Program-made: the position numbers and the translations under genes
Shown here: positions 1 through 64,000 of the stretch, piece after piece
Numbering within the stretch: the first letter of the stretch is position 1
How the letters are laid out: every line of letters starts with the position of its first letter
Origin: Acinetobacter boissieri
GTDB taxonomy: Bacteria > Pseudomonadota > Gammaproteobacteria > Pseudomonadales > Moraxellaceae
Length of the DNA stretch: 64,000 nucleotides
Direction of reading: 5' to 3'
Assembly (NCBI RefSeq): GCF_900096955.1
Contig: NZ_FMYL01000001.1
Location: 248,001-312,000, forward strand
Notes under the pieces: model-generated
The model's input: the letters and a program-made list of their open reading frames with translations, nothing else
What the model was told of the DNA's origin: nothing
Databases searched by the model: none

Positions 1-1813
1 CAGAAATAGCATCTATGTTTTTTTCAAGGTTCATCCCCACTTTAAAACGACCACGATATTGGTACGGTACGGTCGCATCAACCACCACATAGCTATCATT
101 ACCTTGGCTTGAGAACACCAAATAACTGTGGTTTTTACCTTGGTAAATACCCATACCTTCAATGTCATCTTTCACACCATGCTCACCCACAGCAATCACT
201 TTTTGCAATGCTTCATTGTTTGCTAGTAGGCTCATGCTCCATACCGCATGGTCTTCTTCACCCAAGAAAATACGATCATTGAGGTCATCTACCACACAAC
301 CCTCAGGCTGGGTTTTTACAGCAAAGCGCTTAACTTCCGTACCTTGTAATTGTTTGTTTTTGCCCGTGATTTGATATTGTACAAATGTGCCATCTTTATC
401 ATTCGGAATAGCAAAAATATCTTTGTCACGGTTTTGGTATAAACAAATACCGTAAATGTCTTTTAAGCTGGTCGCGACTTCACCCAGTACTGACAGCTTA
501 CCTGTGCTTTGATCAATGGCAAATACATGCAAGCTGTTTTGATCACGATTGGTGGCTATCGCTACATCTACACGTTCATTTCCCCACATAAAGTTTGGGC
601 GAATATCAACATTATTTAAGCGACCTACAGGTAAATACTGCACCTCTTTACCTTGTAAGTCATAGACTTGTAGGCCACCGAGTTTATCTGTACCCAGTAC
701 TCTAGATTGGCTCGGGTTTTTCACATTATGCCAAATGGCTGGGTCATCTGCTGCATCACCTGCATGTGGCACACTTACCGTTTGTACTTCTGGTTGTACC
801 GTCACCACGTCAGTGGTCGCAACTGACGCGGTATTTGGCTCAATATTGGCTTCTTTTTCAGACAAGCTGGCTATTTTTAATTGATGGTTGTCATTCACTA
901 AAAATTTAACTTGATCTTGCTCTGACCAAACCTGTAACTGTTCAGGTTTTTTCATCTCTGGCAAAGACCATGTTTTTAAATACGTCCAAGCTTTACCTTT
1001 TTGCTCATATTGGTACATCAGGTGTGCTTTTTCATCTAACATAAAGGCAGTTTTGCCAACTAAAGCCATGCCTGCAGGAGTACCTTGGATCTGACCATGT
1101 GGCTGTACTAAGTCAACAATTTGACGTGTAAAAGGTTGCTCGGGGTCGGCAGGATATTGCCATACACCAATGCCTTCTTCATTGATCAGCAGTTTGCTTT
1201 TATGCTGATCAACCGCACATGCACTACTCCCCACAGGCAGATTTAACTGACGTACCAATTTAGGCGCAACAACTGTCGTTCCATTTTGGCCAATAATCCA
1301 CTGCTCACCTTGCCCTTGTTCACCAATAAGAAAAGAAAAGAGGTCTTTACTTTCGTTTTCATATAAACACAGCGTTTCTATTTTAAAGGGAGTTTTCGGC
1401 AGTGCAGTCATTTTTGACCATGTGTTTGTTTTAAAGTTAAACGTACTGGTCATCGCTTGCTGAGTTGATAAATCAACCACTTGGACTAAAATCTGTGATG
1501 CATCTAAAACACGATACCCCACCGAACCGAATTTCCCCTCTAATTGGGTCAACACTTTATTTTGCTGGTCTAAAATGCGTAAACCTTGGTTTTTACTGCT
1601 TTGAATCACAAATGCTTCAGGCCATGCAGCCACAGCAAGATGCTGAACTGCTTCGACTTTAAATGCTTTATCTTCCATCGTCTTAAACTCAAGTACAGTG
1701 TGACCACTATGCACTTGGCTGGCAGAAACTACGGCTTCTTTATGCTCAGGAGCTTGACTACATGCACTCAGTATCAGTGCCATACTACTGATTAGTAACG
1801 TTGTTTTAAACAT
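1..1813 (-). CDS. Beta-propeller phytase lipoprotein (3' end outside window)
   Basis: Predicted to hydrolyse phytate, releasing phosphate at the cell envelope. Translation from the ATG at 1813 stays open to the window edge (about 604 codons seen). Residues 1-18 are a lipoprotein signal ending in the lipobox LSAC. Around residue 354 begins the classical phytase sequence: DAADDPAIW, then LNNVDIR, PEGCVVDD, DIEGMGIY and SSQGNDSY, all matching Bacillus-type beta-propeller phytase blocks. The roughly 320 residues before it look like a second, incomplete propeller, as in dual-domain phytases (inference). It lies 20 bp downstream of a TonB-dependent receptor gene in the same direction, so the two are probably co-transcribed. 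Catalytic activity cannot be fully judged because the C-terminus is missing. Confidence 0.85.
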   Translation of the reverse strand, partial: MFKTTLLISSMALILSACSQAPEHKEAVVSASQVHSGHTVLEFKTMEDKAFKVEAVQHLAVAAWPEAFVIQSSKNQGLRILDQQNKVLTQLEGKFGSVGYRVLDASQILVQVVDLSTQQAMTSTFNFKTNTWSKMTALPKTPFKIETLCLYENESKDLFSFLIGEQGQGEQWIIGQNGTTVVAPKLVRQLNLPVGSSACAVDQHKSKLLINEEGIGVWQYPADPEQPFTRQIVDLVQPHGQIQGTPAGMALVGKTAFMLDEKAHLMYQYEQKGKAWTYLKTWSLPEMKKPEQLQVWSEQDQVKFLVNDNHQLKIASLSEKEANIEPNTASVATTDVVTVQPEVQTVSVPHAGDAADDPAIWHNVKNPSQSRVLGTDKLGGLQVYDLQGKEVQYLPVGRLNNVDIRPNFMWGNERVDVAIATNRDQNSLHVFAIDQSTGKLSVLGEVATSLKDIYGICLYQNRDKDIFAIPNDKDGTFVQYQITGKNKQLQGTEVKRFAVKTQPEGCVVDDLNDRIFLGEEDHAVWSMSLLANNEALQKVIAVGEHGVKDDIEGMGIYQGKNHSYLVFSSQGNDSYVVVDATVPYQYRGRFKVGMNLEKNIDAIS

Positions 1814-1833
1814 ATTCTTAACCATCAATTACA

Positions 1834-4323
1834 TTAGAAGTGTGTGAATGTCAGTGCCAATTTATAGGTTGGGCCGTAGGTTTCATACTGTGCATTCATT
1901 GACTTTGAACCTGTGTACGCGTAGTACGCCTGATTGGTCACATTCCCCACATCAAACTTCACTTTAAGTTGTTTAGTGATGTTGTAGTAAGTGCTAATAT
2001 CTACAAAGAACTGCTTGTCATTGTAAATATCTAATGCAGGTTGGCTCACATCTGTAATTTGATACACGTTTGCCGATTTATAATTGGCAGATACTTTCAC
2101 CCCTGCTCGCTCACCCTCCCAACCCAACAATGCATTACCTACAAAGTTTGACTGACTTGGGAAACGAATATGGCGTGTGGTATAGGTATCTGAAATCGTT
2201 GCATCTGAGTGGCTCAGTGTTGTATTTAAGCCCCAAATTAAACCATTCCAGGGTACAGGGAGTTGATCCATTTTTTGTGAATACGCAAGCTCTAAGCCAT
2301 AAATTTTCGCTTGCTGACCATTTCTATAAGTCGTGGCTGTGTCAAAATCAGCCCATCTGCCTTGACCAGATACATCTGTTTGATAAACAAAATTTTTGAT
2401 CTTTTTATAAAATACATTGGCAGATAATGTGCCTGCCGTACCAAAATAATGTTCGACACTTAAATCAAAATTATTGGCCGTAAGTGCTTTTAAATCTGGA
2501 TTACCAAACTCAGCTTCTAAGTCAGTATTACTCACATACATACCCGGTGAAGACTGAGCAAAAGTCGGGCGAACTACAGTGCTTGTATAGGCTGCACGAA
2601 GTAAAGTATTTTTATCTAATTCATAACGCAAAGTTAAGTTAGGCAACCAGTTGTTATAGTCTTGTTTGTGTGACGTTGGTGAAACTTTTCCATCAATATA
2701 GCCATAACCTTGTGAGGTCTTTTTAGTCCCTTCAAAGCGTAAACCAGCAATTACACGTAGCTTGTCGATATCTACTGTGTTCATGAAATATAAAGCATTG
2801 ATGTTTTCTTTACTCTTAAAGTCATTCACCGTAGATGCTTCTAAATCTATATTTTTATTTGGATCTAAACCGACTAAATGATTTTTAGCAGCAACTTCAT
2901 CAATAAATGGGCCAAAACTTGCGAGGCCATAATCAGCATCACCATAAAAGTCACTGGTACCCAGATTATTAAGTTTTTTATACACCCACTCATTTTCATC
3001 ATTGGTTTTTTGACGATGGCTCACTTTACCACCAAACTTAAACTGTGCCGCATGCTCGGCCAAGCTATAGTCACGTGTAAAATCGAGCTTAATATTTTTC
3101 TCAGTGTCTTTGGTCAGTGCTTGCTTTTCTTTAATACTATTTAACGTGAAATTCTTTGGATTATTTAAATCACTTACACTTGAAGTAAATACAGGACGTT
3201 TGGTATCTGAGTAACTTAACCCTTTAAATTTCCCAGTATATTCTGCACCAGACAACCCTTGTGGGTCATGTTCTTGAGCTTCACTGTAGCCCAACTGCCC
3301 TTCAACCAACCACATGCCCAGTTGTTGCTTACCACCCAGTACGTATGACTGTATATCTTGATCTTCTTCACGTGCTTTGAGTGCACGAGTCACTTTACCT
3401 GTACACACTTGATTCACCACACATGGGCTATCAAATTTCACATTACGTGCATAACGGGATTCAGTGTCATTAAAACTGCTATACAACGTTCTTAAATAGT
3501 ATTGGCCTGAATCAGTACGCCAGTCAAAGTTAAGTCCTGCCCCTAAACGCTCCCGTGCAATATCATAATAACGCATCGAGATTTTATTCAGACCTTGACC
3601 TTTCCACTCACCTTCTGTTTCTACATTATCTGAGCCAAATTTACGATTTTGATAACTGAGTGCAGCAGCCACACCAAAATTGTCTTCTCCACCTAAAATA
3701 CTAAAGCGATTACTGATTGCCCCAGAAAATTTTGGACTATATTTATCACGTAAGCTGTTATAACTGCCTTCAGCTGTGCCTGTATAAAATAGTCCTTTAT
3801 GATCAAATGCAGACAAACTATTGACTTGAACTGTACCCCCCAAAGAGTTGGCATCTAAATCTGGAGTAAGTGTTTTAACCACGGCTAAAGACTGTACTAG
3901 TTCAGCAGGTAGAACATCTAAAGCCACACCACGGCGATTACTTTCCGGTGCAGGCACCAATGTACCATTAATCGTCACTGCATTTAAGTCTGCACTTAAA
4001 CCACGTACTGTTACAAAACGTCCCTCGCCCTGATCTCGTTCAACAGATACCCCAGGTAAGCGCTGTAATGCTTCTGCTGCATTGTCATCTGGCAATTGCC
4101 CAATGCCATCGGCATGTACCACACTGCTAATACTGTCTGAGCTTTGTTGCTCACGTAGTGCTGCATTCATACTGGCAGCTTGTCCTGTCCCTGTGACTTG
4201 AATGACACCCAATGACTGTACGTCATTGTCTGCTGCATGTACTGGATTTAAAGCCATGAGTGCCAAGACCAATGTGCTCAATTGAAATGTATTTAAAGTT
4301 GTTTGTTGTTTTGATTTATGCAT
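1834..4323 (-). CDS. TonB-dependent outer-membrane receptor, phytase-linked
   Basis: Outer-membrane TonB-dependent receptor of about 829 residues. It has an N-terminal signal peptide ending in VHA, a plug domain with IGQLPDDNAAEALQRLPGVSVERD and FVTVRGL, and a long beta-barrel ending in aromatic F, as usual for OMPs. The architecture resembles the TonB-Xanth-Caul class that imports sugars or other complex substrates. I chose the ATG at 4323 because it starts a clean signal peptide and is preceded by GGGG nine bases upstream; an in-frame TTG lies at 4338. The phytase gene follows after 20 bp, so inositol phosphates or their products are the likely ligand (inference from context). Confidence 0.88.
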   Translation of the reverse strand: MHKSKQQTTLNTFQLSTLVLALMALNPVHAADNDVQSLGVIQVTGTGQAASMNAALREQQSSDSISSVVHADGIGQLPDDNAAEALQRLPGVSVERDQGEGRFVTVRGLSADLNAVTINGTLVPAPESNRRGVALDVLPAELVQSLAVVKTLTPDLDANSLGGTVQVNSLSAFDHKGLFYTGTAEGSYNSLRDKYSPKFSGAISNRFSILGGEDNFGVAAALSYQNRKFGSDNVETEGEWKGQGLNKISMRYYDIARERLGAGLNFDWRTDSGQYYLRTLYSSFNDTESRYARNVKFDSPCVVNQVCTGKVTRALKAREEDQDIQSYVLGGKQQLGMWLVEGQLGYSEAQEHDPQGLSGAEYTGKFKGLSYSDTKRPVFTSSVSDLNNPKNFTLNSIKEKQALTKDTEKNIKLDFTRDYSLAEHAAQFKFGGKVSHRQKTNDENEWVYKKLNNLGTSDFYGDADYGLASFGPFIDEVAAKNHLVGLDPNKNIDLEASTVNDFKSKENINALYFMNTVDIDKLRVIAGLRFEGTKKTSQGYGYIDGKVSPTSHKQDYNNWLPNLTLRYELDKNTLLRAAYTSTVVRPTFAQSSPGMYVSNTDLEAEFGNPDLKALTANNFDLSVEHYFGTAGTLSANVFYKKIKNFVYQTDVSGQGRWADFDTATTYRNGQQAKIYGLELAYSQKMDQLPVPWNGLIWGLNTTLSHSDATISDTYTTRHIRFPSQSNFVGNALLGWEGERAGVKVSANYKSANVYQITDVSQPALDIYNDKQFFVDISTYYNITKQLKVKFDVGNVTNQAYYAYTGSKSMNAQYETYGPTYKLALTFTHF

Positions 4324-4625
4324 GACGTAATACCCCAAGCGAAATTAAATGTGCTAGGGGCACAATAAGTTGTAATTGTGAATGATCTGTTACAGCTTTT
4401 TTTTATCATGCTATTTTTGTATGTTTTAGTCTATTTTTTGTCAGTAAATGAGCTGATTTGACCTCAAAAAATGGATTTAAAATCACTATAAGTGCAACTA
4501 TAGTGCATTAAATTACATATTTAGTATTAATTTAAAAAAATGAATGAGCTGTTTTGACGAAAAGCTAGCCATCAAAACGTCATATAGATTTGCTTAACTA
4601 TAAAAAAACAGCCTATTTTTCCAAT
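4324..4625. other. Divergent intergenic regulatory region
   Basis: About 300 bp of AT-rich DNA between the receptor/phytase unit (minus strand) and the GGDEF/AraC unit (plus strand). No gene is seen. It holds a 15-bp direct repeat (listed separately) and, between its copies, a shorter tandem motif TATAAGTGCA then TATAGTGCA at about 4487-4507. Direct repeats are typical of AraC-family binding sites, so autoregulation and control of the receptor operon are plausible. Confidence 0.5.
4448..4558 (+). repeat. 15-bp direct repeat, candidate AraC operator pair
   Basis: ATGAGCTGATTTGAC at 4448-4462 recurs as ATGAGCTGTTTTGAC at 4544-4558, 14 of 15 bases identical and in the same orientation, 96 bp apart. 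Both lie in the intergenic region shared by the receptor operon and the gene pair encoding an AraC-type regulator. Binding by that regulator is an inference. Confidence 0.5.
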
Positions 4626-5558
4626 ATGCGTACTCATCTCTCCCGTCCATTAAAATTTACCTATTATCTGTGCTTGCTGTCACTGTTGTGTATATTCGGC
4701 CTCATATTGTTTTTAGTCTTTGGTCAAATTAAACACATACCACAGTGGAATTGGGTTGATATTTTAGGTGAAGGGGGATCAACATTATTTATTGGTTTTT
4801 GGATTGCATTACTGTTAAAAGGCCGCCCCCAAGGCTATGTCACTAATTATATTTTTTTTGGTTTAAGTTTTATCTTTTTTCACCTTTGGATGGATACCCT
4901 AGACGAATTTATTCATTTGCCTAAAAATATTCACTGGAATGCATGGCTTGAATCTGTGCCTTTTCCCATTGGTATTGCACTACTCACCATTGGTTTAATG
5001 TATTGGAAACAAGAACAACTGGCAATTTCTAAACAGCTCCTTAAAACTGAACGCGTATTTAGAGATCATCGTTTGTTTGATGCACTGACCCCACTTGCAG
5101 ATGCCAACTATTTTAAGGTACAGCTCAATACGCTCATACAAAACCTAGAAGAGCATGCACAGCACAGCGTTATTTTAATTGATATGCAACAGTTCGATGC
5201 CATTAATAAACAACATGGCTTTGATGAAGGGTCATTGATTTTACAGTATATTTCACAAATTTTAATTTTAAATCTAAGAGCAGATGACTTGGTCTGCAGA
5301 TTGGCAGGAGACCGTTTTGTAGTACTACTACCGCACACCTCGTGCCAGCAGGCTGAAAAAATAATGCAACAGCTCAAAAAAGTGATCTCTAGCTGTCAGT
5401 ATTACCCACAACATTCAGCACAAACGATTCCATTATCAATTTATGCCGTATATACCCCCATAAAACATACAAATGCACATTCAGTTTTACAGGATTTAAA
5501 TCAACAACTTCAACACACCAAACAACATTATGCGACACACCAAATGGTGTCATTATGA
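4626..5558 (+). CDS. Membrane protein with degenerate GGDEF domain
   Basis: About 310 residues from the ATG at 4626 (an in-frame TTG at 4590 would add 12). Four hydrophobic segments lie in residues 12-127, followed by a GGDEF-type domain from about residue 145. The signature is RLAGDRF instead of GG(D/E)EF, so the active-site loop lacks the second metal/GTP-binding acidic residue and diguanylate cyclase activity is unlikely. The upstream DxLT block is also degenerate (DALTPLADANYF). The stop codon overlaps the start of the AraC-type gene by ATGA, which implies translational coupling. It may act as a membrane sensor or partner for that regulator (inference). Confidence 0.75.
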   Translation: MRTHLSRPLKFTYYLCLLSLLCIFGLILFLVFGQIKHIPQWNWVDILGEGGSTLFIGFWIALLLKGRPQGYVTNYIFFGLSFIFFHLWMDTLDEFIHLPKNIHWNAWLESVPFPIGIALLTIGLMYWKQEQLAISKQLLKTERVFRDHRLFDALTPLADANYFKVQLNTLIQNLEEHAQHSVILIDMQQFDAINKQHGFDEGSLILQYISQILILNLRADDLVCRLAGDRFVVLLPHTSCQQAEKIMQQLKKVISSCQYYPQHSAQTIPLSIYAVYTPIKHTNAHSVLQDLNQQLQHTKQHYATHQMVSL

Positions 5559-6556
5559 ATTATGAACATGATCATCTTTTTATACCCGCACATCATCAGC
5601 TGTCTTTACTCATCGATTTAGCCAGACAATATCATTTAGACGATCATATTTTACTTCATGGGAGTGGGTTGTTTTTACAAGATATCTTATCTGCCAATAA
5701 GAAAATATCTTACATACAATTTATAAAAGTATTAAACAATGCCAAACAGTATTTTCACAGTGATGATATCCGTTTTTTATTCGGTAAGCGATGTTTGACG
5801 ACGCCATTTAATCATGCCTTAAAGTCTATTTTATATGCACAGAATTTCGAGCAAGCACTACAACGTTGTTTGGAATTTCATGCATTTGTTTGTCCTTGGC
5901 TCACACCTAAACTCATCAAAAACAATCATGAAATCATGATTTATTGGTTAAATGTACCACGTAATGATGAAGGCCTTTTTCTTCTTGAAATTAGTATGAG
6001 TGCATTTAAGGCTTTATCTAGAGACATTTTAGGAGAAAAAATTGCGTGGCGTTTCGACTTTAATAGTGATGAACCTGAGTATATTGAGCAGTATTGGAGC
6101 CATTTGGGAGATCAGTTACATTTCCGACAACCCTTGTCTTGTATGCGTCTGAGCATAAATTATTTACTCAAACCACTACAGCAACACTCTTTTACCTTAT
6201 CGTCAACATGCTACTTACAGGCACAACATGATATTGAAAAATATCAACTACAACAAAGTTTTTTAGAAGCAGTTTATCGCTATCTAATGCAACATATTAG
6301 CCAAGGTGTTTCACTAGACACTACAGCCAGCCACTTTTCAATGAGCAGTGCCACACTTAAACGCAAACTTAAAAAACACAATACTTCGTTTCAAGCACAA
6401 GTTGATCAGTGTCGCTTACATACAACCATCATTTTACAGCGCATGCATGGCTTTAATAGTGAGCAAATTGCTCACCATCTGGCCATTCACGACCCCACAA
6501 ATTTTCGTAGAGCATTCAAACGTTGGTGTGGATTGAATGTACAACAACTAATTTAA
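5555..6556 (+). CDS. AraC-family transcriptional regulator
   Basis: A 333-residue regulator. The N-terminal two-thirds match the Arabinose_bd-like sensor domain of OruR/ArgR-type AraC proteins (LLIDLARQYHLDDHILLHGSG at the start, then the FGKRC region). The last ~100 residues carry the double helix-turn-helix, with TASHFSMSSATLKRKLKKH and the diagnostic end block DPTNFRRAFKRW. It starts at the ATG that overlaps the GGDEF-gene stop by four bases. Its likely targets are the divergent receptor/phytase operon and itself. The 3' end overlaps the convergent small secreted-protein gene by 9 bp. Confidence 0.88.
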   Translation: MNYEHDHLFIPAHHQLSLLIDLARQYHLDDHILLHGSGLFLQDILSANKKISYIQFIKVLNNAKQYFHSDDIRFLFGKRCLTTPFNHALKSILYAQNFEQALQRCLEFHAFVCPWLTPKLIKNNHEIMIYWLNVPRNDEGLFLLEISMSAFKALSRDILGEKIAWRFDFNSDEPEYIEQYWSHLGDQLHFRQPLSCMRLSINYLLKPLQQHSFTLSSTCYLQAQHDIEKYQLQQSFLEAVYRYLMQHISQGVSLDTTASHFSMSSATLKRKLKKHNTSFQAQVDQCRLHTTIILQRMHGFNSEQIAHHLAIHDPTNFRRAFKRWCGLNVQQLI

Positions 6557-6865
6557 ACCATAACATTTAGAAGTTGCCACGTTTTGATCACTACTTGAAT
6601 TTGCTGGATAAACAAAACAAATCAGTGACTTTTTACCGTGCTGTAATGTCAATACAGGGCCTGTATCTTCAATTTGCGTACTTACAATTTTTGCCCCCTG
6701 GTTTAAAAACTCAGAAAGTGGTTTTTGTTCTGCTTTCAGTACAGTTGGGTACTCTAACGCATTGCCTGCAACTTTTGCTCCTGTTTGGGGTGGCCAATGT
6801 GAGTCTGCATAACTCAAGTGACTTAACGTACTTAAAGTGATTAATATGCCCACTGCTTTTAACAT
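6548..6865 (-). CDS. Small secreted hypothetical protein
   Basis: About 105 residues from the ATG at 6865, which has AGGA eight bases upstream; an in-frame GTG at 6886 is less likely. A signal peptide (KAVGILITLSTLSHLSYA) precedes a mature domain of about 84 residues with two cysteines near the C-terminus (ICFVYP and SKCYGLN) that could form a disulfide in the periplasm. I recognise no family. The last 9 bp overlap the end of the convergent AraC-type gene. Confidence 0.7.
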   Translation of the reverse strand: MLKAVGILITLSTLSHLSYADSHWPPQTGAKVAGNALEYPTVLKAEQKPLSEFLNQGAKIVSTQIEDTGPVLTLQHGKKSLICFVYPANSSSDQNVATSKCYGLN

Positions 6866-7018
6866 GTGATTTCCTAATAAAGTCACTCATTTTTCTAATA
6901 TAAATATTTATCAAAAAAACTCGACATAAAGTACAAAAAAATTATAAATATCAACATAATGTAACTTAATAAACAATATTAATTTAAATATTGCTATGAC
7001 TCGAAATATTTCATTAAA

Positions 7019-7043
7019 TGATATTGTGTGACATTCAATATCA
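7019..7043. promoter_or_regulatory. Inverted repeat upstream of GntR gene
   Basis: TGATATTG and CAATATCA form perfect 8-bp arms separated by 9 bp, about 100 bp before the GntR-type start. A 10-bp palindrome GAAATATTTC lies just before it (7003-7012). The rest of 6866-7143 is AT-rich without a gene. It may be an operator for the regulator or another factor; function is inferred. Confidence 0.35.
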
Positions 7044-7143
7044 AGAAATTAAGCGATTTATATTTAAAGCTTTATTGGTAAATGCTACTTATTTTAAACA
7101 CTTTACTCTACAATTTACTTTTATACCTTGACCTCAATACGAC

Positions 7144-7860
7144 ATGATTAAACATGCTGTCATTTTTAGTAAGCTCGGGCAAGCAACCCGAGCAGAGCAA
7201 GTGGTCGCTAGACTGAGTAATGCGATTGTCACAGGTTTACTAGAAGCCAATGAATGTTTACCCAATGAATCTGAGCTCGCTAAACTCCTTGGCGTCTCAC
7301 ATATTACTGTGAGAGAAGCGCTCAATACACTCAGAAATCAGAATTTAATTTATACGATAAGAGGACGTAATGGAGGGAGTTTTGTCAGTGATATATCCCA
7401 ACAACAACGTCAATTAAGAGACCCCCTGACCCAACTCAGTAGTGATTATATTGCTGACTTAGGTGAAATCTATGCAGCAATTATGGTACGTAGTATTAAA
7501 TTAGCAGTACATAGAAGTACACTGAAAGATATTAATAAAATTAAAGACTGTCTAAACATACTAAAGCAGTGCACAACTGCAGAACTGAAAGCACAAGCCG
7601 ATATTCGACTTTTTTTAACAATTGCCGCTAACTCACAGTCGGCTAGACTTTCTAATACAGTACTAGAATTACAGTCTGAATGGGCTCCTCTTATTGCCAT
7701 ACTATATGTAAACCCAAAGATATATAAAAATATTGTTGAAATGTATGATGAGACTCTAACAGCCTTACAAGACGCTGATGAAAATAAAGCAACACAATCT
7801 GTAGACCAAGTCATTATGTATTTAACTGAGCGATTACTTGAAATAAAGAATAATGTATAA
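7144..7860 (+). CDS. GntR-family (FadR/FCD) transcriptional regulator
   Basis: A 238-residue protein. The N-terminal winged helix-turn-helix is clear (NESELAKLLGVSHITVREAL, with ESEL and VREAL hallmarks), followed by a wing GRNGGSFVSD and a helical C-terminal FCD-type ligand-binding domain from about residue 95. Proteins of this class usually repress a nearby catabolic operon and release DNA on binding an acid or amine-derived effector. The Cache-domain gene follows 53 bp downstream in the same direction, and the permease/dehydrogenase genes nearby are the obvious targets (inference). Confidence 0.87.
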   Translation: MIKHAVIFSKLGQATRAEQVVARLSNAIVTGLLEANECLPNESELAKLLGVSHITVREALNTLRNQNLIYTIRGRNGGSFVSDISQQQRQLRDPLTQLSSDYIADLGEIYAAIMVRSIKLAVHRSTLKDINKIKDCLNILKQCTTAELKAQADIRLFLTIAANSQSARLSNTVLELQSEWAPLIAILYVNPKIYKNIVEMYDETLTALQDADENKATQSVDQVIMYLTERLLEIKNNV

Positions 7861-7913
7861 AACGGCATAAAAATTGTATCTAAATTGATAAGTCGCTTTA
7901 TGGAACCAGTATC

Positions 7914-8624
7914 ATGCTAAACACAGTATTGCTTAAAGATATACAAAACACTGTCAACGATGTTACAGCTTGTCTTAATGATGCTGTAAACTCTTTAGCC
8001 AATGCATTGACGCTTGTACTCAATGAAGAGCTTCTAAAAAATCATAAATCTTTAAATGTGTTAGAAAAAGCAAACGTTCAGTTGAGACCAATTATTCAAG
8101 AAAAATTAAAAGAATATCAATATTGTAGTGGTGCGGGTTTTGCTAGTCATATAGAAGATATGAAAGATCATAGCGACTACTGGTTACTTGAATGGTGGTT
8201 TAAAAAGCCACTCAATACAAATAATCAAAAATTAAACCTAGACCAAGCCACGCAGCAACACTTAGATTTTAGAACATTTGACTGGTTTACCGACTCTAAA
8301 TTCTCCAAAGATACCTATATTCATGGGCCATATGTCGATTATGTTTGTAATACTTCTTATACTCTAACGGCAGCTCATCCTATTTTTATAGATAATACAT
8401 TTGTAGGTGTTGCCGTAATTGACTTACTGGTTTCAAGACTGGAGGAATTATTAAGTGACTATTTTAGAAAGCTTAAGCATGACCTACTCATTACAAATAC
8501 AGAAGGTAGAGTCATCTTATCAAATGCCCCTTCATTTCGTGTAGGGAGCTTAATCAAAGATACTTCTAGCTATGAAATGTTAGATCACACTTACTTTCAA
8601 ATGTTTTATAAATTGAGACAATAA
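7914..8624 (+). CDS. Stand-alone Cache (PDC sensor) domain protein
   Basis: A 236-residue protein with the core of a PDC/Cache sensor fold. Tyr-rich sheet segments (YIHGPYVDYVCNTSYTLT) lead into AAHPIFIDNTFVGVAVIDLLV, and a second half gives LLITNTEGRVILSNAP. Such domains normally sit outside the membrane on chemoreceptors or kinases and bind amino acids or amines. Here I see no signal peptide, transmembrane helix or output domain, so it should be a soluble cytoplasmic ligand-binding protein. It is probably co-transcribed with the upstream GntR regulator, and its stop lies 5 bp from the convergent permease stop. Function unknown. Confidence 0.7.
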   Translation: MLNTVLLKDIQNTVNDVTACLNDAVNSLANALTLVLNEELLKNHKSLNVLEKANVQLRPIIQEKLKEYQYCSGAGFASHIEDMKDHSDYWLLEWWFKKPLNTNNQKLNLDQATQQHLDFRTFDWFTDSKFSKDTYIHGPYVDYVCNTSYTLTAAHPIFIDNTFVGVAVIDLLVSRLEELLSDYFRKLKHDLLITNTEGRVILSNAPSFRVGSLIKDTSSYEMLDHTYFQMFYKLRQ

Positions 8625-8629
8625 TTCGT

Positions 8630-10084
8630 CTAATTCAGCTGTCTTCGTTTATTTGAAAACTCAATAGCATCATTTTCTGGGGCATCTGATTGACCATATG
8701 GTTTTGCGATAAACATGTAGATCATTCCACTACCGATCACGATAGCTAAGCCGACCAAAACAACCCATCGATCCAAAAAGGTTTGCCCAACACTTGGCTG
8801 AATAAGTAAATAAATCGCCATAATACCATAGAGCAGCGCCATAATATTGACTGCCATTCCTGCTGACCCAATGCTCCATTCTCCTGCAGGCTTCCACCCT
8901 TTTAGGCGCTGTCTAAGTGCAGCTAAAACAACCATTTGAAACGAAACATAAATGCCTGCAACAGCAAAAGCTGTAATTTTGGCTAAATTATCTGGCGAAA
9001 AATAGACCCAAACACAAATAATTAATGGCAATAAGCAACTTACGATCATTGCATTATCAGGCACACCCTTTTTCGATAGTTGAGATAGCCAACCACTTTT
9101 GGGCAACATATTATCTCTTGAAAACGAAAATACCAATCGACTCAGTGCTGCTTGTAAAGATAAAATACACGACAACATTGCAATAATTGCAATGACAATA
9201 AAAATACTTGCGCCTGTTGGACCTAAAGCATCTGTAAGAATGGCAGGTATTGGATCTGCAATTTTTCCTGAAATAATATCTTTTAAATTCGGTGAGGCAA
9301 GTAAATATCCTAAAATAGAAACAACCGCAGAAATGGCACCAAATACAATACTCAAAATCATAGCAACAGGAATTTGTTTACTCGGATTTTTCACTTCTTC
9401 AGCCACATTACCACAGGCCTCAAAACCAAAAAACATAAATAAGCCTAGCAATGAAGCAGATAAGAAAGCGCTGGTATATGTACCATCTGACCCTAATATG
9501 CCCATAGAATCAAAAACAATCGAAAATGGCTGAGCTCGGTGAAAAATAAGCAAATAGATTCCCAAAGCAATAACACTCACAATTTCACACCAAAACCCAA
9601 TTCGAGCCACACGAGCAAGGTTCTTAGTGCCAGACATATTCATCACCATCACAAGAATGAGTAACACGACTGTAGTGATTAAAGCGTGACTTGCACTATT
9701 TGTATAATTTAAAAGCGATGCAACAAAACCTGCACTATATTCTGCAATGGATGTAATTGTAACGACTAATGCCCATAAATAAATCCAAGCAGCCATCCAT
9801 GCATATTTTTTACCCCATAACCGCCGAGCCCATGGGTATAACCCCCCTGTAATTGGGTACTGTGAAGCAGTTTCACCAAACACTAAAGCAACTAATAACT
9901 GACCAAAAGCCACAATGAGAATCCACCAAATAGATGCTGGACCTGCCAACGTAATTGCTAAAGCAAAAAGTGAATATACAGCGGTTAAGGGTGACAAGTA
10001 AGTAAACCCTAATGAGAAATTAGAAATTAGTCCTATAGATCTTTCAAACGTTGGGGCAGTGTTTTTTTCTTGGTTATTTGTCAT
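8630..10084 (-). CDS. APC-superfamily amino acid/polyamine permease
   Basis: A 484-residue integral inner-membrane protein with about twelve hydrophobic helices. The N-terminal region matches the APC family (GFTYLSPLTAVYSLFALAI, then FGETASQYPITGGLYPWARRL). It should import an amine, polyamine or amino acid with a proton or sodium ion. It is the last gene of a minus-strand set with the NTF2-like protein and aldehyde dehydrogenase, which suggests that its substrate is oxidised by that pathway (inference). The 170-bp gap upstream holds a perfect palindrome that may be an operator. Substrate is not determinable from sequence alone. Confidence 0.85.
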   Translation of the reverse strand: MTNNQEKNTAPTFERSIGLISNFSLGFTYLSPLTAVYSLFALAITLAGPASIWWILIVAFGQLLVALVFGETASQYPITGGLYPWARRLWGKKYAWMAAWIYLWALVVTITSIAEYSAGFVASLLNYTNSASHALITTVVLLILVMVMNMSGTKNLARVARIGFWCEIVSVIALGIYLLIFHRAQPFSIVFDSMGILGSDGTYTSAFLSASLLGLFMFFGFEACGNVAEEVKNPSKQIPVAMILSIVFGAISAVVSILGYLLASPNLKDIISGKIADPIPAILTDALGPTGASIFIVIAIIAMLSCILSLQAALSRLVFSFSRDNMLPKSGWLSQLSKKGVPDNAMIVSCLLPLIICVWVYFSPDNLAKITAFAVAGIYVSFQMVVLAALRQRLKGWKPAGEWSIGSAGMAVNIMALLYGIMAIYLLIQPSVGQTFLDRWVVLVGLAIVIGSGMIYMFIAKPYGQSDAPENDAIEFSNKRRQLN

Positions 10085-10189
10085 AGCTTATCTCTTTTAT
10101 ATTCAATAAAGTGAGATGGTATTTAGTGTCATTTTAATGAATCATAACAGCGCTCTACACAAAACTTACCCTGACTAAATTTGATAGTT

Positions 10190-10204
10190 AACTGTAATAC
10201 AGTT
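10190..10204. promoter_or_regulatory. 15-bp perfect palindrome before permease gene
   Basis: AACTGTAATACAGTT is a perfect inverted repeat around a central A, 106 bp upstream of the permease start. Its half-site TACAGTT recurs in TTGTATACAGTT at 12560-12571 before the EamA gene. GTA/TAC-centred palindromes are typical of FCD-type GntR operators, so the nearby regulator is a candidate binder (inference). Confidence 0.45.
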
Positions 10205-10254
10205 CAATTTTATATGACCTTTAAGTACATGATCTCTAGATTTTTTTGATTACG

Positions 10255-10719
10255 TTATAAACCAAGCTGCTGATTCAAATTCGCAGCATCATAGTAATCA
10301 CCTTGGTACGTTATTTTGCCGTGATGAAGGTGTACGAAACTGACACCTTTAAATGAAATATCTTTATTTGTAGGTGCTGTACCTGCCCATACTCCAGTAT
10401 TTTTACCACTAAACTCCCACTCAAAAGCAATACTATCTTGACCAACAATCGGTTGGCCTATCATTTTCCATTTTAAATTTGGTACAGCATCCATAAATAC
10501 TTTGATCACATGATCTCTTGCATTTAATTGCCCCACTTCAGATTTTCCAACTGTGACATCATAATATTGAACATCTTTAGAGAAATAAGTAGCAGCTTTT
10601 TCTGCATTGTGTGCATTCCATGCCGACATATAGTCTTTAATTACATCTTGCGGTGATGTCATCTCGGCATTTGCTAAACAACTCATGAATAAAACAGGTA
10701 ACATGGCAAATATTTTCAT
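10255..10719 (-). CDS. Secreted SnoaL/NTF2-like protein
   Basis: A 154-residue protein with a signal peptide (MKIFAMLPVLFMSCLANA) and a single NTF2-like cone-shaped domain typical of SnoaL/ester-cyclase relatives. It shows DVIKDYMSAWNAHNAEKAATYF at the start, FEWEFSGKNTG in the middle, and HLHHGKITYQGDYYD at the end. These folds bind or isomerise small molecules; the exact activity is unknown. It lies between the aldehyde dehydrogenase and permease genes in the same orientation, suggesting a periplasmic role in the same amine-degradation pathway. Confidence 0.78.
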   Translation of the reverse strand: MKIFAMLPVLFMSCLANAEMTSPQDVIKDYMSAWNAHNAEKAATYFSKDVQYYDVTVGKSEVGQLNARDHVIKVFMDAVPNLKWKMIGQPIVGQDSIAFEWEFSGKNTGVWAGTAPTNKDISFKGVSFVHLHHGKITYQGDYYDAANLNQQLGL

Positions 10720-10830
10720 ATTTTATCTCGCATAAATTTATTATTGCTTCGCTATATAACAAACACTATTTACTTATAATTACTGTCACTTCATATAACG
10801 TAAAAGGTAGAATCACGCTATACATCAATT

Positions 10831-12267
10831 TTAGGTTTCATAAGCGCTCATCACATGCTTAATACGCATGTACTCTTCTAGGCCATAAGACGATAAATCT
10901 TTGCCATAACCTGATTTTTTAAAACCACCATGTGGCATTTCTGCCACTAAAGGAATATGTGCATTAATCCAAACCGTACCAAAATCTAAATCACGGCTAA
11001 AACGTAATGCTCTTGAATGATTCTGGGTCCATACGCTAGAGGCAAGACCATACTCAACATCATTTGCTTTCTCTAATGCTTCATCGTCTGTTTGAAAAGA
11101 CTGTATGGTGATAATTGGACCAAAAATTTCTGTTTGAATCATTTCATCTTGTTGCTGTAACCCTGTCACAATGGTCGGCTCAAAATAAAATCCGGCCGAT
11201 TCAATTGGGTTTCCACCTAACACAATGTTGGCATGTGAAGGCAATCGCTGTAAGAATCCTTGTACTTGATTAAGCTGATTTTTATTATTTAATGCACCAT
11301 ATAACGCGTGCGTATCATCTGGTGTACCACATTTAATATTTTTCTTTGTGTAATCAATTAAACCGTCTGTAAACTCATCATAAATAGAGGATTCAACTAA
11401 AATACGTGCAGCCGCTGTACAGTCTTGGCCCGCATTAAAAAATGCTGCTGTTGCAATACTTTCAATGGCTTTACTTATATTTGTATCAGCAAATACAACA
11501 ACTGGCGCTTTTCCGCCAAGTTCTAGATGTGCTTTAGCAAGATTAGAAGCAGCAGATGCTGCAACTTGTAATCCTGCTCTGACAGAACCTGTAATTGACA
11601 CTAAAGCCGGTGTTAAATGTGAAACAACTCTTGAGCCAGCCTCCGCTTTTCCCAAAACAACATTAAATGTGCCTTGTGGGAAAAAAGGCGCTGCTATCTC
11701 GGCTAAAATCAAACTACTTGTGGGCGTTGTATCACTGGGTTTTAAAACAACGGTATTACCTGCGGCCAATGCTGGAGCAATTTTCCAAACCGCCATCATG
11801 AATGGGTAATTCCACGGTGCCACTTGGCCAACCACCCCTAAAGGTTCTCTACGAATACTGGATGAAAAGCCCTCTAAATATTCTCCAGTCGATTTACCCT
11901 CTAAACAACGGGCAGCGCCTGCAAAAAAACGAATGTGATCAGCTGATGCTTTCACTTCCTCTTGAGCAATCATGTGCTTTAGCTGACCAGTTTCTATACT
12001 CTGCGCATTAACCAATCGCTCAAGGTTATCTTCTATAGCATTTGCAAGGTCAAGCAATGCTTTTTGCCTAACCGCTGGTGTTGTTTTACCCCATGTTTTA
12101 GATGCTTTTTTTGCAGAAATGTATGCAATATCTACATCTTCTTGGGTTGCATTTGGTGATATTGCATGTACCTTTCCGGTAACTGGACTAATGAGTTCGA
12201 ATAAATCTCCTCCATCTGTTTTTCTATATTTTCCATCAATAAAGTGTTCTAAAGTGTGTATGGTCAT
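10831..12267 (-). CDS. Aldehyde dehydrogenase, gamma-aminobutyraldehyde type
   Basis: A 478-residue NAD(P)-dependent aldehyde dehydrogenase. The catalytic Cys is in FNAGQDCTAA, the general base Glu in LELGGKAP, and the substrate-entry Asn in APWNYP. The block ELGGKAPVVVF and the C-terminal PHGGFKKSGYGKDLSSYGLEEY closely resemble PatD/YdcW, the gamma-aminobutyraldehyde dehydrogenase of putrescine breakdown. It probably oxidises an aminoaldehyde produced from an imported amine. No matching amine oxidase or transaminase is in the window, so it would depend on enzymes encoded elsewhere. Sure of the family, less of the substrate. Confidence 0.85.
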   Translation of the reverse strand: MTIHTLEHFIDGKYRKTDGGDLFELISPVTGKVHAISPNATQEDVDIAYISAKKASKTWGKTTPAVRQKALLDLANAIEDNLERLVNAQSIETGQLKHMIAQEEVKASADHIRFFAGAARCLEGKSTGEYLEGFSSSIRREPLGVVGQVAPWNYPFMMAVWKIAPALAAGNTVVLKPSDTTPTSSLILAEIAAPFFPQGTFNVVLGKAEAGSRVVSHLTPALVSITGSVRAGLQVAASAASNLAKAHLELGGKAPVVVFADTNISKAIESIATAAFFNAGQDCTAAARILVESSIYDEFTDGLIDYTKKNIKCGTPDDTHALYGALNNKNQLNQVQGFLQRLPSHANIVLGGNPIESAGFYFEPTIVTGLQQQDEMIQTEIFGPIITIQSFQTDDEALEKANDVEYGLASSVWTQNHSRALRFSRDLDFGTVWINAHIPLVAEMPHGGFKKSGYGKDLSSYGLEEYMRIKHVMSAYET

Positions 12268-12613
12268 TTTTATCGCTCATTTAAAACATATAACATATTA
12301 TGTATTATGTATTTCTTTTACTGTCAATATTTATTTTTAAAATCTAAAAGTCATATGAGACCATTTTTAAACAAGTTGTTAGAATTTATTGTTATTTATC
12401 AAAGATAATGTAGATATATTCTATATGACTACAAAGAGTTAATCGTTTTAAAAATTTGGGAAGACATTCGAGTCTATTCCCTTCTTATATTCAAATTGAG
12501 TGAGATAACAAGAAATACAGCAACCAAAGAAATCTACTAAATAATAAGTAAGGCTTATATTGTATACAGTTGCTTAGCCATGTTATAAACACAAAAACAA
12601 AAAGGTATTCCTC
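12268..12613. other. Divergent intergenic region with short palindromes
   Basis: 346 bp of AT-rich DNA between the aldehyde dehydrogenase (minus) and EamA (plus) genes. No gene or RNA is evident. ACATATTATGT at 12293-12303 is an 11-bp palindrome just upstream of the dehydrogenase start. TTGTATACAGTT at 12560-12571, upstream of the EamA gene, shares its half-site with the palindrome before the permease gene. These are candidate operators for the local GntR-type regulator. Confidence 0.4.
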
Positions 12614-13519
12614 ATGACCATTAAAGACTTCTTACTTGCATGTATTGTCATTTTGGCATGGGGTGTCAATTTTGTAGTAATTAAATTTGGCGTTCAAGAT
12701 ATCCCACCATTCCTATTGGGCTGTTTACGTTTTGTTTTTGTGGTCTTTCCTGCCATATTTTTTATTAAACGCCCACCTGTACCACTGCGACTTATTTTAG
12801 GTTATGGTTTGGCCATTAGTTTTGGTCAGTTCAGCTTACTATTTTTTGCCATGCACTTAGGTATGCCAACAGGGATTGCTTCTTTAGCCTTACAAGCACA
12901 AGTCTTTTTTACACTCTTATTAGGCGTATTATTTTTAAAAGAAAATATGAAAATACAACACATTATAGGCATGCTTGTTGCCAGTGTTGGACTAGTTATT
13001 TTGGCCGTCAGTAAAGCAGGTATGAATAGCCATGTGCCTCTCATTCCATTTTTATTTATTTTAGCCGCAGCATTGTCTTGGGCAATTGGTAATATTTGTA
13101 ATAAAGTAATTTTAAAACATGCCAATGTGAATGCACTGTCTTTAGTCGTTTGGGCAGGTCTTGTACCGATTATTCCATTTTTCCTCTGCTCTGTATGGCT
13201 TGATGGTATGGATAAAATCAGCAATAGCCTTATACACATACAAGCCAAAGATATTTTTGTGGTGTTTTACCTCTCTATTGTTTGTTCATTGATTGGTTAT
13301 GGTTTGTGGGGCTACTTGCTTAATAAATATGAAACATGGCGAGTTGCACCACTTACACTCCTTATTCCTGTTGTTGGCTTAATTACAGGTTTTCTTGTAT
13401 TAGGTGAGCGTTTATCTTACGCACAATATATCGGCGTATTCGTCATTGGTGTAGGGCTTTGTATTAATATGTTTGGTCAACGATTATTTGCTCGGTTCAG
13501 AAGAAAACAAACGAGCTAA
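12614..13519 (+). CDS. EamA/DMT-family transporter
   Basis: A 301-residue membrane protein with ten hydrophobic segments arranged as two EamA repeats, each about 135 residues. It begins LLACIVILAWGVNFVVIKFG, the hallmark first helix, and the second repeat has AAALSWAIGNICNKV. It resembles EamA (YdeD) exporters of cysteine-pathway metabolites. RBS AAAAAGG lies before the ATG. Placed divergent from the dehydrogenase, it may export a toxic intermediate or import substrate (inference). Its stop overlaps the convergent methyltransferase gene by 4 bp. Confidence 0.84.
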   Translation: MTIKDFLLACIVILAWGVNFVVIKFGVQDIPPFLLGCLRFVFVVFPAIFFIKRPPVPLRLILGYGLAISFGQFSLLFFAMHLGMPTGIASLALQAQVFFTLLLGVLFLKENMKIQHIIGMLVASVGLVILAVSKAGMNSHVPLIPFLFILAAALSWAIGNICNKVILKHANVNALSLVVWAGLVPIIPFFLCSVWLDGMDKISNSLIHIQAKDIFVVFYLSIVCSLIGYGLWGYLLNKYETWRVAPLTLLIPVVGLITGFLVLGERLSYAQYIGVFVIGVGLCINMFGQRLFARFRRKQTS

Positions 13520-14328
13520 TCTTTAGATACTGTCACTTGTACATAATCAATTAAACCATCTTGGTATAGTTTTTGACATAGTTTTGCCGTCATTTTAATT
13601 TTTAGCCCAGACAGTCCTTTAAGTTTTTCTGCAGGTAAATGTTCAACGTAATGAGCAAATCCTGCAAATACATCTTGGCTAAGTACTTGTATATTTAAGT
13701 CATTATAGCCTTGGGATTGAACCATGCATTGAAGTGTTGTTGCTGTTTCGATGTGTTTAAACTGAACATTGGCTACTTTCAATAAGTACTGGTATGTCTT
13801 TTTTTGTAGCCATGTTTGCTGTTGCCAACGTTCATTCAGGAGTAAATGGTGAAAACCAACTCTCGTGTTTGGCTTTACTACATGTGCAATCGCTTTAAAA
13901 AAGTCACTCAATCCACTGTGATATAAAGCATCTATACAGACAATCACATCATATTTCTGTTTTAAACAATCAAGTGACAAAAATGAACTGTGATAAACCT
14001 GTATATCTTGGCACCTATTTTGAATATTTCTTACACAATCTGCTTGTAATTCCACAGCAGTAATCTGCTGTACTGAATAATACCGTTGCCAAAAAAATAG
14101 ACTTGCGCCTTGTCCGCAACCTAAGTCTAACAAGTGATCGGTTTTACATACTTGCAGTTGATTGGCTAAATTGATTGCCAACTGCTCACAGGCTTGGACA
14201 TAACTTTGGTTTTTTGAGTGCCATAAACCTAAGTTTGTCCATGCACAGGTTTCAGTATCCCCCAATTGGCTGGCATCTATCGCATATTTATGCGCCAATG
14301 CCCAGCGAAATTGAGGTAATTTATGCAC
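13516..14328 (-). CDS. Class I SAM-dependent methyltransferase
   Basis: A 270-residue methyltransferase of unknown substrate. The SAM-binding motif I is HLLDLGCGQGASLFFW (around residue 65), followed by the acidic strand AVELQAD and motif DVIVCIDALYHSG. The size and C-terminal helical part resemble sterol/fatty-acid-type methyltransferases. It starts with GTG at 14328, supported by AGGG seven bases upstream inside the previous gene. Only 1 bp separates it from the FAD oxidoreductase stop, so the two are one operon and probably act on the same lipid-like or isoprenoid substrate (inference). Confidence 0.78.
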   Translation of the reverse strand: MHKLPQFRWALAHKYAIDASQLGDTETCAWTNLGLWHSKNQSYVQACEQLAINLANQLQVCKTDHLLDLGCGQGASLFFWQRYYSVQQITAVELQADCVRNIQNRCQDIQVYHSSFLSLDCLKQKYDVIVCIDALYHSGLSDFFKAIAHVVKPNTRVGFHHLLLNERWQQQTWLQKKTYQYLLKVANVQFKHIETATTLQCMVQSQGYNDLNIQVLSQDVFAGFAHYVEHLPAEKLKGLSGLKIKMTAKLCQKLYQDGLIDYVQVTVSKD

Positions 14329-14329
14329 C

Positions 14330-15640
14330 TTAGTACCCTAACTCTGGTGCCACTGTCACTTTAGGTTTCAACCCTACAAATGGAAGTGGTGCACCTAGGT
14401 TTTTTGCAATTTGCATGGCAGATGTCACGGCAGATTCTAAAATAGGTAAGCCATCACATGACCATGAACCACAAAAATATACCTTACGGTCAGTTGCCTT
14501 TTGACGGCGTTGCAGTTCAGAGTTCAGTTCAATCGTTTGTGAGTTCACCACTGCACGACTGAGTTTTACAGTCGAAACAATTTTTTTCTGGTCAATCGGC
14601 ATCACAGGTCGCCATGTCTGAAATACAGCCTCTTTACCCACCAACGTTGGCTCAATGGCATTCATCCATACTGTAAACTGTTGTTTAGTAAATGGACGAT
14701 CCATCATATAACTGAGTACAGACCAGTCTTTACGGCGTGGTGGCATAACTGTAGCATCTGTATGTATAACCAAATCACCTTCTTCAAACTTAAACTGTTT
14801 GAGTAAGGCCAAATCATCGGCGAATTGTTCTAAGTTTAAAAACTCTTCTAACTTATTGGTTGGCGTCGCTACAATTGTACGGTCGAATTGTCGTTTAATG
14901 CCTGCTGCATTTTCAACATAAACCTTCTCACCCTGAAGCTCTACTTTCGTGACAGCCGAACCGCTTTCAATATTTATGCCATCAATTAGTTTACTTACAA
15001 ATGCAGGCGCACCGCCTTGTAAACGCAGTAACTGATCGCCATTGGTTAATTGTTGTAAAAAAACCAATAACGGTTTGGCAGGCCACTCACCAATCGTTTG
15101 AGGGTTACAGGTACAAATGGTATACAACACAGGCATGATCGCCCCATGCCAAAATACTTCTTCAATCTCATTTTTATTAATAAACTCAGATAAAGTAATA
15201 TCTTGACGCTTCGATTTAAAAAAGCGGTAAATCGCACTTTTTAATTGCAACATGCCTTTCACTAAACGCACGCCGTACTGCTGTAAGCCTTTACGATTAT
15301 TAATAATTGGAAAATTACCAATCGGTGCTCTAGAAGTCGTCAACCATGTTTCAATTTTATCTTCAAATAACCAACTACACGACATATATGTACGTACAGG
15401 AAAAGTATCTATGCCTAAGTGTGTGGCTAAACTTAATGTGTTTTTCCAAAGATAGGGGTTCATTACACGTAGTGGTACATCAATCATTCCACCATCAAAA
15501 GCAATACTGTGGCTGTCGATTCCTCGGCCAGGTAGTGCTTCAAATACAGTAATATTATGCCCGGCATCTTTTAAAATTCGTGCAGTAGCTAGTCCCGCCA
15601 TGCCACTTCCAATGACTGCTATATCCACGTAGGTATCCAT
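14330..15640 (-). CDS. FAD-dependent amine-oxidase-type oxidoreductase
   Basis: About 436 residues from the ATG at 15640; the frame stays open to 15742 but the FAD fold starts here. The dinucleotide motif is DIAVIGSGMAGLATARIL at residue 5, followed by the FEA...GRGIDSH region. The C-terminal block KVYFCGSWSCDGLPILESAVTSA resembles the FAD-contacting end of amine oxidases and carotenoid-desaturase-like proteins. Together with the coupled methyltransferase it suggests modification of a lipid or polyene, but the substrate is unknown. No strong ribosome site distinguishes the possible starts. Confidence 0.75.
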   Translation of the reverse strand: MDTYVDIAVIGSGMAGLATARILKDAGHNITVFEALPGRGIDSHSIAFDGGMIDVPLRVMNPYLWKNTLSLATHLGIDTFPVRTYMSCSWLFEDKIETWLTTSRAPIGNFPIINNRKGLQQYGVRLVKGMLQLKSAIYRFFKSKRQDITLSEFINKNEIEEVFWHGAIMPVLYTICTCNPQTIGEWPAKPLLVFLQQLTNGDQLLRLQGGAPAFVSKLIDGINIESGSAVTKVELQGEKVYVENAAGIKRQFDRTIVATPTNKLEEFLNLEQFADDLALLKQFKFEEGDLVIHTDATVMPPRRKDWSVLSYMMDRPFTKQQFTVWMNAIEPTLVGKEAVFQTWRPVMPIDQKKIVSTVKLSRAVVNSQTIELNSELQRRQKATDRKVYFCGSWSCDGLPILESAVTSAMQIAKNLGAPLPFVGLKPKVTVAPELGY

Positions 15641-15837
15641 TAAAGAGTTTTTTTTATTATGCGTGATATGAAACAGAAAGACTTTATTAAAAAATACCAT
15701 TCTGAATGGGTTATGTGTGTTTTTTTTTAACAAGCTGTACATTTATTCAATATCAGCTCACCAATGAAATTAAATCTAGAAAAACTATACGTATTAAAGA
15801 CGTCATCTACAGCACTATTTAAAATCGCCTGTATCAT

Positions 15838-15866
15838 AAAAAAAGACCCCGATGAACAGAGTCTTT
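15838..15866 (-). terminator. Rho-independent terminator of aceEF
   Basis: On the minus strand AAAGAC pairs with GTCTTT around a loop and is followed by a run of seven T, about 22 bp after the aceF stop. Confidence 0.75.
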
Positions 15867-15887
15867 CTATGATGATTAAATTACAGT

Positions 15888-17882
15888 TTAAAGCAATAAA
15901 GAACGAATATCTGAAAGCAGTTTCGTTAATTTATTGGTAAAACGTGCAGCATCTGCACCGTTAATGACACGGTGGTCATAAGACAGTGACAATGGCAACA
16001 TTAAGCGTGGTTCAAAGTCTTTACCATTCCATACAGGTTGCATGGTCGCAGGTGAGATACCCAAAATTGCAACTTGTGGCCAGTTCACCAATGGCGTAAA
16101 TGCTGTACCACCAATACTACCTAGACTGGTAATCGTAAAGTTTGCACCTTGTAAGTCTTTCGGAGAAAGTTTTTTCTCACGTGCTTTTTTACTCAGCTCA
16201 CCCAATTCAATTGCAATATCTTTAATTGATTTCTGATCTGGATTACGTAGCACAGGTACAGTTAAGCCATCTGGAGTTGCCACTGCAATGCCCATATGAA
16301 TTTCTTTACGCAGCAGCACAGACTTTTCATCATCAGCTAAATGGGCTGCAAAATATGGCTCTTCTTTTAACAAGTGTGCCAATGCTTTAGCAATAAATGC
16401 CAAAATAGTTAAACTCACCCCTTGTTGTTTAAAGCCACCTTTTAGCTCGCCACGCCACGCTTCTAGCTCAGTAATATCCGCTTGGTCAAACTGAGTTACT
16501 TGTGGAATAAAGTTATTTAAGCACAACTGCGGTATAGACACTTGTTGCAAACGTGTGAGCGGTTTTTCTTCAACACCACCATGCGCTGTAAAGTCAGGTA
16601 ATTTTGGTAATCCTGACTTGACTGCAGGGGCTGCTTTTTCAACCACTTTAGGTGCTTCAGTCAAACGCCCTTTCACATAAGCAAAAACATCATCTTTCAT
16701 GATTCGCTCATGCGGTCCCGATGATTTCACTTCTGCCAAGAGCACACCAAGCTCACGTGCTAATTTACGTACTGCTGGGCCGGCATAGACTTTTGCATTT
16801 TCTGCTTGCTGTGCTTTGCTCAGCTTTTCTGTATGCGTAGATTCAGAAGCTGGGGTCGATTTTTCAGCTGGCTTTGGTGTAGCAGGTGATTTTTCAGATT
16901 GAGCTGCAGGTGCTTGTTCAGTTTCTTTTTGAGGCGCTTCATTCTGCTTTTGGCCTTCTGCTTCTACCGTAGCAATTTTAATGCCTTGGCGAACATCTTG
17001 CCCAACTTCAATATGAATGGCCTTAATCACACCAGATGCAGAGCTTGGTACTTCAACGGTCGCTTTGTCTGACTCGACGACTAAGATACTGTCATCTTTT
17101 TCAATGCTATCGCCAACTTTAACTAAAATTTCAGAAACGGCTGCTTTATCCACACCCAAATCAGGCACAATAATCTCTATTTCACCTGCCGGTTGTTTAT
17201 TTTGTGCAGGTTGAGTATCCGCATCCGCTTGCTGGTTTGAATGAGATGCTTGCGGAGCAGGTATTTTATTGACTTGAACAGGCGGAGCTTCAGGTGCTTC
17301 ACCACCGACCGTTTTGACTGTAATTAAAAGCACACCCTCTTGAATGGTATCGCCTTCTTTTACAGCAATACTTTCAACTGTTCCCGCTTCGGTACTTGGT
17401 ACTTCCACAGTCGCTTTATCTGACTCAACAACAACAATACTGTCATCTTTTTCAATACTGTCGCCAACTTTGACCAGTATTTCACCAACAGATGCTTTTT
17501 CAACACCAATGTCAGGGACTTTCACTTCAACCACTTTAGATGTACTACTTGAAGCAGGCTTCGCCTTTTCTTGCAATACAGTTGTGGTTTTACTTGGCTC
17601 AGGTGCAGGCGCAGGTTTCTCTTCCACAGCTTCAGCTTTCGGTTTTTCCTGATTTTCGCCACTTTCTAGCTCAATCAGAGGTGTACCTTGAGCAATCTCA
17701 TCACCCTCTTTGACCAAAATCTTAGCCACAACACCTGCCGAAGTGCTTGGCACTTCAACAGATGCTTTGTCAGACTCGACCACAACAAGGCTATCATTTT
17801 CAGCAACTTGATCGCCAACTTTAACCAAAATCTCTGCAACTGTGGCGTGATCTACACCAATATCAGGTGTTTTGATTTCCAT
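15888..17882 (-). CDS. aceF: Pyruvate dehydrogenase E2 (dihydrolipoamide acetyltransferase)
   Basis: E2 core of the pyruvate dehydrogenase complex, transferring acetyl groups from lipoate to CoA. At 664 residues it has three N-terminal lipoyl domains (about 2-74, 118-190, 234-306), each with the lipoylated lysine in ESDKA, separated by Ala/Pro/Glu-rich swinging linkers. An E1/E3-binding domain follows (about 368-405, AGPAVRKLARELGV). The catalytic domain ends in the active-site motif DHRVINGADAARF. E. coli AceF is slightly shorter (630). It starts 3 bp after aceE, with AGGAG in the aceE end. The lipoyl-domain repeats are visible as internal DNA similarity. Confidence 0.97.
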   Translation of the reverse strand: MEIKTPDIGVDHATVAEILVKVGDQVAENDSLVVVESDKASVEVPSTSAGVVAKILVKEGDEIAQGTPLIELESGENQEKPKAEAVEEKPAPAPEPSKTTTVLQEKAKPASSSTSKVVEVKVPDIGVEKASVGEILVKVGDSIEKDDSIVVVESDKATVEVPSTEAGTVESIAVKEGDTIQEGVLLITVKTVGGEAPEAPPVQVNKIPAPQASHSNQQADADTQPAQNKQPAGEIEIIVPDLGVDKAAVSEILVKVGDSIEKDDSILVVESDKATVEVPSSASGVIKAIHIEVGQDVRQGIKIATVEAEGQKQNEAPQKETEQAPAAQSEKSPATPKPAEKSTPASESTHTEKLSKAQQAENAKVYAGPAVRKLARELGVLLAEVKSSGPHERIMKDDVFAYVKGRLTEAPKVVEKAAPAVKSGLPKLPDFTAHGGVEEKPLTRLQQVSIPQLCLNNFIPQVTQFDQADITELEAWRGELKGGFKQQGVSLTILAFIAKALAHLLKEEPYFAAHLADDEKSVLLRKEIHMGIAVATPDGLTVPVLRNPDQKSIKDIAIELGELSKKAREKKLSPKDLQGANFTITSLGSIGGTAFTPLVNWPQVAILGISPATMQPVWNGKDFEPRLMLPLSLSYDHRVINGADAARFTNKLTKLLSDIRSLLL

Positions 17883-17885
17883 TGT

Positions 17886-20600
17886 TTAGTTCTCCTCACC
17901 TGATTGCTCTTCATATGCAGCAACCGCTTGTACTTCAGGGTGTGCTTGTGGAGCCCATGCAACAGGACGGTCTGTATCTAGTTCAAAAGAAGAAATCGCA
18001 TCTTTGACTAAACGGTTATCCACTTCGCCTTCATCTGCCAGTTTTTTCAACGTTGCAACGACAATGTGAGCTGCATCTACACCAAAGTAGCTACGTAAAT
18101 TTGCACGTGTATCTGAACGACCAAAACCATCTGTACCTAGTGTCACATAAGGACGATTGTCTGGTAAGTAAGCACGAATCTGTTCGCTATATGCGCGCAT
18201 ATGATCCGTTGCAGATAACACAATACCATTTGTTGCACGTAGTTTTTGTGAAACCCAAGATTCTTTTGTTTCGTCAGTCGTTGGATGTAAGCGGTTATAT
18301 TCGTCACACACCATACCATCACGCGCTAGCTCGTTAAAGCTAGTGACACTCCAGACATTGGCATGAATTTGATATTCTTCACGTAAAATTTTTGCAGCTT
18401 TTATCACTTCACGTAAAATCACACCTGAACCTAGAAGCTGAACAGTCGCCTTTTCATCTTCTTGTAACAGATACATACCACGTTTAATACCTTCTTCAGC
18501 ACCTTGTGGCATTTCTGGGTGTTCGTAATTTTCATTCATTACTGTTAAGTAATAGAAAACACGCTCTTGTTCTGCATACATGCGCTTTAAGCCGTCATGC
18601 ATGATCACAGCCAATTCGTAACCAAAACAAGGGTCATACGCCACACAGTTTGGAATGGTGCTGGCTAAAAGATGTGAGTGACCATCTTGGTGCTGTAAGC
18701 CTTCACCATTAAGCGTTGTACGGCCTGCAGTTGCACCAAATAAGAAGCCTTGTGCTTGTGCATCGCCTGCTGCCCATGCAATATCACCAATACGTTGGAA
18801 ACCAAACATAGAGTAATACATATACATTGGAATCATTGGCAAGTTATTGGTTGAATAACTGGTTGCTAATGCTGCCCATGCACTCATTGCACCCGCTTCG
18901 TTAATCCCTTCTTGGAGCATGTGACCATCTTTTGCTTCACGATAATTCATGAGCTGTTCTTGGTCTTCTGGAATATAGTGCTGTCCATGAGCGGCATAAA
19001 TACCGAGCTGACGGAACATACCTTCTAAACCAAAGGTACGCGCTTCATCCGGTACAATCGGTACAACATGGTTTTTCAGTGCTTTTTCTTTAAGCAATGC
19101 AGAAATTAAACGAACAGATACCATTGTAGTTGACTGTTCTTTACCACCACTACCTTTAAGTACTGCATCAAATACTGAAAGCTCAGGAATAGGCAGCGCA
19201 ACGCTGTCTTTACGGCGCGCAGGTAAATATCCACCCAATGATTCACGGTGTGCTTTTAGATATTTCATCTCAGGTGAATTTTCACTTGGACGATAGAACG
19301 GCAACTCTTCAAGCTGTTCGTCGTTAAACGGTAGGTTAAAGCGATTACGGAAGTATTTTAGTGATTCTAACTGCATTTTTTTGATTTGATGCGTTTTATT
19401 AACCGCTTCAATTTCATCAGATAGACCATAACCTTTGACTGTTTTGGCTAAAATCACCGTTGGTTGACCATTACTTTTTGATGCAGCGGTGTACGCAGCA
19501 TGTACTTTGTATGGGTCATGACCACCACGATTTAATGCGTCAATATCATCATCGCTTAAGTTTTTAACCAACTCAGCCGCTTCAGGATATTTACCAAAGA
19601 AGTGTTCACGGGTGTATGCACCGCCTTTCACTTGGTAACGTTGATAATCACCATCTACCGCTTCTTCCATACATGCTTTGAGTGCACCAGAGGTGTCTTT
19701 GTCTAGTAACGTATCCCACTGACGACCCCAAACCACTTTAATCACACGCCAGCCTGCACCACGGAAAATAGATTCAAGCTCTTGGATAATTTTACCATTA
19801 CCACGTACGGGGCCATCTAAGCGTTGTAAGTTACAGTTGACCACCCAAATGAGGTTATCTAACTTTTCACGACCTGCTAGAGAAATCGCACCTAAGCTTT
19901 CTGGCTCATCCATTTCACCATCGCCAAGGTATGCCCAGACTTTACGGTCTTCTTCTTTAATCAATCCACGGTTCATTAAATACTTTTGAATATGTGCTTG
20001 ATAAATTGACATGATTGGCCCAAGCCCCATAGATACCGTTGGGAACTGCCAATAGTCAGGCATAAGGTATGGGTGAGGATAACTTGGTAAACCATTTCCA
20101 TTTACTTCACGGCGGAAATTACCCAACTGCTCTTCAGTCAAACGCCCTTCTAAAAATGAGCGTGCATAAATACCCGGTGCACAGTGTCCTTGGTAGTAGA
20201 TCATATCTCCACCAAAGTTTTCGCTATTTGCACGGAAAAAGTGGTTAAAACCGACATCGTACAGTGTTGCAGATGATGCAAAGCTGGCTAAGTGACCACC
20301 TAAATCATCACCTGTTTTGTTGGCACGAAGTACCATGGCCAACGCATTCCATCGAATAAGTGCGCGGATACGGCGTTCCATATCTCGGTCGCCAGGCATG
20401 GTCGTTTGTTCTTCTACAGGAATTGTATTCACATATGGCGTGTTGAGTCGCTGAATAGGAACATGTTTTGCAATCGCTTGTTGGTATAACTTTTCTAATA
20501 AGAATGCAGCACGATCTGTTCCCATGTGTTTTAAAACAGAGTCAAAGGCATCTTGCCATTCTTGGGTTTCTTGTGCGTCGGTATCACCATAGTACGCCAT
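17886..20600 (-). CDS. aceE: Pyruvate dehydrogenase E1 component
   Basis: Thiamine-diphosphate-dependent homodimeric E1 that decarboxylates pyruvate. At 904 residues it is close to E. coli AceE (887). It shows the ThDP-binding region GDGEMDEPESLGAISLAGREKLDNL, split here as GDGEMDEPES then a downstream NCNLQRLDGPV, plus the YMYYSMFGFQRIGD and GATAGRTTLNGEGLQHQDGHS blocks. The ATG at 20600 follows GGAAAGGTGA. It forms an operon with aceF; the E3 gene is not here. The 5' region has no recognised operator. Confidence 0.97.
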   Translation of the reverse strand: MAYYGDTDAQETQEWQDAFDSVLKHMGTDRAAFLLEKLYQQAIAKHVPIQRLNTPYVNTIPVEEQTTMPGDRDMERRIRALIRWNALAMVLRANKTGDDLGGHLASFASSATLYDVGFNHFFRANSENFGGDMIYYQGHCAPGIYARSFLEGRLTEEQLGNFRREVNGNGLPSYPHPYLMPDYWQFPTVSMGLGPIMSIYQAHIQKYLMNRGLIKEEDRKVWAYLGDGEMDEPESLGAISLAGREKLDNLIWVVNCNLQRLDGPVRGNGKIIQELESIFRGAGWRVIKVVWGRQWDTLLDKDTSGALKACMEEAVDGDYQRYQVKGGAYTREHFFGKYPEAAELVKNLSDDDIDALNRGGHDPYKVHAAYTAASKSNGQPTVILAKTVKGYGLSDEIEAVNKTHQIKKMQLESLKYFRNRFNLPFNDEQLEELPFYRPSENSPEMKYLKAHRESLGGYLPARRKDSVALPIPELSVFDAVLKGSGGKEQSTTMVSVRLISALLKEKALKNHVVPIVPDEARTFGLEGMFRQLGIYAAHGQHYIPEDQEQLMNYREAKDGHMLQEGINEAGAMSAWAALATSYSTNNLPMIPMYMYYSMFGFQRIGDIAWAAGDAQAQGFLFGATAGRTTLNGEGLQHQDGHSHLLASTIPNCVAYDPCFGYELAVIMHDGLKRMYAEQERVFYYLTVMNENYEHPEMPQGAEEGIKRGMYLLQEDEKATVQLLGSGVILREVIKAAKILREEYQIHANVWSVTSFNELARDGMVCDEYNRLHPTTDETKESWVSQKLRATNGIVLSATDHMRAYSEQIRAYLPDNRPYVTLGTDGFGRSDTRANLRSYFGVDAAHIVVATLKKLADEGEVDNRLVKDAISSFELDTDRPVAWAPQAHPEVQAVAAYEEQSGEEN

Positions 20601-20742
20601 ATTTCACCTTTCCTTAATCGTTAATCGTTAGCCACATCTATTTTTACCATGTTTTTATAGCGGCATGTAATGGCTAGAATTAAATACAATACCAAAATAA
20701 CATTTCGTAAATAAATACGTAGCAGATAAGTCACTTATTTAC

Positions 20743-20773
20743 ACAAAAAAAATCGCCAAATTGGCGATTTTTT
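20743..20773 (-). terminator. Terminator after M23 peptidase gene
   Basis: AAATCGCC and GGCGATTT form an 8-bp stem around AAATT, with flanking A and T runs on both sides, so it could act in either direction. It lies about 75 bp after the peptidase stop. The remaining 20601-20742 is the aceE leader with no other feature. Confidence 0.8.
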
Positions 20774-20845
20774 CATAGACAGTCTTTTCGTACAGTTTAT
20801 ATCTCTTTACACCATATCTATTATAACCGATTTTTTGGGCTGATC

Positions 20846-21484
20846 TTATGGCAACATTGCTAAATAAGTACCCGGATTTCGACGTATACCATCTGAGACA
20901 ATTTCAAAATGTAAATGCGGGCCTGTACAACGCCCTGTACAACCAACTTTGGCAATTTCAGCCCCTGCTTTCACACGATCACCTACACTCACCATCAATC
21001 TTGATGCATGGCCATAACGTGTCAAATAACCATTACCATGGTTAATTTCAACAAATTGTCCATAGCCAGATACCCAACCCGAACGAGTGACAACCCCTGT
21101 GCCAGACGCATAAATGGGTGTGCCTGTAGGTGCAGATAAATCTAAGCCTGAATGACCTTCTTTTTTGCCAAACATAACACGTTGCCCAAAGCTAGAGCTA
21201 ATTTTAGCACTTGAAGGCAATGGGCTTTTTGTTAACCACGACATAATTTCTTTTGAAGATGTATTTGTTGCTGCAGTTGATTTATTGGTATTACGCAACG
21301 TAATATGAGTACTCATTTGCTTTGTATCAACTACTGCATTTGAGTCTTGCGCATAAGAGCCTTCTGCAAGAGTACGCTCTAAACGGTCTGTTTTAGTCAC
21401 TGATGTTTGACTATTGTCCATCAAGTCAGCAAAAACTACAGGAGATGCAAAAACCACTGACAGCGCACACAAAATACGTCGCAT
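20846..21484 (-). CDS. M23 (LytM-type) metallopeptidase
   Basis: A 212-residue exported peptidase with signal peptide MRRILCALSVVFASPVVFA. The LytM domain occupies about residues 90-205. Zinc ligands are visible: HSGLDL (His and Asp) and the HLH of GPHLHFEI, plus RYGHAS. It should act on peptidoglycan cross-links or serve as an amidase activator in the periplasm. Unusually, the loop before HLH reads GCTGRCTGPHLHF with two cysteines where serines are common. The gene is convergent with nothing and divergent from dciA. Confidence 0.88.
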   Translation of the reverse strand: MRRILCALSVVFASPVVFADLMDNSQTSVTKTDRLERTLAEGSYAQDSNAVVDTKQMSTHITLRNTNKSTAATNTSSKEIMSWLTKSPLPSSAKISSSFGQRVMFGKKEGHSGLDLSAPTGTPIYASGTGVVTRSGWVSGYGQFVEINHGNGYLTRYGHASRLMVSVGDRVKAGAEIAKVGCTGRCTGPHLHFEIVSDGIRRNPGTYLAMLP

Positions 21485-21564
21485 AGTAAACCTCTAAAGT
21501 CGTGACGGTTAGCTTTCACTAGATTAGCTTTTAAGCTTCATTTAATACATATAAGAGACCATAC

Positions 21565-22017
21565 ATGGCACAACCCCATCTGTTTTTCCAAAACCAGCAA
21601 AAAAATCAGAAAAGTAGCCCCGCTAAATCTCTCACACAACACGTTTTGTATTGGCAAAAACTCACTCAACTATTACAGCCTGTTTTACCACAACCTGAAC
21701 ACTGGCAAATTGCCCGCTATCAGAACGGTATACTCACACTCTCTGGTGAGAACCAAGCCATGATTAGTAAAGTAGGTTATTTACAAAAGCACTATGTGCA
21801 ACAACTTTCACATATGGAAGCATTCAAAGATTTACAGGAGATTCATGTTCGATTACGAACAAAAAGTGTAAAAAAAACCAATGAAATAAAGCCCCAACCA
21901 TTGTCTACAGAAACACAAAACATGTTAAAAAATGCAGCCCAAATGGTGAATGACCCTAAGCTTAGCCAAGCTATGTACAACTTTGCAAGCAATAAAAAGA
22001 ATAACACTTCATCTTAG
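21565..22017 (+). CDS. dciA: DciA-family (DUF721) replicative helicase loader
   Basis: A 150-residue protein with a DciA/DUF721 domain at residues 20-95 (LQPVLPQPEHWQIARYQNGILTLSG, then AMISKVGYLQKHYVQQL) and a low-complexity C-terminal tail. DciA proteins interact with DnaB in bacteria without DnaC/DnaI loaders; the position beside lpxC is common in this group. Starts at the ATG following AAGAGA. Divergent from the M23 peptidase and convergent with lpxC. Confidence 0.75.
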   Translation: MAQPHLFFQNQQKNQKSSPAKSLTQHVLYWQKLTQLLQPVLPQPEHWQIARYQNGILTLSGENQAMISKVGYLQKHYVQQLSHMEAFKDLQEIHVRLRTKSVKKTNEIKPQPLSTETQNMLKNAAQMVNDPKLSQAMYNFASNKKNNTSS

Positions 22018-22078
22018 CTTACAATTTGCAAAATCTAGTATTGTACTAAATTTTTAATAGTTGTTAAATTTTAGCCAT

Positions 22079-22981
22079 TTAACTGACTGCAACATACGGA
22101 ATCGGGCATTTATGTAGGTCATCAAATGTTACAATTTCATAGCTCGATGGATCTGATTTCACATTGCGTAATAACTGATTGTTCAAAGCATGCCCTGATT
22201 TGCATGCATCGAACTTGGCAATAATCTGGTAACCCAGTAGATATAAGTCACCCACTGCATCTAAAATTTTATGACGAACGAATTCATCGTTATAGCGCAA
22301 GCCTTCTTCATTCACCACACCATTTTCATCGAGTCCAATGGCATTATCCAAACTGGCACCGAGTGCTAAATTATTGGCTTTTAAAAAATCGAGATCTTTC
22401 ATAAAACCAAATGTACGTGCATCACTCACTTCATACACAAAAGTTTCAGTTGAGAAATCTATGGTTGCAGACTGATATTCTTTGGCAAAGGCAGGATGAT
22501 TGAAGTCAATGGTAAAGTTCAGCTGAAAGCCGGCATGTGGGGTAAACTTTGCGGTTTTATCGTCAATGAGCGCTTCTACAGGCTTTAAAATACGAATAAA
22601 CTTTTTAGGTGCTTCTTGTTCTACAAGCTCACCTTGCATCAGCAAGTAAATAAATGGCCCGGCACTGCCATCCATAATAGGTACTTCTGAAGCGGACACT
22701 TCAATAATAAGATTATCTATACCTAATGCAGCAATTGCACTCATGACGTGTTCAATTGTGCCTACTTTAGTATTGTCTTGAATGAGGTTTGAACACATAA
22801 ATGCTTCTTGTATAAGCATTGCATCTGCAGGCAAGTCAACGATGGGGTCTAAATCAATACGACGAAAAACAATGCCCGAATCAACTGTGTGCGGCACAAA
22901 ATTGATCATGACTTTTTGTCCGCTATGTAAGCCAATTCCACTGGCTCTAACAACACGTTTAAGGGTACGTTGCTTTAACAT
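22079..22981 (-). CDS. lpxC: UDP-3-O-acyl-N-acetylglucosamine deacetylase
   Basis: Zinc deacetylase committing lipid A synthesis, in the cytoplasm. At 300 residues it matches the family. Zinc ligands are visible: the first His in [12 protein letters not shown], and [14 protein letters not shown] (His and Asp). Catalytic acid/base residues are in KSGHALNN. It begins at [24 protein letters not shown], the usual N-terminus. A terminator separates it from ftsZ, so it has its own promoter though it follows the division operon. Confidence 0.97.
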
Positions 22982-23044
22982 CTATACTCATATTCCACCA
23001 ATAAAACCGCTATACGTTAGCACATTTCGCCATTGATAAAAAAT

Positions 23045-23076
23045 AAAAAAGGTAGGTTCAGTACCTACCTTTTTTT
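23045..23076 (-). terminator. Rho-independent terminator after ftsZ
   Basis: AGGTAGGT and ACCTACCT form an 8-bp stem, with A runs and T runs on either side; on the minus strand a T tract follows the stem. It lies 28 bp after the ftsZ stop and ahead of lpxC. Confidence 0.85.
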
Positions 23077-23103
23077 AGATCGTATCAATTGAATATACCA
23101 ATG

Positions 23104-24291
23104 CTACTTACCTTGTTGTTTTTTAAGGTATTCTTGAATACTTATACGGTTTGGTCTAGCACCTGTTTGTGTATTGTCTGCACTATTTAATGCATTTTCA
23201 ATACCTTGCTGCTGGCGCTGAATGGCTGGAAGCTCTTCATCTGTTACAGTATTTGTTTGTTGATGAGGCATCTGAGCCTGTTGTGGTTGACTTACTTTTG
23301 TTGTTTGCGTGCCCGTATTTCGAGTTAAACCTGTTGCAATCACTGTCACACGAATTTCATCTCGTGCTTCAGGTTCAAATACAGTACCAAAGAATACATC
23401 GCCTTCATCTAAATCAACAATTTGATTTACAACATCGGTAATCGCCTTGGTTTCACTCAGCGTAATATCATTACCACCTGTAATATTAATCAGTACACCT
23501 TTGGCATTCATAATATTAACATTATCGAGTAATGGACTACGAATCGCTAAACGTGCCGCTTCTTCTGCACGATTTTGACCAGACCCTTTACCTTCGCCCA
23601 TCATGGCATAGCCGCGTGTACTCATCGCATTTTTAAGGTCGGCGAAGTCAAGGTTAATATGTCCTGGACGAACAACTAAATCAAAGATACTACGCACCGC
23701 ACTTAAAAGCACATCGTCTGCACGACGATATGCTTCTTGCATTGAAATATCGCCATAGACATTCAATAGGCGTTCATTTGGAATAATAATCAATGAATCT
23801 ACATATTTTTCGAGTTCTTCAATGCCTTTTTCAGCAGATTTCTGACGACGACGGCCTTCAAAACTAAATGGTGTCGTCACAACACCCACCGTTAAAATTT
23901 CCATTTCTTTAGCAATTTCAGCCACAATTGGTGCAGCACCTGTACCCGTACCACCACCCATGCCTGCAGTTACAAAAACCATGTCTGCATCTTGGAGTTG
24001 TTGGCGGATTTGCTCACGACTTTCCTCTGCAGAGCGCTTACCTACTTCTGGGTTTGCCCCTGCACCTAAACCACGCGTGCTTTCTTGCCCAAGCTGGATT
24101 TTATGTGGTGCGCTCATACGATCTAAGGCTTGTTTATCTGTATTTGCACAAACAAAACGTACGCCTTTAATATCTGATTCCACCATGTGTTGTACAGCAT
24201 TACCACCTGCACCACCTACACCAAATACAGTAAAACGGGCTTGACCGTTACCTTCGGTTTGTTCATCTTCTAAAAATTCAAATGAGGCCAT
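23104..24291 (-). CDS. ftsZ: Cell division GTPase FtsZ
   Basis: Tubulin-like GTPase forming the Z ring. At 395 residues it shows the GTP signature GGGTGTGAAP (around residue 107), the N-terminal VFGVGGAGGNAVQHM, and the synergy-loop NLDFADLK. A flexible Gln-rich linker (about 320-375) leads to the conserved C-terminal peptide RISIQEYLKKQ that binds FtsA and ZipA. It follows ftsA after a 165-bp gap that may hold an extra ftsZ promoter. Start ATG preceded by TAAGGTC. Confidence 0.98.
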   Translation of the reverse strand: MASFEFLEDEQTEGNGQARFTVFGVGGAGGNAVQHMVESDIKGVRFVCANTDKQALDRMSAPHKIQLGQESTRGLGAGANPEVGKRSAEESREQIRQQLQDADMVFVTAGMGGGTGTGAAPIVAEIAKEMEILTVGVVTTPFSFEGRRRQKSAEKGIEELEKYVDSLIIIPNERLLNVYGDISMQEAYRRADDVLLSAVRSIFDLVVRPGHINLDFADLKNAMSTRGYAMMGEGKGSGQNRAEEAARLAIRSPLLDNVNIMNAKGVLINITGGNDITLSETKAITDVVNQIVDLDEGDVFFGTVFEPEARDEIRVTVIATGLTRNTGTQTTKVSQPQQAQMPHQQTNTVTDEELPAIQRQQQGIENALNSADNTQTGARPNRISIQEYLKKQQGK

Positions 24292-24456
24292 GACCTTACG
24301 TGTTCCTAATGTTTAGCAGTTTGCAAACAACATTTACTGCCTTTAATTTTTAAATGGGTTACAGTGTGTTTTTAGAATGAAGTGACAAAGTAATACTTGT
24401 CAAGCCTCAGTTCTATGACTTACAACAACCGTACAATAACTGTCTAACGAAAAGAC

Positions 24457-25725
24457 TTAAAAAATTGATTTGAGCTGTGCTTGAAAACGATCCCAACCAT
24501 TTTTTAAACGGCCAACAAATGTTTTTTCATCAACATTTGGTTGGATGTCTATGGCATCCGATGGTTCTTTTTGACTATACAAAAGCAAACCAATCGCTGT
24601 TGCATATTGTGGACGTTTCAGCGCGGGCAACAAATCATCTGTAGCGGTCACACTGGTGGGTAAATTACCTAAATGTGCAGATACACCAAATAAACGCCTT
24701 GAGAAACTCACCACACCTTCAATTTGACTGGCAGCACCTGTGAGCACAACACCATGATACAAGCCACTCATTGCACCACTTTCAATCAGATCATATTTTA
24801 CGGTATGTAGAATTTCCTCATAGCGTGCAATAATAATTTCGCTCAGCTCTATGCGACTAATCGTTTGAGGTCCTTCAATCCCTTTTACCTGAATCATATG
24901 GTCTGGCTTTACCGCCTGAAGATCGACACTACCATAAAACAATTTGATGCGTTCGGCCTCTTCTGTTGTTGTTTGTAAAACTGCTGCAATGTCGTGTGTG
25001 ACGCTGTCACCACCGGCCGCATACGTTTTAGCAAAGACCAAATGCCCTTCTAAGTATACTGCAACATTTGTTGTTCCTGCACCAATATCTACTAAACAAA
25101 CACCATAATCTTTTTCATCTTGCAACAAACTGGCTTCTGCTGTGGCCAAAGCACATAAAATCGTTTTTTCAACACGAATATTTGCACTTTTCATGGCACG
25201 GTCAAAATTTTGCATTTCATTGATCGGCAACATCATGAGCTGATAATGCCCTGAAATTTTGCTTGCACCTAGACCAACAGGATGAGTAATCCATTGTTCT
25301 GCATCGTCAAGCTGAAAACCCAGTGGTACAGCACTGGTCAAATACAATTCTGGTTCTTGCTCTACTTTATTTTTTTTCGCAGCCTCGAGTACTGAAACCA
25401 CCTCACTGGTTGTAACAATCCTTTCATTATTAGTAATATAAGCCTGACCTTGGGCATAAAAACTTTTTAAGTCTGCACTTGGTATGGATACCCATGCCGA
25501 ATTTATACGGCATTCTGTCGTGTCTTCTACGTCTGAAACAGCTTGCTTAATAGAAGCAATCATTTTATCGAGGCTCGTGATTTTTCCTTTTTTCATGCCT
25601 TGATTTCGCGCAGAAGCCATTCCCACAACTTCTATATGGTCTGGTGCATGTACTTTTGCAATAAGTACAGATACTTTATGTGTTCCAATATCTATTGCTA
25701 CTACTGAAGGAACAGCGTCATTCAT
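24457..25725 (-). CDS. ftsA: Cell division protein FtsA
   Basis: Actin-like ATPase that anchors FtsZ to the membrane. At 422 residues it has VVAIDIGTHKVSVLIAKV as phosphate-1 loop, the SHS2 (1C) domain, VCLVDIGAGTTNVAVY as phosphate-2, and VVLTGAASQIEGV as the adenosine motif. The C-terminal amphipathic membrane-targeting helix is RLKNGWDRFQAQLKSIF. Start ATG with AGGTAATGA. Part of the ftsQ-ftsA-ftsZ order. Confidence 0.97.
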   Translation of the reverse strand: MNDAVPSVVAIDIGTHKVSVLIAKVHAPDHIEVVGMASARNQGMKKGKITSLDKMIASIKQAVSDVEDTTECRINSAWVSIPSADLKSFYAQGQAYITNNERIVTTSEVVSVLEAAKKNKVEQEPELYLTSAVPLGFQLDDAEQWITHPVGLGASKISGHYQLMMLPINEMQNFDRAMKSANIRVEKTILCALATAEASLLQDEKDYGVCLVDIGAGTTNVAVYLEGHLVFAKTYAAGGDSVTHDIAAVLQTTTEEAERIKLFYGSVDLQAVKPDHMIQVKGIEGPQTISRIELSEIIIARYEEILHTVKYDLIESGAMSGLYHGVVLTGAASQIEGVVSFSRRLFGVSAHLGNLPTSVTATDDLLPALKRPQYATAIGLLLYSQKEPSDAIDIQPNVDEKTFVGRLKNGWDRFQAQLKSIF

Positions 25726-25825
25726 TACCTAATACCATTGACTTATCGTTTAATTAATTTGAGATTATTTTATTTATGTGTAAAAACCCTCATTATCACC
25801 CCAAAAGTGTATTATCTGCAAGGGT

Positions 25826-26647
25826 TTAGCTACGATTCGTTACAACAAATTGACCATGTGATACAGGAGGAATACCCTTCCATTGTATAGATAATCCATT
25901 TCTATACCTTAAATCTACTGTTGAAATTTGTGACCATACGGGTTGTAAATCTTGTCCTGCGAGTTGGCTTAAGTGTTGTAATTTACTCATGGTTTGATCC
26001 TGATCAACAATTAAGCGCAAACCACTATCAAATTGCATAAACCACGTCATACGCTCAGTCAAATATAACTCAGTTAAATGTAAATTATATGGTCTGAATA
26101 GTTGATTAATTTCATGGTAACGACGCATCATAAAAGGCGCTTGACTCACAGGGCCATGCAATAACGGTAGACTTTGATAGTCTTGTGCAGTCACTTCTTT
26201 AAATACAAACCCTGAGTCACTAAGTAAACGACCTGTACCCCAACGTGCAACAGCATGTCTTGGAATAATTCTCACTTTAATTTCATCAGGCCATGCACGA
26301 GATATAACCACCTGATCAATCCAAGGGAGCTGCAATGCTTGGTCGCGTATGGTTTCTAAATCAACTGTAAAATAGTTTTTATCGACGAATGGACGAATAC
26401 TTCGAATTAAGGCCTGCTGTTCTACATCTGAACGAGTTCCAATCACTTCTAAGTTTGCGACGTGAGCATCGGTAAGCATTTTATAACTACCATATGCTCC
26501 TAAAAGCGCAACACATGCTGCAAAAAGTAAAATAATCCAGCCACCAATATAGATCAAACGATCTTTTAGTGAAGCAGGTTTTTCATGGATTGATGTTACT
26601 GCCGCCGCATGTTGTTTGCGACGCATTGAAGCAGGAAGTTGCGCCAT
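25826..26647 (-). CDS. ftsQ: Cell division protein FtsQ
   Basis: Bitopic divisome protein of 273 residues. A basic cytoplasmic tail precedes one transmembrane helix (about 33-52, YIGGWIILLFAACVALLGAY). A POTRA domain follows (VANLEVIGTRSDVEQQAL and LPWIDQVVISRAWPDEIKV) and then the beta domain (YLTERMTWFMQF). It scaffolds FtsB/FtsL in the periplasm. It starts 3 bp after ddl. Confidence 0.95.
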   Translation of the reverse strand: MAQLPASMRRKQHAAAVTSIHEKPASLKDRLIYIGGWIILLFAACVALLGAYGSYKMLTDAHVANLEVIGTRSDVEQQALIRSIRPFVDKNYFTVDLETIRDQALQLPWIDQVVISRAWPDEIKVRIIPRHAVARWGTGRLLSDSGFVFKEVTAQDYQSLPLLHGPVSQAPFMMRRYHEINQLFRPYNLHLTELYLTERMTWFMQFDSGLRLIVDQDQTMSKLQHLSQLAGQDLQPVWSQISTVDLRYRNGLSIQWKGIPPVSHGQFVVTNRS

Positions 26648-26650
26648 CGG

Positions 26651-27580
26651 TTATTTTTCTGCCTCTGTAAGCGTTTGTTCTAAGATCGCCAAACAGAGTG
26701 CATCAAAATTGTAGCCAACCGCAGATGCCGCTTTAGGTACTAAAGAGTGGCTTGTCATGCCCGGTACAGTATTGACTTCAAGTAACCAAAATTGGCCATC
26801 TTGATCTTGCATTGCATCTACTCGTCCCCAACCCTGTGCACCTACAGCATTAAATGCCTGTAAAGTTAAAGCTTTGAGTTGTTGTTCTTCTTGCTCAGAT
26901 AAACCACTCGGTATGCCATATTCAACATCATTACGCTGATATTTAGCATCATAATCATAAAATGCAACATCTGTAGGTGGTTGTAAACGAATCACGGGCA
27001 ATGCTTCACCATTTAGAACTACAATCGTGTACTCTTTGCCTGTAATCCATTTTTCTGCCATTACAATACTGTCTAGAGCAATGGCTTTGTCTATGGCTTC
27101 AGCCAGTTCTTCAGCATGTTCAACTTTGCTCATGCCTATACTTGAACCTTCATGCACTGGCTTAATAATGAGTGGCAACCCAAGCGCTGCAATTAATTCA
27201 TCTGTATCGACTACTGTGTTGACAATACGATACGGTGCTGTAGGTAAAGCGCTGCCTTGCCAAATTTGCTTCGTCTTCACTTTATCCATACCAATGGCTG
27301 AGCCTTGTACACCCGTACCCGTATAAGGAATATCAAGCCATTCAAGTACACCTTGTATTTGTCCATCTTCGCCGCCACGGCCATGTAAGACAATAAAGGC
27401 GCGGTCATAATTCACAAGTTCAGTCACACTACGGTGTAATGGGTCAAATGCCTCTGCATTTACACCTGAGCGTTGTAAAGACTCAAGCACCGCTTGACCA
27501 CTGTCTAACGATACATCTCGCTCTGCTGAACGACCACCGAAAAGTACAGCGACTTTCCCAAATTTTTCAACATGTGACAT
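26651..27580 (-). CDS. ddlB: D-alanine--D-alanine ligase
   Basis: ATP-grasp ligase making D-Ala-D-Ala for peptidoglycan. About 309 residues from the ATG at 27580, chosen because AAGGGGAAAAT precedes it; the frame remains open to 27607. Motifs: VAVLFGGRSAERDVSLDSG at the N-terminus, LHGRGGEDG, KPVHEGSSIGM, and the metal-binding end LLEVNTVPGMTSHSLVP. Sits between murC and ftsQ as in other gammaproteobacterial dcw clusters. Confidence 0.96.
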   Translation of the reverse strand: MSHVEKFGKVAVLFGGRSAERDVSLDSGQAVLESLQRSGVNAEAFDPLHRSVTELVNYDRAFIVLHGRGGEDGQIQGVLEWLDIPYTGTGVQGSAIGMDKVKTKQIWQGSALPTAPYRIVNTVVDTDELIAALGLPLIIKPVHEGSSIGMSKVEHAEELAEAIDKAIALDSIVMAEKWITGKEYTIVVLNGEALPVIRLQPPTDVAFYDYDAKYQRNDVEYGIPSGLSEQEEQQLKALTLQAFNAVGAQGWGRVDAMQDQDGQFWLLEVNTVPGMTSHSLVPKAASAVGYNFDALCLAILEQTLTEAEK

Positions 27581-27629
27581 ATTTTCCCCTTTGCTTATCT
27601 GTGGCATTCAGCAATGCGTATTGATTGAC

Positions 27630-29081
27630 CTAATTTAAAAAAAGTTTTTTTTGTGCGAGTTCTGCTGAAATTGTACCAACATTTCCTGCACCTTGGGTCA
27701 AAACAACATCGTTCGCTTGTAATAGATGGCCCAATACTGTTTCAAGATGTTTTTCATCAATAGGATCAATTAAAATGGGTTCGACTTGCCCTCTTAAACG
27801 AATACTTCGGGCCAATGCTCTGCTGTCTGCACCTACAATTGGCTTTTCACCTGCAGGGTAAACTTCAAGTAAAATGAGTTGATCTACTTGTGACAATACA
27901 TCTACGAAATCATCAAAACAATCACGTGTACGTGAAAAACGATGTGGTTGGAATATCATGACCAAACGATGCTCTGGATGACTTTGGCGTACTGCCTTAA
28001 TAGTCGCATCTACTTCTTTAGGATGATGGCCATAATCATCAATGAGTTTGACTCTACCACCATCTAGTGCATATTCACCTTGAATCTGAAAACGGCGCCC
28101 AACGCCACGAAATCCTTGTAAAGCACGACTAATTGAATCATCTGAAACGCCTTCATCGGTCGCAATACCAATGGCTGCAAGCGCATTGAGTACATTGTGC
28201 AATCCAGGTTGATTAATGCTCAGGCGTAGCGGTTCACGGTCTTTTCTCAGTACTGTAAAATGCGACTGCATGCCGTCTTGTACCACATCTATGGCACGAA
28301 TATCATTATCTTCATTAAAACCATAGGTAATGGTTGGACGACCAAATCGTGGCATAATTTCACGGACATTGCGGTCATCGCCACACACTACAGCCAAACC
28401 ATAAAATGGCATACGGCGAATAAATTCAACAAAAGTGTCTTTGAGCTTATCAAAACTACCTTCATAGGTATCCATGTGGTCTGCATCTACATTGGTAATA
28501 ATGGCTGCCATGGGTTGTAGGTGTAAAAAAGATGCATCTGATTCATCTGCTTCTGCCACAATAAAACGACTTTCGCCTAAAGCTGCATTCACCCCAGTAC
28601 TATTGAGCAAGCCACCAATCACATAAGTCGGATCGAATTTTTCCTCGGCGAGCATGGTGGTCAGTAAACTGGTGGTAGTCGTTTTGCCATGTGTACCAGC
28701 CACAGCAATACCATGTCTGTAGCGCATCAATTCACCCAACATTTCAGCACGGCGTACTAAAGGAATACGTTGGTTGAGTGCCGCTTTAATTTCAGGGTTT
28801 TCCGGATTAATGGCTGTAGATACCACAATCACGTCGGCATGTTGAATATTACTTTCATGGTGTCCCAGATAAACCTTGATTCCTACATTTTCAAGCTGGG
28901 TTGTTGTCTTAGAATATTTAATATCTGAACCAGAGACACAATAACCTTGATTTTTAAGTACTTCAGCAATACCACACATGCCTGCACCACCAATACCCAC
29001 AAAGTGAATATGTTTAATACGGCGCATTTCTGGAATTTTAATCAATTTTTTTTCTAAATGAGCAGGAGCTTTAGGTGACAT
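27630..29081 (-). CDS. murC: UDP-N-acetylmuramate--L-alanine ligase
   Basis: Cytoplasmic Mur ligase adding L-Ala to UDP-MurNAc. About 483 residues from the ATG at 29081, which has TAAGG six bases upstream; the frame extends to 29159 but that would overlap murG. Motifs: [17 protein letters not shown] (UDP site), [12 protein letters not shown] (ATP loop), [10 protein letters not shown], and the C-terminal [14 protein letters not shown]. Follows murG by 13 bp. Confidence 0.96.
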
Positions 29082-29094
29082 GGCAGACCTTAGG

Positions 29095-30192
29095 TTAAAT
29101 ATTTGCAATAATTTCAGCAACATGTTCTGTTGCATTGGGTTGTGATTTTTGGCGTGCATTGACGGCCATTTCAGACAATATCGTACGGCTCATCAGTGCT
29201 TTTAACAGTACAGTCACAGATTCAGGTGTCATATTCGCCTGTGGACAAAGCTTAGCAGCACCGACTTTACATAAATACTGTGCATTGGCAGTTTGATGAT
29301 CATCTACTGCACTCGGTAATGGTACAAAAACAGCTGCCACACCCGCAGTTGCAACTTCTGTCACTGTCAATGCACCTGCACGACAAATAATCAGGTCTGC
29401 ATCACTGTATGCTTGCGCCATATCGGCAATAAATGGCACAACTGTCGCCTCTATATTGGCAGGGGCATTGGCATAACGTGCTTGCGTTTCTTCAAGCTGT
29501 TTTTGACCACATTGATGCGTAATCTTTAAAGCTACACCAAGTTGCTGTAGTGCAATCGGCATCGTTTCATTCAATACTTGTGCCCCTAAAGATCCACCAA
29601 CGACCAAAATCTGTAATGGCTGTTGCTGTTTTTCTCGTTGTTCATAACGCCATGCTGGGCTCAGCGTATTGGTAATTTCAGTACGTACAGGATTACCGGT
29701 TGTAATCACTTTTGGGTGGCTACGAAATGTCTTTGGAAAAGCTTGGCAAACTTTTTTTGCAACTTTGGCCAATTGTATATTGGTAAACCCTGCGATCGCA
29801 TTTTGTTCATGAATGACCACAGGAATACCTAATGCACGGGCAGCAAGACCACCTGGTCCTGCAACATAACCGCCGAAGCCTGCCACAACATCTATTTTTT
29901 GTTGTTTCATAATTTTTATGGCATGCAGAACTGCTTTCAAAATCTTAAATGGTGCAGCGAGTTTACGCATGACACCATTCCCTCTCACCCCTTGTATATC
30001 AATCTGATACATCGGAATATCTTCATTTTCAAGCAAGCGGTTTTCCATACCATGTGGTGTGGCAAGCCATGATACACGGTGGCCTTGTTGTTTGAGTTGC
30101 TTGGCCACTGCAAGAGCAGGAAAAACATGACCACCAGTGCCAGCAGCCATCATTAAAATATGTTTGGGTTTAAATAATGTCGATTCGGTCAC
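29095..30192 (-). CDS. murG: Undecaprenyldiphospho-muramoylpentapeptide GlcNAc transferase
   Basis: Membrane-associated glycosyltransferase making lipid II. 365 residues, starting with GTG at 30192 (no upstream ATG in frame; two Met codons lie at residues 14-15). Motifs: [16 protein letters not shown] (G-loop 1), [36 protein letters not shown], and [10 protein letters not shown]. First gene of the division/cell-wall set in this window. Confidence 0.96.
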
Positions 30193-30344
30193 GGGTATAA
30201 TACTTCGGCTGTAATTTGATAATTTTAGTATCTTATTCTAATCATAAAGTGCTTATTCAGTGAATGATTTTCACGTGTTTTAAACAAATATTGTAAAAAT
30301 AACCTACTGTTGTTTCAGCAATAAATTGAATTACTGAGTATTTA

Positions 30345-30376
30345 GCAACGATGGTCGGTTTGAGGACTATCGTTGC
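30345..30376. terminator. Hairpin between gshB and murG
   Basis: GCAACGAT-g-GTC pairs with GAC-t-ATCGTTGC around an 8-nt loop. It lies 40 bp after the gshB stop. No T tract follows on the minus strand, so termination would be weak or rho-assisted. The rest of 30193-30415 shows nothing else. Confidence 0.45.
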
Positions 30377-30415
30377 TTGACTACTTTACATCGACTGTGG
30401 TCTATCAAGATTCAA

Positions 30416-31363
30416 TTAAACGTAATTTTTTTTGTTCTCAAGCACATCAAATAATAGATCAGCAATTGATGTACCAAACTGGGCATCTATCTCTCGTATA
30501 CAGGTTGGGCTAGTCACATTAATTTCTGTCACGTACTCGCCAATAACATCTAACCCGACAAAAACCAGTCCTTTCTCACGTAAAAACGGCCCAACTTTTT
30601 TAGCAATTTCACGGTCTTTTTCAGTGAGTGGGCGTGCTTCACCCAAACCACCTGCAGCGAGATTCCCACGCACTTCGCCATTTTGAGGAATACGTGCGAG
30701 GCAGTATGGCACAGGCTCACCGTGAACCATTAAAATCCGCTTATCACCATCTACAATCTCAGGAATATATCGCTGTGCCATAATGGGTACTGTGCCAAGC
30801 ACCGTTAGCATTTCGAGTGTAGAACCAATATTTGGCCCACCTGCACTCAAACGAAAAATACCAGCGCCTCCCATACCATCGAGCGGTTTTACAATCACGT
30901 CTTGATGTGTGTCTATAAACTCTCGAATTAATATATGTTGCGATGTGACCAATGTTGGCACCTGTAACTCTGGGAACTGAGTTGCGAAAAGCTTTTCATT
31001 ACAGTCACGCAGTGATTGCGGTTTATTCACAACCCATGCCCCCTCTCGCTCTGCTTGCTCTAACACATAGGTGGTATAGACAAAATTCATATCAAATGGT
31101 GGGTCTTTACGCATTAAAATAATGTCGTAATCTGCTAAAGATTGTTTTTTGGGTTCGGCCAATTGGTAGTGTGGTACTTGCTGTTCAAATACCTGTAAAG
31201 CCGATACCAAGCCAAATGCTTTGCCTTGGTCTATGTATAAATCTTGTTGTTGTGCATAGCCAAGTTGATGCCCACGGCGACTGGCCACCCATAACATGGC
31301 CATGGTCGAATCTTTTTTGAGGTTGACTTGCTGGATTGGATCCATAATCACTAAAACACGCAT
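30416..31363 (-). CDS. gshB: Glutathione synthetase
   Basis: ATP-grasp enzyme joining gamma-glutamylcysteine and glycine. About 315 residues from the ATG at 31363 (GTG at 31372 also in frame). Motifs: MRVLVIMDPIQQVNLKKDST, YDIILMRKDPPFD, KPLDGMGGAGIFR as glycine-rich loop, and TEINVTSPTCIREIDAQFG. The upstream AroE-like gene ends 41 bp away and may be co-transcribed. Confidence 0.96.
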   Translation of the reverse strand: MRVLVIMDPIQQVNLKKDSTMAMLWVASRRGHQLGYAQQQDLYIDQGKAFGLVSALQVFEQQVPHYQLAEPKKQSLADYDIILMRKDPPFDMNFVYTTYVLEQAEREGAWVVNKPQSLRDCNEKLFATQFPELQVPTLVTSQHILIREFIDTHQDVIVKPLDGMGGAGIFRLSAGGPNIGSTLEMLTVLGTVPIMAQRYIPEIVDGDKRILMVHGEPVPYCLARIPQNGEVRGNLAAGGLGEARPLTEKDREIAKKVGPFLREKGLVFVGLDVIGEYVTEINVTSPTCIREIDAQFGTSIADLLFDVLENKKNYV

Positions 31364-31404
31364 AATGCTCACTCTATTTTTAAGATACTTTGAATATACC
31401 TGAT

Positions 31405-32229
31405 TTATTGGGTTGTTGCTGTACGTGAAAATTGCGCTGCTGCTTCAAATACTTCTTTTTCAGGATAAATACCTGTATATAAATGAAATTGGGCCAGTGC
31501 TTGGCGTGCAAAAACTTCTGCACCTGTAATGACTGTTTTATTTAAGCTTTTGGCATAGCAAATAGTGGGGGTATTTTCGGGTAAAGCCACCACATCAAAC
31601 ACCATATGAGCAGCATCTATCACTGTTGTAGGCCATGCCAATTCATCTTGCCATGCTGTACCTTGCATACCTACAGGTGTAGCATTAATAATTAAATCTG
31701 CTTGATTGGGCTCTAAAGTCGCTTGCCAAACATAACCTAATTTTTGAGCCAATGCCGTGCCCGTTTTTTCATTTTTGGCCACAATAATGCCGTTCTCAAA
31801 CCCTCTATTTTTAAAGGCGTAGGCAATCGCTTTTGCCATACCCCCACTGCCTTTCAGTGCAAATCGGGTATTGGGTGAAATTTCGTACTCATCAATCAGT
31901 TGTTGAATTGCCATGTAGTCGGTATTAAAGGCTTTTAGCACGCCATCTGTATTTACAATGGTATTTACTGAAGCAATGGCTTGGGCTGATGGATCTAGCT
32001 CATCGACCAGTGCCATCACTTGCTCTTTATACGGCATAGAAATGGCGCACCCTCGCACAGGTAAGCCACGTACACCTTGTATAGCTTGTGCCAAATTGAC
32101 TGGCGCAAAGGCTTTATATAGATAGTTTAGATGGTAAGCTTCGTATAAATAATTATGAAACCGAGTGCCAAAATTACTGGGTTTGGCCGCCAAAGACATA
32201 CACAGCACTGTATCTTTATTAATTTTCAT
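31405..32229 (-). CDS. Shikimate dehydrogenase-like protein (SdhL/HI0607 type)
   Basis: About 274 residues from the ATG at 32229, with AGGA five bases upstream. It has the AroE fold: shikimate-site lysine in SMPYKEQVM, catalytic-type Asp in AFNTDYMA, and a Rossmann motif reading GSGGMAKAIAYAF rather than GAGG. The N-terminus INKDTVLCMSLAAKPSNFGTRFHNYLYEA resembles H. influenzae HI0607, a paralogous shikimate-dehydrogenase-like class with poor shikimate activity; quoted here only as short pieces such as LCMSL and PSNFGTRFHNYLYE. The true aroE probably lies elsewhere. Physiological substrate unknown. Confidence 0.78.
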   Translation of the reverse strand: MKINKDTVLCMSLAAKPSNFGTRFHNYLYEAYHLNYLYKAFAPVNLAQAIQGVRGLPVRGCAISMPYKEQVMALVDELDPSAQAIASVNTIVNTDGVLKAFNTDYMAIQQLIDEYEISPNTRFALKGSGGMAKAIAYAFKNRGFENGIIVAKNEKTGTALAQKLGYVWQATLEPNQADLIINATPVGMQGTAWQDELAWPTTVIDAAHMVFDVVALPENTPTICYAKSLNKTVITGAEVFARQALAQFHLYTGIYPEKEVFEAAAQFSRTATTQ

Positions 32230-32353
32230 CAGCATCCTGCCATAAATATTTTTATTAATTTTATGCTAGCACTGTACGTTGTGAAATAGTGTATCAATAC
32301 TTTAACGGCAGTCGACTTATTTAACCTTTTAAATTTTCAAAACTGAGAAAGAG

Positions 32354-32402
32354 AGCTGATATTTCCATCCTAACATTCATGATGCGTCTAAAAATATCAG
32401 CT
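32354..32402. repeat. 11-bp inverted repeat downstream of tauD
   Basis: AGCTGATATTT and AAATATCAGCT are perfect arms around a 27-bp spacer, in the 261-bp gap between the tauD stop and the AroE-like gene start. On the minus strand it could form a long hairpin after tauD, but no T tract follows. The role is unclear: mRNA end protection or an operator for the downstream gene are both possible. Confidence 0.4.
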
Positions 32403-32490
32403 TTATAAGATAATGTCTGAATAGTATTCTAATGCAATCTCCTTTCGAACCAGTATATTTTGAATTACTGTGTATTGTATCTATTGTAAA

Positions 32491-33321
32491 TCAAAAAGGG
32501 ACATCACCATTAATGGTGGCTCTATGCATAATCCGATGAGCACTGCCATAATCAAAAAGTGCCTTATGTTGTGTACAACGGTTGTCCCAAATCGCCACAT
32601 CGCCTTGTGCCCACTGCCAACGTAAATGTAAGTTCGGCTGTGTCACATGTTGAAATAGAAATTGAAGCAAACGCTGGCTCTCAGTGGCGTCTAACTCATT
32701 AATCTGAGTGGTAAAGCCCTCGCTCACAAATAGTATCGGTGCTTGAGTAATGGGGTGTGTTCTCACTACAGGGTGAATCACGGGTGGATTCTTTTCAAAA
32801 ACACGTAAAAGATTTTCTCGCTCTTGTGGTGTTTTTGCATAACGCTCTATGGGAAATGACTGCCGAATGTCATGTGTTGCAGTTAAATCAAACAGCTGGT
32901 TTTGTATATCTATTGGTAGCGTATTAAAAGCACCTATGCCTGTTGCCCAAAATGTATCTCCACCGTGAGCTGGAATTTTTTTGGCTTGTAATACACACCC
33001 TAGGGGTGGCGTTTGACTAAAAGTAACATCTGTATGCCACAGCTCATTGTCCCTAAGATCTTGTTTTAAACTATCTAAGATGAGAATCTCTGGGACATCT
33101 TCTACATGTGGAAAAATAGGATGTGTATGTAGTGACCCAAAACTTTGGGCTAAATTCGCTTGTTGGCGTGGCAAGAGGTCTTGTTGACGAAAAAAAATGA
33201 CTTGATAATCAAGCAATGCTTGATGAATCCGAGCCAACGTGTCGGCATCAAGATCATTTAAATCAACACCGTGAATAACTGCACCAATGGTGGGTTTAAT
33301 GATTTCAATTTCAAATGGCAT
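32491..33321 (-). CDS. tauD: Taurine dioxygenase
   Basis: Fe(II)/2-oxoglutarate dioxygenase releasing sulfite from taurine. About 276 residues from the ATG at 33321, which has AGGAG before it; the longer frame to 33393 would overlap tauC. Iron ligands: HTD in ELWHTDVTFSQTPP and His in SAHRIMHRATI. The 2-oxoglutarate-binding Arg and NRCTQHKALFDY block are present. Last gene of tauABCD. Confidence 0.93.
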   Translation of the reverse strand: MPFEIEIIKPTIGAVIHGVDLNDLDADTLARIHQALLDYQVIFFRQQDLLPRQQANLAQSFGSLHTHPIFPHVEDVPEILILDSLKQDLRDNELWHTDVTFSQTPPLGCVLQAKKIPAHGGDTFWATGIGAFNTLPIDIQNQLFDLTATHDIRQSFPIERYAKTPQERENLLRVFEKNPPVIHPVVRTHPITQAPILFVSEGFTTQINELDATESQRLLQFLFQHVTQPNLHLRWQWAQGDVAIWDNRCTQHKALFDYGSAHRIMHRATINGDVPF

Positions 33322-33331
33322 CTCACCGCTC

Positions 33332-34189
33332 CTATAACTGCTTGCCATACCATGGGGAAAGCTGTTGTTGTAACCAACGTAAAAACAGCTCAAAAATGAC
33401 AGCCACTATAGCAATAACTAGAATACCTAAAATTACGATATCGGTAATTAAAAACTGCGCGGCCGATTGAACCATAAACCCAATACCTCTATCTGCTGCA
33501 ACTAACTCTGCCGCAACTAAAGTTGACCAACCAACACCAAGTCCTATACGAATACCCGTAATAATATGTGGGAGTGCTGTTGGTAAGATGACATATTGGA
33601 ATACTTGTATTGGACTTGCACCAAGGGAAAGTGCTGCTCGCTCTCTATTTTTTTGATGGCTAAGCACACCATATGTACTACTAATAATAATAGGTGCCAA
33701 AATAGATAGGAAAATAAGTAAAATTTTAGTTGTTTCACCAATGCCAAACCAAATTACAAGTAAGGGTAAATATGCCAATGGTGGAATGGGTCTTAATAAT
33801 TCAATTAAAGGATCAACGATTGCTCTTGCCCACTTATTCAAACCCATTAACAGGCCCACTGGTACACCGACAACAATAGCTAAAAGTAGCGCAATAAAAA
33901 CCCGACTGATACTTGCCGCCAAATGTTGCCATAACGTGGCTTTCATAAAACCATGTTGGCTCACTTCAATAAACTTATGAAAAACAGCTTGGGGACTTGG
34001 TAAAAATAATGATGAAATAACACCAAAACTTGTTATGAGAAACCAAATCACAAAAAGCAGAGCTACACTTGAAATACTTAAAATAACAGCCTGATACTGC
34101 ACCCAATATTTATGTAAAAAAGTGGTCTTATGATCTATGAGACCTTCTTTTCCTTTGATTATTCGCTTTGTATCTACGGTATCATGCAT
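33332..34189 (-). CDS. tauC: Taurine ABC transporter permease
   Basis: Inner-membrane permease of 285 residues with about six helices and the cytoplasmic EAA loop (ERAALSLGASPIQVFQYVILPTALP region, containing the conserved GAS...LP). A ~35-residue hydrophilic N-terminal extension precedes the first helix. It starts 3 bp after tauB. Confidence 0.92.
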   Translation of the reverse strand: MHDTVDTKRIIKGKEGLIDHKTTFLHKYWVQYQAVILSISSVALLFVIWFLITSFGVISSLFLPSPQAVFHKFIEVSQHGFMKATLWQHLAASISRVFIALLLAIVVGVPVGLLMGLNKWARAIVDPLIELLRPIPPLAYLPLLVIWFGIGETTKILLIFLSILAPIIISSTYGVLSHQKNRERAALSLGASPIQVFQYVILPTALPHIITGIRIGLGVGWSTLVAAELVAADRGIGFMVQSAAQFLITDIVILGILVIAIVAVIFELFLRWLQQQLSPWYGKQL

Positions 34190-34192
34190 ACA

Positions 34193-34966
34193 TTATCCCT
34201 CCACTTCATGGCTTAGTTGAGTGAAGAGTTGTTCACGAAGAGCAATAAATTGAGGGTCTGATTTAATTGAACGAATGGACTCTCCTCCACGATAGCGATG
34301 TGAAAAATCCAAGCTTAATTTTTTTGCAATTCTGCCAGGTTTTGCTTGCATAATAATAAGCTCTTCACTCAGTAAAAGTGCTTCCTCTATATCGTGTGTA
34401 ATTAAGAAGAAACTTCTTTTTTGCTTCGCCCATAAATCCAAGACAAGCTTTTGCATATGCTCTCTTGTAAATGCATCTAAGGCTGCAAAAGGCTCATCTA
34501 ATAGAATAAATTCGGCATGGCTAATCAATGCACGAGCAATACCTACTCGCTGTTTCATGCCTCCAGACAACTCCCAAATATTCGATTGAGCCACATGAGC
34601 TAAACCTACTATTTCTAAAATTTTCCGAACGCGTTGTTCGATAACACCTACATTTAATTTCTTAACCTCTAAAGAAAATGCAATATTATCTTGTACATTT
34701 AACCATGGAAATAAAGCATGTTCTTGAAACACAACTGCACGAGTGGCATCTGGGCCATGTAAAGGTTTCCCGTTAAGTAATACCTGTCCTGTGCTTGGCT
34801 TTTGAAATCCTGCCAAAATATTTAACAATGTTGTTTTACCACAACCTGACTCTCCTAAAACAGTCGTCAGAGAACCTTGCTCAATCTCTAAATGAATACT
34901 CTCTAGCGTTGGCACTGTATGATTTGGGAAGGTTAACCCTATATGATCTGCAATCAATTTACTCAT
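34193..34966 (-). CDS. tauB: Taurine ABC transporter ATPase
   Basis: Cytoplasmic ATPase of 257 residues. Walker A GESGCGKTTLLNIL, Q-loop VVFQEHALFPWL, signature LSGGMKQRVGIARAL, Walker B FILLDEPFAALD, and switch His in FLITHDIEEALLL. Lies 15 bp after tauA. Confidence 0.93.
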   Translation of the reverse strand: MSKLIADHIGLTFPNHTVPTLESIHLEIEQGSLTTVLGESGCGKTTLLNILAGFQKPSTGQVLLNGKPLHGPDATRAVVFQEHALFPWLNVQDNIAFSLEVKKLNVGVIEQRVRKILEIVGLAHVAQSNIWELSGGMKQRVGIARALISHAEFILLDEPFAALDAFTREHMQKLVLDLWAKQKRSFFLITHDIEEALLLSEELIIMQAKPGRIAKKLSLDFSHRYRGGESIRSIKSDPQFIALREQLFTQLSHEVEG

Positions 34967-34981
34967 GATCTACCCCTTACA

Positions 34982-36001
34982 TTACTTTAAAAATGCTGTA
35001 GATACATTGTCTTGATAGTTAGGCTTCACTTGGTCTACCTTACCTTGCTGTTTTAAAAACTGTGCTGTATCTAAAACATTTTTAGAAAATTCATTCGACA
35101 AAGCATCTATTTGTTGTTGTCGATTTAAATACCTATTTCCTGAAAGTAACAATTTAATATCTTCAGGTTTAGAACCAGTCAGTGTGGAAATATCGGTAAT
35201 ATTTTTACTGTCCAGTGTAAATTGATCTGGAGATTGATTGTATTTATCGAGTTGATTTAATGTCGTAGAAACAAAAGATTTTAAGAATTCAGGATTCTTT
35301 TCAGCAAAATCTTTTCTAACCACCCATAGATCATAGGTTGGTGCTCCCCACTGCCCCACTTGCTCTGAATCTACCAGCACTTGCCCTGTTTCTTTGACTT
35401 TATTTAAAGCTGGCTCCCAAACATACGCTGCATCAATATCACCACGGTTCCATGCTGCAATAATTTCAGGCGGTCTTAAGTTAATAATTTTGACTTGATC
35501 TTCAGAAATATTCCAATGTTTCAATGCAGACAGCAAGCTATAGTGTGTCGTAGACACAAATGGCACAGCAATTGTTTTACCAATCAAATCACTCGGTTGT
35601 TTAATGCCTGATTTTTGCTGAACAACAAGGGCTTCCGAACTGCCTAATTTTGCAGTAATGAGAAATGCTTCAATAGGAACGCCTCGACTTGCCGCCGCTG
35701 CGAATGGACTTGAGCCAATATTACCAATCGCAACATCTCCAGATGCCAACGCAGTGACCACATCAGAACCTGTATCAAATTTTTTCCACGATATAGCATG
35801 TTGGCTATTTTTTTCATACAACCCTTCAACCTGCGCCACTTTGCTTGGATCAACACCCGTTTGATATGCAATAACAATTGGTGTTTCATTCTGTGTGATG
35901 GCTTTTGTTGTCGTTTCAGAGCTCTGATAAATCAAAAAGCCAACAAGTGCCACAACAATCAATATTGTTATCGTTAGAGGCTTTCTATACTGTTTTTTCA
36001 T
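34982..36001 (-). CDS. tauA: Taurine-binding periplasmic protein
   Basis: Periplasmic binding protein of 339 residues. An uncleaved-looking or signal N-terminal hydrophobic stretch (ITILIVVALVGFLIY) precedes the binding domain: IAYQTGVDPSKVAQVE, SGDVAIGNIGSSPFAAAAS, IAVPFVSTTHYSLLSALKHW, and QVGQWGAPTYDLWVVRKDFAEKNP, matching TauA rather than SsuA. First gene of the operon; usually induced in sulfate starvation through Cbl/CysB, but I identify no site in 36002-36180. Confidence 0.92.
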   Translation of the reverse strand: MKKQYRKPLTITILIVVALVGFLIYQSSETTTKAITQNETPIVIAYQTGVDPSKVAQVEGLYEKNSQHAISWKKFDTGSDVVTALASGDVAIGNIGSSPFAAAASRGVPIEAFLITAKLGSSEALVVQQKSGIKQPSDLIGKTIAVPFVSTTHYSLLSALKHWNISEDQVKIINLRPPEIIAAWNRGDIDAAYVWEPALNKVKETGQVLVDSEQVGQWGAPTYDLWVVRKDFAEKNPEFLKSFVSTTLNQLDKYNQSPDQFTLDSKNITDISTLTGSKPEDIKLLLSGNRYLNRQQQIDALSNEFSKNVLDTAQFLKQQGKVDQVKPNYQDNVSTAFLK

Positions 36002-36180
36002 AGTGATAATGGTTGTTTATTAATATTAACGATATGGTATTGTGCAAAGTGGTCACAAAAAAAATAAGAATTAGTTTATTAGTTATTCATATTTAATAAA
36101 TATATTTTACTTCTATACTTTGTATTTAAATTACAAAGCATATCCAGCAGATTCCCCAGACATAATATGGAGAAAAATGA

Positions 36181-36393
36181 ATGAAACTTTACCGTTATTT
36201 AACAGGTGCAGATGATTCAGCCTTTTGTGCTCGTGTGAGCAAAGCACTCAATAGAGGTTGGATATTACACGGTGCACCCACCATGACTTTTAATGGTTCA
36301 CAAGTCATTGTTGGGCAAGTCATCTGTAAAGAAACAGATGAAGAATTTAATGAAGATACAGACATGATTACAGTACTAAAAGTAGCTTCATAA
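36181..36393 (+). CDS. DUF1737 small protein
   Basis: A 70-residue protein matching the DUF1737 pattern: KLYRYLTGADDSAFCARVSKALNRGW followed by LHGAPTMTFNG and QVICKE (quoted in parts). Such proteins are small, soluble and of unknown function. GGAG lies nine bases before the ATG. A terminator follows immediately and the next gene (pyrE) is convergent. Confidence 0.75.
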   Translation: MKLYRYLTGADDSAFCARVSKALNRGWILHGAPTMTFNGSQVIVGQVICKETDEEFNEDTDMITVLKVAS

Positions 36394-36433
36394 CAAAAAA
36401 GTCCTTGTATCGTTCAACACAAGGGCTTTTTTT
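36394..36433. terminator. Bidirectional terminator between DUF1737 and pyrE
   Basis: AAAGTCCTTGT pairs with ACAAGGGCTTT (one G-T wobble) around 10 nt, with A and T runs on the two sides, so it can end both convergent transcripts. Confidence 0.88.
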
Positions 36434-36441
36434 GAGATCGA

Positions 36442-37092
36442 TTAAACATCTATACCGTAGCGCTGACGATATGCTTGCATATTCGCGAGTGCTGTTTGAT
36501 CACCTTGTTGTTCTAAATATGCCATTAAATCTTGCATGGTCATTAAAGCATGTACAGGAATTTCTAATTCTTGTTGAACTTCTTGTATAGCAGACAATTT
36601 ACCTTGTCCACACTCTTGGCGGTCTAACGCCACCAATACACCTGCAATATTTGCACCTGCTTGCTTGAGCAGTGTCACCACTTCACGGATGGCTGTACCT
36701 GCAGTAATGACATCATCAATAATCCAAACATCTTTACCTGCAACAGATGCACCCACCAATACGCCACCTTCACCATGGTCTTTGGCTTCTTTACGGTTGA
36801 AACCCCACGGTACACTTTGGGCATGGTTTTTAGACAGTGCCACAGCTGTTGCCGCTACAAAAGGAATACCTTTATACGCAGGGCCAAAAATGACATCAAC
36901 ATGCTCACATTGCTGTAATTTTGCTGCATAACCATCGGCTAAAACAGACAGTGCTTCACCATCAGACAGTAAACCTGCATTAAAGAAGTAAGGGCTGACA
37001 CGACCAGACTTTAAGGTAAACTCACCAAATTTAAGCACACCTCGCGATAAGGCAAGTTCAATAAAAGCCTGTATGTTAAACTGCGTGGTCAT
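36442..37092 (-). CDS. pyrE: Orotate phosphoribosyltransferase
   Basis: Pyrimidine-synthesis enzyme joining orotate and PRPP. About 216 residues from the ATG at 37092 (GGAG six bases upstream); the frame runs open to 37170 but that would overlap the divergent gene. Motifs: [32 protein letters not shown], and the PRPP loop [13 protein letters not shown]. Divergent from the crc/xth gene, as in Pseudomonas. Confidence 0.96.
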
Positions 37093-37137
37093 GAAGCACT
37101 CCATTTTTAGATTTAGATATTGAGGTAAAACGTCACT

Positions 37138-37968
37138 ATGATACCAAAGGATAGCTACACAAGTGATCAAAAAATTCTGCGAGTTGTATCGCTTAATGTG
37201 AATGGCCTACGTGCATCGGTTAAAAAAGGGCTACTCGAATGGTTAGCGCAATCTGAAGCCGATATTGTTTGTATTCAGGAAAGCCGTATTACCCATGCCC
37301 AATGTACCGATCAATTTAAACCTGAGGGTTGGTATACACACCTTTTTCCTGCCGAAAAAGCGGGTTACGCAGGTACAGCCATTTTTAGTCGCTTACCTTT
37401 TGTATCTGTTACAGACGGTTTAGGTTTTGAACTTGCAGACAGTCAAGGGCGCTTTATTGCAGCTGAGTTTGACTTAGGTCTTGAAAAAAATGTCTATATT
37501 TGCTCACTTTACTTACCCTCTGGTTCATCGGGCGATGAAGCTCAAGCACGTAAAGAAATTTTCTTAGAAAAATATCAGGCCATTTTAAAGCAATGGCGTG
37601 ATGAAAATAAGTCGATGATTATTTGTGGTGACTACAATATCGTACATAAACGCATTGATATTAAAAACTGGTCAGGCAATAAAAATTCATCGGGTTGTTT
37701 ACCGCATGAGCGTGCGTGGCTTGACTATATGTATGATGAGCTCGGTTACGTAGATACTTTTCGTACTGTACGCCCAGAAGCTGAACTGTACTCTTGGTGG
37801 TCGAACCGTGGCCAAGCGCGTGCTAAAAATGTGGGGTGGCGAATTGACTATCAAGCTTGCTCTCCAGATTGGAAAGCCCGTACAGTCAATGCATGGGTCT
37901 ATCGTGAACAATGGTATAGCGATCATGCCCCTGTAATTATTGACTATTGTCTGAAAAATAGTGAATAA
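37138..37968 (+). CDS. crc: Exonuclease III family protein, Crc ortholog by position
   Basis: A 276-residue member of the ExoIII/AP-endonuclease family. The gene neighbours pyrE divergently, the position of crc in Pseudomonas. Unlike Pseudomonas Crc it keeps the catalytic residues of active nucleases: Asn in [10 protein letters not shown], Glu in CIQESR, Asp-x-Asn in CGDYNIVH, and the SDH of YSDHAPVI. It may therefore be a true DNA-repair nuclease (xth-like), a catabolite-repression protein, or both. Assigning crc rests on synteny and similarity, not on activity. Confidence 0.8.
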
Positions 37969-38093
37969 TCTTTCATACGGTATTGCACTTAAAAAGTTAG
38001 CTATATTTTTGAAAATACTTTTTATTCACTAAGTGAGCAAAACAGGTTCATTTTATATTTTTTCTTTAAAAAGAATAACTTTATCTCATTTAG

Positions 38094-38114
38094 AGAACAC
38101 GTGTTCTTTTTTTA
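38094..38114 (+). terminator. Terminator of crc/xth gene
   Basis: The 14-bp palindrome AGAACACGTGTTCT can fold with a four-base loop and is followed by a run of T, 126 bp after the stop codon. Confidence 0.6.
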
Positions 38115-38154
38115 CGTGGAAATGGCTTACATCATTTGTCGTTTTTACGGCTAT

Positions 38155-38183
38155 TTATTCATAGCAAATAAAGGCACTATATC
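38155..38183 (+). promoter_or_regulatory. Candidate sigma-70 promoter of small RNA
   Basis: TTATTC and TATATC are separated by 17 bp; the -10 element is reasonable and the -35 weak, as expected for an activator-dependent promoter. Transcription would begin near 38190. Confidence 0.45.
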
Positions 38184-38189
38184 AATACG

Positions 38190-38336
38190 GCACAGGGACA
38201 TGTCAGGATGACACAAAAGGATAGGACGCCGTAGGAAGAAAAGAAACGTACGAGTAATCGTAAGTTTTAAAGGACTTAACATTGGACGTTAACACAGTGA
38301 GACCCGCATAATCAGGATGATTTAATGCGGGTTTTC
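38190..38336 (+). ncRNA. Probable CsrA/RsmA-sequestering small RNA (Rsm/CsrB type)
   Basis: About 145 nt without an open frame, carrying eight GGA motifs (38196, 38206, 38219, 38224, 38234, 38272, 38284, 38315). Several sit in hairpin loops as CsrA requires: TGTC-AGGAT-GACA at 38201-38213, AACA-TTGGA-CGTT at 38279-38290, and AATC-AGGAT-GATT at the tip of the terminator stem. The 3' end is an intrinsic terminator. Size, motif density and structure match RsmY/RsmZ-type RNAs that titrate CsrA/RsmA and release translation of target mRNAs. A GacA-controlled promoter is expected but only a half-site is seen. Not a CrcZ-type RNA, since CA-rich motifs are absent. Confidence 0.75.
38302..38336 (+). 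terminator. Small RNA terminator with AGGA loop
   Basis: ACCCGCAT pairs with ATGCGGGT (8 bp), topped by AATC/GATT with an AGGAT loop and followed by TTTTCTGCTTTT. The same hairpin is both terminator and a CsrA-type binding site. Confidence 0.85.
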
Positions 38337-38430
38337 TGCTTTTAAATCTCAAAATTTTCACATGATCGTCACTAGACAGTCAGCATTTTTCAGTTACTCT
38401 TATGAAATATTCAATTTATGAGACTGCACT

Positions 38431-38781
38431 ATGCTAAAAATATACGGTATTAAAAACTGTAGCACAATGAAAAAAGCCTTTGATTTACTCAACATGCTTG
38501 GCCTGAGCTATGAATTTCATGACTATAAAAAACAGAGTATAGATGCACAACACTTACAACAGTGGCTAGAGCAAGCAGGTACAGAAGTCATTTTAAATAA
38601 AAAAGGTACCACTTGGCGTAAACTCGATGAACAAGTACAACAAAACGCTTTAGCCAACCAAACAGCACTCATTGAAGCACTTAAGGCACATACCAGCATG
38701 ATTAAACGCCCCGTGCTAGAAACACCCAATGGATTGATTATTGGTTTTGATGAAGAAAAGTATCGAGCTTTAACAGGTTAG
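38431..38781 (+). CDS. YffB/ArsC-like thioredoxin-fold reductase
   Basis: A 116-residue protein of the ArsC/Spx/YffB family. The N-terminus IYGIKNCSTMKKAFDLL has the single cysteine in NCSTMKK that defines YffB-type proteins, followed by FHDYKKQ, KKGTTWRKL and IKRPVLETPNGLIIGFDEEKY. These are glutathione-dependent thiol reductases or regulators with uncertain substrates, cytoplasmic. A perfect hairpin terminator follows. Confidence 0.85.
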   Translation: MLKIYGIKNCSTMKKAFDLLNMLGLSYEFHDYKKQSIDAQHLQQWLEQAGTEVILNKKGTTWRKLDEQVQQNALANQTALIEALKAHTSMIKRPVLETPNGLIIGFDEEKYRALTG

Positions 38782-38807
38782 TCACTTATTTACGATCGTT
38801 TAAAAAA

Positions 38808-38842
38808 TTAATCCTCTAAATTTTAAAAATTTAGAGGATTAA
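38808..38842. terminator. Terminator after YffB-type gene
   Basis: TTAATCCTCTAAATTT and AAATTTAGAGGATTAA are perfect 16-bp arms around three bases. Flanked by AT-rich DNA on both sides; it can serve the convergent DUF2147 gene as well. Confidence 0.8.
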
Positions 38843-38883
38843 AATAATAGTTACTTGTTAAATATTAATATTACAAGCAATAA

Positions 38884-39321
38884 TTACTGTATACGTTGCC
38901 AAATTTGGTTACGGCCCAACAGTGAAATACCAATGTAGCCACGTAATTTTAAGGTTTTATTTTGATTCAGTAACTCACCTTTTAAACGATAGCTTTTACC
39001 ATTTTTAGGGTCAATAATTGTGCCGTCTTCATATTTATTTTCACCGACACTTTTTAAACTACGGACAATTACAGCCCCTTGTAACGGCTTATTATGATAC
39101 ATGCCCTCACACTCGCCACAAATTCCATCTTCACCTGGAACTAAAATTTTTTGAATCGTTGCAATAAAACTGCCATCACGCTGTTGGTTAAAAACAACCT
39201 GCGCTTTAGCTTGGTTCGTTTCATCATCTATGGTTTTCCACACACTCCCATTTAATGGGTCTGCTGCATGTGTTATGGTAACCAAGCCAAATATGGCAAC
39301 TGCACATAATATTTTTTTCAT
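38884..39321 (-). CDS. DUF2147 exported protein
   Basis: A 145-residue protein with signal peptide MKKILCAVAIFGLVTITHA and a DUF2147 domain: GSVWKTIDDETNQAKAQV, CGECEGMYHNKPLQGAVIV (shortened), the GTIIDPKNGKSY block and LRGYIGISLLGRNQIWQR. DUF2147 proteins are small periplasmic or envelope proteins, proposed calycin-like, of unknown function. The CxxC pair could form a disulfide. Divergent from the esterase-like gene. Confidence 0.85.
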   Translation of the reverse strand: MKKILCAVAIFGLVTITHAADPLNGSVWKTIDDETNQAKAQVVFNQQRDGSFIATIQKILVPGEDGICGECEGMYHNKPLQGAVIVRSLKSVGENKYEDGTIIDPKNGKSYRLKGELLNQNKTLKLRGYIGISLLGRNQIWQRIQ

Positions 39322-39410
39322 TGCATATTCCTATAAAATTTTAAGATGTGACATATCTCACATCATACATGACTATCTATAGCGAATATATGTATCTCAA
39401 GGCCATTATT

Positions 39411-40334
39411 ATGCATGAAATGTGGAAACAACTGCTTGTCGAATCTTGCCTCAAAGGCACATTACGTTATCCAAGTAAATATGATTTTTCACCGCAAACC
39501 ATGCGTCATTTTACTGGCCAAATCACACAGATATTTCCATGTAACACGCAAGACTTAAACATAGATACCTACAGTTTAGATACACTCACTGTTGAAAAAA
39601 TTACGCCCTTACAAAATACATCAAAACAGATTATTTTTTATTTGCATGGCGGTGGTTTTTGCTTAGGCTCACTCAAAACACATCGGGCTTGGCTCTGTGA
39701 AATGGCACGTACTACGGGGCTTACTGTCATGAGTTTGGCTTACCCTCTGACACCCGAAACCCCATTTCCTGAACTCAATGAAGCAGTTTACAATGCCTAT
39801 AAAGCATTGCTTGCGTCAGGTATTCAAGCAGATGATGTTATTTTGGCAGGTGACGATGCAGGTGCAAATTTAGCCCTAGCCCTGAGCCTACGTTTGGTCC
39901 GACAGAAAAATACTGTATTGCCTCGTGGACTCATGCTTTTATCCCCATTTATAGACCTGACACTGACCAGCAACTCTATACGATACAACCAAAAACACGA
40001 TGCGCTGTTATCTATAGATTTCTTAAAAAAAGCAATTCATTATTACTTACAAAATTGTGACTTTGATCCATCTAATCCACGTGTGTCACCTTTATTTGAT
40101 GACCTTGCAGGATTGCCCCCACTGCTTATACAGGTGGGTAGTAAATCTATGCTTATGGACGATGCAAAGCGACTCAAAGATATGGCAGTAAATGCTGAAG
40201 TTGATGTAAGTTATAAGTTATATACAGGCATGTGGCATAACTTTTTTATGTTCAATGCATGGTTTGACGAAGGAAAAATGGCATTAGATGATATCTGTTA
40301 CTTTATTCAACATCGCTTAAATAAAACAAATTAA
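39411..40334 (+). CDS. HSL-family alpha/beta hydrolase lacking catalytic serine
   Basis: About 307 residues from the ATG at 39411 (AAGG eight bases upstream; the frame is open from a GTG at 39348). It has the family IV (HSL) oxyanion motif HGGGF and C-terminal GMWHNFFMF with the catalytic His. The nucleophile elbow reads GDDAG at 39849-39863 instead of GDSAG, so serine is replaced by Asp. The acid region VGSKSMLMDDA also lacks the usual DE pair. Probably a pseudo-esterase, a binding protein, or an enzyme with altered chemistry. Full length otherwise, so not simply decayed. Confidence 0.78.
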   Translation: MHEMWKQLLVESCLKGTLRYPSKYDFSPQTMRHFTGQITQIFPCNTQDLNIDTYSLDTLTVEKITPLQNTSKQIIFYLHGGGFCLGSLKTHRAWLCEMARTTGLTVMSLAYPLTPETPFPELNEAVYNAYKALLASGIQADDVILAGDDAGANLALALSLRLVRQKNTVLPRGLMLLSPFIDLTLTSNSIRYNQKHDALLSIDFLKKAIHYYLQNCDFDPSNPRVSPLFDDLAGLPPLLIQVGSKSMLMDDAKRLKDMAVNAEVDVSYKLYTGMWHNFFMFNAWFDEGKMALDDICYFIQHRLNKTN

Positions 40335-40338
40335 AAAA

Positions 40339-40369
40339 ATAATGGCTTTACGTGAGTAAAGCCATTATT
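40339..40369. terminator. Bidirectional terminator
   Basis: ATAATGGCTTTAC and GTAAAGCCATTAT form a perfect 13-bp stem with loop GTGA, flanked by A and T runs. It separates the convergent esterase-like and autotransporter genes. Confidence 0.9.
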
Positions 40370-40385
40370 AAAAAACAGTGTGCTC

Positions 40386-43300
40386 TTAAAAACGATAATC
40401 GAGCTTTAATGTCCCTTCATTACTGTGGCTTTGACTCGCAAACTGCCCTGCATAATTTAAACCAAAACTTAACTGGTTAGTCAGTTTTGTACTTACACCA
40501 ACATCTACTTTTGCAAGATCTTGAGCAATTTCCGAGCCATTCACTTTATAGCTTGAAGCACGATTAAACTGTAAAGTGGTCTGACCTTGCGTATCTCCAA
40601 GGGCATGTTGCCAACCTAAACCGAATTGAGCAGTCACAGGTTTAGACCCCAAATTAAAATCGTAGTTTGCTTTCAAACCTAATGTAGTAAATGTCATGTT
40701 ATTGGTTGACTTTGTACCATACAAGTTTGCAATGTCTGCACCTTGCTCTTGAAATGATTTTGTTTGCGTAACAACGTGAGCTAAGCGAGCATATGGGCTG
40801 ATTGGCAATGCTGTTGGTTTAAACCCATATTCAGCAAATCCTTGCAAGCTATACACGTCTAGATTGGCATTTGCTTGGCTATTTAGGCCCGTACTATTGA
40901 TTTGACGCTGAACAGATACATCACCCCAACGACCAAATAAGCCAAATATTGCATTCGAGTTTTCATCGGCATAACGACCATAAAGACCCAATTGACTATT
41001 GTTGTCTTTGGCCGTAAAGCCGTTATCTGCCACTTTAGCAGTACCTTTGCCCTGACCCAATACCAACCCAAGGCTGCTTTGATTGTTTAATGGTAATTCA
41101 CCACCAACCACTGCACCATAGTTTTTATAACTTGAATCTGATACATCTACAGCGCGGTTATTAAACTGACGACCATAACTGTTCAGCCATAAATACGGCT
41201 GTGTCTGATACTTTTGTGCTGCCACAAAATCTGTAGTCGCTAACAAGTCTTGTGTTGCATTGACTGCTAAAGATGCATAACCTTCACCAGACAAGCGATT
41301 GTATGACTGCCGTGCTTGGTCACTGCTTTGTTTAGCCACAAGATTATATAAACTGTTGCCTAAACCTAGACTTTCTATGCTATTTGCCACTTGGTATTGG
41401 TTGGCTGTTTGTGCCACACTGTTAAAACGTTGATCATTTCTAAGCAATTGTAGTGTGACTGTATTTGCTGTATAGCCAATTTGAGGCGTCAGAAAACTAT
41501 AGGCACTCTTCACTGTTGCAAAACGACCTGTCACCCCATTTGTGCTATTTAAAATGACATATTCAGACAGTAAGTTATATTCGCTACCTAAGCCCACTTG
41601 CAATACATTGGCTGCATTAATTTGAGTACGCCCGCTCACATCTATACCACTGCTTGTTGCACTATTGGCTTGTGTGAGTACTTTGAGTGTACCCTGATTT
41701 AAAGTCAAATCACCACTCACAGACAATCGGTTTAAAGACTGTGTTAAATCTATTGTACCACCTTGTAAAACCTGTAGGTTCTGTAGTTTCCCTGCACCTT
41801 GTAACGTACCAGAACTTTCAACAATGGTTGTACCATTCAAACGATTGGTCACATTTAACTGACCATTTTGCACGCGCGTTGTACCTGTAAACCCACTGCC
41901 ATCGCCGGTATAATTCAATAACCCAGTACCTTGTTTATACAATGTACCTGACCCTGTCATGGTATTGGCCAAGCTTTCTGTAGTGTTATGGTTTAAAACT
42001 AAATTGGCCTGATTGAAAATGGCTCCCTGACCAAACGCACTGCCATTACTGCCAATAAGCGTACCAGCAAGTAATTGTGTACCACCAGACCACGTGTTAC
42101 GACCTACCAAAGTAAGTGAGCCAGTGCCGGTTTTTTCAAGTTGTCCTTGACCTGAAATATCATTTAACCACACATCAGATGCAGACAAACCGCCATCTGT
42201 TGCATTCATATTGATCGTTGTTTTTTGATTAAATGCACCATAGCCATTGGCCGCTTTATATAAGTTTAACGTGTCATAACCCAAGCCATTATCTAACACA
42301 CCCCCTCTTGCATTTGAGGTGGTTTGTAAAAGATCTCTACGTTGATTCGCCGTTAAATATGGGTAACGTGTTTCAATTAAGACTTCTGCATTGTCAGGAA
42401 CTATAGGCGTTAGTGTTGTATCACCAATGGCAGTAAATGCATTGGCAAAGGTATATTTATCGTACAATGCTTTGTTTGTTTGATACTGTGTATAACGCTG
42501 ATTTAAATCCGTTGAGTCATAACAGGCACTAACGGTACCACCACATTGCGTTGCAAAAAAAGATTGGGCTTGTTGGTAGGCATTACGTCTTAAGTCTGCA
42601 TTATTAAGTAAGCCTTGAATCGTATAATACGTGGCATGCATACGACCACCAATCACATCGAGTGGTGAATGTATGCCAGCAAGTACACGGCTATAGCCCA
42701 TTTCACCTGCACGTAATACTAAGTCTGCTTGTTGCTGTGGCACAACATAAGCCACGCTTAAAGCGGCAAGGTAACCTGCATTGGTATGGCCACTTGGGAA
42801 ACCACCATCGCCTTGGCCTGTTGCAGGAACTCTCGCTACTAAAGATGGCTGTAAAATTGACTTTAAGTCTTGACCATCTAGCATTTGGCGAAATGGTCTT
42901 GGATAGTTATATGCATTTTTAGCAGGTGTGGTACTGGCAGGATAACGCACTGCATTCACAAGATTAACCAATTGCCCCAAATTATTATTGGTATTACCAA
43001 GCCCATTGCCTTTATCCGCTACAGACCCTGTATACGCTTCTTTAGGTATGCCATTGACGGTTGTAAATGCACCCGTTTCTTTTTTAAGTATCTGTTGTAA
43101 TGGACCTAAAGCAGTAAGCACTGCATAGTTTGCGTCTTGCCGATCAATTTCATAGGCTTGTACTTCTTGTATGGCTGTTCTACTTCTTGCAACATCAACA
43201 GATAAGCGTACATTTTTATCTAATATTTGAGCACCTGTTGCAGTAGGCGTACCTGTATTCCAAGTTGCCCCTGGTTTCCACAGATTATTAAACCCAGACA

Positions 43301-43403
43301 ATACATCTACCCCAGATTTCACAGATATTGTATCTGCAAAAAGTACTGTACTTTGTAAAGTAAGACCAATGGCAACAGTAAGTCGACTTAACTGAAATTT
43401 CAT
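40386..43403 (-). CDS. Autotransporter with acid phosphatase (PAP2) passenger
   Basis: About 1005 residues from the ATG at 43403 (GTG at 43415 in frame). A signal peptide ends at LFA. The passenger at residues ~80-290 is a class A-type PAP2 phosphatase with all three motifs: KNAYNYPRP (Kx6RP), GFPSGHT, and SRVLAGIHSPLD. Then come beta-helix autotransporter repeats (GTGSLTLVGRNTWSGGT, LVLNHNTTESLANTMTGSGTLYK pattern). A C-terminal autotransporter beta-barrel (~720-1005) ends in YRF. It should display phosphatase on the surface, matching the phosphate theme of the phytase locus. No ribosome site is strong; a GGGCAC/GTGCC hairpin lies just before the start. Confidence 0.9.
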   Translation of the reverse strand: MKFQLSRLTVAIGLTLQSTVLFADTISVKSGVDVLSGFNNLWKPGATWNTGTPTATGAQILDKNVRLSVDVARSRTAIQEVQAYEIDRQDANYAVLTALGPLQQILKKETGAFTTVNGIPKEAYTGSVADKGNGLGNTNNNLGQLVNLVNAVRYPASTTPAKNAYNYPRPFRQMLDGQDLKSILQPSLVARVPATGQGDGGFPSGHTNAGYLAALSVAYVVPQQQADLVLRAGEMGYSRVLAGIHSPLDVIGGRMHATYYTIQGLLNNADLRRNAYQQAQSFFATQCGGTVSACYDSTDLNQRYTQYQTNKALYDKYTFANAFTAIGDTTLTPIVPDNAEVLIETRYPYLTANQRRDLLQTTSNARGGVLDNGLGYDTLNLYKAANGYGAFNQKTTINMNATDGGLSASDVWLNDISGQGQLEKTGTGSLTLVGRNTWSGGTQLLAGTLIGSNGSAFGQGAIFNQANLVLNHNTTESLANTMTGSGTLYKQGTGLLNYTGDGSGFTGTTRVQNGQLNVTNRLNGTTIVESSGTLQGAGKLQNLQVLQGGTIDLTQSLNRLSVSGDLTLNQGTLKVLTQANSATSSGIDVSGRTQINAANVLQVGLGSEYNLLSEYVILNSTNGVTGRFATVKSAYSFLTPQIGYTANTVTLQLLRNDQRFNSVAQTANQYQVANSIESLGLGNSLYNLVAKQSSDQARQSYNRLSGEGYASLAVNATQDLLATTDFVAAQKYQTQPYLWLNSYGRQFNNRAVDVSDSSYKNYGAVVGGELPLNNQSSLGLVLGQGKGTAKVADNGFTAKDNNSQLGLYGRYADENSNAIFGLFGRWGDVSVQRQINSTGLNSQANANLDVYSLQGFAEYGFKPTALPISPYARLAHVVTQTKSFQEQGADIANLYGTKSTNNMTFTTLGLKANYDFNLGSKPVTAQFGLGWQHALGDTQGQTTLQFNRASSYKVNGSEIAQDLAKVDVGVSTKLTNQLSFGLNYAGQFASQSHSNEGTLKLDYRF

Positions 43404-43493
43404 GTTTAAAGGCACATTGCAAAAGAAAGTGCCCTTAATATAAGCACCTTAAATGACATTACCTTTACTGAATATATATTTAAATCATATAAA

Positions 43494-45299
43494 TTACTGT
43501 GCCAGTGCACCGAGTTGCGCATGTAATTTATCTTGCTCAAACTCACCTGTTAAGCGTAAATCTCTACGTTCTTGATGTGACGCATCTAAGAAAAGATAGG
43601 TTGGTGGCCCAAGTACCTGCCACTGGGTCAAAATATTTTGTTGCGATGTATTATATTTACTCAAGTCGAGCTTAATTAAATAATACGGCTGTAGGGCTTT
43701 TTGAATATTGGCTTGCTTTAAAATACCATGCTCTATGGGTTGGCATGCCACACACCAGTCTGCATAAACATCAATGACTATAGCTTGACCTTTTGGTGCA
43801 CGGCTTAACAAGTCTTGAAAACTCTGCTCATCTGTTGCCACGTGCCAAACCACTTGACTACTGACTGCTTGTATTTGTTGCTGGTACTGCATTTGTTGTA
43901 TGGCAAATGCAGTGACTACTGCAAATAACAATACGCCGTAACAAATTTTGAGTTTTAATGTGTATTTATAGATGGCATATAATGCATAAATTGCAAAAGC
44001 ACCATATAACAGTTGAGTGAGCAAATGAAGCCAAAATACACTCAGTAAAGGTCTTAAAAAATACACTGCAAGACCAAGCATAATAAATGCAAAAATGATT
44101 TTGACTTGGTTCATCCATAAGCCAGCTTTAGGCAAAATTTTACTGCCTAAAATACTGACTAAAAGTAAAGGCATGCCCATGCCTAAACCCAATACAAATA
44201 ACAGCAATGCCCCATGCCATTGATTTTGAGTTTGAGCAATAAAAAGGAGCGCACCTGCAAGTGGTGCAGTCATACATGGCCCGACAAGTAGTGCTGAAAC
44301 ACTTCCCATAACAATTGCACCAAGGTATGACCCCCCTTGTTGCTTAGCCTGTAATGTATCTAAACGTGCAGTTAAAAAACGAGGCAGTTGCAGTTCAAAT
44401 AGACCAAATAAATTCAGCGCAAAGATCACAAATAACCCACTAAACGCCATTAAAGTTATGGGTTGCTGTAGCCAACGCTGAAAACCTAAACCTGCGTAAG
44501 ACGCCAATACACCAAGCAAGGCATATATTGTGGCCATACTTAGTACAAATACCCCAGCAACCAACCATGCTCGTGCACCTTTTTTCTCTCGAATCACTAA
44601 AGAGCTCACAATTGGCAACATGGGTAATGAACACGGCGTAAAAGCCAATAAAAATCCAAGCCCTAAAAATAGCCCTAAGCCATAGCCTAATGAGTGATTT
44701 TCTAAACGAGAGGCCCAATGCTGATCAGATGCAGTATCTAATGTAGTAGTATTATTTGGATTTAATTGTGTTGTTGGCAGAGTGTTTTGTGGGGTAGGTT
44801 CATCATTTTGGCGAGTCAATGCTTGATCAAACACACTTCGCTGTGAAGCAATCTTATTTTCTGCCACCATCAAACCATCTGCATCAGTTTTGAACTGCAT
44901 ATGTTGTGGTGGATAACATAAACGATCTTTAGCACAGCCTTGCCAAGACACATCATAAACCGTATTCGGCTTAGCCTTTATGTTTAAATTGAGTCGATTA
45001 AAATAGACCCATGTTGTACCAAAATTTTCATCATGTTGTTGAGTGGCTTGCGGAAACTTGAGTAGAACATCTTGCTGATTGGCGTGTATCGTCACTTTAT
45101 GTTGATATAAGTAATAATCAGGTGCAATTTGCCATGCCAATGCAATATGATTGCGATCTATTGCATCGCTACTAAAAACAAAAGCTTGATTGGCGGGTAA
45201 TAAAGGTTCTTCTGCATGTAATGTGGCACTGATCCATGCCATCGTCAAAACCATCATGAACCACAGTATCTTACACAAACTACGAGACAGAAAAACCAT
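43494..45299 (-). CDS. dsbD: Thiol:disulfide interchange protein DsbD
   Basis: Inner-membrane protein carrying electrons from thioredoxin to periplasmic DsbC/DsbG/CcmG. 601 residues (E. coli 565). Signal peptide; N-terminal alpha domain with cysteines in GCAKDRLCYPPQ; eight-helix beta domain with the redox pair in FTPCSLPMLP and VGPCMTAPLAG; C-terminal thioredoxin-like gamma domain with YADWCVACQPIE. All six redox cysteines are present. Upstream of the autotransporter in the same direction with a 90-bp gap. Confidence 0.94.
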   Translation of the reverse strand: MVFLSRSLCKILWFMMVLTMAWISATLHAEEPLLPANQAFVFSSDAIDRNHIALAWQIAPDYYLYQHKVTIHANQQDVLLKFPQATQQHDENFGTTWVYFNRLNLNIKAKPNTVYDVSWQGCAKDRLCYPPQHMQFKTDADGLMVAENKIASQRSVFDQALTRQNDEPTPQNTLPTTQLNPNNTTTLDTASDQHWASRLENHSLGYGLGLFLGLGFLLAFTPCSLPMLPIVSSLVIREKKGARAWLVAGVFVLSMATIYALLGVLASYAGLGFQRWLQQPITLMAFSGLFVIFALNLFGLFELQLPRFLTARLDTLQAKQQGGSYLGAIVMGSVSALLVGPCMTAPLAGALLFIAQTQNQWHGALLLFVLGLGMGMPLLLVSILGSKILPKAGLWMNQVKIIFAFIMLGLAVYFLRPLLSVFWLHLLTQLLYGAFAIYALYAIYKYTLKLKICYGVLLFAVVTAFAIQQMQYQQQIQAVSSQVVWHVATDEQSFQDLLSRAPKGQAIVIDVYADWCVACQPIEHGILKQANIQKALQPYYLIKLDLSKYNTSQQNILTQWQVLGPPTYLFLDASHQERRDLRLTGEFEQDKLHAQLGALAQ

Positions 45300-45328
45300 A
45301 AATTACTCAAACATTTACTAGCTAAGGC

Positions 45329-46096
45329 TTAAAATAAAAATGACACACCTAAACCACCTTTATAATCTGGTACATCACCACCTAAACCTACGCCCACACT
45401 GGCATCGAGTTGCATGCGTGAGTTCACTGCATAAATGATTCCTGTTGCTAAAGAGGTTTGGCTGGCTTCACTCTCTTGCTTACGGTAAACAAATTCAGAG
45501 TATCCAGACCACTTTTTAGACAACTGATAACTTAAAGTCGGCACGGCAGTGACTGCAAAATCATGATTTTGCATTTCATAACGCATGGTAATACCGGTGG
45601 TTAAAATGTCATTTTGGGCATACTGTACGCTAGAAGACACTGCATAAATGTTATCTTCTGCTGTAAATTGGTCATTTCCTGTGGCAACCACCACCTGACC
45701 TAATAATGCCATGCTCATGCGGTTGTCATTTAAATCTACCGCATGCTTAATCCCCACACTCACATCACCTAAACCATGATCTGTGGTTTTTTTACCTTGT
45801 GATGTGGTTTTGATCCAACCTGGACCACCAAACCCCAATTGAAGCTCAGTATTTTTAGTTAAACCTGTACGAAACTCCATATCACCTTGTAGCGATACTA
45901 TATTTTGTAAGCCGTTGTTAATTGTTGACTTACTATAGCTCACGGTAGGTAGACTTTGCTCCCAAGCTAAATGACCCACAGGAGTAATACTGGTACCAAA
46001 ACCAGTACCAGGACGGTCAAAGGAAAAATCTTGGGCAAATACATGTGCACTTGTTAACGCCGAACAAATTACTGTGATTTTAAATATTTTTTTCAT
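45329..46096 (-). CDS. Outer-membrane beta-barrel protein (transporter-like)
   Basis: About 255 residues from the ATG at 46096 (start could also be the ATG at 46102). Signal peptide KKIFKITVICSALTSAHVFA then RPGTGFGTSITPVGHLAWEQSLPT, repeated amphipathic strands and a C-terminal GGLGVSFLF. The start DRPGTG and overall pattern resemble the MetA-pathway-of-phenol-degradation/transporter barrel families. Function unknown. It follows the ankyrin gene with almost no gap and precedes dsbD, so the three may share a transcript. Confidence 0.7.
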   Translation of the reverse strand: MKKIFKITVICSALTSAHVFAQDFSFDRPGTGFGTSITPVGHLAWEQSLPTVSYSKSTINNGLQNIVSLQGDMEFRTGLTKNTELQLGFGGPGWIKTTSQGKKTTDHGLGDVSVGIKHAVDLNDNRMSMALLGQVVVATGNDQFTAEDNIYAVSSSVQYAQNDILTTGITMRYEMQNHDFAVTAVPTLSYQLSKKWSGYSEFVYRKQESEASQTSLATGIIYAVNSRMQLDASVGVGLGGDVPDYKGGLGVSFLF

Positions 46097-46110
46097 GGTC
46101 ATACCCACTT

Positions 46111-46668
46111 TTAAAGACTCAATTCTTTAGACATTTTTGCACCATGCTCACGCAAGAGTTGCAGTGTTTGTTGCTCTTCTGGTAACGCTTGTGACCAATC
46201 TATTTCATCATAGTCACAGTCAAAAAAGAGTTGGCTAATCGATGACAAAATCGTAAGGTCTTCATCATCTTTAGTATTCGGATTAACTTTTAAGTCAAGT
46301 AGTCGTTGTACTGCAGGTACACAGGCTGCGCTTGAACAATCCCACAAAGGACCATAAAACTCTTCAGCATCCCACAAGTGAATATTTGCACCTGCTGCAA
46401 TTAACGCATCTAAGATGTCTAAATGAATCTGTAATTTTTGCTGTTTTTGTTGTTCTGACCACGGTGTACCTTCAGTATAAGCTGTCGATACTGCTTCCCA
46501 CCAAGCAAATATACCATCACACGCAATCGAAATGGGTAGACCTTTTTCAGGGGCAATAAAATTTACATCTAACCCTTGCGCTAAAGCCTGCTGTACGCCC
46601 TCTAAGTCTAAAGCTTCAATGGCTTCGATTAACTGTTGCTGTTGTGCTGTTAGCATCTTTACGCTCAT
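46111..46668 (-). CDS. Ankyrin-repeat protein
   Basis: A 185-residue soluble protein with ankyrin-like repeats: LIEAIEALDLEGVQQALAQGLDVN (first, shortened), LDILDALIAAGANIHLWD, and AVQRLLDLKVNPNTKDDEDLT, ending in LLREHGAKMS. Acidic overall, no signal peptide. Probably a protein-interaction module, partner unknown. Encoded just upstream of the barrel protein. Confidence 0.75.
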   Translation of the reverse strand: MSVKMLTAQQQQLIEAIEALDLEGVQQALAQGLDVNFIAPEKGLPISIACDGIFAWWEAVSTAYTEGTPWSEQQKQQKLQIHLDILDALIAAGANIHLWDAEEFYGPLWDCSSAACVPAVQRLLDLKVNPNTKDDEDLTILSSISQLFFDCDYDEIDWSQALPEEQQTLQLLREHGAKMSKELSL

Positions 46669-46707
46669 GTCATATTTTTTTTAGTGTAACAAGAAAGCAT
46701 GCTCTAG

Positions 46708-46745
46708 ACGACAAAAAAGCACCGAAAAAGGTGCTTTTTTGTCGT
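46708..46745. terminator. Strong hairpin terminator after hibernation factor gene
   Basis: ACGACAAAAAAGCACC and GGTGCTTTTTTGTCGT are perfect 16-bp arms around GAAAAA. It ends the minus-strand hibernation-factor transcript 18 bp after its stop. Confidence 0.9.
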
Positions 46746-46762
46746 ACCACATGTAAATCAAA

Positions 46763-47116
46763 TTAGAGTGGCTCAGGTGCAACGTCTAGTGGTTTCTGAT
46801 CTCGTGGATTTTTTTGTTTTTCAAACAAATGTTCTAGGCTGTGTTTTAATCGCTCAACAGCACCATGAATTGCGGTATCAATGGTTGATGCTTTGTGCGA
46901 AACAGCGACTGGTTTTAAGCCTGCGGGACGTGCTTCAATCATACAACGCAGGTCGTTATCTCCGCCTTTTGCTGCATTTTCATCACTTAAATGTACTGAA
47001 AAATGGGTTATTTTCTCACCATGACGCTGAAATTTATCGCTAATTTCAGTCTGTACATAACTGATTAAACGCTCACTATTTTTAATGTTTTTATCTGTGC
47101 GGATTTCAATATTCAT
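46763..47116 (-). CDS. HPF/RaiA-family ribosome hibernation factor
   Basis: A 117-residue protein with the S30AE domain: NIEIRTDKNIKNSERLISYV, HFSVHLSDENAAKGGD, and CMIEARPAGLKPVAVSHKAST. The C-terminal 15 residues form a Pro-rich tail. It binds the 30S decoding site in stationary phase in relatives. Because it is longer than E. coli HPF (95) but lacks a long-HPF dimerisation domain, it is intermediate. AGGATAATGT precedes the ATG. Confidence 0.85.
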   Translation of the reverse strand: MNIEIRTDKNIKNSERLISYVQTEISDKFQRHGEKITHFSVHLSDENAAKGGDNDLRCMIEARPAGLKPVAVSHKASTIDTAIHGAVERLKHSLEHLFEKQKNPRDQKPLDVAPEPL

Positions 47117-47330
47117 ACATTATCCTCGCTTTTTGCTAATGTGGTGCAGAAAAAATACATCCATTTATTTGCACCTGGCTTTATTCACAAGATTCACCAA
47201 AATCGGTATAACTATAGAGCGCTATAACACTAAAGTTTTCTTGCTTTTAAAGTGTCCTTCTACTTTTAATATGATCTAACTTTTAAAATATGCAAGTATA
47301 TTTTTAAAAAATTATCAAAAGGATAACAAA

Positions 47331-48299
47331 TTGACAACTTCATATCTGCGTGGTCAAGCACTGGTTGACCATATTCAATCTGAGGCATATAGCCGTGACC
47401 TCATTGGCTATCATGGTGAAAATCCAAAGATTTCTTGGCCAAACAACGCCCGTGTGGCAGTACAGTTTGTACTTAATTATGAAGAAGGCAGTGAAAACCA
47501 TGTAGAGCATGGAGATACAGGTTCAGAACAATTCTTATCTGACATCATTGGTGCCGCCAGTTTCCCAGATAAACATATGTCTATGGATTCAATGTATGAA
47601 TATGGCTCACGTGCAGGGTTTTGGCGTATTCATCATGAATTTAAACAACGTGGCTTACCCATGACTATTTTTGGTGTAGGTATGGCTTTAGCCCGTAACC
47701 CCTACATTGTCGAAGCCATCAAAAATAGTAATTACGACATTGTGTCACACGGCCAACGTTGGATTCATTATCAAGACATGAGCATAGAGCAAGAACGTCA
47801 ATATATGGACCAAGCCATTACTGTGATTGAAGCCTTATTTGGTCAAACACCGATGGGTTGGTACACAGGTAGAGATAGCCCAAACACCCGCAAGTTACTG
47901 GCAGAGTTTCCACAAATTAAATATGACTGTGATTACTATGGCGATGACCTGCCTTTTTGGACATCACTCCCAACCGAAAATAAGCAAACTCGCCCACATT
48001 TGGTGATTCCATACACTCTAGAAAGCAATGATATGAAGTTCTGTTCGCCAGGTGGCTTTAACAGCGGTGAACAGTTCTACCAATACCTGAAAGATGGTTT
48101 TGATGTGTTGTATGCAGAAGGTGAAACCGCGCCAAAAATGATGTCGATTGGTATGCATTGCCGTATTTTAGGTCGTCCGGGTCGGTTTCGTGCTTTACAA
48201 CGTTTTTTAGACTATGTACAACAACATGAACAGGTCTGGGTTTGTCGCCGTAACGATATTGCAACGCATTGGTATGACCACTACAGCCAAACAAAGTAA
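47331..48299 (+). CDS. puuE: Allantoinase, PuuE type
   Basis: Metal-independent, polysaccharide-deacetylase-fold allantoinase hydrolysing allantoin to allantoate. 322 residues with RDLIGYHGENPKISWPNNAR, NYEEGSENHVEHGD, EYGSRAGFWRIHHEF, SHGQRWIHYQDM and GRDSPNTRKLL, all PuuE hallmarks. It starts with TTG at 47331, supported by AAGGATAACAAA and by the absence of a nearby ATG. First gene of puuE-uraD-uraH. I see no GG-N10-GC promoter before it. Confidence 0.92.
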   Translation: MTTSYLRGQALVDHIQSEAYSRDLIGYHGENPKISWPNNARVAVQFVLNYEEGSENHVEHGDTGSEQFLSDIIGAASFPDKHMSMDSMYEYGSRAGFWRIHHEFKQRGLPMTIFGVGMALARNPYIVEAIKNSNYDIVSHGQRWIHYQDMSIEQERQYMDQAITVIEALFGQTPMGWYTGRDSPNTRKLLAEFPQIKYDCDYYGDDLPFWTSLPTENKQTRPHLVIPYTLESNDMKFCSPGGFNSGEQFYQYLKDGFDVLYAEGETAPKMMSIGMHCRILGRPGRFRALQRFLDYVQQHEQVWVCRRNDIATHWYDHYSQTK

Positions 48300-48343
48300 G
48301 TAACAGCACCGATATTATTGTTTTTAAACTATTAGAGAATGTC

Positions 48344-48847
48344 ATGCAACTTGTCGACTTTAACCAAGCTCGATCCACTGAAGTGGCACAGTTTTTACAA
48401 AGCTGTGTCAATATTGAATCATGGGTCGATCACATCCAACAAAAACGTCCATTTCCATCCAAACAGTCCTTAATATGCTGTGCTGAAAATCAAGCAAAAA
48501 CATGGCAATGGGTAGAGATTGAATCTGCACTCAGTAAGCACCCACGTATTGGTGAAAAGCCTTCAACCACGCATTTATCTGCACAAGAACAGCAACATTC
48601 TCATGCAGAACAAGCCAATATTTCGCAAGATCAACGTACTCAAATGGCACTTCTTGCAGGCAATATTGCGTATGAAGAAAAGTTTGGTTTTATCTTTTTA
48701 ATTAAAGCAGCAGGGTTGTCGAGTGAACAGGTACTCGAACAGTTAACAATCCGTTTAACACATGACACCAAAACCGAACAACACATTGTCAAACAACAAC
48801 TGGCGCTTATTGCTTTACGCCGTTTAGATCAAAGAATTAACCCATGA
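48344..48847 (+). CDS. uraD: OHCU decarboxylase
   Basis: Converts 2-oxo-4-hydroxy-4-carboxy-5-ureidoimidazoline to S-allantoin. 167 residues with the catalytic HPRIGEK, SAQEQ near residue 80, and NIAYEEKFGFIFLIKAAG. Ribosome site AGAGAATG before the ATG. Its stop overlaps the uraH start (ATGA), indicating coupling. Confidence 0.93.
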   Translation: MQLVDFNQARSTEVAQFLQSCVNIESWVDHIQQKRPFPSKQSLICCAENQAKTWQWVEIESALSKHPRIGEKPSTTHLSAQEQQHSHAEQANISQDQRTQMALLAGNIAYEEKFGFIFLIKAAGLSSEQVLEQLTIRLTHDTKTEQHIVKQQLALIALRRLDQRINP

Positions 48848-49173
48848 TTAGCACCCATATTTTAGATACCAACCGTGGCAAACCTGCCAGTGGCATACAG
48901 GTCAAATTATTTGATGCCAACAACCATACTCTGATTGGGCAAGGCATTACTGATACTGACGGCAGACTTAAAGATTTTAGTTTAGGTGAGCATGTGATCA
49001 CTGAAGGTGCGTATCAACTTGAATACGATATCTTGCCATACTTTAAAGCACTCAAACAGGACACCTTTTTCCCAAAAGTGTGCTTACAGTTTTATATTGC
49101 CAATGCACATGAACACTATCATATTCCATTGCTAATGAGCCCCTATGCATACTCGACATATAGAGGAAGTTAG
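48844..49173 (+). CDS. uraH: 5-Hydroxyisourate hydrolase
   Basis: Transthyretin-like hydrolase opening 5-hydroxyisourate. 109 residues, complete: ISTHILDTNRGKPASGI with catalytic His, TDGRLKDF with Arg, HYHIPLLMSPYAYSTYRGS ending in the diagnostic YRGS. No signal peptide, so cytoplasmic. Last gene of puuE-uraD-uraH. Confidence 0.95.
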   Translation: MISTHILDTNRGKPASGIQVKLFDANNHTLIGQGITDTDGRLKDFSLGEHVITEGAYQLEYDILPYFKALKQDTFFPKVCLQFYIANAHEHYHIPLLMSPYAYSTYRGS

Positions 49174-49262
49174 TACATATAAAAATTAAATAGTTAATAA
49201 TAAAAGTTTTTTGTACGAATAATGGTTTTTTGTTTATTTTTTTTAATAAATTTTATAAAGTG

Positions 49263-49278
49263 TGGTGCATTTTTTGCT
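49263..49278 (+). promoter_or_regulatory. Sigma-54-type promoter of Tsx-like gene
   Basis: TGGTGCATTTTTTGCT fits TGGCAYRN4TTGCW with GG and GC exactly 10 bp apart and an intact TTGC. Transcription would start near 49290, leaving about a 90-nt leader. Confidence 0.6.
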
Positions 49279-49381
49279 TGATAAGCCAATACGTGGCTTA
49301 TCTCATTTTCTATCGTTCTGATATGAAAAATTTTGGGGTATTACTTAACTTGGTCAATATCAGACTACTTGGGGGCTTTAC

Positions 49382-50254
49382 ATGCTATTCAAACACCTGT
49401 CTAACTATAAAAAATCTGCAGTTGCCACCGCACTGTTATCTTCTGTATTGCTATCGACTTCTGCATCTGCACTTACTTGGAGCGACAACGCAATTGGTTG
49501 GCGCTATGGTACAGACTTTACAGAACCATTTAAAAATAACAGTGATGGTTCAAAAATTGACATCACTAAACAAATTTACTCGTTCACACATGCAAGTGGA
49601 TACACTTACGGGACTAACTTTTTAAATGTAGATTTTTTACAATCTTCATCAGAGCCAAATTCAGCGCAATCAGGTGGTAAAGGCACTCAAGAAGCGTATT
49701 TGGTGTACCGTAATAGTATAGATATTGGTAAAGTATTTAAAACTGATCTTTCATCCCAGGGTATTCGTGGCTATGCATTAACTGCAGGCCTAGATTGGAA
49801 TACTAAAAATGATGGCTATGCTTCTAAAAAACAAATGTGGGTGGTTGGGCCAACCATTAACTTCGATGTACCGGGCTTTTTAAGCTTAAGTGCATTAGTA
49901 TTTTTTGAAAGCAACAAACCAGCAGCCATTAGTAGCCGTTATAGCTATGACCCACATGCTGCATTCCAACTGAGCTGGGGCATGCCAATTGGTAAAACAC
50001 CATTATCTTTTGAAGGTTTTGCTTTATGGATTGATTCAAAAGGCAAAAATGAGTTTGGGGGTAAAACTGCACCTGAAACCAATATTGATGCAATGTTAAT
50101 GTATGACTTATCTTCACTGTGGGGTAAAAATGACAAAACCTTCCGTGCAGGTTTTGAATACCAATACTGGCACAACAAATTTGGTAACCCAACTGCAGGT
50201 AACAAGGGTTCAACAGCAAGCACTCCAATGATCCGTTTAGATTACCACTTCTAA
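49382..50254 (+). CDS. Tsx/OmpK-like outer-membrane nucleoside channel
   Basis: A 290-residue outer-membrane protein of the Tsx/OmpK family. Signal peptide ends at TSASA; the mature part starts LTWSDNAIGWRYG and has the family strands QIYSFTHASGYTYGTNFLNVD (shortened), YLVYRN, and WDSK-like segments, ending RLDYHF. Lies between the urate genes and the purine-type ABC transporter, so it likely lets nucleosides or purines through the outer membrane (inference). GGGGG precedes the ATG. Own sigma-54-type promoter and terminator. Confidence 0.85.
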   Translation: MLFKHLSNYKKSAVATALLSSVLLSTSASALTWSDNAIGWRYGTDFTEPFKNNSDGSKIDITKQIYSFTHASGYTYGTNFLNVDFLQSSSEPNSAQSGGKGTQEAYLVYRNSIDIGKVFKTDLSSQGIRGYALTAGLDWNTKNDGYASKKQMWVVGPTINFDVPGFLSLSALVFFESNKPAAISSRYSYDPHAAFQLSWGMPIGKTPLSFEGFALWIDSKGKNEFGGKTAPETNIDAMLMYDLSSLWGKNDKTFRAGFEYQYWHNKFGNPTAGNKGSTASTPMIRLDYHF

Positions 50255-50267
50255 TTAGCACTGACTG

Positions 50268-50291
50268 TTTTGGGGTCAACTGACCCCAAAA
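50268..50291 (+). terminator. Terminator of Tsx-like gene
   Basis: TTTTGGGGTC and GACCCCAAAA form a perfect 10-bp stem with loop AACT, 14 bp after the stop. The following 50292-50467 is AT-rich with no gene. Confidence 0.75.
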
Positions 50292-50467
50292 TGGTTTCAC
50301 CATTTCAGTACCCGATAGCTATTAAATAATACCATTAAATTTGTTTATTTTATTTTTCTATTTCTTATACTCAAGGCATTTACAAGACCTATTGTTTTTC
50401 ATAGCAAAGCATGAGATAAATAATAAAAATTAAATATATAACCTCACTGAATTAAAAGTATTTTTAA

Positions 50468-51016
50468 ATAAAAACGCCTAAATTTGAAACAGAACACCTT
50501 TATCTTTGCCCATTAGAACCCATCGATGCAGATCAGATCCAACTCAGTTTTCCTCAATGGGAAATTGTTCGCTATCTTGCCGCTAATTTCCCTTGGCCAT
50601 ACCCTAAAGATGGTGCATACCAATATGTCAATCACATTGCTCTTCCTGCATCAGAAAATGGAACAGCTTGGCATTGGACAATACGCCGTAAAGAAGAGTC
50701 AAGTATAATCATTGGAATGATTTCAGTCACAGACCGACAGGACGATCATCGAGGCTTTTGGCTCATGCCAAAATGGCAAGGCAACGGTTATATGACAGAA
50801 GCAAGTACAATAGTCACTGACTTTTGGTTCAATACACTCAATAGAAATATTTTACGCGTACCAAAAGCCACCATAAATGTTGCATCAAAAAAAATATCTA
50901 TAAGCTCAGGAATGAGATTAATCGCAACCAGTAAAAAACAATATATAGAAGGTGAGCTTGACACCGAACTTTGGGAAATCACCAAAGAAGAATGGAATAA
51001 AAAACACGCATATTAA
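50468..51016 (+). CDS. GNAT acetyltransferase with ATA in place of start codon
   Basis: A continuous frame of about 182 residues reads as a RimJ/RimL-type GNAT: TPKFETEHLYLCPLEPIDA at the N-terminus, then FPWPYPKDGAYQYVNHI, IIGMISVTD, and the acetyl-CoA loop PKWQGNGYMTEAS. The frame is bounded upstream by TAA at 50465 and the expected start position (50468) is ATA; the next ATG in frame is at 50717, after the first 83 residues. No GTG, TTG or CTG lies between. Either a point mutation ATG to ATA silenced it or a rare start is used. No clear ribosome site. Confidence 0.65.
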   Translation: MKTPKFETEHLYLCPLEPIDADQIQLSFPQWEIVRYLAANFPWPYPKDGAYQYVNHIALPASENGTAWHWTIRRKEESSIIIGMISVTDRQDDHRGFWLMPKWQGNGYMTEASTIVTDFWFNTLNRNILRVPKATINVASKKISISSGMRLIATSKKQYIEGELDTELWEITKEEWNKKHAY

Positions 51017-51038
51017 ACATAATAAAAAGTTAAATAGA

Positions 51039-51065
51039 ATGAGAGCCAATCGCTCTCATTTTTAG
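51039..51065 (+). terminator. Terminator after GNAT gene
   Basis: AATGAGAGC and GCTCTCATT form a 9-bp stem around four bases, followed by T's. Confidence 0.8.
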
Positions 51066-51238
51066 ATGTGTCGTATGTGCTGTAATGTTAATTTTAGACA
51101 TATCTAATACATGGTTTTACTCGGGCGAGAGTTTTGATCTATCAAGCCTTATCTGCCGTAGCGGCTCCAAATGGCATAAAACTCTTAATCAGCAAAAAGT
51201 CTTAGACATTGATTATAGTAACCAAATACTTTACACAT

Positions 51239-51266
51239 AAAAAAATTGCACCCTATCTGATGCAAT
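51239..51266 (-). terminator. Terminator of purine ABC transporter operon
   Basis: On the minus strand ATTGCA pairs with TGCAAT around 10 nt and is followed by six to seven T, 27 bp after the permease stop. The remaining 51066-51238 holds only an imperfect inverted repeat (TTAGATgTGTC / GACAtATCTAA) and no gene. Confidence 0.75.
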
Positions 51267-51292
51267 ATAAATAAAGCAAATGTACTTTAAAT

Positions 51293-52213
51293 TTAAGGAT
51301 TAAAAGTTTTACCTAAAGATGCAGGCAAGTTCATTTTTAATAATTTTCTGTCACGTGAAATAATGACTAATACCACAATGGTCGCCACATAAGGCAGTGC
51401 TGAAAGAAACTCATTCGGTACATTCAGACCCAATGCCTGTGCATGGAATTGTAAAATCGTTACGCCACCAAACAGATATGCCCCCAACATTAAACGAGTA
51501 GGTTTCCACGTTGCAAAGACCACCAAAGCAATGGCAATCCAACCTCGACCTGCCACCATATTTTCAATCCACATTGGTGTATACACTGTTGACAAAAATG
51601 CACCACCAATGCCTGCCATTAAGCCACCAAATAACACAGCGCCATAACGAATAGCCAGCACGTTATAACCCATAGCATGCGCACTTTCAGGCGACTCACC
51701 GACTGCTTTAAGTAGTAGACCTAAACGAGTTTTTGCTAAAACCCACCACACCACTAAAAAAGCCAATATCGATAAATAAACCACATAGTTTTGTTGAAAT
51801 AATATTGGCCCCAGTATAGGAATATCAGACAGAACTGGAATATTTAAATTATGTAGGCCCGGTAAAGCAGTACTCACATAGTTTTGCCCAATAAAAGCCG
51901 AAATTCCCATACCAAAAATGGTGAGTGCTAAACCACAAGCAGACTGATTGGTACTCATAGAGAGCGTAAAAAAAGCAAAAATGAGCGACATCGCCATGCC
52001 AGCAGCCCCTCCAACAAGAAGTGAGCTAAACACGCTGGCCTCATAATGTGAAGCAAAAGCAAACCCTGCAATTGCCCCCACTAACATCATGCCTTCGACA
52101 CCCAGATTAATCACACCTGTTTTTTCGGCAACGAGCTCACCTAACCCTGCAAAAATTAACGGCGTTGCAGCTGCAATTGTACCTGCCAAAATTGCTGTAA
52201 CTTCAATACTCAT
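51293..52213 (-). CDS. Nucleoside/purine ABC transporter permease 2
   Basis: A 306-residue permease of the BPD/BMP-linked family with about eight helices. It shows GELVAEKTGVINLGVEGMMLVGAI near the start (split as GELVAEKTG and NLGVEGMML), a hallmark of nucleoside/simple-sugar importer permeases such as NupQ. Start ATG preceded by AGGAGAACAGC. Paired with the larger permease, ATPase and BMP binding protein; likely imports purines or nucleosides for the urate pathway. Confidence 0.88.
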   Translation of the reverse strand: MSIEVTAILAGTIAAATPLIFAGLGELVAEKTGVINLGVEGMMLVGAIAGFAFASHYEASVFSSLLVGGAAGMAMSLIFAFFTLSMSTNQSACGLALTIFGMGISAFIGQNYVSTALPGLHNLNIPVLSDIPILGPILFQQNYVVYLSILAFLVVWWVLAKTRLGLLLKAVGESPESAHAMGYNVLAIRYGAVLFGGLMAGIGGAFLSTVYTPMWIENMVAGRGWIAIALVVFATWKPTRLMLGAYLFGGVTILQFHAQALGLNVPNEFLSALPYVATIVVLVIISRDRKLLKMNLPASLGKTFNP

Positions 52214-52255
52214 GCTGTTCTCCTGCCTGCATTTTTATCGGCATTAAATGACATA

Positions 52256-53344
52256 TTAGGGTGTACTTACGGGTGTTGTTTTTATTTTTCTTTTGAAAAA
52301 CCGATAGCGATTTTCAATAAATGCATCTGAAGCTAAAAGAAAAAAGAGCAATAAACCCTGAAAAACTCCAGTAATCGCAACAGGCAATTGCAGTTGCATT
52401 TGTGCCATTTCGCCACCAAGGTAAATCAATGCCATTAAGCACCCAGAAAGTACAATACCGATTGGATTTAAACGACCTAAATACGCCACAATAATGGCAG
52501 CATAACCATAGCCCGGAGAAATATTAGGGTTTAATTGACCAATTGGCCCTGCAACTTCACATAAGCCTGCAATACCTGCCATCAGTCCAGAAATACCCAA
52601 ACTAAACCAAATGGCTTTTTTCGAAGAAAACCCTGCATACTTTGCAGCATGTGGCGCTTGGCCACTTACTTCAAGTTTAAATGCCGTCATACTTTTTCGT
52701 ACAAATAGCCAAAACAGCACCACAGAAACACAGGTAATAAAAATAGAGATATTGATCCGTGTACCATCAATCACCAAAGGTAAAGTCGTGCTGTCACCGA
52801 ACATGACTGATTGTGGAAAATTCATACCATCTGGGTCGCGCCATGGCCCACCCACTAAATACAGTAGAATAAACATTGCCACGTAATTCATCATAAGCGT
52901 TGTCAGCGTTTCTTCTGCATTAAAATGAGTTTTGAGTAATGCTGGAATTAAGCCCCAAAATGCACCGCCAATAGCACCCATCACAATCATGAGCGGTAAA
53001 ATCCACCAACCGACTTGATCATGACATAAAATGGCAACGCCACCGCCAAAGATTGCACCCATGGTCAACTGACCTTCTGCACCAATATTAAAAAGTTTGG
53101 CACGAAAACCAACAGCAAGCCCTAATGCAATTAAAATAAGAGGACTCGCCTTGACAAACAGCTCACTTAAACTATACGTGCTGGTGAGTGGTTCAATAAA
53201 AAAGATATATAACGCTTGAGTTGGCTTTACACCCAGTGCTAAAAATAAAAAACTACCTACAATTAGCATTGCAATCAGTGCAATGACAGGAGAAAGCCAC
53301 TTCATCACTTGAGAGGGATGTTCTCTTGGCTCTAATAAATGCAT
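52256..53344 (-). CDS. Nucleoside/purine ABC transporter permease 1
   Basis: A 362-residue permease with about ten helices. FNIGAEGQLTMGAIFGG is the conserved motif of the YufP/NupP permease class, with AEETLTTLMMNYVA in the cytoplasmic loop. AGGGTGAAAAG precedes the ATG. Lies between the ATPase and the second permease, 42 bp before the latter. Confidence 0.88.
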   Translation of the reverse strand: MHLLEPREHPSQVMKWLSPVIALIAMLIVGSFLFLALGVKPTQALYIFFIEPLTSTYSLSELFVKASPLILIALGLAVGFRAKLFNIGAEGQLTMGAIFGGGVAILCHDQVGWWILPLMIVMGAIGGAFWGLIPALLKTHFNAEETLTTLMMNYVAMFILLYLVGGPWRDPDGMNFPQSVMFGDSTTLPLVIDGTRINISIFITCVSVVLFWLFVRKSMTAFKLEVSGQAPHAAKYAGFSSKKAIWFSLGISGLMAGIAGLCEVAGPIGQLNPNISPGYGYAAIIVAYLGRLNPIGIVLSGCLMALIYLGGEMAQMQLQLPVAITGVFQGLLLFFLLASDAFIENRYRFFKRKIKTTPVSTP

Positions 53345-53378
53345 CTTTTCACCCTATTTCATCATTTCACTTTGCATG

Positions 53379-54983
53379 CTAAACATGAGCATTTTTATTA
53401 AGAGAAGAATTTACTGTTTTTGTTTCAGCGGTAATTCCCGACATGAGTAGACCAATTTGTTCGGCATTGGTTTCTGTTGTTGGCATTGGGTCAGACAATT
53501 GACCCGACGCTAACACACAAATTTTATCGCTAATTTCAAATAGCTCTTCTAGTTCTTCAGAAATCACCAAGATTGCAACGCCTTGGCGAGACAAATCAAT
53601 CAGGGTTTGCCGAATAAACATGGATGCACCAACGTCTACACCCCATGTTGGTTGGGAAATAATAAGTACTTTAGGTTGCTGTAAGATCTCTCGCCCAACA
53701 ATAAATTTCTGTAAATTACCACCTGACAATGAGCGTGCTTCAGCATTGACACCCGCAGCCTTTACTCCAAATTTTTCAATACACTGTGCAGTAAATTTTT
53801 TGGTTTTTTCAAATTGAATTAGACCAAATTTGGTTAAGCCTTGACGAAAAGCGGTCAGTAAACTGTTTTGTGCCAACGTCATATTGGGTACAGCACCACG
53901 CCCTAAACGCTCTTCTGGAACAAAACCAAGGCCTAAATCACGGCGTTGCCCTGCTGTCATTTTAGAGATATCTTGCCCTTCAAAAATAATCTGTCCTTGC
54001 TTTGTGGTGTCTTCACCAGAAAGCAAGGACAAGAGTTCAGCTTGGCCATTGCCTGAAATACCTGCAATACCTGTAATTTCACCACTATATATACTTAAAT
54101 TAATCTGCTCTAAATGCGTACCAAATGGATCATCTGAACGATGACTGACCTGAGACAATTCAAAGCACTTCTTCTTTGTCCCTTCAAAATCTTGGTGTTG
54201 ATACACAGGCAACTCACGTCCAATCATTAAGCGAGCCAAATCACTAGTACTGTTTTCACTTGGCAATACATACCCTGTTACTTTCCCATTGCGTAAAATG
54301 GTGGCTTCATCACACAACGCTTTAATTTCGTGTAACTTATGACTGATATAAAGAATAGACACTCCTTGCGATGCCAATAGTTTTAATGTTTTAAATAGTT
54401 GTTGTACGGCTTGTGGTGTCAGTACAGACGTGGGTTCGTCTAAAATAATTAAAGATGGGTTTTGTAGTAAACAACGAATAATTTCAACACGTTGTCGCTC
54501 TCCAACAGACAGCGAGTAGACTTCTCGTTGTGGATCTACTTTCAAGCCATATTGCTCTGAGACTTGAATGATTTTGTCATGTAAAGCTTTTGCTTCAATT
54601 TTCTGGTCAAGCCCAAGTAAAATGTTTTCTGCAACGGTCAGCGTTTCAAACAAAGAAAAGTGCTGATATACCATGCCAATGCCAAGCTTTCTCGCCATTG
54701 CAGGGTTATCAATACATACCTCTTTACCATTCCACAAAATTTGACCCTGATCGGCTTTGGTTGCACCATAAATAATTTTCATTAAGGTACTTTTACCGGC
54801 ACCATTTTCACCTAAAATTGCATGAATTTGTCCTGCATTGACTTTCAAATCAATACAATCATTTGCTTTAAGCGTGTTATAGCTTTTACTAACATTGAGT
54901 AATTCAAGTCGAACTTGGTTATGCAATGGCTCTGATTGTGGCGAACGATTGCTCTTGTCATGAATGGAAGATTGTGTATGCAT
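53379..54983 (-). CDS. Nucleoside/purine ABC transporter ATPase (two domains)
   Basis: About 534 residues with two ABC cassettes. First: Walker A GENGAGKSTLMKIIYG, signature LSVGERQRVEI, Walker B LIILDEPTSVLT. Second: degenerate Walker A GISGNGQAELLSLLSG, signature LSGGNLQKFIVGRE, and Walker B reading LIISQPTWGVDVG. Gln for Glu and the degenerate second P-loop are usual in this class (NupO/RbsA-like). Start taken at ATG 54983; a GTG sits one codon upstream. Confidence 0.9.
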   Translation of the reverse strand: MHTQSSIHDKSNRSPQSEPLHNQVRLELLNVSKSYNTLKANDCIDLKVNAGQIHAILGENGAGKSTLMKIIYGATKADQGQILWNGKEVCIDNPAMARKLGIGMVYQHFSLFETLTVAENILLGLDQKIEAKALHDKIIQVSEQYGLKVDPQREVYSLSVGERQRVEIIRCLLQNPSLIILDEPTSVLTPQAVQQLFKTLKLLASQGVSILYISHKLHEIKALCDEATILRNGKVTGYVLPSENSTSDLARLMIGRELPVYQHQDFEGTKKKCFELSQVSHRSDDPFGTHLEQINLSIYSGEITGIAGISGNGQAELLSLLSGEDTTKQGQIIFEGQDISKMTAGQRRDLGLGFVPEERLGRGAVPNMTLAQNSLLTAFRQGLTKFGLIQFEKTKKFTAQCIEKFGVKAAGVNAEARSLSGGNLQKFIVGREILQQPKVLIISQPTWGVDVGASMFIRQTLIDLSRQGVAILVISEELEELFEISDKICVLASGQLSDPMPTTETNAEQIGLLMSGITAETKTVNSSLNKNAHV

Positions 54984-55230
54984 CACCTAAACTCTGTATG
55001 TAATTTAAGTCTTGATTAGACTTTTTTAAGACAATCCGATCTAGACCGTCATAACCCATGATTGACACGGCGTTGCAAAAACAATAAATGACCGAAAAAA
55101 ATGGAATAAAAACAGTAGATTCAGCGAAGTCATTCGCCTCTAAACCAATAAAAGTTTTATGCAATCTAAAAGCTTAGACGCAGGCTCAGTTGACTCATTT
55201 CTGTCGCAGTCGATAACCGCTAAATAGATA

Positions 55231-55259
55231 ATGATGGATAAAACGAGTTTATCCATCAT
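55231..55259 (-). terminator. Intercistronic hairpin after binding-protein gene
   Basis: ATGATGGATAAA and TTTATCCATCAT are perfect 12-bp arms with a 5-nt loop, 22 bp after the BMP gene stop. No long T tract follows, so it may stabilise the upstream mRNA and partly terminate, making binding protein more abundant than membrane parts. The rest of 54984-55230 holds only a small AAGTCT/AGACTT hairpin. Confidence 0.6.
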
Positions 55260-55280
55260 ATCGTCGAACATGAATGCAAA

Positions 55281-56396
55281 TTATTTCGGTAGAGAACCTT
55301 CTACACCTTTCACGTAATAATTCATTTTGCTCAGAGTCGCATCTGATAAAACAGTTCCTTTCGCTGTCACCAATGCACCATCTTGTTTATAAATTGGACC
55401 AGCAAATGGATGTACAGTCCCTTTTAGAAGTTCGCCTTGTACTGCTAACGCTTTTGCTTTCATTGGTGCAGTCACTGCAGGGCCAAAGTTTTCAAGACCT
55501 ACAGCACCTTGTTTTACCCCATACCAAATTGCACTTGGTTTCCACGTTTTATTGGCAACTTGCTCAAGTGCAGGCGTATATACTTTTTCCCAATGTAATA
55601 CAGAAGCTGCTAAATGTGCATTCGGCCCAAATTTGGTCATGTCTGAATCCCAACCAAAGGCATATACACCCTTTTGTGCCGCAGCCTGCACGACAGCAGG
55701 TGAGTCAGTATTTTGCATTAAAATATCTGCTTTTTGTGAAATTAGCGCCAATGCTGCATCACGTTCTTTACCTGGGTTAAACCACGAATTGACCCAAACG
55801 ACTTTAGTGGTGATTTTAGGGTTAACACTTTGTGCCCCTAAAGTATAAGCATTAATATTACGTACCACTTCAGGAATTGGGAAAGAGCCAACCACGCCCA
55901 AGACATTACTTTGTGTTTTTTGACCAGCAATCACACCTAATAAATACGCACCTTCATAAGTACGCAAGTCATAAACACCTACATTTTTAGCTTCTTTATA
56001 GCCAGTTGCATGCATGAAGGTGACGTTAGGAAATTGCTTTGCAACTTTTTCAACTTGGTTCATATAACCAAATGACGTTGCAAAAATAATTTTATTGCCT
56101 TGTTGCGCCAAATTGCGAATCACACGTTCTGCATCTGCAGTTTCTGATACATTTTCAATATAAGATGTTTTAAATTTACCTGCTAACGCTTTCTCGGCTT
56201 TAATACGGCCTTGGTCATGCGCATAGCTCCAACCATGGTCACTTGTTGGGCCAATATAAACAAAAGCTGCTTTATCTTCTGCATGTGCTTGAGCGAGTAA
56301 ACCGCCACAAATAGATAAACTTGCCAATAGTTGAATTGTTATTTTTTTAAGACTAAAACTACGCTTAGAAAGATGAGATTTAACCGTATCTTGCAT
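55281..56396 (-). CDS. BMP-family substrate-binding protein (purine/nucleoside)
   Basis: Periplasmic binding protein of 371 residues. Signal peptide with QLLASLSICGGLLAQAHA, then AAFVYIGPTSDHGWSYAHDQGR, the canonical BMP/PnrA start, and FATSFGYMN, HATGYKEAKNVGVYDLRTYEGAYLLG, VWVNSWFNPGKERDAALALI and the QNTDSPAVVQAA block (all short quotes). Signal peptidase I site rather than a lipobox. Ligand inferred as purine or nucleoside. Has its own sigma-54-type promoter. Confidence 0.9.
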   Translation of the reverse strand: MQDTVKSHLSKRSFSLKKITIQLLASLSICGGLLAQAHAEDKAAFVYIGPTSDHGWSYAHDQGRIKAEKALAGKFKTSYIENVSETADAERVIRNLAQQGNKIIFATSFGYMNQVEKVAKQFPNVTFMHATGYKEAKNVGVYDLRTYEGAYLLGVIAGQKTQSNVLGVVGSFPIPEVVRNINAYTLGAQSVNPKITTKVVWVNSWFNPGKERDAALALISQKADILMQNTDSPAVVQAAAQKGVYAFGWDSDMTKFGPNAHLAASVLHWEKVYTPALEQVANKTWKPSAIWYGVKQGAVGLENFGPAVTAPMKAKALAVQGELLKGTVHPFAGPIYKQDGALVTAKGTVLSDATLSKMNYYVKGVEGSLPK

Positions 56397-56718
56397 TACT
56401 TTACTCTCCTATTAAATATGATATTTAAACTTCAGCAAATATGTATGAAGGTTTAAACCTGTGTACCACACGATCTCTATAGAATTAAAAGCAAGTCTTA
56501 TTCCAAGTTTTGAAAAAAACGTAAAAAACTTTAGTTTTTAAAAAAATATGGGCATACAAATTCTCATTTTTGTAAGACAGATCAAGTCATTTGTCACAAT
56601 CGGTTCTCTCAACAGGCACATCAATTCATCTCATAGAAAATATGAAACAAAACCATCAATATGGGCATGTTTAAATTGAATAAATGTACCCATGACTTAC
56701 CCCATTATTTACTTAAAA
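56397..56718 (-). other. Leader/promoter region of ABC transporter operon
   Basis: 322 bp between the hpxO stop and the BMP start, minus-strand transcription on both sides. No gene. It contains the sigma-54-type element at 56490-56505 and otherwise AT-rich DNA; a riboswitch-like fold was looked for by eye and not found. Confidence 0.5.
56490..56505 (-). promoter_or_regulatory. Sigma-54-type promoter of BMP ABC operon
   Basis: On the minus strand TGGAATAAGACTTGCT matches TGGCAYRN4TTGCW except one base, with GG and GC 10 bp apart. Transcription would start near 56479, giving an 83-nt leader. Confidence 0.65.
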
Positions 56719-57876
56719 TTAATCTAAAACATTACCAACAATATTGTTAATAATACCTTGCATAATGTGTTGCCCTTTCTCTTTTTTTAATGAGTCATAC
56801 CAAGCTTGGGTAACAGCATCATCTTTCATGTGCGTCACATCACAACGTTTTCGAGCACGTAAAACCATTTCTTTAGTGCGCTCATTACGTTTGTCCTGAT
56901 AACGCTGTAAAGCATCTTCTATGCCCAATGTATTGACCTGTAAAGAGCGTGCCAAATACACAGCATCTTCCATAGCCTGACACCCTCCCTGCCCAATATC
57001 TGGCGTGGTACTATGAGCTGCGTCCCCTAAAATGACGACGGAACCTTTGTAGAATTTTAAAAATGGCTCAATATCATGAATTTCAACACGATTCGTGGTT
57101 TGCTCATCCATTTGATCAATCAAATATTGTACTTGTGGGCACCATCCTTCAAAATACCCTTTTAAATCAGACTTATAGGTGTTGCGATTGTTTTCCAAAC
57201 CCACAGATAATGGAACATCAAAGAAAAAGTAAAAGCGATTATCTGCAACAGGCATGACAGAAACACGTTTGCCTTCACCCACAAAAGTGGTCCATTGCTC
57301 AAGGGGTGCCACATTGTTTGATGCCTTAACCAAACCATTCCAATTCACATAGCCTGCGTAACGGCGACTGACTTGCTCGCCCAATACATAAGTACGTGTA
57401 ATAGAATGTGTTCCGTCTGCACCAATAAGTAAAGGAGTACTTATCTCTGTGCCATCTGCAAACTTAACCTGTACGCTGTCATCTTGCTGTATGAGCTGTG
57501 TCATGCGTTTACCCAAATGAATATCTTCACGACCAAATTCATCCATGAGCATATTTTGAAGTTCTGCACGAGAAACAGGATATGGCTTTTGGCCTACCTC
57601 TTTGACCAAAGGTGCTAAACTAAAGGCTGTCATCGTGTCGCCTGAATGACCATCAATATAAGCAAGATCATTCATTTGCCCGCCTAGGCGTTTAATTTGC
57701 TCAGTCAGACCTAAATAGTTCATGCACTTTACGCCATTTGACCACAGTGAAATTGCTGCCCCTACAGGCAAAATTTTCTCAGTCTGTTCATAAATTGCGA
57801 CCTCATGTCCGAACTTTTTTAGTGCAATACCCGCGGTCAATCCTGCCATACCCGCACCAATAATGACTATTTTCAT
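56719..57876 (-). CDS. hpxO: FAD-dependent urate hydroxylase
   Basis: Flavoprotein monooxygenase oxidising urate to 5-hydroxyisourate. 385 residues, the size of Klebsiella HpxO. Motifs: [21 protein letters not shown] (FAD), [14 protein letters not shown], and [26 protein letters not shown] (split quotes [15 protein letters not shown]). The VSRAELQ region and [12 protein letters not shown] also match HpxO. Starts at ATG 57876, divergent from alc with 163 bp between. First urate step of the cluster; xanthine dehydrogenase is not in this window. Confidence 0.92.
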
Positions 57877-57915
57877 CTTGATCTCTACTTATTCTTAAAT
57901 TATCTGTTTTTATCT

Positions 57916-57931
57916 AGCCAAAAATGTGCCA
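57916..57931 (-). promoter_or_regulatory. Sigma-54-type promoter of hpxO
   Basis: On the minus strand TGGCACATTTTTGGCT has the perfect -24 block TGGCACA and GG/GC spacing of 10; the -12 block reads TGGC for TTGC. Start expected near 57905, leader about 29 nt. Confidence 0.6.
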
Positions 57932-57982
57932 TTTCTCGAATATTCGCTGCAATTTACACCCATTTTGTGCAAAATTAAAATT

Positions 57983-57998
57983 TGGCGTGACATTTGCT
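57983..57998 (+). promoter_or_regulatory. Sigma-54-type promoter of alc-allA
   Basis: TGGCGTGACATTTGCT matches TGGCAYRN4TTGCW except one base; GG and GC 10 bp apart. Start near 58010, 30 nt before the alc ATG. Lies 52 bp from the opposing hpxO element, so one upstream activator site could serve both. Confidence 0.65.
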
Positions 57999-58039
57999 TT
58001 TACTGAAAAAACCCTATAAATAATGAAGGAATCTATTAT

Positions 58040-59047
58040 ATGGCAACACTTCTTGCACCCATATTTGAACAGCCAGATGATCTAAAAATGCTCACAAATT
58101 TGGCAGATCTACGTATTGGCGCAGAAATTATTGACTGTTCTGATCAATTTTTTGCAGAAGCAAAACGTATGCTGGCCTTTGATGCCCCAATTTTTATAGA
58201 AGATGAATTTGATGATAATGGTAAATGGATGGACGGTTGGGAAACTCGCCGTAAACGCCATGCGGGCTATGACTGGTGTATTATCAAATTAGGCGTTGCA
58301 GGTCGTATTCAAGCTGTCGATATAGATACCACATTTTTTACAGGCAACTATCCTGCCTCTGCTTCACTTGAAGGGTGTTATGCACCTACGGGAGATTTAG
58401 CAGATGCCGTATGGCTGCCTGTATTAGGTAATAGTATTTTAGGACCAAGCCAACACCATGTGTTTTATACCCATACTCAAGCACAGGTCTTTACCCATAT
58501 TCGTTTAAATATTTTTCCAGATGGTGGCGTTGCGCGCTTACGTATCTATGGGCAAGTTGAGCCAAACCAACACAGTAATGAAACCATAGACTTACTTGCA
58601 CTTGAACATGGTGGACGTGTGATTGCATATAGCGATGCGCACTTTGGCCACCCTCGTAATCTTGTTAATCCTGGCCGTGGTGTTAACATGGGCGATGGTT
58701 GGGAAACCAAACGTCGCCGTGCACCTGGTTTTGACTGGTGTATTTTAGCATTGGGACAAGCAGGAAAAATTGAAAAAATTGATATTGATACTGCACATTT
58801 TAAAGGCAATTATCCTGCACAAGTCTCTATTCAAGCCACCTATATTGAAGATGCGACCGATCCACAATTGATTCCGCAAAGCATGTTTTGGCCATTTTTA
58901 TTAGATGCACAAAACATGCAAATGGATCATGTTCACAGCTACATTGAGGAAATATTAGCCACAGGTGCAATATCACATATTCGTGTAAATATGATTCCAG
59001 ATGGTGGCATTAGCCGTATTCGTCTGTGGGGTAAAGCCAAAGCCTAA
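58040..59047 (+). CDS. alc: Allantoicase
   Basis: Hydrolyses allantoate to ureidoglycolate and urea. 335 residues made of two similar halves of jelly-roll fold: DGWETRRKRHAGYDWCIIKLG with DTTFFTGNYP in the first, and DGWETKRRRAPGFDWCILALG with DTAHFKGNYP in the second (segments abbreviated). Duplicate halves are normal for allantoicases. RBS AAGGAATC. Forms an operon with allA. Confidence 0.94.
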   Translation: MATLLAPIFEQPDDLKMLTNLADLRIGAEIIDCSDQFFAEAKRMLAFDAPIFIEDEFDDNGKWMDGWETRRKRHAGYDWCIIKLGVAGRIQAVDIDTTFFTGNYPASASLEGCYAPTGDLADAVWLPVLGNSILGPSQHHVFYTHTQAQVFTHIRLNIFPDGGVARLRIYGQVEPNQHSNETIDLLALEHGGRVIAYSDAHFGHPRNLVNPGRGVNMGDGWETKRRRAPGFDWCILALGQAGKIEKIDIDTAHFKGNYPAQVSIQATYIEDATDPQLIPQSMFWPFLLDAQNMQMDHVHSYIEEILATGAISHIRVNMIPDGGISRIRLWGKAKA

Positions 59048-59059
59048 TAAGGAGCATGT

Positions 59060-59557
59060 ATGCACATTGTTCATATTGAACCACTCACCATTGCGGGCTT
59101 CGCCCCTTTCGGTGACGTGATTAGCTGTGAAGGGCATGATTTTTTTCATATTAATGATGCTCATACTGAGCGCTACAATGCCATTGTAACAACACAAAAG
59201 CATGGTCAGGCAGACATTGGGATTAGTATTTTTCGTAATATTAAAACTACAAATGTGCCGTTTAACATTAAAATGTTAGAGAAACATCCACAGGGCTCAC
59301 AGGCATTTATTCCTATGTCTGGGCAAGCATTTTTAATTGTGGTTGCCCCTGCACTGAATGATGACTGCCCTGATCTCTCTCAAATTCGAGCCTTTGTGTC
59401 TAACGGTAAACAAGGCATAAATTATAGCGTCAATACATGGCATCACCCCTTGCTGACTTTAGAAAGCCCAAGTGATTTTGCAGTGATTGACCGCATTGGT
59501 ACAGGTCACAATTGTGATGTCTTTGAGTTTGATTTGGCAGTACACATTGCTGAATAA
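59060..59557 (+). CDS. allA: Ureidoglycolate lyase
   Basis: Splits ureidoglycolate to glyoxylate and urea. 165 residues with IAGFAPFGDVISCEG, RYNAIV, EKHPQGSQAFIPMSGQAFL and YSVNTWHHPLLTLE, typical of the AllA cupin. AAGGAGCATGT precedes the ATG, 12 bp after alc. End of the urate pathway; the urea would need urease elsewhere. Confidence 0.92.
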   Translation: MHIVHIEPLTIAGFAPFGDVISCEGHDFFHINDAHTERYNAIVTTQKHGQADIGISIFRNIKTTNVPFNIKMLEKHPQGSQAFIPMSGQAFLIVVAPALNDDCPDLSQIRAFVSNGKQGINYSVNTWHHPLLTLESPSDFAVIDRIGTGHNCDVFEFDLAVHIAE

Positions 59558-59564
59558 AGCATCA

Positions 59565-59595
59565 TATGTAGCAGTCATCTTCATGATTGCTACAT
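59565..59595 (+). terminator. Terminator of alc-allA
   Basis: ATGTAGCA-g-TCAT pairs with ATGA-t-TGCTACAT around a short loop, 8 bp after the allA stop. Confidence 0.75.
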
Positions 59596-59685
59596 TTCAC
59601 ACCAACATCACTAAATTTCTTTACATGCAAGACCTATAAATTTCGCTATATTTTGCCAACATCTTGGTCAAATATCGAAGTTTCT

Positions 59686-59925
59686 ATGAAAAAACGCTAC
59701 TCTATAAGCACTTTAGTGATGTGTGGTTTAATTCTTTCAGCCTGCAGTCACTCACCTACAAAAAAAACATTACAGATGGCTAATCCAGCAAGCCAATACT
59801 GTATTGAACAAGGCGGCAAACTACACCCACTTAAAGACGCATTTGGCAATCAAACCAATAATTGCAAATTGCCTAAAGGCCTAGAAAAAGATGAGTGGGA
59901 CTTATACAGAGAAACCCACCCTTAA
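59686..59925 (+). CDS. DUF333 lipoprotein
   Basis: An 79-residue lipoprotein from the ATG at 59686; the open frame extends upstream to 59587 but the signal peptide begins here. Lipobox LILSACSHS, then the DUF333 pattern NPASQYCIEQGGKLHPLKDAFGN (shortened), NNCKLPKG and EKDEWDLYR. These small lipoproteins were once called putative hemolysins; function unknown. Convergent with parE. Confidence 0.85.
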   Translation: MKKRYSISTLVMCGLILSACSHSPTKKTLQMANPASQYCIEQGGKLHPLKDAFGNQTNNCKLPKGLEKDEWDLYRETHP

Positions 59926-59939
59926 TCAAATACTGCACA

Positions 59940-59970
59940 GATTGTAAGTGCAGTAACAGCACTTACAATC
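59940..59970. terminator. Hairpin between DUF333 and parE
   Basis: GATTGTAAGTGC and GCACTTACAATC form a perfect 12-bp stem around 7 nt, between convergent genes. Confidence 0.7.
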
Positions 59971-59980
59971 ATCTAATATA

Positions 59981-61861
59981 TTATAAGGTTACATCTGCTA
60001 AATTGCCTTTTTGCTCTAACCATTGTTTACGGTCAGCTGAGCGTTTTTTAGCCAAGAGTTTATCTAGTAAACTGGCTGTGAACTGTGCATCATCTAAATC
60101 TAGCTGAACCAGACGGCGTGTGTCTGGGTCCATAGTGGTTTCACGCAGTTGCCCTGCATTCATTTCACCTAGGCCTTTAAAACGGGTAATTTGTGGTGAT
60201 TTACTTTTGGCTTTTTTCAAGGTCGCTTCAAGCTCTGCATCATCTAAAGCATAGTAAACATCTTTGCCATCATCTATACGATACAACGGTGGCATCGCCA
60301 CAAATAAATGCCCCTCATCGACCAAAGCACGGAAGTGGCGTACAAATAACGCACACAACAAAGTCGCAATGTGTAGACCATCTGAGTCGGCATCGGCCAA
60401 AATACAAATTCGGCCATAGCGTAGTTCAGATAAATCATCACTGCCAGGATCTACACCTATCGCAATGGCAATATCATGTACTTCTTGAGATGCAAGCACT
60501 TCGTCTGATGCCACTTCCCATGTATTTAAAATTTTTCCACGTATTGGCATAATCGCTTGGAAGTTTTTATCTCGTGCCTGCTTAGCACTGCCTCCTGCCG
60601 AATCACCTTCAACAATAAAGAGTTCACTTTCTTCGCGTGTAAGCCCTGAACAATCGGCCAACTTACCTGGCAGTGCAGGGCCAGAAGTAATTTTTTTACG
60701 CTCAACTTTTTTAGCGGCCTTTAATCTGCGACCTGCTTTGGCAATCACGGCTTCAGCAAGTTGTAACGCTAAGTCTGAGTGTTGGTTTAACCATAAAGTA
60801 AATGCATCTTTGGCCATATTGAGCACAACACTTGATGCTTCACGGCTAGATAAACGCTCTTTGGTTTGACCTGAAAATTGTGGCTCTTGAAATTTAAGTG
60901 ACAAGATATAATTTACACCGTCCCACACATCTTCAGCAGAAAGTTTAAGTTGGCGTGGCAGTAAATTACGCAACTCACAAAACTCACGTAATGCTTCGGT
61001 AATGCCTGAACGCAAGCCATTTACGTGGGTACCACCTTGTGCTGTGGGTATCAGGTTGACATAGCTTTCTTGCGTTTGCTCACCACCTTCTAAATTCCAA
61101 CTTAAAGCAAACTCACAACTGGCACGCTCTGCCTGACCTTGTGCCACAAATGCAGGGTTTGGCAATATGTCTCGGTCTTGCAATTCATCCATTAAATAAT
61201 CAACTAAACCATTTTCAAACTGCCACTGTATGGTTTCGTTGTTGATCTGATCGATGTAATTAATTTCCAAACCCGCCGAAAGTACGGCTTTGGCTTTTAA
61301 GTTATGTTTTAATGCTTTTAAAGCAAATTTTGGGCTGTCAAAATACTTGGCTTCTGGCCAAAAATGTACTGTTGTTCCTGTATTTTTTTTTGCAACTTTA
61401 CCTTCTAAAACAGCCAATGGTTCAACGGGTACGCCTTGCTCAAATGCCATACTGTACAGGTTACCCTGACGTTGTACCTCTACTTCTACACGCGTAGACA
61501 ATGCATTCACAACTGAAATACCAACCCCATGCAAGCCCCCTGAAAACTCATAGTTATCGGTGCTAAATTTTCCGCCTGCATGCAATTTAGTTAAAATAAT
61601 TTCAATACCACTTTGGCCATATTCGGGGTGTATGTCTACAGGCATACCACGCCCATTGTCTTGTACAGACAGTGAACCGTCTTTATATACAGTCACTGTA
61701 ATTTTATTGGCATGGCCTGCAAGTGCTTCGTCTACTGCATTATCAATCACTTCTTGTGCCAAATGGTTTGGTCTAGTCGTGTCTGTATACATGCCAGGAC
61801 GGCGGCGAACAGGGTCTAAACCAGAGAGTACTTCAAGCGATTGAGCCGTATATTGTGACAC
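59981..61861 (-). CDS. parE: DNA topoisomerase IV subunit B
   Basis: ATPase subunit of topoisomerase IV. 626 residues (E. coli 630). GHKL ATP site: EVIDNAVDEALAGHA, QDNGRGMPVDIHPEYG and GGLHGVGISVVNALS; TOPRIM: FIVEGDSAGGSAKQARD and CILADADSDGLHIATLL; C-terminal TRRLVQLDLDDA. Starts at GTG 61861 with AAGGAAAA upstream, 3 bp after the YqiA-type gene, so the two are one transcript. Confidence 0.96.
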   Translation of the reverse strand: MSQYTAQSLEVLSGLDPVRRRPGMYTDTTRPNHLAQEVIDNAVDEALAGHANKITVTVYKDGSLSVQDNGRGMPVDIHPEYGQSGIEIILTKLHAGGKFSTDNYEFSGGLHGVGISVVNALSTRVEVEVQRQGNLYSMAFEQGVPVEPLAVLEGKVAKKNTGTTVHFWPEAKYFDSPKFALKALKHNLKAKAVLSAGLEINYIDQINNETIQWQFENGLVDYLMDELQDRDILPNPAFVAQGQAERASCEFALSWNLEGGEQTQESYVNLIPTAQGGTHVNGLRSGITEALREFCELRNLLPRQLKLSAEDVWDGVNYILSLKFQEPQFSGQTKERLSSREASSVVLNMAKDAFTLWLNQHSDLALQLAEAVIAKAGRRLKAAKKVERKKITSGPALPGKLADCSGLTREESELFIVEGDSAGGSAKQARDKNFQAIMPIRGKILNTWEVASDEVLASQEVHDIAIAIGVDPGSDDLSELRYGRICILADADSDGLHIATLLCALFVRHFRALVDEGHLFVAMPPLYRIDDGKDVYYALDDAELEATLKKAKSKSPQITRFKGLGEMNAGQLRETTMDPDTRRLVQLDLDDAQFTASLLDKLLAKKRSADRKQWLEQKGNLADVTL

Positions 61862-61864
61862 GTT

Positions 61865-62476
61865 TTATATTTTCCTTGCTGTAAAACACTGTAGTAGAAA
61901 CATCATTATGATTGGAATTTTGTCTGCGAAATTGTTCATCACGTGATTACCATCATGCATGGTCATCATCATACACTGTGATGGACTCTGCATATAATAA
62001 CGCTGTGCCTGTTGATAATCCAAGACTTCATCGCCTTGTTGTAACAATAGCAGTTTTTCACTGCGTTTTAGCACAATGCTTGTAAACATCTGTGCTAAAT
62101 CATCTAAGTCTAGTTGTTGTAATGCCCATGATGAAGTGATGCTATAGGGCAAATTTGACATGCCTATCTGCTCTGCAAACACCAATGCAGGGTCAACTAC
62201 AGGGTTAATCAACACTGATTTCAATCCATATAAACACGCAATGTAATTGGCATAAAAACCACCTAGACTACTCCCTACACAGAAAAACCGATGATTTGGG
62301 AACTGTGCCATATAAGAGTGTATATGTTCAATCACTTGACATGGTGGTCGGTTTAAGTCGGGTAAATACACCTTAACATCAGGAAAATATTGCGCACAAT
62401 ATTGGCGAAGCAACAACCCTTTTACCGAATGTGCTTGGCTTTGAAAACCATGAAAGTAGATGATTTTATGTTTCAT
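61865..62476 (-). CDS. yqiA: YqiA-family esterase
   Basis: About 203 residues from the ATG at 62476 (AAGGAAAGTAC before it; TTG at 62491 in frame). Alpha/beta hydrolase: KIIYFHGFQSQAHSVKG start, nucleophile GSSLGGFYANYIA, Asp in QQGDEVLDYQQA and His in HDGNHVMNNF. Partner of parE as in E. coli, where yqiA-parE are linked; E. coli YqiA is an esterase (193 residues). Confidence 0.88.
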   Translation of the reverse strand: MKHKIIYFHGFQSQAHSVKGLLLRQYCAQYFPDVKVYLPDLNRPPCQVIEHIHSYMAQFPNHRFFCVGSSLGGFYANYIACLYGLKSVLINPVVDPALVFAEQIGMSNLPYSITSSWALQQLDLDDLAQMFTSIVLKRSEKLLLLQQGDEVLDYQQAQRYYMQSPSQCMMMTMHDGNHVMNNFADKIPIIMMFLLQCFTARKI

Positions 62477-62550
62477 GTACTTTCCTTGCAACCTAGTGTG
62501 CTAGATTTTGAGTGAGTTCTATACGTTCATCTAAGTGTTCCACTACATTT

Positions 62551-63606
62551 TTAATGACTACTTTTTGCATGGCCTTGATGAGTGTTTCCATATATATATG
62601 GGTAGTCTGGGGTGTGGTCTGCTTTAATGGGGAGTAATATACTCAACTCATCTGCATCACTCGCATAAAAATTTCTAGAATAATCAAATTGACCAGCATT
62701 AGATGATTTATGAATTGCCGTTGTTATAAATATCACTGCAAATTTTGGTAGATTTTGAGTATGCACCACTGCCACGTGATCATCTGCCCCGTACTCATAA
62801 TTACGATATTTAGCAGAACCAAACATATCAATTGTAATTGTATTAGAGTTAAACACTTGTACGTCATTACTTACCAGTGCGGAAATGCCCATATTAGCTT
62901 CTCCCGCAGTTACAAAAGGTAAGTTACCACAAATACGATCAGCAGATTTTAAACGTCTTCCACGTTGAGATCTACCATACAATTGCTGTAAATTAAACTC
63001 CCCCCACTTTATATCTTCCAATTCATCTAAGGCTTTTTGCTCCGTTTGCGTCAACTGATAGTCTTTTAAGCCTGTTGTACAAAGGTAAGCGTTGAGCGTA
63101 GCGAAACGCTCTGCGTTGAGCGTAGCGATAAATTTCTCCATAAATTCATAAGAAATTTGATTATTGATGGTCGGGAGTTGGATTTTTATCCCATTATTTT
63201 TTAATTTTGAACTAGAAAGTTGATTACCATAAGAATAAACATCTTTGAATTTTTTATTTAAAGTCGTAGATAGGAATAAACCAGTCGCATGAGTAAGCTC
63301 CCTATCTTTTAACTTCAATGTATGTACTTTCATTTCCACACTTGCACGGTAAGGGTGATAAAAAGAAATTCCAAAAAAGTTTACACTCAAAAAATTTTTT
63401 AAGTACTTTGCATTTTCGATATGCTCGTTTAAGTAACCTATAATTCCATTATTGGTTACCTGAACAGATATTCTAGGTATCTCTCCTTTTTTCGCTTGTT
63501 GATTATCAATTAAACTACCAGTACCTACATCAAACAACTCACCAATTTCAAACTCTTGCCACTCAATGCCTGCATCTTTTTCCAACTGTTCAAGTTGTTG
63601 TTGCAT
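62551..63606 (-). CDS. Type I-like restriction specificity subunit, C-terminus frameshifted
   Basis: A DNA-recognition (S) subunit of about 351 residues with two target-recognition domains: one from WQEFEIGELFDVGTGSLID (about residue 15), the other from WGEFNLQQLYGRSQRGRRL (about 200). Between them is a central spacer with an 8-residue tandem repeat. After HTPDYPY the frame runs YIYGNTHQGH and stops; in the next frame the expected end METLIKAMQKVVIK continues to a TAG at 62493. The shift sits in an (AT)5 tract. Follows the M subunit after 11 bp. A switched or broken C-terminal conserved region is likely. Confidence 0.8.
   Translation of the reverse strand: MQQQLEQLEKDAGIEWQEFEIGELFDVGTGSLIDNQQAKKGEIPRISVQVTNNGIIGYLNEHIENAKYLKNFLSVNFFGISFYHPYRASVEMKVHTLKLKDRELTHATGLFLSTTLNKKFKDVYSYGNQLSSSKLKNNGIKIQLPTINNQISYEFMEKFIATLNAERFATLNAYLCTTGLKDYQLTQTEQKALDELEDIKWGEFNLQQLYGRSQRGRRLKSADRICGNLPFVTAGEANMGISALVSNDVQVFNSNTITIDMFGSAKYRNYEYGADDHVAVVHTQNLPKFAVIFITTAIHKSSNAGQFDYSRNFYASDADELSILLPIKADHTPDYPYIYGNTHQGHAKSSH
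62590..62599. repeat. (AT)5 slippage tract in specificity gene
   Basis: Five AT units inside CC(AT)5GG. With three or six units the frame would continue into the conserved C-terminus (PDYPYMETL...); with five it does not. Confidence 0.7.
63089..63128 (-). repeat. 24-bp tandem repeat in central spacer of specificity gene
   Basis: GCGTTGAGCGTAGCGA occurs at 63089-63104 and 63113-63128, a 24-bp (8-codon) period. It encodes ATLNAERF followed by ATLNAYLC between the two recognition domains, like the TAEL repeats of EcoR124-type subunits. Confidence 0.75.
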
Positions 63607-63617
63607 TGAGTGGCGAT

Positions 63618-64000
63618 TTACTTTCCCGCATCACCATTATTTTTAAGTAGTTGGTCTACTTCCCATGCTAAATAATCTGCAACTGTTTTTCTAAAATCAT
63701 CAAAAGTTGGCTTAGTATCAATAATTTTATGTTGATCGAAGTTCCAGTCTGCACCAGATGCTGTAATAAAGTCTTCTACATATATGGCATCTAAATTCCA
63801 GTCTGCTTCTACTTTTGCTCGCTTACCTGCTTTATAAATTTTTATAATATCTGCATAACGCTTGGTTGGTTGGTCATTTTCTTGCAAAGCGCGACTAGTA
63901 CGCTTGTAACCATCTTGCCTAAAGTCAATAAATTTTACCGTTTGATCGAAATCATGTGGTTTATGTGCTTCAAATACATAAATACTGGTTTGCACACCTG
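63618..64000 (-). CDS. Type I-like DNA adenine methyltransferase (N-terminus outside window)
   Basis: The final ~127 residues of a modification (M) subunit; it continues past the window edge. Recognisable as the C-terminal region of N6-adenine methylase subunits paired with S subunits: YVFEAHKPHDFDQTVKFIDF, GYKRTSRALQENDQPTKRY, YADIIKIYKAGK and EDFITASGADWNFDQHK. Stop TAA lies 11 bp before the specificity gene. The catalytic motifs are outside the window. Confidence 0.75.
   Translation of the reverse strand, partial: GVQTSIYVFEAHKPHDFDQTVKFIDFRQDGYKRTSRALQENDQPTKRYADIIKIYKAGKRAKVEADWNLDAIYVEDFITASGADWNFDQHKIIDTKPTFDDFRKTVADYLAWEVDQLLKNNGDAGK

Follow-up and report, generated by a model that had tools for sequence, protein, structure and literature searches.

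A GGA-rich small RNA gene conserved across Acinetobacter is probably a CsrB/Rsm-type antagonist of CsrA

Nearly every Acinetobacter species very probably keeps a small RNA (sRNA) that would soak up CsrA. Its gene, which is ~150 nt long and is flanked by genes of the crc/xth and yffB types in the window (the whole 64-kb stretch of DNA analysed here), can be assigned with high confidence, judging from its sequence and that of its relatives, to a CsrB/Rsm-type family of CsrA-sequestering sRNAs that matches no Rfam 15 model. The interest of this finding is that a hospital pathogen of the genus cannot do without csrA (available text of PMC12442408) and that little work has been done on the natural antagonists of CsrA there. 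In the accessible portions of PMC5568370 and PMC12442408, the sole antagonist named for Acinetobacter is an uncharacterised, predicted 'CsrB-like' or RsmA-regulating RNA, and the accessible part of work on A. baumannii GacSA published in 2025 mentions none for Acinetobacter (PMC12609611). Being conserved, deletable and equipped with a defined promoter, the gene would make the Gac-Csr link in Acinetobacter directly testable, while the covariance model of the RNA could allow annotation pipelines to label the gene.

The earlier note had seen a GGA-rich RNA at 38190-38336, boundaries that needed only a slight shift, to 38187-38345 (Table 1). Its count of eight GGA motifs was borne out (38196, 38206, 38219, 38224, 38234, 38272, 38284 and 38315), and eight in 147 nt is the top density in the window on either strand, the mean on the + strand being 0.67 and the maximum on the - strand six. 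As many as 26 overlapping + strand start positions reach eight GGAs, the best five of these 26 all falling at the sRNA locus. The crc-type and yffB neighbours that had been proposed both flank the RNA in 98 of the 100 Acinetobacter loci that were fetched, although NCBIfam names the former exodeoxyribonuclease III. Crc is a member of the exodeoxyribonuclease III superfamily, and the pyrE gene next to the crc/xth-type gene presumably fits a crc identity. As for the idea that two global systems, Crc and Csr, might be neighbours, adjacency stands, but no further link emerged, and in several relatives the RNA has a different location.

Table 1. Coordinates of the sRNA gene, its predicted elements and its neighbours in the window, and members of a second RNA family (R2) at other loci
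Feature	Position	Strand	Remarks
crc/xth-type gene	37138-37968		5' of sRNA gene
Palindrome GAACACGTGTTC	38095-38106	.	operator-like site
CTTACA, right half of GacA-type box	38126-38131	+	left half degenerate
-10-like hexamer	38175-38180	+	CACTAT in window, CATTAT in most fetched loci
CsrB/Rsm-type sRNA gene (probable)	38187-38345	+	5' end predicted; 3' end is the U tract
Closing stem P1	38188-38231	+	CGGC 38188-38191 with GCCG 38228-38231; encloses P2 and three more GGAs
Hairpin P2	38201-38213	+	UGUC-AGGAU-GACA, GGA in loop; consensus fold and own fold of 38190-38340
Variable central hairpin P3	38243-38268	+	sequence replaced from species to species, still foldable
Hairpin P4	38276-38292	+	UUAAC-AUUGGAC-GUUAA, GGA in loop; own fold from 38187
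Intrinsic terminator	38300-38345	+	AGGAU loop 38314-38318, U tract; terminator scan and consensus fold
yffB-type, ArsC-related gene	38431-38781		3' of sRNA gene
R2 family members	L298:390-518, 1148-1276, 2326-2454	+
R2 family members	L306, L297, L303, L307, L308, L310; L325-L364

Whether the GGA motifs are conserved in relatives had been named beforehand as a test capable of refuting the reading, and its outcome was favourable. A blastn search with 38130-38345 found the sRNA in 113 of 119 Acinetobacter genomes. Among the six without a match (G014, G030, G031, G032, G077 and G098), G032 and G077 were recovered by the covariance model, and the other four gave no copy by blastn and no significant one by the model; another Acinetobacter genome, G145, did not match model R1 (described below). 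A pattern scan of named genomes returned 96 stretches, and the 80 of these 96 that were listed are all from Acinetobacter, including A. baumannii and A. baylyi. In the 100 copies fetched from the 113, all of which could be parsed, seven GGAs are present without exception and the eighth is present in 99, so that GGA columns are 99.96% conserved vs 85% for other columns. Triplets other than GGA are as conserved in 6/75 cases upstream of the terminator and in 24/117 over the whole RNA. All three phases are represented among the copy lengths, evidence against a reading frame.

The RNA is predicted to be well folded, its fold (38190-38340) beating 200/200 dinucleotide shuffles with a z of -3.4. The structure given in Table 1 rests on a consensus fold and on pair counts, single-sequence folds disagreeing on P1 and P2: the fold of 38190-38340 contains the P2 hairpin without outer stem P1, and the minimum-energy fold from 38187 contains P1 and P4 without the P2 hairpin. 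Across the 100 copies, the four pairs of P1 are always possible and include a compensatory change (CGGC/GCCG in 96, CAGC/GCTG in four), while the segment of P3, which is 28-40 nt long, has a mean z of -3.4 vs mononucleotide shuffles, and all 100 copies contain a helix run of at least five. P4 can be drawn in two registers, one with a 7-nt loop (4/4 inner pairs in 80/100 copies) and one with a GGAC loop (at least 3/4 inner pairs in 93/100), either of which is available in 98/100. Divergent copies add double changes in P2 and covariation in the terminator. The claim that GGAs are displayed in hairpin loops holds for P2 and the terminator, whose loops are AGGAU (or GGA alone where the A and U on either side are paired, a pairing that the folds partly predict), and for P4 (AUUGGAC); the remaining five lie in mostly unpaired stretches. 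The mean unpaired probability is 0.72 for the Gs of GGA vs 0.28 for other Gs, with the same direction in 100/100 sequences. The intrinsic terminator expected at the end of the RNA was recovered by a terminator scan, the consensus fold placing AGGAU in its loop.

The presumed target is widespread, csrA being found in all 41 Acinetobacter genomes searched and in 141/149 genomes of the family Moraxellaceae. The CsrA of the window's genome has a canonical N-terminal core, at least when judged against what we take to be the core of E. coli CsrA. A GacA-like regulator is also predicted in this genome, on the strength of an unspecific model: NF007018 matches 12/14 control genomes, and its best match in the window's genome (268 bits, below the cut-off of 280) was rejected as an identification of GacA. 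The UCAGGAUGA loops of the RNA have AGGAUG in common with the CsrA SELEX consensus, published as RUACARGGAUGU with GGA in a hairpin loop; according to the same partially available text (PMC7652899), most SELEX ligands have six-nucleotide loops, whereas the AGGAU loops here have five nucleotides (three if A and U pair).

The promoter-like element that the earlier note had placed upstream is less well supported. A promoter scan gave three promoter-like sites vs 2.9 in shuffles, none of them at the right place. A -10-like GCATTA is found at the same place in 83/100 loci. A GacA/UvrY box is usual, although not universal, in promoters of Csr/Rsm RNAs. Taking TGTAAG-N6-CTTACA as the GacA-type consensus, as we assume here, the right half CTTACA is present with at least 5/6 letters at -62 or -61 in 92/100 loci vs 9.5% of shuffles, and the left half retains at most 2/6 letters in these 92 loci. 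In main-clade Acinetobacter, the window included, scores for the full box do not exceed those of shuffles. A GacA site sharing the CTTACA right half is printed in the accessible part of PMC7911923. In divergent copies, an 18-nt site with 10-11 of the 12 letters was found at -74 or -73 in 17/17 cases scored, a level that, depending on the site, 0 to 1.4% of shuffles reach. These 17 sites come from 12 genomes (14 from ten genomes of other genera, three from Acinetobacter G032 and G077), and copies inside one genome are not independent. The main-clade loci also carry, at about -92, the palindrome GAACAnnTGTTC and variants of it, with perfect 5-bp arms in 63/100 loci (vs 3.3% of shuffles) and at least four pairs in 97/100 (vs 35%), and in some loci arm changes preserve the palindrome. 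As a regulon marker it was discarded, since its single further exact occurrence in the genome falls within a long reading frame and so defines no regulon.

The divergent copies were found with a covariance model, R1, built on 35 diverse copies, which at E up to 0.1 matches 54/149 Moraxellaceae genomes. Ten genomes outside Acinetobacter (genera g5, g8, g10 and g12) were accepted at E <1e-6; most of the matches weaker than this set are doubtful or false, L158, L160 and L161 having been rejected as terminator-only or GGA-poor, and L159 being doubtful. An order-wide search with stricter filters matched 1/194 genomes, the window's own, and these filters may have caused distant homologues to be missed. 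Two genomes have R1 matches at more than one place (four in G125, two in G129). When 22 matches from 25 loci searched, Acinetobacter copies included, were aligned to the model, 18/24 pairs showed double (compensatory) changes and 96% of cells paired, a level of compensatory change that 0/500 shuffles reach, in an alignment that was fitted to the structure and hence leans towards it. Of 19 divergent loci checked, five have crc in the fetched flanks, four of these five also having yffB, and 14 have neither. Two genomes of g5 have, in addition, a weaker relative of the RNA ~210 bp from a csrA match, tail to tail (L155:1100-1228 and L157:1054-1177). Another GGA-rich RNA type, with 8-9 GGAs, lies behind a GacA-type box at L295 (-), L156:1018-1189 and L283 (+), in genomes G047, G176 and G127.

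Genomic context bears on what else this RNA might be. The presence of crc upstream in 99/100 loci, together with a central hairpin arm that is A-rich by eye, could suggest a base-pairing RNA or one titrating Hfq/Crc in the manner of CrcZ; we consider this improbable, for conservation falls on GGA, the A-rich stretch, one of the arms of P3, is variable, and copies exist outside the crc context. The same degree of synteny on the other side (in 99/100 loci yffB follows downstream, on the same strand) might point to a cis-acting leader or attenuator of the yffB-type gene, in which binding of CsrA or of the ribosome would decide on termination. Such a leader is very improbable: the RNA lies anywhere from 41 to 380 nt from the yffB match, yffB is in the fetched flanks of just those four divergent loci, and G125 and G129 hold several copies of the RNA. 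The least probable alternative, and a most unlikely one, is that the RNA is a client regulated or stabilised by CsrA and not its antagonist, a view compatible with sequence-based support and with a cited mention, in the available text of PMC12442408, of CsrA protecting small RNAs, but one that sits badly with eight near-invariant sites, a terminator and GacA-type boxes in divergent copies, which are the pattern of an antagonist.

The preferred reading remains that of a CsrA-sequestering RNA. What the genomes contain is a conserved non-coding gene under GGA constraint, with a supported structure, csrA, and GacA-type boxes ahead of divergent copies, and these features fit the CsrB/RsmY/RsmZ architecture that had been claimed for the stretch. 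From them we infer how the RNA would work: (i) transcription would start near 38187 and stop at the intrinsic terminator, (ii) loops and single-stranded joints of the RNA would expose as many as eight GGA sites, (iii) the RNA would bind several CsrA dimers and (iv) CsrA would be titrated away from mRNA leaders, the whole being presumably under the control of GacA or another activator.

Comparison with the Csr/Rsm families of Rfam, which the earlier note had recommended, gave no match. At gathering thresholds, Rfam 15 finds no family of any kind in the 64-kb window, CsrB, CsrC, RsmY, PrrB_RsmZ and TwoAYGGAY included, and a search around the locus that admitted E values up to 10 returns three unrelated matches only. 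The RNA nonetheless resembles Pseudomonas RsmX/RsmY/RsmZ (RF00195 RsmY, RF00166 PrrB_RsmZ) in length class, GGA loops and joints, terminator and upstream GacA-type box (fuller in Moraxellaceae relatives than in the window), while differing in the lack of a covariance-model match. With enterobacterial CsrB/CsrC (RF00018, RF00084) it shares loops of the CAGGAUG type, which are typical of these RNAs and presumed to bind CsrA; it is shorter, with eight sites where CsrB/CsrC carry about 18-22, and here again there is no Rfam match. One precedent comes from the same genus and has the same proposed role. A prediction of 2006 (Kulkarni 2006, via the accessible part of PMC5568370) proposed an RsmA-regulating RNA for Acinetobacter ADP1, and from it PMC12442408, in its available text, draws its 'CsrB-like small RNA'. 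This A. baylyi RNA may well correspond to the locus of the window's family; in A. baylyi DSM 14961, the sRNA sits between crc-like and yffB-like frames. Two 'additional' ADP1 predictions, from 2017, have ACIAD0018/0019 and ACIAD2750/2751 as their neighbours (PMC5568370, same portion). No experimental report of the window RNA was found in the accessible portions of the literature searched. We thus regard it as a new, perhaps once predicted, member of the CsrB/Rsm class, with priority uncertain; the greater novelty lies in the changes to its promoter and in a further, multi-copy set of RNAs described next.

This second set surfaced when the GacA-box pattern was run, with a reversed control, on eight genomes. 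It exceeded the control in six and not in the window's genome (2 vs 2) or G207 (4 vs 4), and following up several of the sites revealed more GGA-rich RNAs that end in a terminator. At E up to 0.01, a covariance model built on ten of these sequences (R2; some supplied by G047) has matches in 115/118 Acinetobacter genomes, and in 102 of these 115 it matches 4-13 places. In 40 strong matches, all taken from the best-scoring list, a GacA-type box of at least nine letters invariably lies at -71 to -73 (at least ten letters in 35/40), vs 7.3% and 0.7% of shuffles, respectively, and 39/40 have an AGGA terminator loop. R2 and the window family have in common the GacA-type box, AGGA loops and an AGGA terminator loop, but R2 differs in sequence, is usually multi-copy, has a fuller box and shows a sub-threshold likeness to RsmY. 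This likeness appears at 2/19 loci (three places) and at 4/16 in a second set, the best match having 31 bits vs 57 needed (E 8e-5), and unrelated Rfam families give sub-threshold matches of similar bits on the same loci. At threshold, the loci searched match no Rfam family except for a TPP riboswitch in L299.

None of the 118 genomes common to both searches lacks both families; three (G032, G050 and G077) are without R2. The window's genome has a single passing R2 match of 47 bits with two GGAs (L317:1501-1622, G000 C21), a lone copy that looks decayed from its sequence. A speculative reading, which we put forward tentatively and think rather doubtful, is that Acinetobacter has two Csr-antagonist arms, one of multi-copy RsmY-like RNAs with canonical GacA boxes, and the other consisting of the crc-side RNA with its half box and palindrome GAACAnnTGTTC, the latter alone being intact in the small genome of the window. 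Loss of half of the GacA box and presence of the palindrome would then mean that another regulator feeds into CsrA.

GacA-type boxes also precede RNAs of other kinds. A conserved RNA with few GGAs and a GCCTTGTAGTTTTGGGAGAGACTACAGGGC terminator lies behind such boxes at L296 (-), L304 (+) and L309 (+), and an A-rich, terminator-ended RNA lies behind one at L299 (-), on C14 of G026, the second-best blastn genome. By eye, this A-rich RNA could be an Hfq-type decoy.
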